The position numbers and the translations under genes are program-made. The notes beneath the pieces are model-generated. The model ran no database searches. It saw only the letters and a program-made list of their open reading frames with translations, and had not been told where the DNA came from. From contig CALWNP010000025.1 in assembly GCA_944382835.1 (NCBI GenBank), positions 1-36,351 of the forward strand: 36,351 bases of DNA. Direction: 5' to 3'. The stretch is from an uncultured Gemmiger sp. GTDB lineage: Bacteria > Bacillota > Clostridia > Oscillospirales > Ruminococcaceae. This document shows positions 1-36,351 of the stretch, in pieces. Numbering within the stretch: the first letter of the stretch is position 1; each line of letters starts with the position of its first letter.

Positions 1-480
1 ATGGAAAATATGCAATACCTGGAGCGGGAAGATTGTTTTGTCTGCGCTGCCGGCAGAAAACTTCGGCTGCACCGGACCAGCTCAAAGAAAGAGGATGGAA
101 TGGTTACCACTTACAGCTATTATCGCTGCGAGGGATGCGCAGGCTGCCCTGTGCGGGAACAGTGTACGAAATCCAAGGATCCTGACTTCTGTAAAGAGGT
201 CAAAGTTTGCGAGGAATTTGCACAGTGCAGAGCACAGACTCACCGGCGGCTTGTTACCGAGCGAGGCGCTTTGCTTCGGATGAACCGATCCATTCAGGTA
301 GAAGGTGCCTTTGGCGTCCTGAAAAGCAACCGCAAGTTCAAGCGTTTTCTGATGCGGGGAAAGACGAATATTTCTCTGGAGCTGTTTCTGCTGTGCCTGG
401 CCTACAACCTGAAAAAATATTGGTCCAAGCTGCAACACGGCCGGTTGAAAAGCCACCTTTTCCCACTGAAAAAAGAATAG
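1..480 (+). mobile_element. IS1182-type transposase, C-terminal part
   Basis: This is the C-terminal part of a DDE transposase of the IS1182 type, which cuts and joins the ends of its insertion sequence. The cysteine-rich segment at about residues 43-65 (CEGC..CPVREQC) and the tail with GAFGVLKSNRKFKRF (about residues 102-116) followed by LAYNLKKY are typical of the end of these proteins. Family members run to roughly 450-550 residues, so the N-terminal two thirds should lie left of the window; the ATG at position 1 is probably an internal methionine. No frameshift is visible in the part present. The element appears to end near 681, just before the glycosyltransferase stop codon. Confidence 0.8.
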
Positions 481-635
481 ATTTTTTCGATATTCTGGAA
501 TATGCAAAAAACCAGGCTTCTCCTTTCGGCGAAGCTCAGCTTTGCTATACCCTTTTTTCGAGATTGCGCCGGAGTTTTTAACGAAATCTCCACGAAAACC
601 CTTCCGGAATGGAGTTTTCAACAGAAATCGCCATG

Positions 636-681
636 AAAATGGGGCTGCTGCTCAACTTTCGTTTTGCAACAGCCCCATTTT
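636..681. repeat. Inverted repeat at IS right end; also terminator-like
   Basis: Perfect 12-bp arms, AAAATGGGGCTG (636-647) and CAGCCCCATTTT (670-681), lie 156 bp past the transposase stop. Read on the minus strand the outer arm continues GGGGCTGTTGCAAAAC, which looks like an insertion-sequence terminal inverted repeat; I could not compare it with the left end. The stem with its T-rich flank also lies 11 bp beyond the stop of the glycosyltransferase and could terminate that transcript. The stretch 481-635 holds no gene that I can support. Confidence 0.55.
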
Positions 682-692
682 CTTATTTGTCT

Positions 693-1580
693 TCAGGTCT
701 CGGCAATGCCGAAAAAGTATTTGTACACCCGCACCCGGTTTTCCTCGTAGAGGCCCAGCTGCTTGAACAGCTCCTTGTAGTAGGCCATCAGCTCGATGCG
801 GGTGGTCATGACCTTGACCGGGTTGAGGGTGTGCACCAGGCTGGAGGGGTTCTGGATGTAGTTGTAGATGGGGGTGGACAGGGCGTAGAACCGCTGGGCA
901 TAGCGGATGAAGCTGAGGTTGAAGTAGAAGTCCTCGCTGTAATCCAGGTCCTCGGCACAGACCACATCGGGGTGCTGCCGCACCAGGTCGGCCCGGTAGA
1001 GCTTGTTCCACATCACCCCGTAGTAGAAGCTGGCGGGCTCCTGCATCAGCCCCCGGGCAAAGCCCAGCTTGTCCAGGTAGCCCTCCATGAGGAAACCGAA
1101 GGTCTGCACCCGGGCCTGGTCCCGCAGCAGCTGGTCCAGGGTTTCCTCCACCACGGTGCCCTGCACCGCGTCGGGCAGGTTGGGGCGGCGGGGCGGCGGC
1201 TCGATGCGGTTGTAGTGGGCGATGACCATGTCGGTGTCAAACCGGGTGGCCCGGTCCACCAGCAGCTCGGTGGCGTTGGGCTGCAGGGTATCGTCGGCGT
1301 CCACAAACTGGAGATAGTCCCCGGTGGCCTGGCGCAGCCCCAGGTTGCGGGTGGCCGAGACCCCGCTGTTGGCCTTGTCGATGAGCAGGATCCGCTTGTC
1401 CACCTTGGCGTACATCTGGCAGACCTGGTAGCTCACATCCTGGCTGCCGTCGTTGAGCAGGATGATCTCCAGGTTGCGGTAGGTCTGGCGGCGGATGCTC
1501 TCCAGACATCGGGCGATGTGATCCTGGGCGTTATAAATGGGCACAATAATGCTGACCAATGGTTGTTTGGATTCCGACAT
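693..1580 (-). CDS. Family 2 glycosyltransferase
   Basis: A 295-residue GT-A fold glycosyltransferase of family GT2, which transfers a sugar from a nucleotide donor to a cell-surface polysaccharide or lipid acceptor. The N-terminus VSIIVPIYNA, then NDGSQD (43-48) and the metal-binding FVDADD (92-97), define the nucleotide-sugar domain; the last 150 residues are acceptor-specific and I cannot name the substrate. There is no signal peptide or membrane segment, so it acts at the cytoplasmic face. The ATG at 1580 is preceded by GAGAGGAGG; a longer frame upstream has no better site. It is divergent from the M32 peptidase, and no other polysaccharide gene adjoins it. Confidence 0.85.
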   Translation of the reverse strand: MSESKQPLVSIIVPIYNAQDHIARCLESIRRQTYRNLEIILLNDGSQDVSYQVCQMYAKVDKRILLIDKANSGVSATRNLGLRQATGDYLQFVDADDTLQPNATELLVDRATRFDTDMVIAHYNRIEPPPRRPNLPDAVQGTVVEETLDQLLRDQARVQTFGFLMEGYLDKLGFARGLMQEPASFYYGVMWNKLYRADLVRQHPDVVCAEDLDYSEDFYFNLSFIRYAQRFYALSTPIYNYIQNPSSLVHTLNPVKVMTTRIELMAYYKELFKQLGLYEENRVRVYKYFFGIAET

Positions 1581-1617
1581 AACCGTCTGCCTCCTCTCGG
1601 GCAAAATCCATGGCTTT

Positions 1618-1646
1618 ATGATACCCCAAACCCGCCCAAAAGGCAA
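1618..1646 (-). promoter_or_regulatory. Promoter of the glycosyltransferase
   Basis: Minus-strand TTGCCT (1641-1646), a 17-bp spacer and TATCAT (1618-1623), about 40 bp before the ATG. It partly overlaps the promoter of the divergent M32 gene, so the two may compete for polymerase. Confidence 0.6.
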
Positions 1647-1675
1647 TGGAATTTCCCGCCGCCGGGTGGTATAAT
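1647..1675 (+). promoter_or_regulatory. Promoter of the M32 peptidase
   Basis: A perfect TATAAT at 1670-1675 followed by GG; the -35 element 17 bp upstream is weak (TGGAAT). About 50 bp of leader precedes the gene. Confidence 0.5.
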
Positions 1676-1731
1676 GGCCACAGACCGCGGCGGAGGATTC
1701 CGCCGACTTTTTCCACAAAAGGAGCCCTTTC

Positions 1732-3222
1732 ATGAATCAGACCATCACTGCCCTTCGGGCGCTGGAGCGGGCGCTCTACGCCTATCACTATGCCCAGAAC
1801 GTCATCGACTATGACAGCGAGACGGTGGCCCCCGCCGGGTCGGCCGCCGGCCGGGCCGAGGCCATGGAGGTGCTGAGCAAGGCGGAGTTCGACCTGCTGG
1901 TGAACCCCGACACCGCCGCCCTGCTGGCCGCCGCCCGGATGGCCGCCGAGACCGAGCAGGAGGCCGCCGAGGTGCGGGAGCTGCAGCGCCGGTACGACGA
2001 GATCCACCGCATCCCCGCCGAAGAGTACGCCGCCTTTACCCGGCTGGTGCAGCAGAGCATCCCGGTGTGGGTGCAGGCCAAGCGCAGCAGCGACTTTTCC
2101 CTCTTTGCCCCCTATCTGGAGCAGATTGTGGAGGCCCGCCGCAGCCAGGCCCGCTACTTTGACCCCAACCGGGACCCCTACGAGGTCTGGCTGGACCGGT
2201 ACGAGCGGGGGCTGACCATCGCCGCCTGCGACGAATTCTTTGCCACCCTGCGGGGAACCATCGTGCCGCTGCTGGCCGAGATCGGCCGCCGGGGTGCCCC
2301 GGTGCGCACCGATTTCCTGGACCAGGACTGGCCGCTGGAGGGCCAGCGGGCGGTTTCGGCCAGGATCATGGAGATCTGGGGCCTGGACCCCGACCACTGC
2401 GCCCTGGGGGAGAGCGAGCACCCCTTCACCACCGAGTTCTGGCGGGGAGATGTGCGGATCACCACCCACTATATGCCCCGGGATGTCTTTTCCAACCTCT
2501 ACAGCGTGGCCCACGAGGCCGGCCATGCCCTGTATGAGCTGAACATCGACCCGGCGCTGGACTACACCGCCGTCACCGGCGGCTCCACCATGGGGCTGCA
2601 CGAGAGCCAGAGCCGCTTGTTCGAGAACTATGTGGGCCGCAGCCGGGCCTTTGTGAGCTACCTGGACCCCATCCTGCGGGAAATCTTCCCCGGCAAGCTG
2701 GACGGGGTGAGCACCGAGGAACTCTACCGCGCCGTCAACCGGGCCGAGCCCAGCCTGATCCGCACCGAGGCGGATGAGCTGACCTACGCCCTGCACATCA
2801 TGGTGCGGTACGAGCTGGAAAAGGCCCTGCTCCAGGGGACCCTGGCGGTGAAGGACCTGCCCGCCGCCTGGAACGCCAAGTACCGGGAATACCTGGGCAT
2901 CGAGGTGCCCGACGACGCCCACGGGGTGCTGCAGGACATCCACTGGGCCATGGGAGATATGGGGTACTTCCCCAGCTACGCCCTGGGCAGCGCCTACGGT
3001 GCCCAGGCCATGGCGGACCTGAGCAAGACGCTGGACTTCGACACCCTCTTTGCCGCCGGCAACCTGGCCCCCCTGCGGGACGCCCTGCGCAGCCGGCTGT
3101 GGCAGTACGGCTGCCTGAAGGAGCCCCAGGACCTGGTCCGCTCCCTCTGCGGCGGCAACTTTGACCCTCACTACTACACCGACTACCTGACCAAAAAGTA
3201 TACAGAATTGTACAAATTGTAA
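1732..3222 (+). CDS. M32 family metallocarboxypeptidase (carboxypeptidase Taq type)
   Basis: A 496-residue zinc carboxypeptidase that removes C-terminal residues from peptides in the cytoplasm. The zinc site is HEAGH (261-265) with the glutamate of LHES (E291) as third ligand, the M32 arrangement. The length matches the family norm of about 500 residues, and there is no signal peptide. The ATG has AAAAGGAG 6 bp upstream. It is transcribed alone: a divergent promoter region precedes it and a strong hairpin follows. The role is most likely recycling of peptides from uptake or protein turnover; nothing next to it suggests a dedicated substrate. Confidence 0.93.
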   Translation: MNQTITALRALERALYAYHYAQNVIDYDSETVAPAGSAAGRAEAMEVLSKAEFDLLVNPDTAALLAAARMAAETEQEAAEVRELQRRYDEIHRIPAEEYAAFTRLVQQSIPVWVQAKRSSDFSLFAPYLEQIVEARRSQARYFDPNRDPYEVWLDRYERGLTIAACDEFFATLRGTIVPLLAEIGRRGAPVRTDFLDQDWPLEGQRAVSARIMEIWGLDPDHCALGESEHPFTTEFWRGDVRITTHYMPRDVFSNLYSVAHEAGHALYELNIDPALDYTAVTGGSTMGLHESQSRLFENYVGRSRAFVSYLDPILREIFPGKLDGVSTEELYRAVNRAEPSLIRTEADELTYALHIMVRYELEKALLQGTLAVKDLPAAWNAKYREYLGIEVPDDAHGVLQDIHWAMGDMGYFPSYALGSAYGAQAMADLSKTLDFDTLFAAGNLAPLRDALRSRLWQYGCLKEPQDLVRSLCGGNFDPHYYTDYLTKKYTELYKL

Positions 3223-3241
3223 TAACAGAAAGAAATACAAC

Positions 3242-3284
3242 AAAATGGCGGAAGCAATCCCAACAGGAAAGCCTCCGCCATTTT
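3242..3284 (+). terminator. Terminator after the M32 peptidase
   Basis: AAAATGGCGGA (3242-3252) pairs perfectly with TCCGCCATTTT (3274-3284), 19 bp past the stop codon. The symmetric A/T flanks allow function on both strands. Confidence 0.8.
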
Positions 3285-3285
3285 A

Positions 3286-3540
3286 TATAGTAGAGAAGGT
3301 TTGCAAAGGGCGGATGCCCTTTGCGTTCAATCCATACCTTGCTCAAAGGGCCCGTCAAGGGTGGGCCCTTTGAGGAGTCCAGGGCTTACAGCCCTGGTCG
3401 GGCGTCCACCGCCTCGAAACGGTGGGACTTTTTCGGTTCCTTTTTGGTCACAAAAAGGAACAGCACTCCGGGGGGATGCCGTCTTCGCGGCGGTCCCGAA
3501 ACACAACCCCTTCGGAAGAGGCCCGCTTTCGGGAAAGCCT
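3286..3540 (-). repeat. Hairpin-chain repeat, copy A (short form)
   Basis: One of three copies of an element built of consecutive hairpins. It is oriented here by the converging DUF362 gene, whose stop (3547) it touches. The stems are at 3406-3425 (CCACCG/CGGTGG), 3379-3397 (CCAGGGCT/AGCCCTGG), 3344-3372 (CAAAGGGCCC/GGGCCCTTTG) and 3303-3324 (GCAAAGGGC/GCCCTTTGC), followed in gene direction by ACCTTCTCTA. Unlike copies B and C it lacks an internal module of about 130 bp. It fills the gap between two convergent genes, and there is no ORF that I can support in it. Confidence 0.8.
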
Positions 3541-3546
3541 CCAGCC

Positions 3547-4671
3547 TCACCGCACTTCCTTCAACACATACTCCTGAGTCCCAAACCCAATCTTCTCGGC
3601 ATGGTCAAGGGTCTCGTGCCAGGTGGTGCCGGGGGTAACATCCATAAAGTTGTCCCCGCAGCACCGGTCCTTCCGCTTGGCGCGGTTCTCGCCCAGAATG
3701 CTGTTGGCAATGGGCTCGGCCCGGTTGACGGCATCGGCACAGGCCCGGTCCAGGGCCACCGGATCAAAGCTGGCAAACATGCCGATGTTGGGCACGATGG
3801 GCACATCGTTCTCGCCGTGGCAGTCGCACATGGGAGAGACATCCATCACCAGGCTGATGTGGAAGTTGGGCCGCCCATGGCAGACCGCATAGGCGTACTC
3901 GGCCATCTTGCAGTCCAGCAGGGCGTTGGCGTTGTCCTGGGGGGCATAGATGGCGTCAAAGTTGCACCGGCCGATGCAGCGGCCGCAGCCCTTGCACAGA
4001 TCCTGGTCGATGTGGGCCTTGCCGCCCTCGTAGGTGATGGCGTCGCTGCCGCACTCCTTGGCGCACTGGCGGCAGCCGCGGCAGAGCCCTTCCTGCACCA
4101 CCGGCTTGCCAGCCTTGTGCTGCTCCATCTTGCCGGCGCGGGAACCGCAGCCCATACCCAGGTTCTTCAGCGCACCGCCGAAGCCGGTGGACTCGTGGCC
4201 CTTGAAGTGGTTCAGCGAGATGATGATGTCGGCGTCCATGATGGCCCGGCCGATCTTGGCGGTGGGGCAGTACTCGGCGTTGGGCACCGGCACCTCGATG
4301 TCATCGGTGCCCCGCAGGCCGTCCCCGATGATGATGTTGCAGCCGGTGGTCAGGGGGCCGAAACCGTTCTCCTGCGCCGCGGTCATGTGCTCCAGGGCGT
4401 TCTTGCGGCGGCCCGGGTAAAGGGTGTTGCAGTCGGTGAGGAAGGGCAGGCCACCCTTCTTCTTGATGACATCAGCCACCGTCTTGGCGTAGTTGGGCCG
4501 CAGATAGGCCAGGTTGCCCGGCTCGCCGAAATGGATCTTGATGGCCACAAACTTGCCGTCCATGTCAATCTGGTCGATGCCGGCGGCGTAGAGAAGTTTT
4601 TCCAGCTTTTGCTGCAGGCTGGTGCCCACCGGAACCCGGAAATCGGTGTAATAGACAGTTGCTTCTTCCAT
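3547..4671 (-). CDS. DUF362 domain protein with two 4Fe-4S clusters
   Basis: A 374-residue cytoplasmic protein with a DUF362 region (about 1-190 and 245-374) into which a two-cluster ferredoxin module is inserted. The cluster ligands are C197xxC200xxC203xxxC207 and C226xxC229xxC232xxxC236, each the standard CxxCxxCxxxC spacing. DUF362 proteins are common in anaerobes and generally annotated as iron-sulfur or ferredoxin-like proteins; the reaction is unknown, and an electron-transfer role is inferred from the clusters. The start at 4671 fits the conserved opening EEATVYYTDFR better than a longer frame; a purine-rich AAAGGTGGG lies 12 bp upstream, rather far. The 3' end runs straight into repeat copy A. 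Confidence 0.85.
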   Translation of the reverse strand: MEEATVYYTDFRVPVGTSLQQKLEKLLYAAGIDQIDMDGKFVAIKIHFGEPGNLAYLRPNYAKTVADVIKKKGGLPFLTDCNTLYPGRRKNALEHMTAAQENGFGPLTTGCNIIIGDGLRGTDDIEVPVPNAEYCPTAKIGRAIMDADIIISLNHFKGHESTGFGGALKNLGMGCGSRAGKMEQHKAGKPVVQEGLCRGCRQCAKECGSDAITYEGGKAHIDQDLCKGCGRCIGRCNFDAIYAPQDNANALLDCKMAEYAYAVCHGRPNFHISLVMDVSPMCDCHGENDVPIVPNIGMFASFDPVALDRACADAVNRAEPIANSILGENRAKRKDRCCGDNFMDVTPGTTWHETLDHAEKIGFGTQEYVLKEVR

Positions 4672-4713
4672 GGATAAGGTTGCCCACCTTTCGTTTTTTG
4701 TTGTCCTGGCTCC

Positions 4714-4743
4714 ATTATAAATCCGGCGGCGAGGGTTTGTAAA
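4714..4743 (-). promoter_or_regulatory. Promoter of the DUF362 gene
   Basis: Minus-strand TTTACA (4738-4743), an 18-bp spacer and TATAAT (4714-4719), about 43 bp before the start codon. Confidence 0.65.
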
Positions 4744-4754
4744 GCCAAACCGGG

Positions 4755-4784
4755 TTGACAACCGCCCCCGCCCTGTGGCATACT
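4755..4784 (+). promoter_or_regulatory. Promoter of the exported-protein gene at 4862
   Basis: Perfect TTGACA (4755-4760), an 18-bp spacer and CATACT (4779-4784). It is placed back to back with the DUF362 promoter. Confidence 0.6.
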
Positions 4785-4861
4785 AAAAAAATACAAAACA
4801 ATGACAAACCCGAAAGGCTGCCGGGCTCTGGACCCCCAGCCTTTTTCCGATTGAGCCGGAG

Positions 4862-6055
4862 GTGTTCACCACGCGCAGATCCATCCATCCCGCCCGTATC
4901 TTGGGCCTGCTGGCCGCCATGCTGCTGGCACTGCTTGTGCTGGCGCCGGGGGCCCGGGCCGAGGGTGATTATGAGACCGTCCTGGACCAGCTGGGCCGGC
5001 TGCAGGCCCTGGCCAACCAGTTTGTGGCCGACCAGAGCCCCGACGCCGACCCCATCGAGCTGACCCTGAGCTACACCCGCACCGGGGACTACAACACCGC
5101 CCTGTGGCAGCTGGCCGCCGGGGTGCGGGACCCCGCCTTTGAACAGTATGTGGCCAACCAGGACGGGGACCTGGTCAACCTGCAGGGGCTGACCACCGTC
5201 ACCCTGCCCAACGGGGAGGGGATTGATTTCGGCCATCTGCTGGCCGGGATGAACCTGGTGTACAAGGGCATGCCCATCACCGGCAGCTGGGGCGGCGACT
5301 GCATGCAGCTGGCCCAGACCTACAATGGCCAGGCCGGTGACGCCGCCGGGTACGCCCAGCTGATGTCCGCCACCTTCAATATGGAGGACGACGGCTCCAA
5401 CAGCGTCTTTGGCAGCCAGGACCTGCGGGCCGACCTGGACTCGGTGGTGGTGGGCGCCCAGCTGACCAAGGACAGCGACATCGCCGGGCTGCTGCGGGAC
5501 TACTACGCCGAGCTGACCGACTATGACCGGGCCTCCCAGTTCATCGGGCTGAGCTTCGGCACCGTGGACACCGGCTCCACCGACACCTTCCGCCAGACCG
5601 TCTACAACACCCTGGTCAGTGACACCGGCATGCAGCTGCTGCTGTATATGAACGGGATGTGGACGGTGGACGGCTGGACCCTCTCCGCCGATTACGAGTC
5701 CGCCCTCCAGGGGGCCTGCTACGTCTTTGCCGATTACCTCTCCCAGACCGTCAACGGGGAGAAGATCAAGAGCAGCTCCTCCACCCGGATGGTCACCCTG
5801 GCCGACGAGGCCCTGGCCCAGGCGCTGGAGGCCCTGGGGGACAGCGACGCCGCCCAGGCAGCCCTGGCGGCCGCCCAGTCCGGCGCCGAGACGGTGAGCA
5901 GCGGCTCCGACGCGGTGGTGGATTCCGCCACCCAGACCCTGCGCAGCCTGAATGTCTCGGTGCTGCGGATGATCCTGACGGTGGTCTGTGCCCTGGGGGC
6001 GCTGGGCACCGTCTGCTTCGGCCTGCTCACCATCCTGGGCAGCCGCCGGAAATAA
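4862..6055 (+). CDS. Exported, membrane-anchored protein of unknown function
   Basis: A 397-residue protein that I do not recognise. It has a signal peptide (RR near the start, a leucine-rich core at about 14-28, cleavage likely after ARA at 34), a large soluble extracytoplasmic region, and one C-terminal membrane helix (about 368-392) ending in SRRK, so it should sit outside the cell anchored at its C-terminus. In the middle, short motifs (IDFGHLLAG, SWGGD) look conserved in style but I cannot assign them. About 60 residues before the anchor are Ala/Ser-rich. The start is uncertain: a GTG at 4862 has GGAG directly against it, which is too close, but no better start keeps the signal peptide. 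It may work with the next membrane gene. Confidence 0.7.
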   Translation: MFTTRRSIHPARILGLLAAMLLALLVLAPGARAEGDYETVLDQLGRLQALANQFVADQSPDADPIELTLSYTRTGDYNTALWQLAAGVRDPAFEQYVANQDGDLVNLQGLTTVTLPNGEGIDFGHLLAGMNLVYKGMPITGSWGGDCMQLAQTYNGQAGDAAGYAQLMSATFNMEDDGSNSVFGSQDLRADLDSVVVGAQLTKDSDIAGLLRDYYAELTDYDRASQFIGLSFGTVDTGSTDTFRQTVYNTLVSDTGMQLLLYMNGMWTVDGWTLSADYESALQGACYVFADYLSQTVNGEKIKSSSSTRMVTLADEALAQALEALGDSDAAQAALAAAQSGAETVSSGSDAVVDSATQTLRSLNVSVLRMILTVVCALGALGTVCFGLLTILGSRRK

Positions 6056-6066
6056 CCCAACTGCAA

Positions 6067-6091
6067 GGGAGGCTTCTGCCTCCCCTTTTTT
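6067..6091 (+). terminator. Terminator after the exported protein
   Basis: GGGAGGC TTCT GCCTCCC (6067-6084) followed by CTTTTTT. The next gene starts 52 bp on without a clear promoter of its own, so some read-through is likely. Confidence 0.75.
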
Positions 6092-6142
6092 GCTGCCGGA
6101 TTTCTCTACCCTTCCGGCAGCCCCATGGGCAAAGGAGCCCTG

Positions 6143-8164
6143 ATGAAGATGGAGAAAACCGCAACCAAACCCGCCCCGGTCCGCCGCACCGCCCGGCGCC
6201 CGGCCCGGCATACCGCCCGCACCGCCAGAGGGGGCAGCCCCCTCTGGCCGGCGCTGCTGGGGCTGCAGATTCTGTTTCTGGCGGTGCTCACCTTTTCCGC
6301 CGGGGGGCACACCCTGGACGGGGACGCCGCCAAGGTCTGTGCCCATCTGCGGGGGATCTGGGAATCCGGGTCCCTGCTGGTGCCGGACTGGCAGTACATC
6401 ACCACCATGGAGCTGGACTGCGCCCTGCTGCCCGCCCTGCCCTTCTACGGACTGACCCATGACCCGGTGCTGGCCTTTCACCTGGCCGACCTGGTGCTCA
6501 TCGGCTGCTGGGTGGGGGTGATTCTGCTGCTCTTCCGCCGTCTGGGGGAGCCGGTGCAGTACGGCTGCCTGGCCTGTCTGTTGGTGCTGCTGCCCTACGA
6601 GTTCGCCATGCTGGGCTACTGGAACATGATGTTCCTCAACGCCGCCCAGTACGGCCTCAAGGTGCTGCTGCCGCTGCTGCTGGCGGCCCTGCTGCTGGAC
6701 GCCCGGCGCCGGCCCTCGGTGTCGGCCTGGGTGCTGCTGGGGCTGCTGCTGGCCGGGGTGCTCTGCACCAGCTTTTCCAGCGGAGTCTATGTGGCGGGCT
6801 GCGGCCTGGCCCCGGTGCTGGCCGCCGCGGCCTGGAAATGGCTGCGGGGGCGGCTGTCCCTGACCCTCTACCGGGGCTGCTGCGCCGGGGGCACCCTGGC
6901 GGCGGCCCTGGCCGGCCTGGGCCTCAACGCCGCCCTGGACATCCACACCAAGGGCAATGCCATGACCCTGATCACCGCCGATCAGTTCTGGGGCAATGCC
7001 GGGCGCTGCCTGGCCGCCTTCTTCCGGCTCTTCGGGGGGCTGCCGGGGTCCTCGGTGGAGGTGCTCAGCGCCGCCGGGATCTCGGCCCTGCTGCGGCTGC
7101 TGCTGGCCGCCGCCCTGGTGGCGGGGGCGGTCTGTCTGCCCCGGGCCATGGGGGTCTGGAAGGTGCTGCCCGAGGGGGCGGTTTTTCTGGGGACCATCTT
7201 CTGGTGGAACCTGGCGGTGCTGCTCCTCACCGACACCACCTACGGCGACCCCTTCTTTGAGTACCGCTACCATCTGATGGGGGCGGTGCCGCTGCTGCTG
7301 TTGCTGGCCCTGTGGGCCCAACGTTGGCCGCTGCTGCAGCCCGGCCGGCTGCGGGCGGCCGCGGCGCTGGGGGGCAGCGTGCTGGTGGCGGTGCTGGCGG
7401 TGGTCTGCGACGCCGACGCCGCCAAGGCCATCGACGCCTCCACCGAAAACGAGGCCCAGTACGCCCTCTGCCAGGCGGTGGAGGGGATGGAGGGCATCCA
7501 GGATGTCTTTGTGGAGTACAACGCCGGCGGGGCGGAGATCTGCGCCGCCCTGGACGGCGACCACCGGTACATCATCTACATGGCCAACATGCACAGCACC
7601 CTGACCTATGACGGCTATCTGGCCGACACCGACGCCACCGCCTACCAGGGGCCGGCGCTGCTGGCCCTGCCCACCGGGGCCAAGCTGGAGGACAACATCC
7701 AGAGCTATCTGGCCGGCCAGTTCCGGTTTGTCTCCACCGTGGGAGGCTACGACCTCTACCGCTGCGACACCGCTCCCCTGCTGGACGGGGCGGTGGGGCT
7801 GGCCTTCGGCAGCCGGGGGCTGGACTACTGCGACAGCTACGAGTATCAGTACGCCGGCACCATGGACCAGCGCCGCCACCTGCTCACCGACCCCATCGGC
7901 GGCACCGTGGTGGAGCGCCGGGGGCTGGAACTTTGCCGCACCGCCTCCATCACCCTGGACTACACCGTCACCGCCGGGGAGGGCCAGGTGGGCAGCCTGG
8001 AGCTCTGGCAGGGGGACAAGCGTCTGGCCAGCGCCCCGCTGGAGAGCGGCGGCAGCACCGCCACCCTCACCGACCTGCCCGCCGGGGAGGGCTACACCCT
8101 GAAGGTGACCATGAACCCCGACGCCACCGCCGACCTGGGCAGCTTCCTCTTTGAGGCCCAGTGA
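6143..8164 (+). CDS. Multi-pass membrane protein, GT-C glycosyltransferase-like
   Basis: A 673-residue integral membrane protein. An Arg/Ala/Thr-rich cytoplasmic tail (about 30 residues) precedes some ten hydrophobic helices up to about residue 425, followed by a soluble extracytoplasmic region of about 245 residues that ends in a beta-rich, possibly carbohydrate-binding-like, domain. The first outer loop carries acidic residues (LDGDAAK and ELDC), the place where GT-C transferases keep their catalytic acid, so transfer of a lipid-linked sugar is a reasonable guess but unproven. The ATG at 6143 has AAAGGAG 5 bp upstream; an in-frame ATG at 6125 lacks a site. Four cysteines in the outer region may form disulfides. 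Confidence 0.65.
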   Translation: MKMEKTATKPAPVRRTARRPARHTARTARGGSPLWPALLGLQILFLAVLTFSAGGHTLDGDAAKVCAHLRGIWESGSLLVPDWQYITTMELDCALLPALPFYGLTHDPVLAFHLADLVLIGCWVGVILLLFRRLGEPVQYGCLACLLVLLPYEFAMLGYWNMMFLNAAQYGLKVLLPLLLAALLLDARRRPSVSAWVLLGLLLAGVLCTSFSSGVYVAGCGLAPVLAAAAWKWLRGRLSLTLYRGCCAGGTLAAALAGLGLNAALDIHTKGNAMTLITADQFWGNAGRCLAAFFRLFGGLPGSSVEVLSAAGISALLRLLLAAALVAGAVCLPRAMGVWKVLPEGAVFLGTIFWWNLAVLLLTDTTYGDPFFEYRYHLMGAVPLLLLLALWAQRWPLLQPGRLRAAAALGGSVLVAVLAVVCDADAAKAIDASTENEAQYALCQAVEGMEGIQDVFVEYNAGGAEICAALDGDHRYIIYMANMHSTLTYDGYLADTDATAYQGPALLALPTGAKLEDNIQSYLAGQFRFVSTVGGYDLYRCDTAPLLDGAVGLAFGSRGLDYCDSYEYQYAGTMDQRRHLLTDPIGGTVVERRGLELCRTASITLDYTVTAGEGQVGSLELWQGDKRLASAPLESGGSTATLTDLPAGEGYTLKVTMNPDATADLGSFLFEAQ

Positions 8165-8233
8165 GGGGGAAAGTTCAGAAAAAGTTCACAGATCCGCCGA
8201 CTTTTCCCCGCGGGAAAAACTTGACGGCTTTGT

Positions 8234-8257
8234 TATAATAGAATTGGCAGTTGCCAA
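8234..8257 (+). promoter_or_regulatory. Promoter -10 and palindromic operator candidate for the metal GTPase genes
   Basis: A perfect TATAAT (8234-8239) is followed 4 bp later by the inverted repeat TTGGCA-GT-TGCCAA (8244-8257), which would cover the transcription start. A -35 consensus is absent at normal spacing, so activation or a non-standard -35 is possible. The downstream gene encodes a metal-handling GTPase, so a metal-responsive repressor is the natural guess; the sequence does not match a regulator site that I know. The rest of 8165-8303 holds no gene. Confidence 0.5.
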
Positions 8258-8303
8258 AGATGATTGCTAAATGAACCTGACAATAGAAACAGAGGGAAAG
8301 ACC

Positions 8304-9449
8304 ATGGCAGAAAAACAGACCAAGATTGATATTTTTTCGGGATTTCTGGGCGCCGGCAAGACGACCCTGATCAAAAAGCTCATCAAGGAAGCCTTCGGCG
8401 GCGAAAAGCTGGTGCTGATCGAGAACGAATTCGGCGAGATCGGCATTGACGGCGGCTTCATGCGGGAGGCCGGCATCCAGGTCAACGAGCTGAACTCAGG
8501 CTGCATCTGCTGCAGCCTGGTGGGCGACTTCCGGGAAGCGCTGAAGAAGGTGGTGGACACCTACCATCCCGACCGCATCCTCATCGAGCCCTCCGGCGTG
8601 GGCAAGCTGTCCGACGTGACCCGGGCCGTGGAAGGGGTGGCCGAATCCCTGCCGGTGGTGCTGAACAGCTTTGTCACCGTGGCCGACGTGAACAAGGTCA
8701 AGCTGTATATGAAGAACTTCGGCGAGTTCTACGATGACCAGGTCAGCCATGCCTCCTGCATCATCCTGAGCCGCACCGGCAATGTGGACGAGAAGAAGCT
8801 GAACACCGCCATCGCCCTGCTGCAGGAGAAGAACCCCACCGCCACCATCGTGACCACCGACTGGATGTCCCTCAACGGTAAGCAGATCCTGTCGGTCATG
8901 GACGGCAAGCGGGACCTGGTGGCCGAGCTGATCGCCCAGGCCAAGAGCAACAACGAGCTGCACCAGGGTGAGGAGGAGCACCACCATCATCACCATCATG
9001 ACCACGAGGATCATGACGAGTGCTGCCACCACGATCATGACCATGAGGACCACGACGAGTGCTGCCACCACGATCATGACCATGAGGACCACGACGAGTG
9101 CTGCCACCACGACCATGACCATGAGGACCATGACCACTGCGGCTGCGGTCATCATCATCACCATCATGACCACGACGCCGACGAGGTGTTCACCAGCTGG
9201 GGCCGGGAAACCGCCCACAAGTACACCCGGGAGGCCCTGGAGGACGCCCTGGAAGGGCTGGACCTGGGCACTTACGGCATGATTCTGCGGGCCAAGGGCA
9301 TCGTCAACGGCGGCGACACCTGGTACGAGTTCGACATGGTGCCCGGCGAGCACGAGATCCGTCCCTGCGGCCCCGATGTCACCGGCAAACTCTGCGTCAT
9401 CGGCTCCAAGCTGGACGAGGCCGGCCTGGCCACCCTCTTCGGCCTGTAA
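8304..9449 (+). CDS. COG0523/CobW-family GTPase with His-rich metal-binding insert
   Basis: A 381-residue G3E-type GTPase of the CobW/COG0523 group, which loads metals (Zn, Co, Ni or others) onto client proteins using GTP. The P-loop is GFLGAGKTT (13-21) and the family signature CxCC is GCICC (66-70). Residues 226-292 form a His/Asp/Cys-rich stretch containing tandem 13-residue units (HEDHDECCHHDHD type; 39-bp DNA units at 9000-9038, 9039-9077, 9078-9116 plus a partial one), a metal reservoir. The CobW C-terminal domain follows. The usual NKxD guanine motif is not obvious (LSRTGN at the expected place). The ATG at 8304 has GAGGGAAAG upstream. It forms an operon with the next gene (19-bp gap). 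Confidence 0.9.
   Translation: MAEKQTKIDIFSGFLGAGKTTLIKKLIKEAFGGEKLVLIENEFGEIGIDGGFMREAGIQVNELNSGCICCSLVGDFREALKKVVDTYHPDRILIEPSGVGKLSDVTRAVEGVAESLPVVLNSFVTVADVNKVKLYMKNFGEFYDDQVSHASCIILSRTGNVDEKKLNTAIALLQEKNPTATIVTTDWMSLNGKQILSVMDGKRDLVAELIAQAKSNNELHQGEEEHHHHHHHDHEDHDECCHHDHDHEDHDECCHHDHDHEDHDECCHHDHDHEDHDHCGCGHHHHHHDHDADEVFTSWGRETAHKYTREALEDALEGLDLGTYGMILRAKGIVNGGDTWYEFDMVPGEHEIRPCGPDVTGKLCVIGSKLDEAGLATLFGL
9000..9137 (+). repeat. 39-bp tandem repeats coding the His-rich insert
   Basis: Three near-identical 39-bp units and a partial fourth lie in frame within the GTPase gene. Units 2 and 3 differ by a single base (GATCAT versus GACCAT), so the expansion is recent. Copy number may vary between strains. 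Confidence 0.85.
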
Positions 9450-9468
9450 GCTGCGGAAGGAGAAGATC

Positions 9469-10449
9469 ATGGCAAGAAAGGAAATTCCCGTTTACCTCTT
9501 TGTAGGCATGCTGGAGAGCGGCAAGACCCGTTTCATCCAGGAGACCATGGAGGACCCCCAGTTTGACTCGGGGGACAAGACCCTGCTGCTGGTCTGCGAG
9601 GAGGGCGAGGAGGAATACGACCCCGACCGCTTCGGCTTTGGCGGGGTGACGGTGGAGGTCCTGGAGGACAAGGACGAGCTCAACCGCCAGAACCTGGAAC
9701 GGCTGGCCGAAAAGAGCGGCTGCGGCCGGGTGGTCATCGAGTACAACGGCATGTGGCTGATCCAGGAGCTGGCCGACGCCATGCCGGACAACTGGCTGAT
9801 CTACCAGTGTCTGGCCACCGCCGACGGCACCACCATCAAGACCTACGCCGGGGACAACGCCATGCGGTCGCTGCTGCTGGACAAGCTGCGGGGCAGCGAG
9901 CTGCTGGTTGTCAACCGGGCCGAACAGGTCAACGACGAGGAGAGCCGCCAGCTGATCCACAAGCTGGTGCGCCAGGCCAGCCGCCGCTGCGACATCGCCT
10001 ACGAGTTCGCCGACGGCTCGGTGGCCTACGACGACATCCCCGATCCCCTGCCCTTTGACGTCAACGCCCCGGTCATCGAGATCCCGGAGGAGTTCTTCGG
10101 CGTCTGGTATATGGACTGCATGGACGACATGCAGAAATACGACGGCAAGACGGTGAAATTCCTGGCCCAGGTCTGCCAGACCTCCCGCGCCGGCAAGAAC
10201 AGCTTTGTGCCCGGCCGGTTCGCCATGACCTGCTGCGTCCAGGACATCCAGTTTGTGGGCTTCCCCTGCAAGTATGACGGCTACAAGGACCTGAAACAGC
10301 GGGACTGGATCACCCTGACCGCCAAGGTCAACGTCAAGTACCACCCCATCTACAAGGGCCAGACCCCCGACTCCACCGGGCCGGTGCTCACCGCCCTGGA
10401 GGTGGCCCCCGGCGAAAAGCCGGTGGACGATGTGGTGACCTTCAGCTGA
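9469..10449 (+). CDS. P-loop GTPase fused to TIGR03943/YcgQ-like domain
   Basis: A 326-residue two-domain protein. The N-terminal half resembles a CobW-type P-loop protein (GMLESGKT at 13-20) with a shortened core. The C-terminal part (about 210-326) resembles the soluble domain of TIGR03943/DUF1980 proteins, which normally partner a DUF318 permease thought to move a divalent metal. No CxCC motif and no permease gene are present here. The ATG at 9469 has GGAAGGAG at a good distance, and the gene follows the His-rich GTPase by 19 bp, so the two likely serve one metal-homeostasis step. The domain call rests on remembered family features, not on a search. Confidence 0.75.
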   Translation: MARKEIPVYLFVGMLESGKTRFIQETMEDPQFDSGDKTLLLVCEEGEEEYDPDRFGFGGVTVEVLEDKDELNRQNLERLAEKSGCGRVVIEYNGMWLIQELADAMPDNWLIYQCLATADGTTIKTYAGDNAMRSLLLDKLRGSELLVVNRAEQVNDEESRQLIHKLVRQASRRCDIAYEFADGSVAYDDIPDPLPFDVNAPVIEIPEEFFGVWYMDCMDDMQKYDGKTVKFLAQVCQTSRAGKNSFVPGRFAMTCCVQDIQFVGFPCKYDGYKDLKQRDWITLTAKVNVKYHPIYKGQTPDSTGPVLTALEVAPGEKPVDDVVTFS

Positions 10450-10495
10450 GGACAGCTGTTCACAGATTTTTTACCTTCTGTTTTTCTTCCCTTGC

Positions 10496-10524
10496 TTTTC
10501 ATCGGGCCGCATCCGCGGTATAAT
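10496..10524 (+). promoter_or_regulatory. Promoter of the HD-domain gene
   Basis: TTTTCA (10496-10501), a 17-bp spacer and TATAAT (10519-10524) followed by GGAAAG. This starts a leader of about 135 nt. Confidence 0.7.
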
Positions 10525-10559
10525 GGAAAGTGGGGGCCGGAACCGGCCCCGGGGCTGCC

Positions 10560-10658
10560 GAAAGAGGCCCCGGTTGTTTGGGAAAGAGGTGGCCCGCCGC
10601 AGTTGTTTCCATTTTGGAAACAACTTGGAAGAGGCCCTGGTTCGTTGGGAAAGAGGAG
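10560..10658 (+). repeat. Duplicated leader segment around a perfect hairpin
   Basis: Two similar segments of about 31 bp (10560-10590 and 10628-10658), both of the form GAAGAGGCCC-GGTT-TTGGGAAAGAGG, flank a perfect stem GTTGTTTCC ATTTT GGAAACAAC (10602-10624). The second copy supplies the ribosome binding site of the HD gene; the first is an equivalent purine-rich site with no gene behind it. Confidence 0.7.
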
Positions 10659-10666
10659 GTACGCCG

Positions 10667-11155
10667 ATGCAGGTAAAGCACCTGGAGTTGGAGATTGCCG
10701 CCACGGCCGCCCGGCTGGAACGGGAAGGCCGCTACACCCGCACCCGCCATTTTGTGCAGCATGGCGGGGTGACGGTCTATGACCACTGTGTCCGGGTGGC
10801 GGCCATGAGCTGCCGCCTGGCCGAATCCCTGGGCTGGCAGGTGGACACCACCGCCCTGATCCGCGGGGCGCTGCTGCACGACTACTTTTTGTACGACTGG
10901 CACCAGAAGGACCCCAGCCACCGGCTGCACGGCTTCACCCATCCCCGGGCGGCCCTGCGCAACGCCGAGGAGGACTGGGACCTGACCCGGGTGGAGGCCA
11001 ACATCATCCTGCGGCATATGTTTCCGCTGACGCCGGTGCCCCCCACCTGCCGGGAAGCCTGGCTGGTCTGCATGGCCGACAAGCTCTGCGCCATGCAGGA
11101 GATGGTCTACACCCGCACCCGCCGGCTGCGGCCCGCCCTGGCAAAAACCCGATAA
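10667..11155 (+). CDS. HD-domain hydrolase
   Basis: A 162-residue metal-dependent phosphohydrolase of the HD superfamily. The expected ligands are visible: H40 (VYDHC), H71-D72 (LLHDY) and D138 (MADK). Further conserved histidines at 88 and 92 (LHGFTHP) and 117 fit the small cytoplasmic HD proteins of Firmicutes, which hydrolyse nucleotides or other phosphate esters; the substrate is unknown. The ATG at 10667 has AGAGGAGG upstream; the longer frame back to 10523 covers the leader repeats and is not used. It converges on the carrier-like gene with a shared terminator. Confidence 0.85.
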   Translation: MQVKHLELEIAATAARLEREGRYTRTRHFVQHGGVTVYDHCVRVAAMSCRLAESLGWQVDTTALIRGALLHDYFLYDWHQKDPSHRLHGFTHPRAALRNAEEDWDLTRVEANIILRHMFPLTPVPPTCREAWLVCMADKLCAMQEMVYTRTRRLRPALAKTR

Positions 11156-11160
11156 AACAC

Positions 11161-11194
11161 AAAACCGGAAGGCATCTGCCCTCCGGTTTTTTCT
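11161..11194. terminator. Terminator between convergent genes
   Basis: AAAACCGGA-AGGC with ATCT loop and GCCC-TCCGGTTTTTT, one mismatch in the stem, directly between the stops at 11155 and 11198. It can serve both strands. Confidence 0.75.
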
Positions 11195-11197
11195 GTT

Positions 11198-11416
11198 TCA
11201 GGTGGTCATCTGCATCCAGATCCGGCCCAGGCTCTGCCAGGCCGCCACCTCCTTGGGGGTGGTTTTCCGGTCAAAGGCCTCCTCCAGCTGCCAGGCCAGC
11301 TCGGTCAGGTCCTCGGCGTCGGCCCCCAGCTCCTCCAGGGTGGTGGCGCTGTCCAGGTCCTCGGGTTCGCAGCCGAACTGCTCGGCCAGGATCTCCAGAT
11401 ATTCCTCGTACTGCAT
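11198..11416 (-). CDS. Acyl-carrier-protein-like protein lacking the active serine
   Basis: A 72-residue protein with the length, acidity and pattern of an acyl carrier protein: EQFGCEPEDL, then ELGADAEDLTELAWQLEEAF, where ordinary ACPs have LGADSLD.VEL...LEEEF. The serine that carries phosphopantetheine is replaced by alanine (codon GCC; a serine TCC is one change away), so it cannot be charged in the usual way. The ATG at 11416 has GGAAGGGAAG upstream. It stands alone; no acyl synthase or ligase gene is nearby. It may be a regulatory or scaffold carrier-fold protein, or a decaying paralogue. A longer frame upstream to 11626 covers the intergenic region and is not supported. Confidence 0.7.
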   Translation of the reverse strand: MQYEEYLEILAEQFGCEPEDLDSATTLEELGADAEDLTELAWQLEEAFDRKTTPKEVAAWQSLGRIWMQMTT

Positions 11417-11562
11417 GATTCTTCCCTTCCGGCGCGGCGGCCGCGCCTGCTTGTTTTCCTTATCATGCCGTCCAAAAATGAACCAGTTGTTACAGGAATT
11501 TGAAAAAGCTGCAAATTCTTTCCTTTTGGTGCCAAAAGGCGGTTTCCGGCCCCGCCCCGCCG

Positions 11563-11591
11563 TTGACAGGCCCGCCGGGGCATGGTAGGAT
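11563..11591 (+). promoter_or_regulatory. Promoter of the AI-2E-family permease
   Basis: TTGACA (11563-11568), a 17-bp spacer and TAGGAT (11586-11591), 33 bp before the start codon. Confidence 0.65.
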
Positions 11592-11624
11592 TTGTACAAT
11601 GTTACGTTTTTCGAGGAGGATCTC

Positions 11625-12761
11625 ATGCTGCATCTGGACTGGAAAACCTGCCTGCGGGCGGCGGTGACGGTGGTGGCCGTCTGGCTGCTGGTTCACTACT
11701 GGGGCACCCTGGCCGGCGGGGTGATGCTGGCCTTTCACGCCGCGGCGCCGCTGCTGCTGGGCTGTGTGATCGCCTATGTGGTCAACATCCCCATGTCGCT
11801 GCTGGAACGGCTGTGGCCCCGGCGCGCTCCCCGGGCCCTGCGCCGGCCGGTCTGCCTGGTGGCGGCCTTCGCCCTGGTGGTGCTGGTGCTCACCGCCCTG
11901 ACCTCCATGCTGCTGCCCGAGCTGGCCCGCTGCATCCAGGTGCTGGTGGACAAGCTGCCCGACGCCCTGAACACCGCCACCCTCCAGGTGGAGCAGATGC
12001 TGCAGAACAGCAGCCTGCCCGCCGATGCCTCCACCAATCTGCAGAAGGCCCTGCCCGACTGGAACGGGATGATCGGCCAGGGCATCAACCTGGTGCTCAG
12101 CGGGGTGGGCGGTGCCATGGGCAAGCTGGCCCAGGCCATCGGCTCCCTCTTCTCCGCCGCCGTCATGGTGCTGGTGGGGCTGATCTTTGCCAGCTACCTG
12201 CTGCTGGGCAAGGAGCGGCTGGCCCGCCAGTGCACCCGGCTGATGACCACCTATCTGCCCAAGGGCATCACCGACCGGGCCCTCTATGTCCTGGACACCA
12301 TCAACGACAGCTTCCACAGCTTCATTGTGGGCCAGTGCATCGAGGCGGTGATTCTGGGCGCCCTGTGCACCGTGGCCATGCTGCTCTTCCGGCTGCCCTA
12401 CGCCTCGATGATCGGGGTGCTCATCGGCTTCACCGCCCTGATCCCCATTGCCGGGGCCTACATCGGCGCTGTGGTGGGCGCCTTCATGATCTTTACCATC
12501 TCGCCGGTCCAGGCGCTGGTCTTCATCATCGTGCTGGTGGTGGTCCAGCAGCTGGAGGGCAACCTGATCTATCCCCGGGTGGTGGGCGCCTCCATCGGGC
12601 TGCCCGGCATCTGGGTGCTGGCCGCCGTGACCATCGGCGGCGGCGTCATGGGGGTGGGCGGCATGCTGCTGGGGGTGCCGCTGGCGGCCGCCCTCTATCG
12701 GCTGCTGCGCCACGACATGAACAAGCGCACCGCCGACCCCGACCCGGTGCTGTCCGACTGA
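11625..12761 (+). CDS. AI-2E family transporter (PerM/YdbI type)
   Basis: A 378-residue integral membrane protein of the AI-2E/PerM family. It has two helices at the N-terminus, a helix at about 80-100, a soluble loop at about 105-170, and then a block of helices at 170-360 containing the conserved GLIFASYLL and the run of glycines near the end (GVGGMLLGVPLAA). Family members export small molecules or, in some bacteria, exchange sodium and protons; the substrate here is not known, and the AI-2 link is historical. GAGGAGG precedes the ATG at 11625. It has its own promoter and terminator, so it is a one-gene unit. Confidence 0.88.
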   Translation: MLHLDWKTCLRAAVTVVAVWLLVHYWGTLAGGVMLAFHAAAPLLLGCVIAYVVNIPMSLLERLWPRRAPRALRRPVCLVAAFALVVLVLTALTSMLLPELARCIQVLVDKLPDALNTATLQVEQMLQNSSLPADASTNLQKALPDWNGMIGQGINLVLSGVGGAMGKLAQAIGSLFSAAVMVLVGLIFASYLLLGKERLARQCTRLMTTYLPKGITDRALYVLDTINDSFHSFIVGQCIEAVILGALCTVAMLLFRLPYASMIGVLIGFTALIPIAGAYIGAVVGAFMIFTISPVQALVFIIVLVVVQQLEGNLIYPRVVGASIGLPGIWVLAAVTIGGGVMGVGGMLLGVPLAAALYRLLRHDMNKRTADPDPVLSD

Positions 12762-12778
12762 TTGTTCCCTTGCATCAC

Positions 12779-12808
12779 AAAAGGCCCCGCCTTGCGGCGG
12801 GGCCTTTT
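12779..12808. terminator. Bidirectional terminator
   Basis: AAAAGGCCCCGCC TTGC GGCGGGGCCTTTT, a perfect 13-bp stem between the convergent permease and the dctM stop at 12826. Confidence 0.9.
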
Positions 12809-12825
12809 GTTTTATTGGGTTGGGA

Positions 12826-14127
12826 TCAGATCAAGCCGGCCATCTGGGGCAGACCCAGGCTGATAATGGGCACATAGGTGACCAGCAGCAGACCGACCAG
12901 GATGGCCACATAGTACCAGAGCATGTAGGGCATGACCTTGGACAGGCTGGAGCGGCCCACCTTGATGGCCACAAAGAGGGTGTTGCCCACAGGCGGGGTG
13001 ATGTTGCCGATGCAGAGGTTGTAGACCAGGATCAGGCCGAACTGCACCGGGTCCATCCCGAAGGTCTTGACGATGGGCAGGAAGAGCGGGGTGAAGATCA
13101 GGATGGCGGGGGTGACATCCATGAAGGTGCCGGCGATGAGCAGGATCACATTCATGATGAGCAGGATGATGATGGGGTTCTGGGTCAGGCCCAGCAGCGC
13201 TTCCGAGATGGCCTGGGGGATCTGGGTGAAGGCCATGACCCAGCCCAGGATGTTGGAGACGCCGATGAGGAAGACCACCATGCCGCTCATCTTGGCGCTT
13301 TCCACCACGATGTTCCAGAAGGACTTGAGGGTGATGTTGCGGTAGCAGATGCCCAGGATCAGGGCGTAGACCACGGCGATGGCCGAGCCCTCGGTGGCGG
13401 TGAAGACGCCGCCCACGATGCCGCCGATGACCACGACGATCAGGGAGAGGGAGGGCAGGGCGGCCAGGGTGGCGCGGCCCAGGTTGCCCCAGTCATACTT
13501 GCCGGGGGTGCCTTTGTAGCCCTTTTTCTTGGCGATGATGATGGCAACCACCATACAGGCGATGGCCCAGATGATGCCGGGGATGTAGCCGGCCAGGAAG
13601 AGGGCTGCCACCGAGGTGCCGCCCGCGGCCAGGGAGTAGGTGATCAGGGCGTTGGAGGGGGGAATCAGCAGGCCGGAGGGGGCCGAAGCGCCGTTGGTGG
13701 CGGCGCAGAGAGCCTTGTCATAGCCCTGTTCCTCCTCGCCTTTCTCCACCATGCTGCCCACCGCAGCGGCGGCGGCGGAGGCGGAGCCGGAGATGGCGCC
13801 GAAGAGGGCGTTGGCGCCCACGTTGGTGACCAGCAGGGCGCCGGGCAGCTTGCCCAGGATGGCCATGACGAAGTCCACCAGCCGTTTGGCGATGCCGCCC
13901 TGGTTCATCAGGTTACCGGCCAGGATGAAGAAGGGGATGGCGGTGAGACTGAATTTGCTCATGCCCACGAAGATCCGCTGGGCGCCGGTGACCACCGAGA
14001 CGTCCAGGGGCACCGTCTGCAGGATGGCGATGAGGGAAGAGATACCGATGGAATAGGAGATGGGGACGCCGGCGACCAGCAGGACCGCCAGGACCACAAT
14101 GATGATGAGCAAAGACTGAATTGCCAT
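12826..14127 (-). CDS. dctM: TRAP transporter large permease subunit (DctM)
   Basis: A 433-residue protein with about 12 membrane helices, the size and pattern of the TRAP large subunit that couples sodium entry to uptake of an organic acid. Supporting stretches are VAGVPISYSIG near the start, the NLMNQGGIAKRLVDF region, and the GSASAAAAAVG segment; the second half repeats the fold (NVILLIAGTFMDVTPAILIFTPLFLP). It lies 3 bp after dctQ and is the last gene of the P-Q-M operon. The substrate is set by DctP; carboxylates are usual for the family. Confidence 0.93.
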   Translation of the reverse strand: MAIQSLLIIIVVLAVLLVAGVPISYSIGISSLIAILQTVPLDVSVVTGAQRIFVGMSKFSLTAIPFFILAGNLMNQGGIAKRLVDFVMAILGKLPGALLVTNVGANALFGAISGSASAAAAAVGSMVEKGEEEQGYDKALCAATNGASAPSGLLIPPSNALITYSLAAGGTSVAALFLAGYIPGIIWAIACMVVAIIIAKKKGYKGTPGKYDWGNLGRATLAALPSLSLIVVVIGGIVGGVFTATEGSAIAVVYALILGICYRNITLKSFWNIVVESAKMSGMVVFLIGVSNILGWVMAFTQIPQAISEALLGLTQNPIIILLIMNVILLIAGTFMDVTPAILIFTPLFLPIVKTFGMDPVQFGLILVYNLCIGNITPPVGNTLFVAIKVGRSSLSKVMPYMLWYYVAILVGLLLVTYVPIISLGLPQMAGLI

Positions 14128-14130
14128 AAC

Positions 14131-14622
14131 TTACGCCGCCTCCTTGTCTTGGGATGTTCCGCCCTTGCAGATGTCTGCAATGTTGAGGACGGTGTAGATC
14201 ATGTTGAGGATACCGCACAGCGGCATGACCACATAGAAGATGCCCACGGGAACCCCCAGGGAGGAGGTCATCTGCCCCATGGCCAGCTGGGAGATGGCGA
14301 CGCCGCCGTAGACCAGGATGATGCCGGAGAAGGCGAAGGCGATGAGCTCGCCGAAGATGCCCAGGGCTTTCTGGATGGCGGGGCTGAACCGCTCCACCAC
14401 CACCGGGATGTTCATGTGGCCGCGCTCGCCGGTGATCAGCGAGGCGCCCAGCAAGCTGGCCCAGGCAAACAGATAGGAGACCAGCTCCTCCGACCAGGGG
14501 GAGGGGTTCTGCAGGACGTAGCGGGTGAAGACCTGCCAGCAGGTCAGCACCACCATGGCGATAAAGCTGACACCGGCCAGGACATTGAGGATCTGGGTCA
14601 GCACCTTTCTTAATGCTTTCAT
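14131..14622 (-). CDS. dctQ: TRAP transporter small permease subunit (DctQ)
   Basis: A 163-residue protein with four membrane helices (about 12-32, 48-66, 87-107 and 128-150), matching the small TRAP subunit that supports DctM. The family pattern WQVFTRYVLQNPSPWSEEL is present after the first helix. It starts 16 bp after dctP and ends 3 bp before dctM, so all three are translated from one message. Confidence 0.92.
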   Translation of the reverse strand: MKALRKVLTQILNVLAGVSFIAMVVLTCWQVFTRYVLQNPSPWSEELVSYLFAWASLLGASLITGERGHMNIPVVVERFSPAIQKALGIFGELIAFAFSGIILVYGGVAISQLAMGQMTSSLGVPVGIFYVVMPLCGILNMIYTVLNIADICKGGTSQDKEAA

Positions 14623-14638
14623 TGTTCAGCCACCTTCC

Positions 14639-15670
14639 TTATTCCGCGTCGGACGGATACTGCTCGTTGTAGGCCTGGATCGCGTCATAGATGGGCTGGA
14701 GATCCGGGTGGGCGGCGAGCATCTCCTGGTGCATGGGGGCACAGGCCTCCTGGAAGGGAGCGGTGTCGGGGTAGAGGAACTGGACGCCCTGCTCGTTCTG
14801 GGCACGGTCCTTGGCCTCCTCCACGGCCTGGCCCCATTCCTCCCGCTGGACCTGGTTGACCAGCTCGAAGCCTTCGTCAAAGATGGCCCGTTCCTCCTCG
14901 CTCAGCCCGTCCAGGAAGGCGGTGTTGCCGATGAGGATGTCGGGGATCATCTGGTGCATGTCGTAGGAGTAGTACTTGCAGACATCGCCGTGGCCGTTGT
15001 CGGTCAGGGCCAGCTCGTTGTTCTCGGCGCCGTCGATGATCTTGGACTGGAGGGCGGTGTAGACATCGCCGAAGCCCATGGGGGTGGCCGAGCCGCCCAG
15101 CAGACTCATCATCTCCACGTTGGTGGGGGACTGCTGGACACGGATCTTGAGGCCCTTCAGGTCGGCCGGGGTCTCGATGGGCTTGTCCACGGTGTAGAAG
15201 TTGCGGGTGCCCGCATCCAGCCAGGTCACAGCCTCGAAGCCGGCCTGCTTGGTGGACTCAAAGATGGGGCCGGTGATGCTCTCGTCGTCCATGGCGGCGT
15301 GGTAGGCCGTGCTGGAGTCAAAGAGGTAGGGCAGGTTGAAGAGGGTGTAGTTGTCGCTGAAGGTCTCCAGCAGGGAGTTGGAGGCCACGCAGAAGTTGAT
15401 GGCGCCGGTCTGGGTCAGCTGGACCATCTCGTTCTGGGAGCCCAGCAGCTCACTGGGGAAGACTTCCACGTCGTACTTGTCCCCCAGCTTGCTCTCGATG
15501 AACTCCTCAAAGGCGACCAGGGCAATGTGGGTGGGGTGGTTGGTGGACTGGTTGTGCCCGATGCGGATGATCATACGGCCATCCGTCTGGGACCCGGCGC
15601 AGCCCGCCAGCAACACCATCGCCATCGCCGACGCCAATGCCAGTGCCAGCGCGCGAATGTTCTTTTTCAT
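14639..15670 (-). CDS. dctP: TRAP transporter substrate-binding lipoprotein (DctP)
   Basis: A 343-residue solute receptor. The signal ends in a lipobox (LLAGC, C24), so it is lipid-anchored outside the membrane. The mature domain shows the DctP pattern: IRIGHNQSTNHPTHIALVAF near the start and LKGLKIRVQQSPTN in the middle, with the arginine of KIRVQ being the residue that normally holds the substrate carboxylate. The C-terminal helix is rich in acidic residues. The ATG at 15670 has AGAAAGAAGGA upstream; a longer frame to 15922 crosses a terminator. The exact acid cannot be told from sequence. Confidence 0.92.
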   Translation of the reverse strand: MKKNIRALALALASAMAMVLLAGCAGSQTDGRMIIRIGHNQSTNHPTHIALVAFEEFIESKLGDKYDVEVFPSELLGSQNEMVQLTQTGAINFCVASNSLLETFSDNYTLFNLPYLFDSSTAYHAAMDDESITGPIFESTKQAGFEAVTWLDAGTRNFYTVDKPIETPADLKGLKIRVQQSPTNVEMMSLLGGSATPMGFGDVYTALQSKIIDGAENNELALTDNGHGDVCKYYSYDMHQMIPDILIGNTAFLDGLSEEERAIFDEGFELVNQVQREEWGQAVEEAKDRAQNEQGVQFLYPDTAPFQEACAPMHQEMLAAHPDLQPIYDAIQAYNEQYPSDAE

Positions 15671-15745
15671 AAGCTCGGTCCTTCTTTCTGATTGTTTTTC
15701 GTCTTCTCCAAAATTCGCCGGAAGTACACAAGTCAACCTTAACAC

Positions 15746-15758
15746 ACCAAATTTTGGT
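15746..15758. promoter_or_regulatory. Palindrome upstream of dctP, operator candidate
   Basis: ACCAAA-T-TTTGGT, a 13-bp inverted repeat about 75 bp before the dctP start, in the 150-bp gap after the dehydratase terminator. I found no convincing sigma-A promoter next to it; the region is AT-rich compared with its surroundings. Confidence 0.35.
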
Positions 15759-15821
15759 TGTCCAGCTTGTTTTTGGATAAAATTGTTGAAATTTTCTTGT
15801 GCAGTTTTCCCGGTTTTTGCC

Positions 15822-15873
15822 AAAAAACGGGGCAGGCGGGAAAGGCTCGCCTCCCCTTCCCCGCGCCGCCCCG
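15822..15873 (-). terminator. Terminator of the dehydratase operon
   Basis: A long GC-rich stem beginning CGGGGC and ending GCCCCG, followed on the minus strand by TTTTTT, starts about 24 bp past the stop at 15897. It separates the dehydratase genes from dctP, so TRAP and dehydratase are distinct transcription units. Confidence 0.8.
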
Positions 15874-15896
15874 GCTTTTTGTCGATACAGGGTGGT

Positions 15897-17555
15897 TTAC
15901 TGCTGGACCATGTCCTTGGCAAAGAGGGCTGCGCCCAGGGCGCCGCACAGCTGGGCCCGGTCGCTGACCACCAGGGTGGTGCCCAGGGTTTCCTCCAGGG
16001 TCTTGACCAGGCCCAGGTTCTTGGAGACGCCGCCGGTCATCATGTAGCGCTCCTCGCCGCCCACCCGCTTGGCCAGGGCGGCGGTCTTGGAGGCCACCGC
16101 CTTGTTCAGGCCGTGGACGATGTCGTCGGTGGGCTTGTTCTGGGCGATGAGGGAGACCACCTCCGACTCGGCAAAGACGGTGCACATGCTGGAGATGGTG
16201 ATGTCCTCCTTGTATTTCAGGCCGGTCTGGCTCATCTGGTCCAGGCTCATCTCCATGGTGCGGGCCATCATCTCCAGGAAGCGGCCGGTGCCGGCGGCGC
16301 ACTTGTCGTTCATGACAAAGTTGACCACGTTGCCGTTCTCATCCAGCCGGATGACCTTGCTGTCCTGGCCGCCGATGTCGATGACGGTGCGCACGGTGGG
16401 GTCCAGATAGTGGGCGCCCCGGGCGTGGCAGGTGATCTCGGTGATGCTCTTGTCCCCGTCCGAGATGGCGGTGCGGCCGTAGCCGGTGGTCACGATGGCG
16501 TCGATGTCCTCCCGCTGGAGGCCGGCATCCTTGAGGGCCTCCTCCAGGGCGCGCTCGGCGCCCACCGCGGCGCCGGCGCCGGTGGGCAGGATGGTGCCGT
16601 TGACCATCTTGCCCTCCTTGTCCAGGATGACCACGTCGGTGCTGGTGGAGCCGCTGTCAATGCCGGCAAAATATCCCTTTCCCATCTTCTTCTCCTTTCC
16701 CTCACACCGGGTCATGTCCATGCTCTCGGCGAAGGCTTCCAGTCTCGTGAGCAGCTGGCCGCTGCTCTGCAGGGTGTAGTCCGACTCGATCTTGAGCAGC
16801 GGGACCGCCAGGTTCTGTTTGACCGCGGCGTACTCGAAGCTGTAAAAATCGCAGAACTTGACGGTGTGGTAGATGATCCCCTTGAGGTTGGGGTCGTTGA
16901 AGAGCCGCTTGCGGCCGGTGTTGTCCATCATCCGCATGCAGGGGATCTGGCCCAGCAGCTCGGCGGCGTACCACTCCATCAGGGTGTCGAAGTCGTCGGT
17001 CTCGGGGGGCAGGACCTCCCCCACCGACCGGTTGTGGACGCAGGTCTCGTTCTCCACCGGGTAGGGCATGGCCTTCTGGACCATCTCGAAGAGTTCCTTG
17101 CCCATCCGGGCGCCCAGCACGCTGATGTGGGGCTCCCGCAGCCGGGGAGCAGGCCGGAAGGCTGCCCGGAAGGCCGCCGGGTCAAACTGGGTGCCCTTGT
17201 ACTCGCCGTAGGCCCTGGCCAGCGCCTTGAGCTGGGCCACGGTGCGCTCCCGGCTGCACTCGCCGCCGGTGTGGAGCATGTCCACGGTGTAGAGGAAATC
17301 CAGCTTGCCGGTCTCGTGGAGCAGGTCGCTGACGGTGCGGATGGTGTCGCAGCAGTTGACCAGCACCAGCTCCTTCACATTGCCCTCCAGCACCGACTCA
17401 ATCAGGGATTTGCCGAAGCCGCAGATGTTGGCGTGGGCGATCTGGTCCGCTCGGTCAAAGCCCTGGGGCATCCCGTTGAGGTTCTGGCACCGGGCCCCGA
17501 AGGCGGCCAGCAGCTCGATGGGGGTGTATTTGCAGACATAGTAGGTGGTGTTCAT
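15897..17555 (-). CDS. 2-hydroxyacyl-CoA dehydratase subunit fused to its activating ATPase
   Basis: A 552-residue fusion. Residues 1-290 form a compact dehydratase (HgdA/BcrC-like) subunit: ICGFGKS, NCCDTIR, and the closing SSGQLLTRLEAF typical of these subunits. Residues 291-552 match a complete activase of the HgdC/BadF type, about 262 residues: GIDSGSTSTD, IDIGGQDSK for ATP, and the two cysteines holding a shared 4Fe-4S cluster, C419 (KCAAGTGRF) and C458 (MCTVFAESE). The activase injects an electron into the dehydratase with ATP. The joint contains an ATG at 16685 preceded by GAAAGGAG, so free activase may also be made. The start overlaps the upstream gene's stop (ATGA). Substrate unknown; no CoA ligase or transferase is adjacent. 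Confidence 0.85.
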   Translation of the reverse strand: MNTTYYVCKYTPIELLAAFGARCQNLNGMPQGFDRADQIAHANICGFGKSLIESVLEGNVKELVLVNCCDTIRTVSDLLHETGKLDFLYTVDMLHTGGECSRERTVAQLKALARAYGEYKGTQFDPAAFRAAFRPAPRLREPHISVLGARMGKELFEMVQKAMPYPVENETCVHNRSVGEVLPPETDDFDTLMEWYAAELLGQIPCMRMMDNTGRKRLFNDPNLKGIIYHTVKFCDFYSFEYAAVKQNLAVPLLKIESDYTLQSSGQLLTRLEAFAESMDMTRCEGKEKKMGKGYFAGIDSGSTSTDVVILDKEGKMVNGTILPTGAGAAVGAERALEEALKDAGLQREDIDAIVTTGYGRTAISDGDKSITEITCHARGAHYLDPTVRTVIDIGGQDSKVIRLDENGNVVNFVMNDKCAAGTGRFLEMMARTMEMSLDQMSQTGLKYKEDITISSMCTVFAESEVVSLIAQNKPTDDIVHGLNKAVASKTAALAKRVGGEERYMMTGGVSKNLGLVKTLEETLGTTLVVSDRAQLCGALGAALFAKDMVQQ

Positions 17556-18826
17556 CGGGTGGTTCCCCCTTCCTCCAGCATTTCCAGGAAAGCGCCCAGG
17601 CGGGTGGAGGTCTGGCCCTCGCCGCCATGGCTGCGGTCGCAGCCGTCGCCGTCCAGGATCAGCAGCGGCAGACCGGCCTCCTCAAACTTCTTTTTGGCCA
17701 GCTGGGCCGAGCCCAGGGTGTGCTTGCAGCCCCAGTGGTCGAACCAGACCACCCCGTCGGCGCCGGCCTGCCGGGCGTGGCGGATGCCCGCCTCGATCCG
17801 GCGGGTGGCACTGCCGTTGAGGCAGTGGTAGACCATCCGCCAGGCCATGGCCTCGAAGGGCTTTTCGGGGTCGAAGTCCGGCTCGCAGACCTGGCTGAGC
17901 TCGCAGCCCACAATCTGGGCCCCCTCGTTGAAGACGAGAGCCTGGCGCACCGCATCCGACCAGAAGGGGATGGTGTGCATCCAGTAGATCCGCTTGCCCC
18001 GGGCGGGGCCGGCCTTGGCCACATCCCGCAGCAGCTCGTCCACATACCGCTCCACCTGCTCGGTGCCCAACAGAATGTTGTTGGTCATGCCGCTGTACAG
18101 CGGGGTGACCAGGTCGGTGGGCAGGTAGCGGTCGGCCCGGGCGGTCTGGAATTGGTTGAACTTTTCCAGGGTGCGGCGGCTGCGGCGCAGCCGGGCCCGC
18201 AGGGCCTCCTGGTCGATGGTCTTGCCGGTGCACTCCTGCAGGAACTTGGCCAGCTGCTCCAGCTGCTGGGCCACATAGGCCACGTTTTCCGGGGTCTGGT
18301 CCATGGGCACGTCGATGGCAAAGGAGGGCACCTGGAACCGCTGGGCCAGCCGGCGGAAGGTCAGCAGGTTGGCGTCACAGGTCAGGTTGGTGTAGACGAT
18401 GCACCGGGGCTTGGGCAGCAGCTGCTTGCCCGCCGCCCCCAGGAAGGTCTTGTGGTAGCTGCACAGCGTCTCGGAGATGCCGGCGTTTTCCGCCTGCTGC
18501 AGCAGGCCCCGCTCGCACCGGGAGCCCGACAGATAGCAGGAGAATGCCTCCACGTTGTAGGGGTTCAGCCCCACCTCCTGCAGCATCTCGCAGGGGGTGA
18601 AGACGCTGACAATGGCCGAAGATTCCGGCTTTTGCAGCGGTTTGAGCATGGCGTCCATCATGATGACCGCCAGGTCCCGGTCGGCGGGGATCAGCCGCTT
18701 GTCGGGCAGATACTTGTTTTTCAGATTCTGGGCTTCCCATCCCAGCCGGAGCAGCCGGCGGGCACGCACTGGATGGGGGCCGCTCCATTGGTCCAGATAC
18801 CGACCAAAGGTTTCAACCACTTGCAT
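17552..18826 (-). CDS. 2-hydroxyacyl-CoA dehydratase beta-type subunit (HgdB-like)
   Basis: A 424-residue cytoplasmic iron-sulfur protein of the 2-hydroxyacyl-CoA dehydratase / benzoyl-CoA reductase D-component family. Many conserved cysteines are present (TPCEM, FSCYLSGSRCER, LCSYHK, VYTNLTCDAN, VGCELSQVC, HWGCKH), and the C-terminus carries DGDGCDRS...EGQTSTRLGAFLEML, the family ending. With the next gene it would make a two-subunit component plus activase. Such enzymes dehydrate 2-hydroxyacyl-CoAs in amino-acid fermentation, but relatives with double-cubane clusters reduce other small molecules, so the substrate stays open. AAGGAG lies 7 bp before the ATG at 18826. Its message begins with a leader that contains a terminator. 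Confidence 0.88.
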   Translation of the reverse strand: MQVVETFGRYLDQWSGPHPVRARRLLRLGWEAQNLKNKYLPDKRLIPADRDLAVIMMDAMLKPLQKPESSAIVSVFTPCEMLQEVGLNPYNVEAFSCYLSGSRCERGLLQQAENAGISETLCSYHKTFLGAAGKQLLPKPRCIVYTNLTCDANLLTFRRLAQRFQVPSFAIDVPMDQTPENVAYVAQQLEQLAKFLQECTGKTIDQEALRARLRRSRRTLEKFNQFQTARADRYLPTDLVTPLYSGMTNNILLGTEQVERYVDELLRDVAKAGPARGKRIYWMHTIPFWSDAVRQALVFNEGAQIVGCELSQVCEPDFDPEKPFEAMAWRMVYHCLNGSATRRIEAGIRHARQAGADGVVWFDHWGCKHTLGSAQLAKKKFEEAGLPLLILDGDGCDRSHGGEGQTSTRLGAFLEMLEEGGTTR

Positions 18827-18906
18827 TGTGTACTCCTTGTTTCCTCTCTCAAAACGGAGCCCCGCAGAGCGGGACTCCTCTCCCAAGGCGAGGTGCCGGC
18901 ATTCAG

Positions 18907-18949
18907 AAAAAACGGCGGGTCTCCCTGGCCCTGTTGCCGGGAAACCCGC
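18907..18949 (-). terminator. Terminator inside the leader of the dehydratase operon (attenuator candidate)
   Basis: On the minus strand GCGGGTTTCCC (18949-18939) pairs with GGGAGACCCGC (18925-18915), 11 bp with one G-U pair, followed by CGTTTTTT. It lies about 37 nt after the predicted start and 80 bp before the first gene. A second hairpin (18856-18878) follows. Transcription must pass this signal to reach the dehydratase genes. Confidence 0.65.
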
Positions 18950-18992
18950 ACCGTAAGCGGATCCGAATGCTGGCGCCGAAAACGCCTTTTAT

Positions 18993-19021
18993 ATGATACC
19001 ATCTCCCGGCGTCAAAATCAA
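18993..19021 (-). promoter_or_regulatory. Promoter of the dehydratase operon
   Basis: Minus-strand TTGATT (19016-19021), a 17-bp spacer and TATCAT (18993-18998). It is divergent from the YczE-like promoter, with the -35 elements 22 bp apart. Confidence 0.65.
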
Positions 19022-19043
19022 GATGGGGGCTGCCCGCTGCCCC

Positions 19044-19072
19044 TTGATACCCGTCCTGCGCAGGTATATAAT
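19044..19072 (+). promoter_or_regulatory. Promoter of the YczE-like gene
   Basis: TTGATA (19044-19049), a 17-bp spacer and a perfect TATAAT (19067-19072) followed by GGAAAG. It should start a leader of about 128 nt at about 19079. Confidence 0.75.
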
Positions 19073-19101
19073 GGAAAGTTAGCCCCATGAGGTCAGGGCC
19101 A

Positions 19102-19171
19102 TTGTGAGGGTTTTCGTTCACAAGTCAGTCGGCGCTGCGGTACCGCAAGCGTCTGCCGGCTTGTTTTTTTT
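19102..19171 (+). promoter_or_regulatory. Leader with competing hairpins and terminator (attenuator candidate)
   Basis: An irregular long stem opens CAAG (19121-19124) and closes CTTG (19160-19163), followed by eight T; this is an intrinsic terminator in the leader, 36 bp before the start codon. An earlier hairpin, TTGTGA (19102-19107) with TCACAA (19118-19123), shares the CAA at 19121-19123, so the two are mutually exclusive. No known riboswitch was recognised. Confidence 0.55.
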
Positions 19172-19206
19172 CTGTTTTTTTTCAAGTGGGAAAGGAGTAT
19201 TATTCG

Positions 19207-19863
19207 ATGAAGGAAAAAGCGAAACGGTATCTTGTCTTTCTGTTGGGGCTGTTCATCAGCTCGTTGGGGGTCAGCCTGATCACCAAGGCCGACCTGGGCA
19301 CCTCCCCCATCTCAGCCATCCCCTATGTGCTGAGCCTCAACTTCCCCTTTACCCTGGGGCAGTTCACCATCGCTTTCAGCCTTTTTCTGATTTTGCTGCA
19401 GCTGCTGATCCTGCGCCGGGATTTTGAGCCCGAGCATCTGCTGCAGATCCCCATTTCTCTGGCCTTCGGCTATTTCATCGACCTGACCATGGTGTGGCTC
19501 TCCTTTGTCCATCCCCAGAGCTACCCCATCAAGCTGGTCCATCTGCTGGTGGGCTGCCTGGTGCTGGGCTTCGGGGTGTATCTGGAGATCCTGGCCAACG
19601 TGGCCATGCTGCCCGGGGAATCCTTTGTGCGGGCGGTGGTGACCACCTGGCGCACCGATTTCGGCACCACCAAGGTCTGCTTTGATGTTTCCATGACGGT
19701 GGTGGCGGTGGCCGCCTCCTTTATGCTGGCGGGCCTGCTGGCCGGCGTGCGGGAGGGCACCGTGATTGCGGCCCTGCTGGTGGGGCTGATTGTCCGGCTG
19801 TTCGGCCAGCGGCTGTCCTTCCTGCCGGGGGTGCTCTTCGGCAGCAGCCGGAAGTCGGCTTGA
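19207..19863 (+). CDS. YczE/YitT-like integral membrane protein
   Basis: A 218-residue protein with five to six membrane helices. The start, LLGLFISSLGVSLITKADLGTSPISAIPY, carries the GxxLGTSPxSxxPY pattern of the YczE/DUF6198 membrane proteins found across Firmicutes; the function of that family is not established, and transport or stress roles have been proposed. AAAGGAG lies 9 bp before the ATG at 19207, which decides the start against an in-frame GTG at 19186. It is divergent from the dehydratase operon and followed by another small membrane protein with a similar leader. Confidence 0.82.
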   Translation: MKEKAKRYLVFLLGLFISSLGVSLITKADLGTSPISAIPYVLSLNFPFTLGQFTIAFSLFLILLQLLILRRDFEPEHLLQIPISLAFGYFIDLTMVWLSFVHPQSYPIKLVHLLVGCLVLGFGVYLEILANVAMLPGESFVRAVVTTWRTDFGTTKVCFDVSMTVVAVAASFMLAGLLAGVREGTVIAALLVGLIVRLFGQRLSFLPGVLFGSSRKSA

Positions 19864-19905
19864 CATTCCGGCCGGATCGCGGTAAAATAATACCAATAAC
19901 TGGTA
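19860..19905 (+). promoter_or_regulatory. Promoter and operator-like repeat of the DUF2798-like gene
   Basis: TTGACA (19860-19865), overlapping the previous stop codon, a 17-bp spacer and TAAAAT (19883-19888). TACCA-ATAAC-TGGTA (19891-19905) follows at the likely transcription start and could be a repressor site or a small hairpin. Confidence 0.65.
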
Positions 19906-19917
19906 GTCGCAGTGAAG

Positions 19918-19959
19918 AAAAGTAACGAGACAAAAGGTTCTCGTTGCTTTTCTTTTTTT
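19918..19959 (+). terminator. Terminator in the leader of the DUF2798-like gene
   Basis: AAAAGTAACGAGA (19918-19930) pairs with TCTCGTTGCTTTT (19939-19951), 13 bp with one G-U pair, then C and seven T. It ends only 30 bp before the start codon, so there is no room for a promoter after it. It may also terminate the YczE-like message. The downstream gene must be read through it. Confidence 0.8.
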
Positions 19960-19989
19960 GTGTCCATTTTTCAGAAAGAGGAGAATACA

Positions 19990-20457
19990 ATGCCCCAAAC
20001 CAAATTGCAAAATGTCGTTTACACCATCATTATGGCCCTGATCATGGTCTATGGCATGATCGTCTACAACGTGGCCCTGAGCACCGGCGGGGTGGTCAAC
20101 GCCACCTTCGGGATGGCACTGCACGAGCTGCCCATCATGATGCCCATTGCCGCCATCCTGGAGTTCTTTGTGGTGGAAAAGCTGGCCACCAAGCTGGCCT
20201 TCACCGTGGTGCGGCCCACCGACCGGCCCCAGATCATCACCTACGCCATCTCCACCATGATCGTCTGCATCATGTGCCCCACCATGAGCCTCATCGCCAC
20301 CCTGCTCTTCAAGACCCCCAGCTTTGGCACCTGGGTCCAGACCTGGGGCATGAACATGCCCATGGCGCTGATCTGGCAGCTGCTCTTCGCCGGTCCCCTG
20401 ACCCGGCTGATCTTCCGCAACATCTTCCGCGGCCAGCTGAACCAGAACAAACAGTAA
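19990..20457 (+). CDS. DUF2798-like small membrane protein
   Basis: A 155-residue protein with four membrane helices in two similar pairs (about 9-30, 43-62, 83-105 and 120-140). The pattern of a helix followed by polar N/G residues, twice (ALIMVYGMIVYN..., and the C-terminal MNMPMALIWQLLFAGPLTR), fits DUF2798; its function is unknown. AAAGAGGAG precedes the ATG at 19990; a longer frame from 19912 runs through the terminator hairpin and is rejected. The gene lies behind its own leader terminator, so expression appears conditional. Confidence 0.75.
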   Translation: MPQTKLQNVVYTIIMALIMVYGMIVYNVALSTGGVVNATFGMALHELPIMMPIAAILEFFVVEKLATKLAFTVVRPTDRPQIITYAISTMIVCIMCPTMSLIATLLFKTPSFGTWVQTWGMNMPMALIWQLLFAGPLTRLIFRNIFRGQLNQNKQ

Positions 20458-20479
20458 GATTTTCCCTGCACACATACAG

Positions 20480-20515
20480 CAAAAGCCCCCGGTTCACCTG
20501 GACCGGGGGCTTTTG
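20480..20515. terminator. Bidirectional terminator
   Basis: CAAAAGCCCCCGGT and ACCGGGGGCTTTTG form a perfect 14-bp stem between the DUF2798-like gene and the converging transketolase. Confidence 0.92.
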
Positions 20516-20574
20516 CGTATGCGGCGGCAAACAAAAAGGAGAGGCCGAAGGCCCTCCCAGAGAGTTTGATGATA

Positions 20575-21531
20575 TCAGCCCAGGAAATCCAGGACATTGG
20601 CCACGATGTTGTCGGCGGTGAGACCATAGTCCTTGAGGACCTCCCACGCCGGACCGGAATGGCCGAACCGGTCCATGACGCCCATCCGGCGCACCGGGGT
20701 GGGCAGCTTTTCGCTGAGCAGGGCGCAGACCGCCTCGCCCAGGCCGCCGATGATGCTGTGTTCCTCCACCGTGAGGACCTTGAGGCATTCCTTGGCGGCG
20801 CGCAGCACCAGCGCCTCGTCCAGCGGCTTGATGCAGGGCATGTTGATGACCCGGGCGTTGATCCCCTGCTTTTTCAGGGTGACGGCGGCCTTGAGGGCCT
20901 CGCTGGTCATCAGGCCGGTGGCGATGATGGCGATGTCGAAGCCGTCGGTGAGGGTTTCGCCCTTGCCGATCTCGAAGGTGTAGGAGCTCTCGTCATGGAA
21001 CACCGGCACCGCCAGGCGGGAGAACCGCAGGTAGACGGGGCCCTGGTGCTCGTAGGCAGCCTTGACGGCGGCGCGGGCTTCCACGTCGTCGGCGGGAGAG
21101 AGAACCACCATGCCGGGGATGGAGCGCATGAGGGCGATGTCCTCGCAGCACTGGTGGGAGGCGCCGTCCTCGCCCACCGACAGGCCGGCGTGGGTGGCGG
21201 CGATCTTGACGTTGAGGTGGGGATAGCCGATGGAGTTGCGGATCTGCTCGAAGGCGCGTCCGGCAGCGAACATGGCGAAGCTGGAGACGAAGGGCACATA
21301 GCCGAAGGTGCTCATGCCGGCGGCGACCCCCATCATGTTGCACTCGGCGATGCCGCAGTCAAAGTGGCGCTCGGGGTAAGCCTTCTTGAAGATTGCGGTC
21401 TTGGTGGCCTCGGCCAGGTCGGCGTCAAAGACCACGATGTCATCGTGGCCGGCGTCGGCCAGCTCCACCAGGGCGTTACCGTAGCTTTCCCGGGTGGCGA
21501 TTTTGGTGGCGACTTTCTTGGCATCAGACAT
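20575..21531 (-). CDS. Transketolase, C-terminal subunit
   Basis: A 318-residue protein holding the pyrimidine-binding and C-terminal domains of transketolase. With the N-terminal subunit it moves two-carbon units between sugar phosphates in the non-oxidative pentose phosphate pathway. Typical segments are FDADLAEATKT, the cofactor-side glutamate in FDCGIAECNMMGVAAGMS, and HAGLSVGEDGASHQ. It starts 8 bp inside the end of the upstream subunit gene (21524), so translation is coupled. In many Firmicutes and archaea transketolase is split in this way; a DXP-synthase-like paralogue is less likely given the length and the clean partner. Confidence 0.92.
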   Translation of the reverse strand: MSDAKKVATKIATRESYGNALVELADAGHDDIVVFDADLAEATKTAIFKKAYPERHFDCGIAECNMMGVAAGMSTFGYVPFVSSFAMFAAGRAFEQIRNSIGYPHLNVKIAATHAGLSVGEDGASHQCCEDIALMRSIPGMVVLSPADDVEARAAVKAAYEHQGPVYLRFSRLAVPVFHDESSYTFEIGKGETLTDGFDIAIIATGLMTSEALKAAVTLKKQGINARVINMPCIKPLDEALVLRAAKECLKVLTVEEHSIIGGLGEAVCALLSEKLPTPVRRMGVMDRFGHSGPAWEVLKDYGLTADNIVANVLDFLG

Positions 21532-22390
21532 TGCGCTGAACCTCCTTTTCCAGCAGTTCGTAGGAGGCGCGCAGTTCCGCCATGGCCTGCTGATATTGCT
21601 CGTCGTTGGGGGCCTTGCCGTGCCATTCCACAGCATTTTCCATATAGCTGACGCCCAGGCCCTTGGTGGTGTGCAGCAGGAAGCAGGTGGGTTTGCCGCT
21701 GCCGTGGGCGCGGTCAAAGAGCATGAAGGCCTGCTCCAGTTCGTTGATGGAGTTGCCGTTGCAGATGATGGTGTTGAAGCCGAAGGCGTCCATCTTCTGG
21801 TCCAGCGGTTCGCTGTTCATGACCTTGGAGGTGGGGCCGTCGATCTGCAGGCCGTTCACGTCCACGATGATGCAGAGGTTGTCCAGCTTGTAGTGGCTGG
21901 CGAACATGAAGGCTTCCCAGCACTCGCCCTCCTCGATCTCGCCGTCACCCAGCAGGGTGTAGACGTTGATGTCGGTGCCCTTGGTGCGGGCGGCCAGCGC
22001 CATGCCGCAGGCGGCGGAGACGCCCTGGCCCAGGCTGCCGGTGCTCATATCCACACCGGGGACGGTGTTCATGTTGGGATGGCCCTGCAGATAGCTGCCG
22101 GAGTGGCGCAGGGTGGGCAGGTCCTGAACGGGGAAGAAGCCGCGCTCGGCCAGCGCCGCATACAGACCCGGCGCGCAGTGACCCTTGGACAGCACGAAGC
22201 GGTCCCGCGCAGGGTCCTGGGGATTGGCAGGATCGATGCGCATCTCTTTGAAATACAGATAGGTCAGCACATCGGCGGCGGACAGGCTTCCGCCGGGATG
22301 ACCACATTTTGCGCCATGGGTGGACTCGATGATGCCCATGCGCACCCGTGTCGCAGTCATCTTCAACTGCAACGCTTCTTGTTTTGTCAT
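21524..22390 (-). CDS. Transketolase, N-terminal subunit
   Basis: A 288-residue protein with the thiamine-diphosphate-binding domain of transketolase. Visible are the substrate-side HPGGSLSAAD (31-40), SKGHCAPGLY (68-77), the GxGxS-type turn TGSLGQG (117-123), and the cofactor motif GDG (148-150) to N180, which bind the diphosphate and magnesium. GGAGGA lies 7-8 bp before the ATG at 22390. A much longer frame upstream to 23188 runs through promoter and repeat DNA and is not real. It forms an operon with the C-terminal subunit, sharing 8 bp. Confidence 0.93.
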   Translation of the reverse strand: MTKQEALQLKMTATRVRMGIIESTHGAKCGHPGGSLSAADVLTYLYFKEMRIDPANPQDPARDRFVLSKGHCAPGLYAALAERGFFPVQDLPTLRHSGSYLQGHPNMNTVPGVDMSTGSLGQGVSAACGMALAARTKGTDINVYTLLGDGEIEEGECWEAFMFASHYKLDNLCIIVDVNGLQIDGPTSKVMNSEPLDQKMDAFGFNTIICNGNSINELEQAFMLFDRAHGSGKPTCFLLHTTKGLGVSYMENAVEWHGKAPNDEQYQQAMAELRASYELLEKEVQRNV

Positions 22391-22448
22391 ACCATGTTCC
22401 TCCAATTCAGTGCGGCGGATTCGGCGCGCCGCCACCGGTTGTATCTCT

Positions 22449-22476
22449 ATTATACACGATTGACGGCCGGGCGCAA
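22449..22476 (-). promoter_or_regulatory. Promoter of the transketolase operon
   Basis: Minus-strand TTGCGC (22471-22476), a 16-bp spacer and a perfect TATAAT (22449-22454), about 60 bp before the start codon. Confidence 0.65.
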
Positions 22477-22632
22477 GATGCCCGGGACAGCGGCGTCCCA
22501 AACAAAAAAAGCCCGGCTCGTTGTGCGGATGATGTCGTTTACAAGTATAGCACAAATTGCGACGGGTTTCCATAGGTCGGGGCAAGATTTTTGTGGCGGA
22601 GGGCCCGGAAAGTTTTTGGCAGAACTGCCGAA

Positions 22633-22648
22633 ATTTGCCCGGGCAAAT
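22633..22648. promoter_or_regulatory. Perfect 16-bp palindrome, operator candidate
   Basis: ATTTGCCC-GGGCAAAT, exact with no spacer, lies in the 347-bp gap between the divergent transketolase and small-ORF genes, about 27 bp upstream of the small ORF's -35. The remaining gap sequence shows no other gene. Confidence 0.4.
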
Positions 22649-22674
22649 CTGCAAAAGACCGGTACAAATCCCTC

Positions 22675-22703
22675 TTGCGAAACGGCGCCGGCCATGGCAC
22701 AAT
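22675..22703 (+). promoter_or_regulatory. Promoter of the 52-residue ORF
   Basis: TTGCGA, a 17-bp spacer and CACAAT followed by GGAAAGG, the same downstream context seen at several TATAAT boxes in the window. Confidence 0.55.
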
Positions 22704-22737
22704 GGAAAGGTAGATTTCAAACGGGAGGCACAATGGC

Positions 22738-22896
22738 ATGTCCAACGGCATTTACACACAGAGCGAGTATCATGGTCAGCTGATCCGCAAAATCGTCTGT
22801 AATGGCGAAGAGCGGTGGTTTTTTGGGGAAGATTGTTCGGTGACCTTTGATACCCTGCAGGACTGCCGGGAGGCGATTGATCACCGGGTGGGGTGA
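22738..22896 (+). CDS. Small protein of unknown function (52 residues)
   Basis: A short ORF too small for usual ORF calling but with a credible promoter and a GGGAGG site 9 bp before its ATG. The product starts MSNGIYTQSEYHGQLIRKIV, is soluble, mixed in charge, and has three cysteines (21, 33, 43) and a Trp-Phe-Phe core. I do not recognise it. The mixed beta-like pattern suggests a small compact domain rather than a leader peptide. Repeat copy B begins directly after its stop, as copies A and C do after their genes, which supports it being a real transcribed gene. Confidence 0.55.
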   Translation: MSNGIYTQSEYHGQLIRKIVCNGEERWFFGEDCSVTFDTLQDCREAIDHRVG

Positions 22897-22899
22897 GTT

Positions 22900-23321
22900 C
22901 TTTGGCCCCTGGCGGGGGCCCGTCGGCTGACGGGAGAACGGCTGCTTTCCGATAGGCCCGTCGGGGACCGTAGGCCCGGTGCTGCGGGTTTCGGGGTGGA
23001 CCACCCCGCAAGCGATCCTCCCCCGAAGGCGTTCCTTTTTGTGACCGTGGTAAGGTAGTGTTTGTGCTTACCATACAGTTCCGCGCGAGACGCGGAACAC
23101 CCATTTCGGAACCAACGCTGCGCGTTGGTTTGTGCATCGCGCTATGCGCGATTGCGCAGCATAGCTGCTCAGGCACAAAAAGTCCCACCGTTCCGATGCG
23201 GTGGACGCACGGCCAGGGCTGTAAGCCCTGGACTCCTCAAAGGGCCCACCCCTGACGGGCCCTTTGAGCAAGGTATGGATCTAGAATCAAGGGCATCCGC
23301 CCTTGATAATCCTTCTCTATA
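22900..23321 (+). repeat. Hairpin-chain repeat, copy B (long form)
   Basis: This copy starts just past the small-ORF stop and, read in that direction, has the internal module (23044-23176) and then stems 23185-23204, 23213-23231 (CCAGGGCT/AGCCCTGG), 23238-23266 (CAAAGGGCCC/GGGCCCTTTG) and 23286-23307 (ATCAAGGGC/GCCCTTGAT), closing with CCTTCTCTATA. Its internal module is nearly identical to that in copy C and itself consists of short palindromes. Together with copy C it makes a large interrupted inverted repeat. Confidence 0.85.
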
Positions 23322-23325
23322 AAAC

Positions 23326-23380
23326 AAAAGCCAGAAACAACAGGATAGGCGTGTTGCCTCATCCTTGTTTCTGGCTTTTT
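23326..23380. terminator. Strong hairpin at the centre of the inverted repeat
   Basis: AAAAGCCAGAAACA pairs with TGTTTCTGGCTTTT (14 bp), then a 2-nt bulge and AGGAT/ATCCT; a T5 run lies on the plus strand and an A-run on the other side. It sits between copies B and C and could end transcription from both sides. The adjoining 23381-23470 shows only a small GGAGGAGCCTCC palindrome. Confidence 0.75.
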
Positions 23381-23470
23381 GGTTTATGTTGCAGTTTTCG
23401 GAAGTGTTTTCTAAAACCCTTCCTCTAGGTTTGGATTCCGGTTCCGGAGGAGCCTCCGTAGGTGGTGGAT

Positions 23471-23868
23471 TATAGAGAAGGTTTGAAAAGGGCGAAGCCC
23501 TTTCCCTAATAAATTCTTCCTTGCTCAAAGGGTCCGTCCGCGGTGGACCCTTTGAGGGGTCCAGGGTTGAAAACCCTGGTCGGGCGTCCACCGCCTCGAA
23601 ACGGTGGAACCTTTTGTGCCTGCGCAGCTATGCTGCGCAATCGCGCATAGCGCGATGCACAAACCAACGCGCAGCGTTGGTTCCGAAATGGGTGTTCCGC
23701 GTCTCGCGCGGAACTGTATGGTAAGCACAAACACTACCTTACTACGGTTACAAAAAAGGAACGCTTTCGGGGGAATGCCGCCTTCGGGGTGGTCCACCCC
23801 GACAAAACCAGCGAGAAACATCCGAACCCCGTCGGGCCTATCGGAAAGCAGCCGCTTTCCCAAAAAGG
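23471..23868 (-). repeat. Hairpin-chain repeat, copy C (long form)
   Basis: This copy touches the stop of the EamA transporter (23869) and reads in that gene's direction: tail, internal module (about 23616-23750), then stems 23588-23607, 23561-23579 (CCAGGGTT/AACCCTGG), 23526-23554 (CAAAGGGTCC/GGACCCTTTG) and about 23486-23503. Two stems differ from copies A and B by paired changes that keep base pairing. No ORF in it is supported. Confidence 0.85.
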
Positions 23869-24774
23869 TCAAGCCTTCCGCTCAGGAAGCTGCGCCGCCA
23901 CAATGGCGACAAACATCAAACAACACCCGATGGTTTCCTGAACCGTCAGCACCTGCCCCAGCACAAAGAACCCCGCCACCGCGCTGAAGACGCTCTCCAT
24001 GCACATGGCCAGGCTGGCAATGGTGGGGTCCAGGTCCTTCTGGCCCAGGATCTGCAGGGTGTAGGCCACCCCGCTGGAAAAGATACCGCAGTAGGCAATG
24101 GAGATCCCCGCCCCCGCCAGCTGGGCCAGGGTGGGCTGCTCGAAGGCCAGCATGCAGAGGGTGGAGAGCACCGCCGTGGTGAAGAACTCGGCAAAGCTCA
24201 GCTGCACCCCGTCCAGCCGGGGGCTGAACCGGTCCACCAGCATGATCTGGAAGGTGAACAGCAGGGCGCAGAGCAGCAGCTGCCACTCGCCGCCGGTCAG
24301 GGCCAGGGTGCCCCGGCCCGCCAGGCAGAGCAGGTAGAGCCCCACCAGGCTCACCGCCACACAGACCCACAGCTTGACCCCCGGACGGCGGCCGAAAACC
24401 ATGCCGCAGATGGGGACCAGCACCACATACAGAGCGGTCAGAAACCCCGCCTTGGCGGTGCCGGTGGTGCCAATGCCCATCTGCTGGGCCGCCGAGGCCG
24501 CAAAGAGCATGATCCCGCAGAGCACGCCCCCCTTGACCAGGGTGCGGGGCGCCAGCCAGAAGGGCCGGCGGCTGCCCGCCCGCTTGTCCAGCAGGCGGCG
24601 CACCCCCATGATCCCCGCCAGAAAGACACAGGCCAGCCAGCTGCGGCTGGCCAGGAAGGTGTAGGGCCCCACATAGCCGCTGCCCACGCTCTGGGCCACA
24701 AAGGCGGTGCCCCAGATAAAGGCCGCCAGCAACAGCAGCAGGGTGTTGCGCATCTGTTTGCGGTCAAACTGCAT
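23869..24774 (-). CDS. EamA/DMT-family transporter
   Basis: A 301-residue protein with ten membrane helices in two EamA repeats (about 8-145 and 155-295), the layout of drug/metabolite transporters that export amino acids or other small metabolites. Typical signals are LLLLAAFIWGTAFVAQ at the start, TTGTAKAGFLTALYVVLVP at the end of the first repeat, and LGQVLTVQETIGC near the end. The ATG at 24774 has AGAAGGAGG upstream; the in-frame ATG 36 bp earlier lacks a site. The substrate is not predictable. Its 3' end abuts repeat copy C. Confidence 0.9.
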   Translation of the reverse strand: MQFDRKQMRNTLLLLLAAFIWGTAFVAQSVGSGYVGPYTFLASRSWLACVFLAGIMGVRRLLDKRAGSRRPFWLAPRTLVKGGVLCGIMLFAASAAQQMGIGTTGTAKAGFLTALYVVLVPICGMVFGRRPGVKLWVCVAVSLVGLYLLCLAGRGTLALTGGEWQLLLCALLFTFQIMLVDRFSPRLDGVQLSFAEFFTTAVLSTLCMLAFEQPTLAQLAGAGISIAYCGIFSSGVAYTLQILGQKDLDPTIASLAMCMESVFSAVAGFFVLGQVLTVQETIGCCLMFVAIVAAQLPERKA

Positions 24775-24869
24775 CAAAAATCCTCCTTCTGGCCGGGCAG
24801 GCCCCGGCACCCAAAAAGGCCCCGGCGCGGGCCGTCTGGCCGTTGCCGGGGCATCGTCCCCCTGGGGGG

Positions 24870-25475
24870 TTATTCCTTTCCCTCGATGTCGGTCAGCTCG
24901 CTGCTGCCCACACCGGTGACCATCATGCCGCCGGTGATGTAGTACCGGCTGGAATCATAGCTGACGGTGATCTTGTACTTGGCGCCGGGGGTCAAGCCGG
25001 AGACCTGCTGGGTGTAGCAGTCGCCGCCGGTGGTGAAGTACACCGTGCTGCCCTTGACATAGCTGGTGGTCTGCTGGTCGTCCGACAGCTGCCACAGCGC
25101 CGCCTTGTACTCCAGCAGGCCGGTGGACTCGGTGGTGGCGTAGCTGGTGATGGTGACGGTGTCGCTGGCCGCCACAAAGTAGCTGGTGCTGCGGTTGGCA
25201 ATGCCGTTGAACTGAATGTAGAGGGCATCGCCCGAAACTTCCACATTGAAGTTGCCGGAGCTGGGCATGTCCTCGGGGAAGGTGATGCTGCCGCCCTGGG
25301 TGGCATAGACATCCACCGTCGCCTCGGCGTCGGAGTCATCCTCCGCCACAAAGCCCATCGCCTTGACAACATTGTAGACCATGTCCGACATCACTTGTTT
25401 GGGGCTGCAGGCCGTCAGGCTCATCGCCAGCACAACGGTCAGGGCCAGCGCCCCCAGACGTTTTGCTAATTTCAT
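24870..25475 (-). CDS. Lipoprotein of unknown function
   Basis: A 201-residue lipoprotein: signal with lipobox SLTAC (C23), then a beta-strand-rich domain with many Thr, Ser, Tyr and Gly residues and few charged ones (for example YFVAASDTVTITSYAT and SGLTPGAKYKITVSYDS). The last resembles fibronectin-III-like or carbohydrate-binding sandwich edges, but I cannot name a family. GGAGG precedes the ATG at 25475. It has its own promoter and lies downstream of the CpsB/BY-kinase pair, so a surface or envelope role is inferred from location only. Confidence 0.7.
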   Translation of the reverse strand: MKLAKRLGALALTVVLAMSLTACSPKQVMSDMVYNVVKAMGFVAEDDSDAEATVDVYATQGGSITFPEDMPSSGNFNVEVSGDALYIQFNGIANRSTSYFVAASDTVTITSYATTESTGLLEYKAALWQLSDDQQTTSYVKGSTVYFTTGGDCYTQQVSGLTPGAKYKITVSYDSSRYYITGGMMVTGVGSSELTDIEGKE

Positions 25476-25521
25476 CTAGGAACCTCCACAGACGGGTCAT
25501 AACATTGAAAACACTCTGCTT

Positions 25522-25550
25522 ATTATACCCGATTCGACCGCAGCAGACAA
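25522..25550 (-). promoter_or_regulatory. Promoter of the lipoprotein gene
   Basis: Minus-strand TTGTCT (25545-25550), a 17-bp spacer and a perfect TATAAT (25522-25527). Confidence 0.75.
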
Positions 25551-25567
25551 GAGCCGGCGGCCAGGTT

Positions 25568-26326
25568 TCACCGAAAGAGGGAAAACCGTGCCTTGGGCTC
25601 GGTGGGCTCGGGCAGGGCGGTGGGCTCTTTGCCCGCAAACAGGGCGTCCCCGTTGCGGATCATCCCCTCCACCATCTCCTCGCCGTACCAGTGGCGCACC
25701 TGTTCCAGCCCCTTGGCCAGCTGGGCCGGCCGGCGGTGAACCGAGTGGGCGTCGGTGGCCAAGGTATGTACCAGATTCCAGCCGATGAGCTTTTTCATCT
25801 GCTTAGTCTCGTGGGGCTTGCGCAGCAGGCTGCTGGCGTTCATGTGGGTGTAGATGCCGGCGCACACCAGCTCGTAGAGCATCTCGGGGTGTTCCAGCAC
25901 ATAGGGGTAACGGTCCACATGGGCCAGCAGGGGGCGGAAGCCCTGCATCTGGATGTCAAAGAGGATCTCCTTGGTCCAGCCGGGGTTGTAATCCACCGGC
26001 AGCTCGATGAGCAGGATGTCGGTGCCCGACAAGCAGAGCTTTTTCAGATCCAGCTCGGGCAGGGCGGGGGAAAAATAGATCTCGGCCCCCAGCTTGAACT
26101 CGATCTTCAGGCCGCTTTTCTGCAGCGGCTCGGCCAGGGCCATGACCCCCCGCCGCCGTTTCTGGCAGAATTCCTCCACCGTCTCCCGCTCCGAGTTGAA
26201 GTGGGGGGTCAGCACAATCTGGTTGACCCCGTCCCGGTCTTCCATCTGCAGCAGCTGGATCGAGGCGTCGGGGTTGCGCGCCCCGTCGTCGATGCCGGGC
26301 AGAATGTGGCAGTGCAGATCAGTCAT
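25568..26326 (-). CDS. CpsB/YwqE-type protein-tyrosine phosphatase (PHP fold)
   Basis: A 252-residue manganese-dependent phosphatase of the PHP superfamily, which in Gram-positive bacteria removes phosphate from the tyrosine tail of BY-kinases and so controls exopolysaccharide assembly. Metal-binding motifs are visible: DLHCHILPGIDDGA (3-16), TPHF (about 40-43), and the later LLAHVDRYPY and TDAHS. It lies 65 bp after the BY-kinase and is probably in the same message, the usual arrangement. GGAAAGG precedes the ATG at 26326. No polysaccharide synthesis cluster is present in the window. Confidence 0.9.
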   Translation of the reverse strand: MTDLHCHILPGIDDGARNPDASIQLLQMEDRDGVNQIVLTPHFNSERETVEEFCQKRRRGVMALAEPLQKSGLKIEFKLGAEIYFSPALPELDLKKLCLSGTDILLIELPVDYNPGWTKEILFDIQMQGFRPLLAHVDRYPYVLEHPEMLYELVCAGIYTHMNASSLLRKPHETKQMKKLIGWNLVHTLATDAHSVHRRPAQLAKGLEQVRHWYGEEMVEGMIRNGDALFAGKEPTALPEPTEPKARFSLFR

Positions 26327-26391
26327 AGCGGTTCCTTTCCAAGGGCGGGCCGGGGCAGGTGGCCGGAACGGGACCGGCCGGGGTCATGCGG

Positions 26392-27888
26392 TTATTCGGC
26401 AGAGCCTTTCTCCCCCTTGCCATCTTTGCCGTCTTTGTCGTAGTAGTTGTAGTAGTAGGAGTAGGAGTAGCCGGTCTGGCGGGTGGTGGTCTTGGCGTCG
26501 AACTCGTTGAGGACGGTGCCCAGGATGTGCACCCCGGTGTTCTCCAGGTTCTTCTTGGCCAGCTGGATGGTCTCGGTGTTGGCAAAGCCCTGGCGGACCA
26601 CCAGCAGGGCGCCGTCGGCATAGCTGCCCACCACCGCCGCGTCGGTGACCACCGAGACAGGCGGGGTATCAATAATCACATAGTCGTAGACCTCGCTGAG
26701 CTTTTTGACCAGCGAGCGCATCTTGTTGGAGCCCAGCAGCTCGGCGGGGTTGGGCGGGATGGCGCCCACCGTCAGCACATGGATGTTGAACTCGGAATTC
26801 TGGATGATGGCATCCCCCAGCGAGACGGTGCCGGCCAGCACGCCGGTCAGGCCCTGGCTGCGCTTGTTGCTGATGTGCAGATAGCGGTGGACCACCGGCT
26901 TGCGCAGGTCGCCGTCCACCAGGATCACCCGCTTGCCGCTCTCGGCCAGCGAGGCCGCCAGGTTGATGGCCAGGCCGCTCTTGCCCTCGGCCGCCAGGGA
27001 GGAGGTGACGATGATGACCTTGCACTCGCTGGACACCGCCATGAAGTTCAGGTTGGTGCGCAGGGATTTGAAGGACTCCACATAGGAGAAGGGCACGTCC
27101 TTGTTGGTGATGGTGATCAGCCGGCGTTCCACATGGCCGTTCTTGTCCTGGTTGCGGCGGCGCTTCTTTTTGTCGCCGGGCAGGGTGACCAGCGGGATGA
27201 CCCCCAGCACGTTGAGGCCCAGCTTTTTCTGGATGTCGGCGTCGGTCTTGATGGTGTTGTTGAGCAGCTCCCGCAGGATCAGGAAGCCGGCGGAGAGCAC
27301 CAGGCCGACGGCCGCGGCGATGGCGGTGTTGCGCACCTTGGAGGGAGACACCGGGGTGCTGCCCACCCGGGCCGCCGAGATCAGCCGCACCGAGCCGGCC
27401 TCCACCGTGTTGAGGATGACATCGGGGGCCACGTTGGTGATCTCCTCCGCCATCCGGCGGGCGGACTCGGGGTTGGGGTCGGTGACCGAGATCTGGATGA
27501 CCTGGGTATCATCCACCGCGCTCACATTCACCTTGCTGCTGAGCTGTTCATAGCTCAGGGTCAGGCCCAGATTGGTGATGACCTGGTCCAGCACGGTATC
27601 GCTCTTGATGATGATGCTGTAGGTGGACACCAGCTTCTGGGCCGAGTTGATCTGGTCGGTGGTGACGTTGGTGTTCTGGTCCTGCCGGGTGTTGACGATC
27701 ATGGTGGCGCTGGCCTGGTACTGGGGGGTGATGAAGAGCACCGTCCCCGCAAAGCCCACCACCGCAAAGAGCAGGGTGGTCAGAATGATGGCCGCCAGAT
27801 GGTTCTTGAGCAGGATTGCAAGCTCCAGAAGGTCAACTTCTTCCTCTTCGCTCTCGCTGCTGGTGGAAATGTTCTTTTCGTTCTCCAA
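26392..27888 (-). CDS. Wzz-type chain-length domain fused to BY-kinase
   Basis: A 498-residue membrane protein. Residues 28-53 and about 186-206 are the two helices of a Wzz/CpsC polysaccharide co-polymerase domain, with the Pro-rich STPVSPSKVRN before the second. Residues 270-470 are a bacterial tyrosine kinase: AAEGKS P-loop, VILVDGDLRKP (Walker A') and YVIIDTPPV (Walker B). The C-terminus is a tyrosine cluster (YSYSYYYNYY), the autophosphorylation target. The P-loop has Ala where PGEGKS is usual, and the kinase is fused to its activator rather than separate. The start is a TTG at 27888 with GGAGAGG 5 bp upstream; no ATG is available. Confidence 0.9.
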   Translation of the reverse strand: MENEKNISTSSESEEEEVDLLELAILLKNHLAAIILTTLLFAVVGFAGTVLFITPQYQASATMIVNTRQDQNTNVTTDQINSAQKLVSTYSIIIKSDTVLDQVITNLGLTLSYEQLSSKVNVSAVDDTQVIQISVTDPNPESARRMAEEITNVAPDVILNTVEAGSVRLISAARVGSTPVSPSKVRNTAIAAAVGLVLSAGFLILRELLNNTIKTDADIQKKLGLNVLGVIPLVTLPGDKKKRRRNQDKNGHVERRLITITNKDVPFSYVESFKSLRTNLNFMAVSSECKVIIVTSSLAAEGKSGLAINLAASLAESGKRVILVDGDLRKPVVHRYLHISNKRSQGLTGVLAGTVSLGDAIIQNSEFNIHVLTVGAIPPNPAELLGSNKMRSLVKKLSEVYDYVIIDTPPVSVVTDAAVVGSYADGALLVVRQGFANTETIQLAKKNLENTGVHILGTVLNEFDAKTTTRQTGYSYSYYYNYYDKDGKDGKGEKGSAE

Positions 27889-27994
27889 GAAAACCTCTCC
27901 TTACTTCCGGCGAACCGCCATTGTGTTTTCCGCCCCGGCCCGAAGTTCCAAAACCCGGGCTGCCGGTTCTTTCGGCAGGCATTTACATTTTAGT

Positions 27995-28024
27995 ATTATA
28001 CCATCATGCACAGCGCTTTTTCAA
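27995..28024 (-). promoter_or_regulatory. Promoter of the BY-kinase/CpsB operon
   Basis: Minus-strand TTGAAA (28019-28024), an 18-bp spacer and a perfect TATAAT (27995-28000). The 100-nt leader contains a small hairpin CTGCCG/CGGCAG (27960-27978). Confidence 0.65.
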
Positions 28025-28065
28025 TAGATTGCCAAGACTTGTCTGAAACGCACAAAAACCCGAAA

Positions 28066-28614
28066 TCAATTCTTTCTCTTTTGGGTGGGCGCAGCGGCAA
28101 GGGCGCACATGTAACCGATGGCAAAGAGGGTCCAGCGGGGGTTGTTCATCTCCCGCTTGATGGCCCCCATGGCGGCAAAGCAGGGGGCGCAGAGGAGGTT
28201 GAAGATCATGAAGCTGTAAGCCGCCAGGGCGGAGTAGTCCGCCGCGATGCTGGACCAGATCTCCTCGCCGTTCTCCCCCACCTCGCCGAAGCCGTAGAGC
28301 ACCCCGAAGGTGCCCACCACATTCTCCTTGGCGATGAGGCCGGTGACGGTGGCCACGGTGGCCTTCCAGTTGCCGAAGCCCAGAGGAGCGAAGAGGAAGG
28401 AGACCGCCCCGCCAATGGAGGCCAGCAGCGAGGTGTTGTTGTCCTCCACCATGCCGAAGCCGGTTTCGGTGATGCCGGAGCTCTGGAGGAACCAGAGCAG
28501 GACGGTGGAGACCAGGATGACGGTGCCTGCCCGCTTGATGAAGGACCAGCCCCGCTCCCAGGTGGCCCGCAGCACATTGCCCCAGGCCGGGACATGGTAG
28601 GCGGGCGGCGAAAT
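28066..28614 (-). pseudogene. feoB: feoB fragment (gate/transmembrane region only)
   Basis: An internal piece of the ferrous iron transporter FeoB, about 180 residues. Recognisable FeoB sequence runs from YHVPAWGNVLRATWERGWSFIKRAGTVIL-type residues through NVVGTFGVLYG to CAPCFAAMGAIKREMNNPRWT. The whole N-terminal GTPase domain and first gate are missing, and after GYMCALA the C-terminus departs from the family (no final helix). The fragment has no start codon or ribosome binding site and is cut off by the promoter of the next gene at 28636. A much longer open frame through it to 31296 is antisense to real genes. It is best read as a deletion remnant. Confidence 0.8.
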
Positions 28615-28635
28615 TTTCTCCCCGTCCGGCCGGGA

Positions 28636-28664
28636 TTGTTGCGGGGCGGCTTTTGTGTTACAAT
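28636..28664 (+). promoter_or_regulatory. Promoter of the solute-binding lipoprotein
   Basis: TTGTTG (28636-28641), a 17-bp spacer and TACAAT (28659-28664). Confidence 0.65.
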
Positions 28665-28719
28665 AGGCAGAGAACTGCGGCGCCCCCCGGGACGCCCGGA
28701 ACCAAAGGGAGGAAACGGG

Positions 28720-29970
28720 ATGAGAAGAGCTATCGCGGCGGCAGGGGCCGCCCTGCTGGCCGCCGGGCTGCTGGCGGGCTGCGGGGGCCAGCCCCAGACC
28801 ACCATCACCCTGTGGGCCGGTCCGGTGGGGGATTTCGCCACCGGCACCGAGGAGGAGGACCCCGCCGCCGGGGTGATCGCCGCCTTCCGTAAGGAGAATC
28901 CCGGCATCGGGGTGGAGGTCAGCTATCTGTCCGCCGCCGACATCGACGCCAAGCTGGCCGCCGGGGAGCGCCCCGACCTGCTGCTGGACAGCAGCGAGCG
29001 GCTGATCCGGGCCGCCGACAGCGGGGTAGCTTTTGCCGACCTGGGCGGGCTGTGGACCGAGGATCTGCAGGCCGATGTGAACGGGGTGAGCGAGGCCATC
29101 GCCCCCGCCTGCCAGGACGGCAGCGGAAGCTGGCGGGTGCTGCCGCTGGCGGTGATGGTGGACTGCATGGCGGTGAACCCCACCCTGTTTGAGGCGGCGG
29201 GGGCCGGTGACCTGCTCACCGACAGCCGCACCTGGACCCCCGACCAGTTCACCTGGGCGCTGGACCGTCTGGTGGACAGCGGCATCTACCAGACCGGGCT
29301 GCTCTATTCCGGCGCAGCCTACGGCGACCAGGGCACCCGGATGCTGGCCCAGAACCTGGCGGGGATTTCCTTCACCGACGCCGGCCACACCCGGTACACC
29401 TTTGAGGGGGAGAAGGCGCTGGCGGCCCTGACCACCCTGCGCAGCCTCTGTGATACCAAGCGGCTGAGCTACGAGAATGCCGCCACCGCCGCCGACGCCA
29501 TCCGGGTCTTTGCGGGGGGAAGCAGCGCCCTGAGCCTGTGCTGGAGCGCCACGATCCAGAACACCTTTGCCGCCGAATCCCCCTTTACCCCCTACCCGAT
29601 GGCCTATCCGGCCCAGGGGGACCCGGTGCTCTACGGCACCGTCTGGGGCTTTGCCCTGCCCGACACCGGCGACAGCGCCAAAATGGCGGCGGCCCAGGCC
29701 CTGGCCCAGAGCCTGTGCGCCAGCCCCGACGCGGTGCGGCTGACCGGCCAGCTGCCGGCCCGCAGCAGCCTGGGGGATGTCTGGGCCGAGACCCCCTATG
29801 CCCAGCAGATGGCCGGCTTTGCGGCGCTGCTGCCCTATCTGGGGGACCTGTACGGGGTGACCCCCGGCTGGAACGATCAGCGGGAGGCCTGGCGGGTGCT
29901 GATGCAGGACACCGTCACCGCCGAGACGGTGGACGCCGCCCTGGCCACCTACACCGCCGCGGTGGGCTAA
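28720..29970 (+). CDS. ABC-type extracellular solute-binding lipoprotein (family 1)
   Basis: A 416-residue lipoprotein receptor: a short signal with lipobox LLAGC (C21), then a family-1 solute-binding fold. It opens TITLWAGPVGDF and has PDLLLDSSERLI and GVIAAFRKENPGIGVEV, typical of sugar receptors of ABC importers. AAAGGGAGG precedes the ATG at 28720. No permease or ATPase gene is near, and a terminator follows the gene, so it is an orphan receptor that must borrow a transporter elsewhere. It lies in the same region as an arabinofuranosidase, but separate promoters mean a link is only a guess. Confidence 0.85.
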   Translation: MRRAIAAAGAALLAAGLLAGCGGQPQTTITLWAGPVGDFATGTEEEDPAAGVIAAFRKENPGIGVEVSYLSAADIDAKLAAGERPDLLLDSSERLIRAADSGVAFADLGGLWTEDLQADVNGVSEAIAPACQDGSGSWRVLPLAVMVDCMAVNPTLFEAAGAGDLLTDSRTWTPDQFTWALDRLVDSGIYQTGLLYSGAAYGDQGTRMLAQNLAGISFTDAGHTRYTFEGEKALAALTTLRSLCDTKRLSYENAATAADAIRVFAGGSSALSLCWSATIQNTFAAESPFTPYPMAYPAQGDPVLYGTVWGFALPDTGDSAKMAAAQALAQSLCASPDAVRLTGQLPARSSLGDVWAETPYAQQMAGFAALLPYLGDLYGVTPGWNDQREAWRVLMQDTVTAETVDAALATYTAAVG

Positions 29971-29985
29971 CCATAGAATGTTTCG

Positions 29986-30013
29986 GGACCGGCCCGCCGG
30001 GCCGGTCCTTTTT
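29986..30013 (+). terminator. Terminator after the solute-binding protein
   Basis: GGACCGGCCC GCC GGGCCGGTCC followed by TTTTTG. The MATE gene begins only 24 bp later with no promoter seen, so read-through probably drives it. Confidence 0.85.
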
Positions 30014-30036
30014 GTTTGGGAGAGGAGATGTGTCGG

Positions 30037-31440
30037 ATGCACTTTCATAAATTTCACGGCGCCGGGGGCCGGCAGGTGGATTTTTCCACCGGCAGCGTGC
30101 GGCAGAACATTCTGGCGGTGGCGGCCCCCATGCTGGTGGCCCAGGTGCTGAACCTGCTGTACAACATTGTGGACCGGATCTACATCGGCAAGATCCCAGG
30201 CGAGGGCACCCTGGCTCTGGCGGGGCTGGGGCTCTGCTTTCCGGTGGTCACCCTGATCACCGCCTTCGCCAACCTCTTCGGGGTGGGCGGGGCACCGCTG
30301 TGCTCCATCGCCCGGGGCCAGAAAAACGAGGAGGGCGCCCGGCGCATCATGGCCAACGCCTACTTCATGCTGCTGGCCTGCGGGGTGGTGCTGACAGTGG
30401 TGGGCATCCTCTTCCACAAGCCGCTGCTCTACCTCTTCGGCGCCAGCGACGCCACCTACCCCTATGCCGCCGCCTACATGACCATCTATCTGCTGGGCAC
30501 CGTCTTTGTCATGACCTCCCTGGGGCTGAACCCCTACATCAACAGCCAGGGCTTTGCCAACATCGGGATGCTGACGGTGCTGCTGGGCGCCGTCGCCAAC
30601 ATCGTGCTGGACCCCATCCTGATCTTCGGGCTGGGCATGGGGGTGCGGGGGGCCGCGGTGGCCACCATCTTCTCCCAGTTTTTGTCGGCGGTGTGGGTGC
30701 TGCGGTTCCTCACCGGCCCCAAGGCCGAGCTGCGGCTGGTGCTGCGGGGCTTCCGGCCGGATTGGTCCTGCATCAAGCGGATCATCGCCCTGGGCACCTC
30801 CAGCTTTGTGATGTCCTTCACCGACAGTCTGGTCCAGGTGGCCTGCAACGCCACCCTCATGACCTTCGGCGGGGACCTCTACGTCAGCGTCATGACCGTC
30901 ATCAACTCGGTGCGGCAGATTGCCCAGACCCCGGTCATGGCCATCACCGACGGCGCCTCCCCCGTCATCGGCTACAACTACGGCGCCGGCGACGTGCCCC
31001 GGGTGCGGGGGGCCATCCGGTTCATGACCCAGCTGGGCTTCGGCTACACCCTGCTGATCTGGGGGCTGATCTCCCTCTTCCCCGCCTTCTTCATCCAGAT
31101 CTTCAACCACGAGGCCGATCTGCTGGCAGCGGCGGTGCCCTCGCTGCACATCTATTTCTTCGGCTTTGTGATGATGGCCTTCCAGTTCTCGGGCCAGAGC
31201 GTCTTCAAGTCGCTGAACAAGCCCAAGCGGGCCATCTTCTTCTCGCTGCTGCGCAAGGCCATCATCGTGGTGCCCCTGACCCTGATCCTGCCCCATCTGG
31301 CCGGGCTGGGGGTCAACGGGGTCTTCCTGGCCGAGCCCATCTCCAACGTCATCGGCGGCCTGGCCTGCTACATCACCATGCGCCTTACCGTCATGCCCGA
31401 GCTGCGGGCGATGGAAGCCCGCAGCAAGGCGGCGGTGTGA
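30037..31440 (+). CDS. MATE family efflux transporter
   Basis: A 467-residue protein with 12 membrane helices in two bundles, matching MATE exporters that use sodium or proton gradients to expel cationic drugs or metabolites. Signature stretches are GSVRQNILAVAAPMLVAQVLNLLYNIVDRIYIG at the start (shortened here), GLGLCFPVVTL, and the second-half PVMAITDGASPVIGYNYGAG. AGAGGAG lies 9 bp before the ATG at 30037; ATG at 30028 is too close to it. It is followed after 18 bp by the GNAT gene. The substrate is not predictable. Confidence 0.9.
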   Translation: MHFHKFHGAGGRQVDFSTGSVRQNILAVAAPMLVAQVLNLLYNIVDRIYIGKIPGEGTLALAGLGLCFPVVTLITAFANLFGVGGAPLCSIARGQKNEEGARRIMANAYFMLLACGVVLTVVGILFHKPLLYLFGASDATYPYAAAYMTIYLLGTVFVMTSLGLNPYINSQGFANIGMLTVLLGAVANIVLDPILIFGLGMGVRGAAVATIFSQFLSAVWVLRFLTGPKAELRLVLRGFRPDWSCIKRIIALGTSSFVMSFTDSLVQVACNATLMTFGGDLYVSVMTVINSVRQIAQTPVMAITDGASPVIGYNYGAGDVPRVRGAIRFMTQLGFGYTLLIWGLISLFPAFFIQIFNHEADLLAAAVPSLHIYFFGFVMMAFQFSGQSVFKSLNKPKRAIFFSLLRKAIIVVPLTLILPHLAGLGVNGVFLAEPISNVIGGLACYITMRLTVMPELRAMEARSKAAV

Positions 31441-31458
31441 TCAAAGGAGGGGTTTCGG

Positions 31459-31962
31459 ATGAAGATTCAACTGCGGCTGCCCGCCCAGGAGGACATCCCC
31501 GCCCTGGTGGCACTGTACAACGCGGTGGACCGGCGCTACCTCTCCGACCATCTGCCCAACCCCTACACCGAGGCCTCGGCCCGGTGGTGGCTGGATCTGA
31601 TCCGCCGGGAGGAGGGCAGGGGCGGGCTGTACCGGGTGATCCTGGCCGACGGCAAGCTGGCCGGCACCCTCTCGGCGGAGCGCAAGCCCGATGTCTTCCA
31701 CCGGGACGCCGAGCTGGGCTACCTTCTCGACCCCGCCTTCCAGTCCCGGGGGGTGATGACGGCGGCGGTGGGGCAGTTCTGCCCCCTGGCCTTTGCCCGG
31801 CTGGACCTGCTGCGGCTTTCCGCCCTGGTCTACGCCCCCAACACTGCCTCCCGCCGGGTGCTGGAGAAAAACGGCTTTGCCCTGGAAGGGCTGCAAAAAC
31901 AGGCGGTGACCAAGGGGGACGCGGTGTGGGACCTCTGCCTCTATGGCAGGCTGCGCCCCTGA
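31459..31962 (+). CDS. GNAT family N-acetyltransferase (RimJ/RimL-like)
   Basis: A 167-residue acetyltransferase that moves acetyl from acetyl-CoA to an amino group. The fold signals are in order: LRLPAQEDIPALVALY at the start, AELGYLLDPAFQSRGVMTAA (acetyl-CoA loop), and LVYAPNTASRRVLEKNGFALEG, the typical RimJ-like ending. The Q/RxxGxG/A loop is SRGVMT, slightly divergent. AAAGGAGG precedes the ATG. It follows the MATE exporter by 18 bp, so the pair may form a resistance-type unit: modify and export. Confidence 0.88.
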   Translation: MKIQLRLPAQEDIPALVALYNAVDRRYLSDHLPNPYTEASARWWLDLIRREEGRGGLYRVILADGKLAGTLSAERKPDVFHRDAELGYLLDPAFQSRGVMTAAVGQFCPLAFARLDLLRLSALVYAPNTASRRVLEKNGFALEGLQKQAVTKGDAVWDLCLYGRLRP

Positions 31963-31980
31963 ACCTTTCTGTTGCTTCCC

Positions 31981-32015
31981 AACCGGCTGTCGGCTCTGTG
32001 CCGCAGCCGGTTTTT
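31981..32015 (+). terminator. Terminator after the GNAT gene
   Basis: AACCGGCTG and CAGCCGGTT arms with a 14-nt loop, then TTT. In 31963-32279 the other contents are a promoter (next entry) and a leader with the small hairpin GTCCCG/CGGGAC at 32171-32188. Confidence 0.7.
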
Positions 32016-32097
32016 CTGTTTCTTCCGGCATTCTGCCAAAAAAATACGCCCTGTTTTGGGCGGCTCCGACAAAGTTTGGGAATCTCGCCCCGCCGCC

Positions 32098-32125
32098 TTG
32101 CATCCCGCCCGCCCTGTGGTACAAT
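32098..32125 (+). promoter_or_regulatory. Promoter of the arabinofuranosidase
   Basis: TTGCAT (32098-32103), a 16-bp spacer and TACAAT (32120-32125), giving an unusually long AT-rich leader of about 150 nt. Its second half (32200-32250) is nearly pure A/T in a GC-rich genome and could hold further control sites. Confidence 0.6.
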
Positions 32126-32279
32126 GAAACAAACAACCGCCGGGGACAGCCAGATTATCCTGGGACAAGCGTCCCGGATGCTCGGGACTCCAGCGCGTTT
32201 TATTCAAATCGTATTCTTTTTATATTTTTTCCAATTTGTATTATCCGGCACAATCCGCTGCTCATAAGGAGTGATCCCC

Positions 32280-33761
32280 ATGTCCTACCTCATCCTCAAC
32301 GCCAACCGCTCGGTGGGCACCATCCACAAAAACATCTACGGCCAGTTTTCCGAGCATCTGGGCCGCTGCATCTACCAGGGCCTCTATGTGGGCCCCGACT
32401 CCCCCATCCTCAACCGCAACGGGATGCGCACCGATGTGGTCGACGCCCTGAAAGCGCTGCATCTGCCGGTGCTGCGCTGGCCGGGGGGCTGTTTTGCCGA
32501 CACCTACCACTGGCAGGACGGCATCGGCCCCCAGTCCGGCCGCAAGACCATCGTCAACACCAACTGGGGCGGGGTGACCGAGGACAACTCTTTCGGCACC
32601 CATGAGTTCATGGAGCTCTGCCGCCAGATCGGCTGTGAGCCCTACCTGTCGGGCAATGTGGGCAGCGGCACGGTGCAGGAGTTCTCCGACTGGGTGGAGT
32701 ACTGCAACATGCCGGGCACCTCTCCCATGGCCAGCCTCCGCCGCCGCAACGGCCGGGAGGAACCCTGGAACGTCCGGTACTGGGGCATCGGCAACGAGGC
32801 CTGGGGCTGCGGCGGCAACATGCGGGCGGAATACTACGCCGACCTCTGCCGCCAGTACAGCACCTATCTGCGCAGCTATGCGCCGGACCAGAAGCTCTTC
32901 CGCATCGCCTCGGGGGCCAATGTGGACGACTACCACTGGACCGAGACGGTGGTGGAGCGGGCCGGCCGCCAGATCGATGCGGTGAGCCTCCACTACTATA
33001 CCGTGCCCGGCCCCGACGGGCAGCACAAGGGCTCGGCCACCCGATTCACCCCCGCCGAATACTACCACACCCTGCACAAGGCCCTCTTCATGGAGGAGCT
33101 GGTGGAGAACCACAGCCGGATCATCCGCCGTTACCAGGGCGACCGCAAAATCGGCCTGGCGGTGGATGAGTGGGGCACCTGGTACGATGTGGAGCCCGGC
33201 ACCAACCCCGGCTTCCTCTACCAGCAGAACACCATGCGGGACGCCCTGGTGGCCGCGGTGAACCTGAACATCTTCAACAACCACTGTGACACCGTCTGGA
33301 TGGCCAACATCGCCCAGGTGGTCAACGTGCTGCAGGCCATGGTCCTCACCGAGGGGGACCGGATGCTCACCACCCCCACCTACCACGTCTTTGAGATGTA
33401 CAAGGGCCACCAGAACGCCCGCCAGCTGGAGAGCTACGCCGAGACCACCCTGCTGGGCCAGGAGGAGGAGCAGGTGCCCGAGCTCCATCTCTCGGCCAGC
33501 CAGCAGCAGGACGGCAGCATCCTGCTCACCGTCGCCAACCTCAACGACGCCCGGCCGGTGCCGCTCCACTGCCTGCTGGCCGGGGCCAGGGCTGCCCGGG
33601 TGGAGGGCCGGGTGCTCACCGGCCGCCCCGATGCCCACAACACCTTCGACGCCCCGGCCCGGGTGGCCCCCCGCCCGCTGGATGCCGCCCTCACCGAGGA
33701 CGGCTTCACCGCCACCCTGCCCCCCTGCAGCGTGGCCGCCTTCACCCTTCTGCCCGCCTGA
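32280..33761 (+). CDS. abfA: GH51 alpha-L-arabinofuranosidase
   Basis: A 493-residue glycoside hydrolase of family 51, which releases terminal arabinose from arabino-oligosaccharides after their uptake. The acid/base glutamate is E173 in WGIGNEAWG and the nucleophile E297 in [20 protein letters not shown] (65-78) is also characteristic. There is no signal peptide, so it is cytoplasmic, as usual for the family. The length matches family norms (about 500), with a C-terminal beta-sandwich (about 385-493). AAGGAG lies 8 bp before the ATG at 32280. The gene stands alone behind a long leader and before a strong terminator; no arabinose pathway genes are in view. Confidence 0.93.
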
Positions 33762-33771
33762 TGGATTACAA

Positions 33772-33806
33772 AAAAGCCGCCGGCTCTCTCCGAGCCGACG
33801 GCTTTT
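33772..33806 (+). terminator. Terminator after the arabinofuranosidase
   Basis: AAAAGCCGCCGGCTC (33772-33786) pairs with GAGCCGACGGCTTTT (33792-33806), one mismatch, 10 bp past the stop. Confidence 0.88.
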
Positions 33807-33881
33807 GTTCTGTTTGCCCGCCAACGGGAAAAGTTTTACACCAAATCCGGTACAGACGGTGGAAAACTTTCCCCTTTCCCG

Positions 33882-33910
33882 TTGTCTGGGCGGGGCAAAT
33901 CCTGTATCAT
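33882..33910 (+). promoter_or_regulatory. Promoter of the small lipoprotein
   Basis: TTGTCT (33882-33887), a 17-bp spacer and TATCAT (33905-33910), 23 bp before the start codon. Confidence 0.7.
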
Positions 33911-33933
33911 AAAAGAAAAAGGAGGAATTGCCG

Positions 33934-34506
33934 ATGAAACGCCTCTTCTGCCTGCCGCTGGCCGGCTGCACCGCCGCGGCGCCGGCGGAGACCACCGCCG
34001 AACACACCGTCGCCCCCTGGACCCTCACCGAGGACCAGCAGCAGCTGCTGGCCGCCCTGGACAAGGCCGATCAGGTGGCGCTGTTCCGGTTTTCCGCCCC
34101 GGTGACGGCGGCCGCCCTCCACATCTACCGGCTGGAGGAGGGGGCCTGGGTGGCCAACGGCGGCGGCGAGATCGGCACCGCCGGCGAGCTGGCCCAGCAG
34201 CCCATGTCCGGCACCCTGGCCCTGGAGCTGGAGGCGGACTACCAGATCAGCGGCATCATCAACTTCGGGGGCTGCTTCTCCACCCTCAGTGATCCCATCC
34301 GGCTGGACACCCAACCCACCGCCAGCGTCAAGGCCTTTCTGGACCAGCCGGCGCCGGTGGATCAGGGGGAGGTGCCGGTGGCGCTGCTGATCTACGACGA
34401 CGGCAACACCCTGCCCAGCTGCTCGGTCCAGGACTACTTTTCCCCCGAGGAGCTGGCCGAATATGACCTGGTCCAGGCGGTGACCATGACCTTCGGGCCG
34501 GAATGA
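33934..34506 (+). CDS. Small lipoprotein with shortened signal
   Basis: A 190-residue protein that I do not recognise. It begins MKRLFCLPLAGCTAAAPAE: a lipobox (LAGC) only 13 residues from the start, with a hydrophobic core of about 7 residues, much shorter than the roughly 12-20 of a normal lipoprotein signal, so export may be inefficient or the signal damaged. The mature region is acidic and Gly/Ala-rich, with no membrane helix. AAGGAGG lies 8 bp before the ATG at 33934. Its stop is 4 bp from that of the converging asparaginase, without a terminator between. Confidence 0.65.
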   Translation: MKRLFCLPLAGCTAAAPAETTAEHTVAPWTLTEDQQQLLAALDKADQVALFRFSAPVTAAALHIYRLEEGAWVANGGGEIGTAGELAQQPMSGTLALELEADYQISGIINFGGCFSTLSDPIRLDTQPTASVKAFLDQPAPVDQGEVPVALLIYDDGNTLPSCSVQDYFSPEELAEYDLVQAVTMTFGPE

Positions 34507-34510
34507 GGGC

Positions 34511-35512
34511 TCAGCGCCGCACCAGCAGGTCGCAGGCGATGGGGGTGTAAAAGAGTTCCCGGGCCCAGGCGGGGTCGGTGGTCTGGCCCAGAATCCACAT
34601 GAGCTTGGCGGCGACGGCCTCGGTGGTCATGTCGCAGGCCTCCAGCACCGGCAGGCTCCGCTTGACCCGGGACCCCACCGAGTAGACCCCCAGATCGCTG
34701 CCCTCGTTCTCCACCTGGGTGGTCATGACCACCAGTTTGCCGGCGTCCAGCCCCGCCTTGACCACCGTCAGGTAGTCGCCGCTGTCATAGCTGGGCAGCC
34801 CGCCCACCCCGAAGCTCTCGATGATCAGGGCGTCGTTGTGGGCCAGCAGATACTCCGCCGCCCCGCACCCCATGCCGGGGATCAGCTTGAGCAGCGCCAC
34901 GTTGGGGTTGACCTTGTCGTAAAACTGGGGCACCGCCCGGCTTTCGGGGCGGAGAAAGGGGATCAGCCGACCGTCCTGGACCTGGCCCAGCACCGGGTAG
35001 TTGATGCTGGAAAAGGCCTCGAACCGCTTGCTGTGGGTTTTGCGGGCCCGGGTGCCCAGGATCACCTTGCCGCTGAAGACGATCATCACCCCCGCCATGC
35101 CGGACAGCGCCACCGTGAAGGCGTCCCGCAGGTTCTGCTTGCTGTCGGTGGTCTCAAAGCCGATGGGTTTCTGGGCGCCGGTGAGGACGATGGGTTTGGG
35201 GCTGCCCTGGATCAGATAGCTCAGCCCCGCCGCGGTGTAGGCCATGGTGTCGGTGCCGTGGCAGATGACAAATCCGTCGTAAGCACGGTAATTGCGGCGG
35301 ATGGTGTCGGCGATCTTCAGCCAGTGTTTGGGCTGGATGTTGGTGCTGTCCAGATTGCAGATCTGCAGGCAGTCCACCTGGCAGACCTGTTCCAGATCGG
35401 GGATGTAGTTGAGCAGCTGCGCGCTGGAGAGATCGGGCCGCAGCCCGTTGTCCCCCAGTTCCGAGGCGATGGTGCCGCCGGTGCCGATCATCAATACTTT
35501 TTTCTTTTCCAT
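34511..35512 (-). CDS. ansA: Type I L-asparaginase
   Basis: A 333-residue cytoplasmic amidohydrolase that converts asparagine to aspartate and ammonia. The two catalytic motifs are GTGGTIAS (10-17, nucleophile T14) and CHGTDTM (84-90). The length and the absence of a signal peptide fit type I enzymes, which serve nitrogen metabolism rather than scavenging outside the cell. The ATG at 35512 begins MEKKKVLMIG and has GAGGAG 10 bp upstream; a longer frame to 35590 lacks a site. It is transcribed alone, converging on the small lipoprotein. Confidence 0.94.
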   Translation of the reverse strand: MEKKKVLMIGTGGTIASELGDNGLRPDLSSAQLLNYIPDLEQVCQVDCLQICNLDSTNIQPKHWLKIADTIRRNYRAYDGFVICHGTDTMAYTAAGLSYLIQGSPKPIVLTGAQKPIGFETTDSKQNLRDAFTVALSGMAGVMIVFSGKVILGTRARKTHSKRFEAFSSINYPVLGQVQDGRLIPFLRPESRAVPQFYDKVNPNVALLKLIPGMGCGAAEYLLAHNDALIIESFGVGGLPSYDSGDYLTVVKAGLDAGKLVVMTTQVENEGSDLGVYSVGSRVKRSLPVLEACDMTTEAVAAKLMWILGQTTDPAWARELFYTPIACDLLVRR

Positions 35513-35559
35513 CAATCGTTTTCTCCTCATGCGGCGGGATGCCGCGGAATTTTTGGTGT

Positions 35560-35580
35560 GATGTGCTGTTATAAATAAGG
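35560..35580 (-). promoter_or_regulatory. Possible promoter region of the asparaginase
   Basis: Minus-strand TATAAC (35569-35574) in an AT-rich stretch about 60 bp before the start, with TTTTGT-type -35 sequence 17 bp upstream. It is weaker than the other promoters in the window. Confidence 0.4.
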
Positions 35581-35581
35581 A

Positions 35582-35820
35582 TAGACGCAAACAAAATCCC
35601 GGTCAAGCGGGCATCTAGCCTGGACACCGGAAAGGCATCTTCCCCCGTTTGTGGTGTGACGGGCCGGTGCGCCATCAGCGGGCGCGTCAAGAAAACGCTC
35701 CTGCGGAGCGTTTTTAGCGACCGGTCCCCGCGAGCTGAACGCGAGCCGCAGGCGAAGCGCGAAGCCGCCCCGTAGGGGATGGCGCAACAAAAAATCCCGG
35801 TCATTTGACCGGGATTTTCT
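35582..35820. repeat. Intergenic hairpin array
   Basis: A 240-bp stretch with several hairpins: AAAACGCTCC TGC GGAGCGTTTT (35692-35714), a CCCC-GTA-GGGG stem near 35768-35778, and AAAATCCCGGTCA TT TGACCGGGATTTT (35791-35818). The sequence AAAATCCCGGTCA also stands as a direct repeat at about 35594. It resembles the style, not the sequence, of the three large hairpin repeats. No gene is supported in 35513-35886. Confidence 0.6.
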
Positions 35821-35886
35821 TGGAACATCGCAACACTATAGATGCCACGGCCTTCGCCCGTTCGCAAGCGTCCTGCCTATTATTTT

Positions 35887-36250
35887 TTACTCCATAGGAG
35901 ATAGTTTTCCGCTATGAGCCTCCAGAGCTTCGATGCGGTGATCCTGTATCAAGATTTCCATCTGGCTGATGGCGATGGCATTGAGCTTTGCCAGCCGCTC
36001 GGCCTGACTCCTAAACGCATCGAATTCGACACGGTTAAAAGACGGGTTGTATAGAGATTCCCAAACACCCAGGAACTCAATCGTGTTCCGGTTCCGCAGC
36101 CAGTTTTGGATAATGTAGCGAGGATTGTCGCTGTCCTTCAGCTTGGCGATGTCAGTCAAGCTGATAAAGTCATCTCGCTCGGAATTCCATTGTACACTAA
36201 TTTCCGCTCCCTTGACAACCAGCTTGTCCGCTCGTCCGAACCTCTTTGCT
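35887..36250 (-). pseudogene. Decayed KilA-N domain gene
   Basis: Remains of a phage-type KilA-N protein. The open frame reads GAEISVQWNSERDDFISLTDIAK, then RNRNTIEFLGVWESLYNPSFNRVEFDAF, clear KilA-N sequence, and then jumps to ERLAKLNAIAISQMEIL, which in full-length relatives is the C-terminal end. About 150-200 residues between these are missing without breaking the frame. There is no ATG or GTG in the frame after the stop at about 36251; the only start is a TTG at 36159 that would remove the conserved N-terminus. It is therefore a deletion-bearing relic, perhaps of a prophage or mobile element. It overlaps the end of the next gene in another frame. Confidence 0.75.
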
Positions 36251-36351
36251 GATTATTTTTTGGAGCAATCCCCGGCAGCCTTCCTCCACATCCCGCCAGG
36301 TCGTGTCGAAATCGTCGGTGTACCACGGATCGGCTACCTCGCCGGGACGGT
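36197..36351 (-). CDS. Low-molecular-weight protein-tyrosine phosphatase, C-terminus (partial)
   Basis: The last 50 codons of a gene entering from the right edge. GEVADPWYTDDFDTTWRDVE is the characteristic end of LMW phosphatases, with the general-acid aspartate in ADPWY; these enzymes remove phosphate from protein tyrosines, often in polysaccharide control. Normal members end soon after the helix CRGLLQKII, but this one continues for about 16 more residues to a TAG at 36197 because it reads into the KilA-N relic in a different frame. The upstream catalytic CxxNxCRS loop lies outside the window. Confidence 0.8.
   Translation of the reverse strand, partial: RPGEVADPWYTDDFDTTWRDVEEGCRGLLQKIISKEVRTSGQAGCQGSGN

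Follow-up and report, generated by a model that had tools for sequence, protein, structure and literature searches.

Results

A Structured Repeat beside a DUF362 Gene

The window, by which we mean the whole 36,351-nt stretch of Gemmiger DNA analysed here, holds a repeat that an earlier note, written from the sequence, had described at three places (copies A, B and C). Copy A lies downstream of a peptidase M32 gene that ends at 3222, and a minus-strand DUF362 gene has its stop at 3547, directly beyond the end of the copy at about 3545. The hairpin just before copy A looks like the intrinsic terminator of the upstream gene, and the other single arms, when compared, have upstream sequences unlike that of copy A. 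The features of this region are as follows.

3239..3288, no strand assigned: terminator-like hairpin between the M32 stop codon and copy A, found by eye and outside the repeat
3291..3545, plus strand: copy A, a single arm; its 5' boundary, TAGAGAAGG, is conserved and its outer (3') end is about 2 nt from the DUF362 stop codon
3303..3324, plus strand: hairpin H1 (GCAAAGGGC/GCCCTTTGC)
3342..3374, plus strand: hairpin H2 (CTCAAAGGGCCC/GGGCCCTTTGAG), with several fully compensated stem versions within the genome
3379..3397, plus strand: hairpin H3 (CCAGGGCT/AGCCCTGG)
3398..3425, plus strand: probable pseudoknot PK1, TCGGGCG (3398-3404) with CGCCTCGA (3410-3417) and CCAC(C) with GGTGG (3421-3425)
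3426..3461, plus strand: pseudoknot PK2 with a triplex-compatible loop, made of the parts S1, L1 and S2
3426-3428 and 3447-3449, plus strand: S1 of PK2, GAC/GTC
3429-3434, plus strand: L1 of PK2, TTTTTC
3436-3446 and 3451-3461, plus strand: S2 of PK2, GTTCCTTTTTG/CAAAAAGGAAC
3462..3545, plus strand: variable tail, rich in hairpins, reaching the convergent stop codon

Elsewhere in the window, tandem 39-bp repeats lie at 8979-9194 within a cobW-family gene (8271-9449). Read by eye, they encode a His/Asp-rich tract, likely a metal-binding insert.

The earlier note had read a chain of four hairpins whose stems change in a paired way between copies. The stems that it quoted are all present: H1 is GCAAAGGGC/GCCCTTTGC in copy A and ATCAAGGGC/GCCCTTGAT in copy B, the second stem is GGGCCC/GGGCCC in A and B and GGGTCC/GGACCC in C, and the third is GGGCT/AGCCC in A and GGGTT/AACCC in C. 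The pattern extends well past these examples. When 40 arms from the same genome were aligned over the stretch between the conserved 5' boundary and the fourth stem, RNAalifold predicted 39 pairs, and 14 of them had changed on both sides with pairing kept; H2 alone occurs with the alternative stems CTCAAAGGGCCC, CTTTTGGCCCCC, CTCAAGGCCCCC, CTCAAAGGGTCC and CTTTTTGGGTCTG, each with a matching partner. Stem mutations lacking compensation, which the note had named as evidence against folding, are present but few in this alignment, where unpaired cells occur at four pairs, in 1 to 11 of the 40 arms. Since the copies within a genome are related by descent, the independent compensating events are fewer than the sequences. 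It seems, then, to be the fold and not the letters that the element preserves.

The chain stands for H1 to H3. Beyond them, the fourth stem region (CCACCG/CGGTGG) fits both a simple hairpin and PK1, in which RNAalifold pairs TCG.GCG with CGC.TCGA across the loop TCCAC. Columns 113-132 of this pairing are UA in 24 and CG in 14 of the 40 arms, and columns 116-128 are GC in 17, UA in 12 and unpaired in 11. Since the loop CCAC can pair with the GGTGG that follows, PK1 is a probable pseudoknot. The T-rich hairpin after the fourth stem, the next in the chain as first described, belongs to the H-type pseudoknot PK2.

Compensated changes in hairpins could also arise with no selection on the fold, if template switching during replication corrected one hairpin arm from the other and the repeat spread by ordinary recombination. 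Correction of quasi-palindromes is an established process, and it could account for the changes seen in H1 to H3; we return to this explanation with PK2.

Copies, Pairs and Neighbouring Genes

Copies B and C belong together as the arms of a single composite with a homologous centre and do not count as separate instances of the repeat. The composite is laid out as a minus-strand arm, a 153-bp centre and a plus-strand arm:

22932..23319, minus strand: copy B, the L-type arm of the paired element, with a 130-bp insert (about 23045-23176) that breaks PK2
23320..23472, no strand assigned: centre of the paired element, with the hairpin GCCAGAAACAA..TTGTTTCTGGC, T runs on both sides, and small hairpins
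23473..23861, plus strand: copy C, the R-type arm paired with copy B, with the same insert (about 23616-23750)

The unit is flanked by a 52-aa plus-strand ORF, read by eye, that ends at 22896, and by an EamA transporter gene whose stop (23869) is about 8 nt from the end of copy C. Among the window's three copies, PK2 is whole in copy A only.

The recurrence of the repeat is borne out across the genome, a 2.52-Mb Gemmiger metagenome-assembled genome in 83 contigs (91% complete). A search with copy A returned 57 matches, itself included (E<=0.001), and this copy number is far beyond chance. Copies outside the window were examined in 17 fetched stretches. A fuzzy search for the core gave 51 hits, from which three that lacked the remainder of the repeat were dropped, leaving 48 arms. 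PK2 is exact in 39 of these, carries a single-T deletion in one and is interrupted by an insert in eight. The hairpin-rich insert of 130 bp is the one seen in copies B and C, recurring in six further arms, and may itself be a nested repeat.

Besides single arms there are pairs, of which 18 were listed and 17 measured, the eighteenth (L031:14243) being dropped for its incomplete right arm. In each of the 17, an L-type arm (ATTATCAAGGGC) and an R-type arm (TTTGAAAAGGGC) flank a centre of 132-170 bp. The centres are homologous, with a mean pairwise identity of 77% and a minimum of 51%, and in two of the 17 pairs (L031_573 and L031_10711) the terminator half of the centre is a different sequence. 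Most centres hold the hairpin GCCAGAAACAA..TTGTTTCTGGC flanked on both sides by T runs, so that they look like bidirectional terminators. A separate arrangement was seen at L032:11370-12912, where two outward-facing single arms flank an unannotated gene (11698-12360) in the manner of a one-gene cassette; its centre is not homologous to the centre of the pairs.

The earlier note had placed every copy immediately after a stop codon, in one orientation relative to the gene, and had taken each to be transcribed as a 3' UTR. In the window, a stop does adjoin the 3' side of copy A (DUF362) and of copy C (EamA), and of copy B if the 52-aa ORF is a gene. Across the genome, a gene directed at the arm's 3' (outer) end has its stop no more than 450 nt from the core at 34 of 48 arms, against an expectation of 50% (p=0.006), but no such stop was called at the other 14, so that the orientation is biased and not fixed. 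These are simple ORF and codon-bias gene calls, and single position cases may therefore be wrong. The inner neighbour of the 16 single arms is a gene end in nine, a gene start in five and was not assigned in two. Several pairs sit between convergent genes. The arms are dispersed, and the genes next to them are unrelated to each other. In other Gemmiger genomes, 26 of 37 modules fell inside simple ORF calls, which are probably spurious ORFs of GC-rich DNA, and these positions were set aside.

A structured 3'-UTR RNA, co-transcribed with its neighbour and with pseudoknots that would block exonucleases at the 3' end or bind a protein, would give such a bias towards facing stops. It would also suit an uncultured Clostridia genome described below (G062), in which, for 22 of 28 intergenic copies of a related module, the gene on the 5' side ends towards the module and places its stop there (p=0.004). 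Moreover, the passages covered of PMC6061858 and PMC5696562 present triple-helix H-type pseudoknots as bacterial riboswitches. However, the facing gene in the Gemmiger genome reads into the element's 3' end, and its mRNA would therefore hold the reverse complement, the strand opposite to the one that wobble pairs favour (see below). The orientation to genes varies between the two lineages, the host genes are unrelated, the element is absent from the orthologous sites examined, and tolerance of insertions would by itself place copies next to stops. On these grounds we consider a 3'-UTR RNA unlikely.

Element-Free Sites in Related Genomes

The clearest comparison of orthologous sites comes from the HflX/Band-7 locus (L040), whose first gene is found in 35/35 Gemmiger genomes, our own included. 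We read 30 loci, our own and those of 29 relatives, and the core motif was found at this gene in none of the 29. In all eight syntenic relatives the second gene is convergent at a distance of 84-128 nt (to the match end) and there is no module between the genes, while in our genome the element is present and the gene-to-gene distance is 717 nt. The short, element-free spacer in 8/8 syntenic relatives indicates that the element is insertion-derived. The native terminator, or host spacer, has been replaced and not split, and simple insertion is therefore not the whole story.

At the copy-A gene, the core motif is absent from 22/22 orthologous loci, where the gene order differs. The L036 gene was read in 15 relatives' loci, where the lack of synteny leaves the comparison with little weight. 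Downstream sequence is missing from L203, and the others have no module within about 800 nt after the stop. In L196 one stands about 0.8 kb downstream of the stop, past the point where a further gene begins; L194 and L197 have modules elsewhere in the locus. Being dispersed and absent from the orthologous sites examined, the element looks more like a repeat of mobile type than like a UTR tied to a particular gene.

Candidate mobility functions were sought in the same 91%-complete genome. It has no match to the Y1 transposase family (PF01797), which was found in 5 of 14 control genomes, and no match to a reverse transcriptase. Read by eye, single Gemmiger arms show no terminal inverted repeats or target duplications, and blastn of the element against phage and plasmid collections gave no match.

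A Covarying Pseudoknot Stem

PK2 runs in the order S1a, a pyrimidine tract (L1), G, S2a, S1b, a short joint and S2b. We first noticed S1 in our own genome and in other Gemmiger genomes; the distant lineages, read later, pair in S1 too. The covariation set was 37 distinct modules picked by S2 and L1 only, with S1 ignored. In these, S1 scored 0.242 for covariation against 0.085 in shuffled sets (0 of 500 as high), and partners slid out of register reached at most 0.076. There were 55 double-change cells against 20.6 in shuffles (0/500), and the helix was paired in 73.6% of cells in one register. The number of S1 pairs with a double change (291/500 shuffles as high) and the number of further pair types (133/500) showed no excess over shuffles in this alignment. 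Versions of S1 include GAC/GTC, AAC/GTT, CAC/GTG, CGC/GCG, GCGAC/GTCGC, GCAAC/GTTGC, CGGC/GCCG, CGCC/GGCG, TTGC/GCAA and TGTC/GACA.

Across Gemmiger, Desulfobulbaceae, a gammaproteobacterium and a member of the Bacteroidetes, 50 of 51 S1 pairs are Watson-Crick, with none of 10,000 shuffles as good, after a one-base register shift applied to S1 of the three lineages outside Clostridia. Those three alone give 15/15 pairs from five sequences, which are too few (488/10,000 shuffles). In G062, 48 of 60 pairs are kept, 42 Watson-Crick and six G-U, and there is one A-C in addition (19/10,000); S1 is weak in a frequent subfamily there, with the loop CACTG. An H-type pseudoknot at PK2 is thus supported by the covariation of S1.

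Template switching does not easily account for S1, in which a loop pairs with bases lying beyond the hairpin, nor for the parallel match of L1 set out below, which is not a Watson-Crick complement. Among the explanations weighed here we regard correction without selection on the fold as the least probable, and the earlier argument for selection on folding gains from the covariation seen in the pseudoknot's S1 as well as in the hairpin stems and, for Gemmiger, in a third strand.

A Triplex-Compatible Loop and the Folding Strand

The geometry of H-type pseudoknots takes L1 across the major groove of S2, in parallel with S2b. We scanned 925 kb of fetched loci for parallel matches in one fixed register, leaving the composition of L1 free. 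The scan gave 359 combinations of S1, L1 and S2, which overlap and in many cases represent a single site in different registers. In 82 of the 359, every base of L1 has its parallel Hoogsteen partner (T with A, C with G). Among these 82 are asymmetric blocks. TTTTTC/AAAAAG was seen in Gemmiger and G062, and TTTTCT/AAAAGA, CTTTCTT/GAAAGAA (on two S2 backgrounds) and CTTTCTC/GAAAGAG in Gemmiger genomes only; for each of these the direct-repeat alternative scores lower. The lengths of tract and stem also vary together, as T4, T5 and T6. The Desulfobulbaceae, gammaproteobacterial and Bacteroidetes modules, with a 7-nt L1 that fits only with a one-base shift, are absent from the full parallel matches. 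A looser longest-common-substring test had found the mirror relation ahead in 24 rows and the direct relation in 22, with 36 equal; the fixed-register test was adopted after this gave no separation, because in the looser test the tract was free to match anywhere along the stem. A Y·R–Y triple helix needs its third strand to match the purine strand in parallel, and in Gemmiger and G062 L1 is able to do so.

The mirror relation is shared by some hairpins that have no pseudoknot loop, such as TTTCTTC before GTTCCTTCTT. In Gemmiger genomes, a second kind of hairpin lacking this loop, at L063, L064, L102 and L125, shows a similar relation of mirror tracts, for example GTTCCTTCTTTGCAAAGAAGGAAC after TTTCTTC.

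The strand that folds can be judged from wobble pairs. S1 has six G-U wobbles against one A-C, all from G062, and conserved G-U pairs in H2 point to the strand that these wobbles favour, with the qualification that RNAalifold favours G-U by construction. Folding energies do not separate the strands (25 of 40 arms; 20 of 34 G062 copies). Judged by its wobbles, the pyrimidine-loop strand is more likely the one that folds.

The parallel match and the location of several pairs between convergent genes would also suit an element acting as DNA, with mirror tracts and hairpins forming triplex or cruciform DNA that affects replication, supercoiling or rearrangement. The passages covered of PMC4666352 link intergenic triplex repeats of E. 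coli to instability. S1 pairing and the wobbles, however, require a single strand and not duplex DNA, and we think an action of the element at the DNA level very unlikely.

Related Modules in Other Lineages

By BLAST, the repeat is found in 20 of 34 other Gemmiger genomes and in none of 26 genomes outside the genus. The module itself is more widespread. A genome-collection scan for the 20-mer CTTTTTCGGTTCCTTTTTGG returned 29 stretches, of which 23 have the hairpin partner by eye, two of them imperfectly (L111, L118). Eleven of the 23 are from Gemmiger or 'Subdoligranulum', five from G062 and five from Desulfobulbaceae BM506, and the rest are one gammaproteobacterium (three copies) and one member of the Bacteroidetes; some are the same contigs as in genomes that were searched separately. 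The remaining candidates (L099, L101, L103, L105, L114 and L115) have no hairpin partner and were taken as chance.

The hairpin pattern occurs in 66 copies in G062, against none for a backward control. Of 34 module copies examined there, 14 lie between inverted ends of the ATAGCAATCC/GGATTGCTAT type, in units of 156-337 bp of which six are exactly 173 bp, and three between GGGGCTGTAAAAAA and its complement; the other 17 have neither end type. Up to two substitutions per end were allowed, and the count is one made without a chance control. In the Desulfobulbaceae, the module lies at the 3' end of a conserved element that has about 230 nt upstream of it and a long hairpin whose arms, by eye, are compensated in L104 and L111. 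In Desulfobulbaceae BM506 (L091, L100, L104, L111, L117) this long structured element ends in the pseudoknot. The gammaproteobacterial genome (G064, locus L119, C5:49418-50205) has four such hairpins in 0.8 kb, with neighbours 77 and 86 bp apart. The idea that a GGTTAC-type version is widespread is not supported, one exact pattern having been found in 1 of 274 genomes from the class to which G064 belongs.

Among 245 genomes drawn from the window's order, with other Gemmiger outside the draw, two have the T5 pattern TTTTTCGNTTCCTTTTT..AAAAAGGAA: our own genome, with 40 copies, and G500, with nine. G500 belongs to another genus of the order, and its nine triplex-like hairpins, TTTTTCGGTTCCTTTTTTTCAAAAAAGGAA (L205, L207, L209, L211, L213, L215), have a loop of 3-4 nt that leaves no room for S1.

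Discussion

The earlier note knew of no named family with this layout, and our searches agree. Rfam 15 at the gathering threshold gave no hits in the window and one tRNA only in 10 related-element loci; hits at relaxed thresholds in the element regions were all below the cut-off and were taken as chance. No known MITE or REP family was matched among the systems compared here. Among the matches listed, the open-licence literature does not describe the element. Several known systems nevertheless share some of its features.

The BIME/REPIN family consists of intergenic, inverted REP pairs around a spacer, hairpin-based and present in many copies, with arms of some 20-40 bp. The Gemmiger element is likewise intergenic, hairpin-based and present in many copies per genome, and all its measured pairs are inverted units around a spacer, although it occurs as single arms too. 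Its arms, however, are about 250-390 bp and contain pseudoknots, and no Y1/RAYT transposase was found in the genome. The element also resembles MITEs in being non-coding and dispersed, with an empty site in relatives (8/8 at L040, with the spacer replaced), and half of the G062 copies of the related module (17 of 34) lie between inverted ends, including the six units of one exact length. It would differ from MITEs in that no short terminal repeats or target duplication were seen by eye at Gemmiger arms, and it differs in the strong structural covariation of its internal core.

PK2 has the S1/L1/S2 arrangement of the SAM-II/SAM-V, preQ1-II and guanidine-III riboswitches and of telomerase RNA, in which a loop occupies the major groove of a stem; the likeness is one of how the folds would work. 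The pseudoknot triplexes of riboswitches are leaders of particular genes, and telomerase RNA is one RNA gene. The Gemmiger element, by contrast, is a set of dispersed repeats next to unrelated genes, not in a conserved 5'-leader position, with no known ligand or associated gene. Its pseudoknot is supported by covariation, and the putative third strand by a match of sequence.

Intrastrand triplex repeats are already in print (PMC4666352), with another motif and with no pseudoknot in the passages covered. Those passages describe PIT/TM_ECO as repeats between bacterial genes whose three tracts can combine into an intrastrand triplex, TM_ECO being a G/C-rich purine-motif triplex of the form 5'-CCCTCNCCC N3-6 GGGNGAGGG N3 GGGNGAGGG. 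The purine motif described there, a C-rich stem with two G-rich stems, was not found in our element, which has a pyrimidine tract before a Y/R hairpin. It differs further from TM_ECO, as presented in that source, in that its third strand would be a pyrimidine one, part of an H-type pseudoknot whose S1 covaries, within a larger structured element.

We suggest that this is a non-coding, dispersed, insertion-derived and non-autonomous element of Gemmiger whose fold is kept through a trans-acting factor that reads the folded single strand, a reading for which we hold belief and doubt about evenly balanced. The element would be mobile in the broad sense in which BIME/REPIN and MITE units are, taking the form of single arms and of L-arm/centre/R-arm pairs. 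Its pyrimidine-loop strand would fold in the cell into the hairpin chain, then the probable pseudoknot and then the H-type pseudoknot, where L1 may occupy the major groove of S2 as a third, parallel strand through U-A-U and C+-G-C triples. The fold would be kept if the factor recognised this single strand, as RNA or ssDNA, during copying. Insertions would survive at gene ends, and in the paired form the centre hairpin would replace the host terminator.

A broader reading seems rather unlikely to us, though it deserves mention. The module would define a phylum-crossing class of structured RNA or ssDNA borne by mobile elements, in which a telomerase-RNA-like fold combining a pseudoknot with a triple helix serves as the recognition fold for copying, carried by otherwise unrelated repeats of Gemmiger, one further Clostridia lineage, Desulfobulbaceae, a gammaproteobacterium and a member of the Bacteroidetes.

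Dispersed bacterial repeats are usually described as hairpins, and here a pseudoknot stem covaries across lineages. Together with a third strand that tracks the stem in Gemmiger, the covarying S1 makes it a testable matter whether such repeats are read as folded single strands. The copies also offer a natural collection of possible Y·R–Y triplexes that vary in length and sequence. If it is true that elements of several phyla share the module, this would point to an unknown mechanism of copying or protection.
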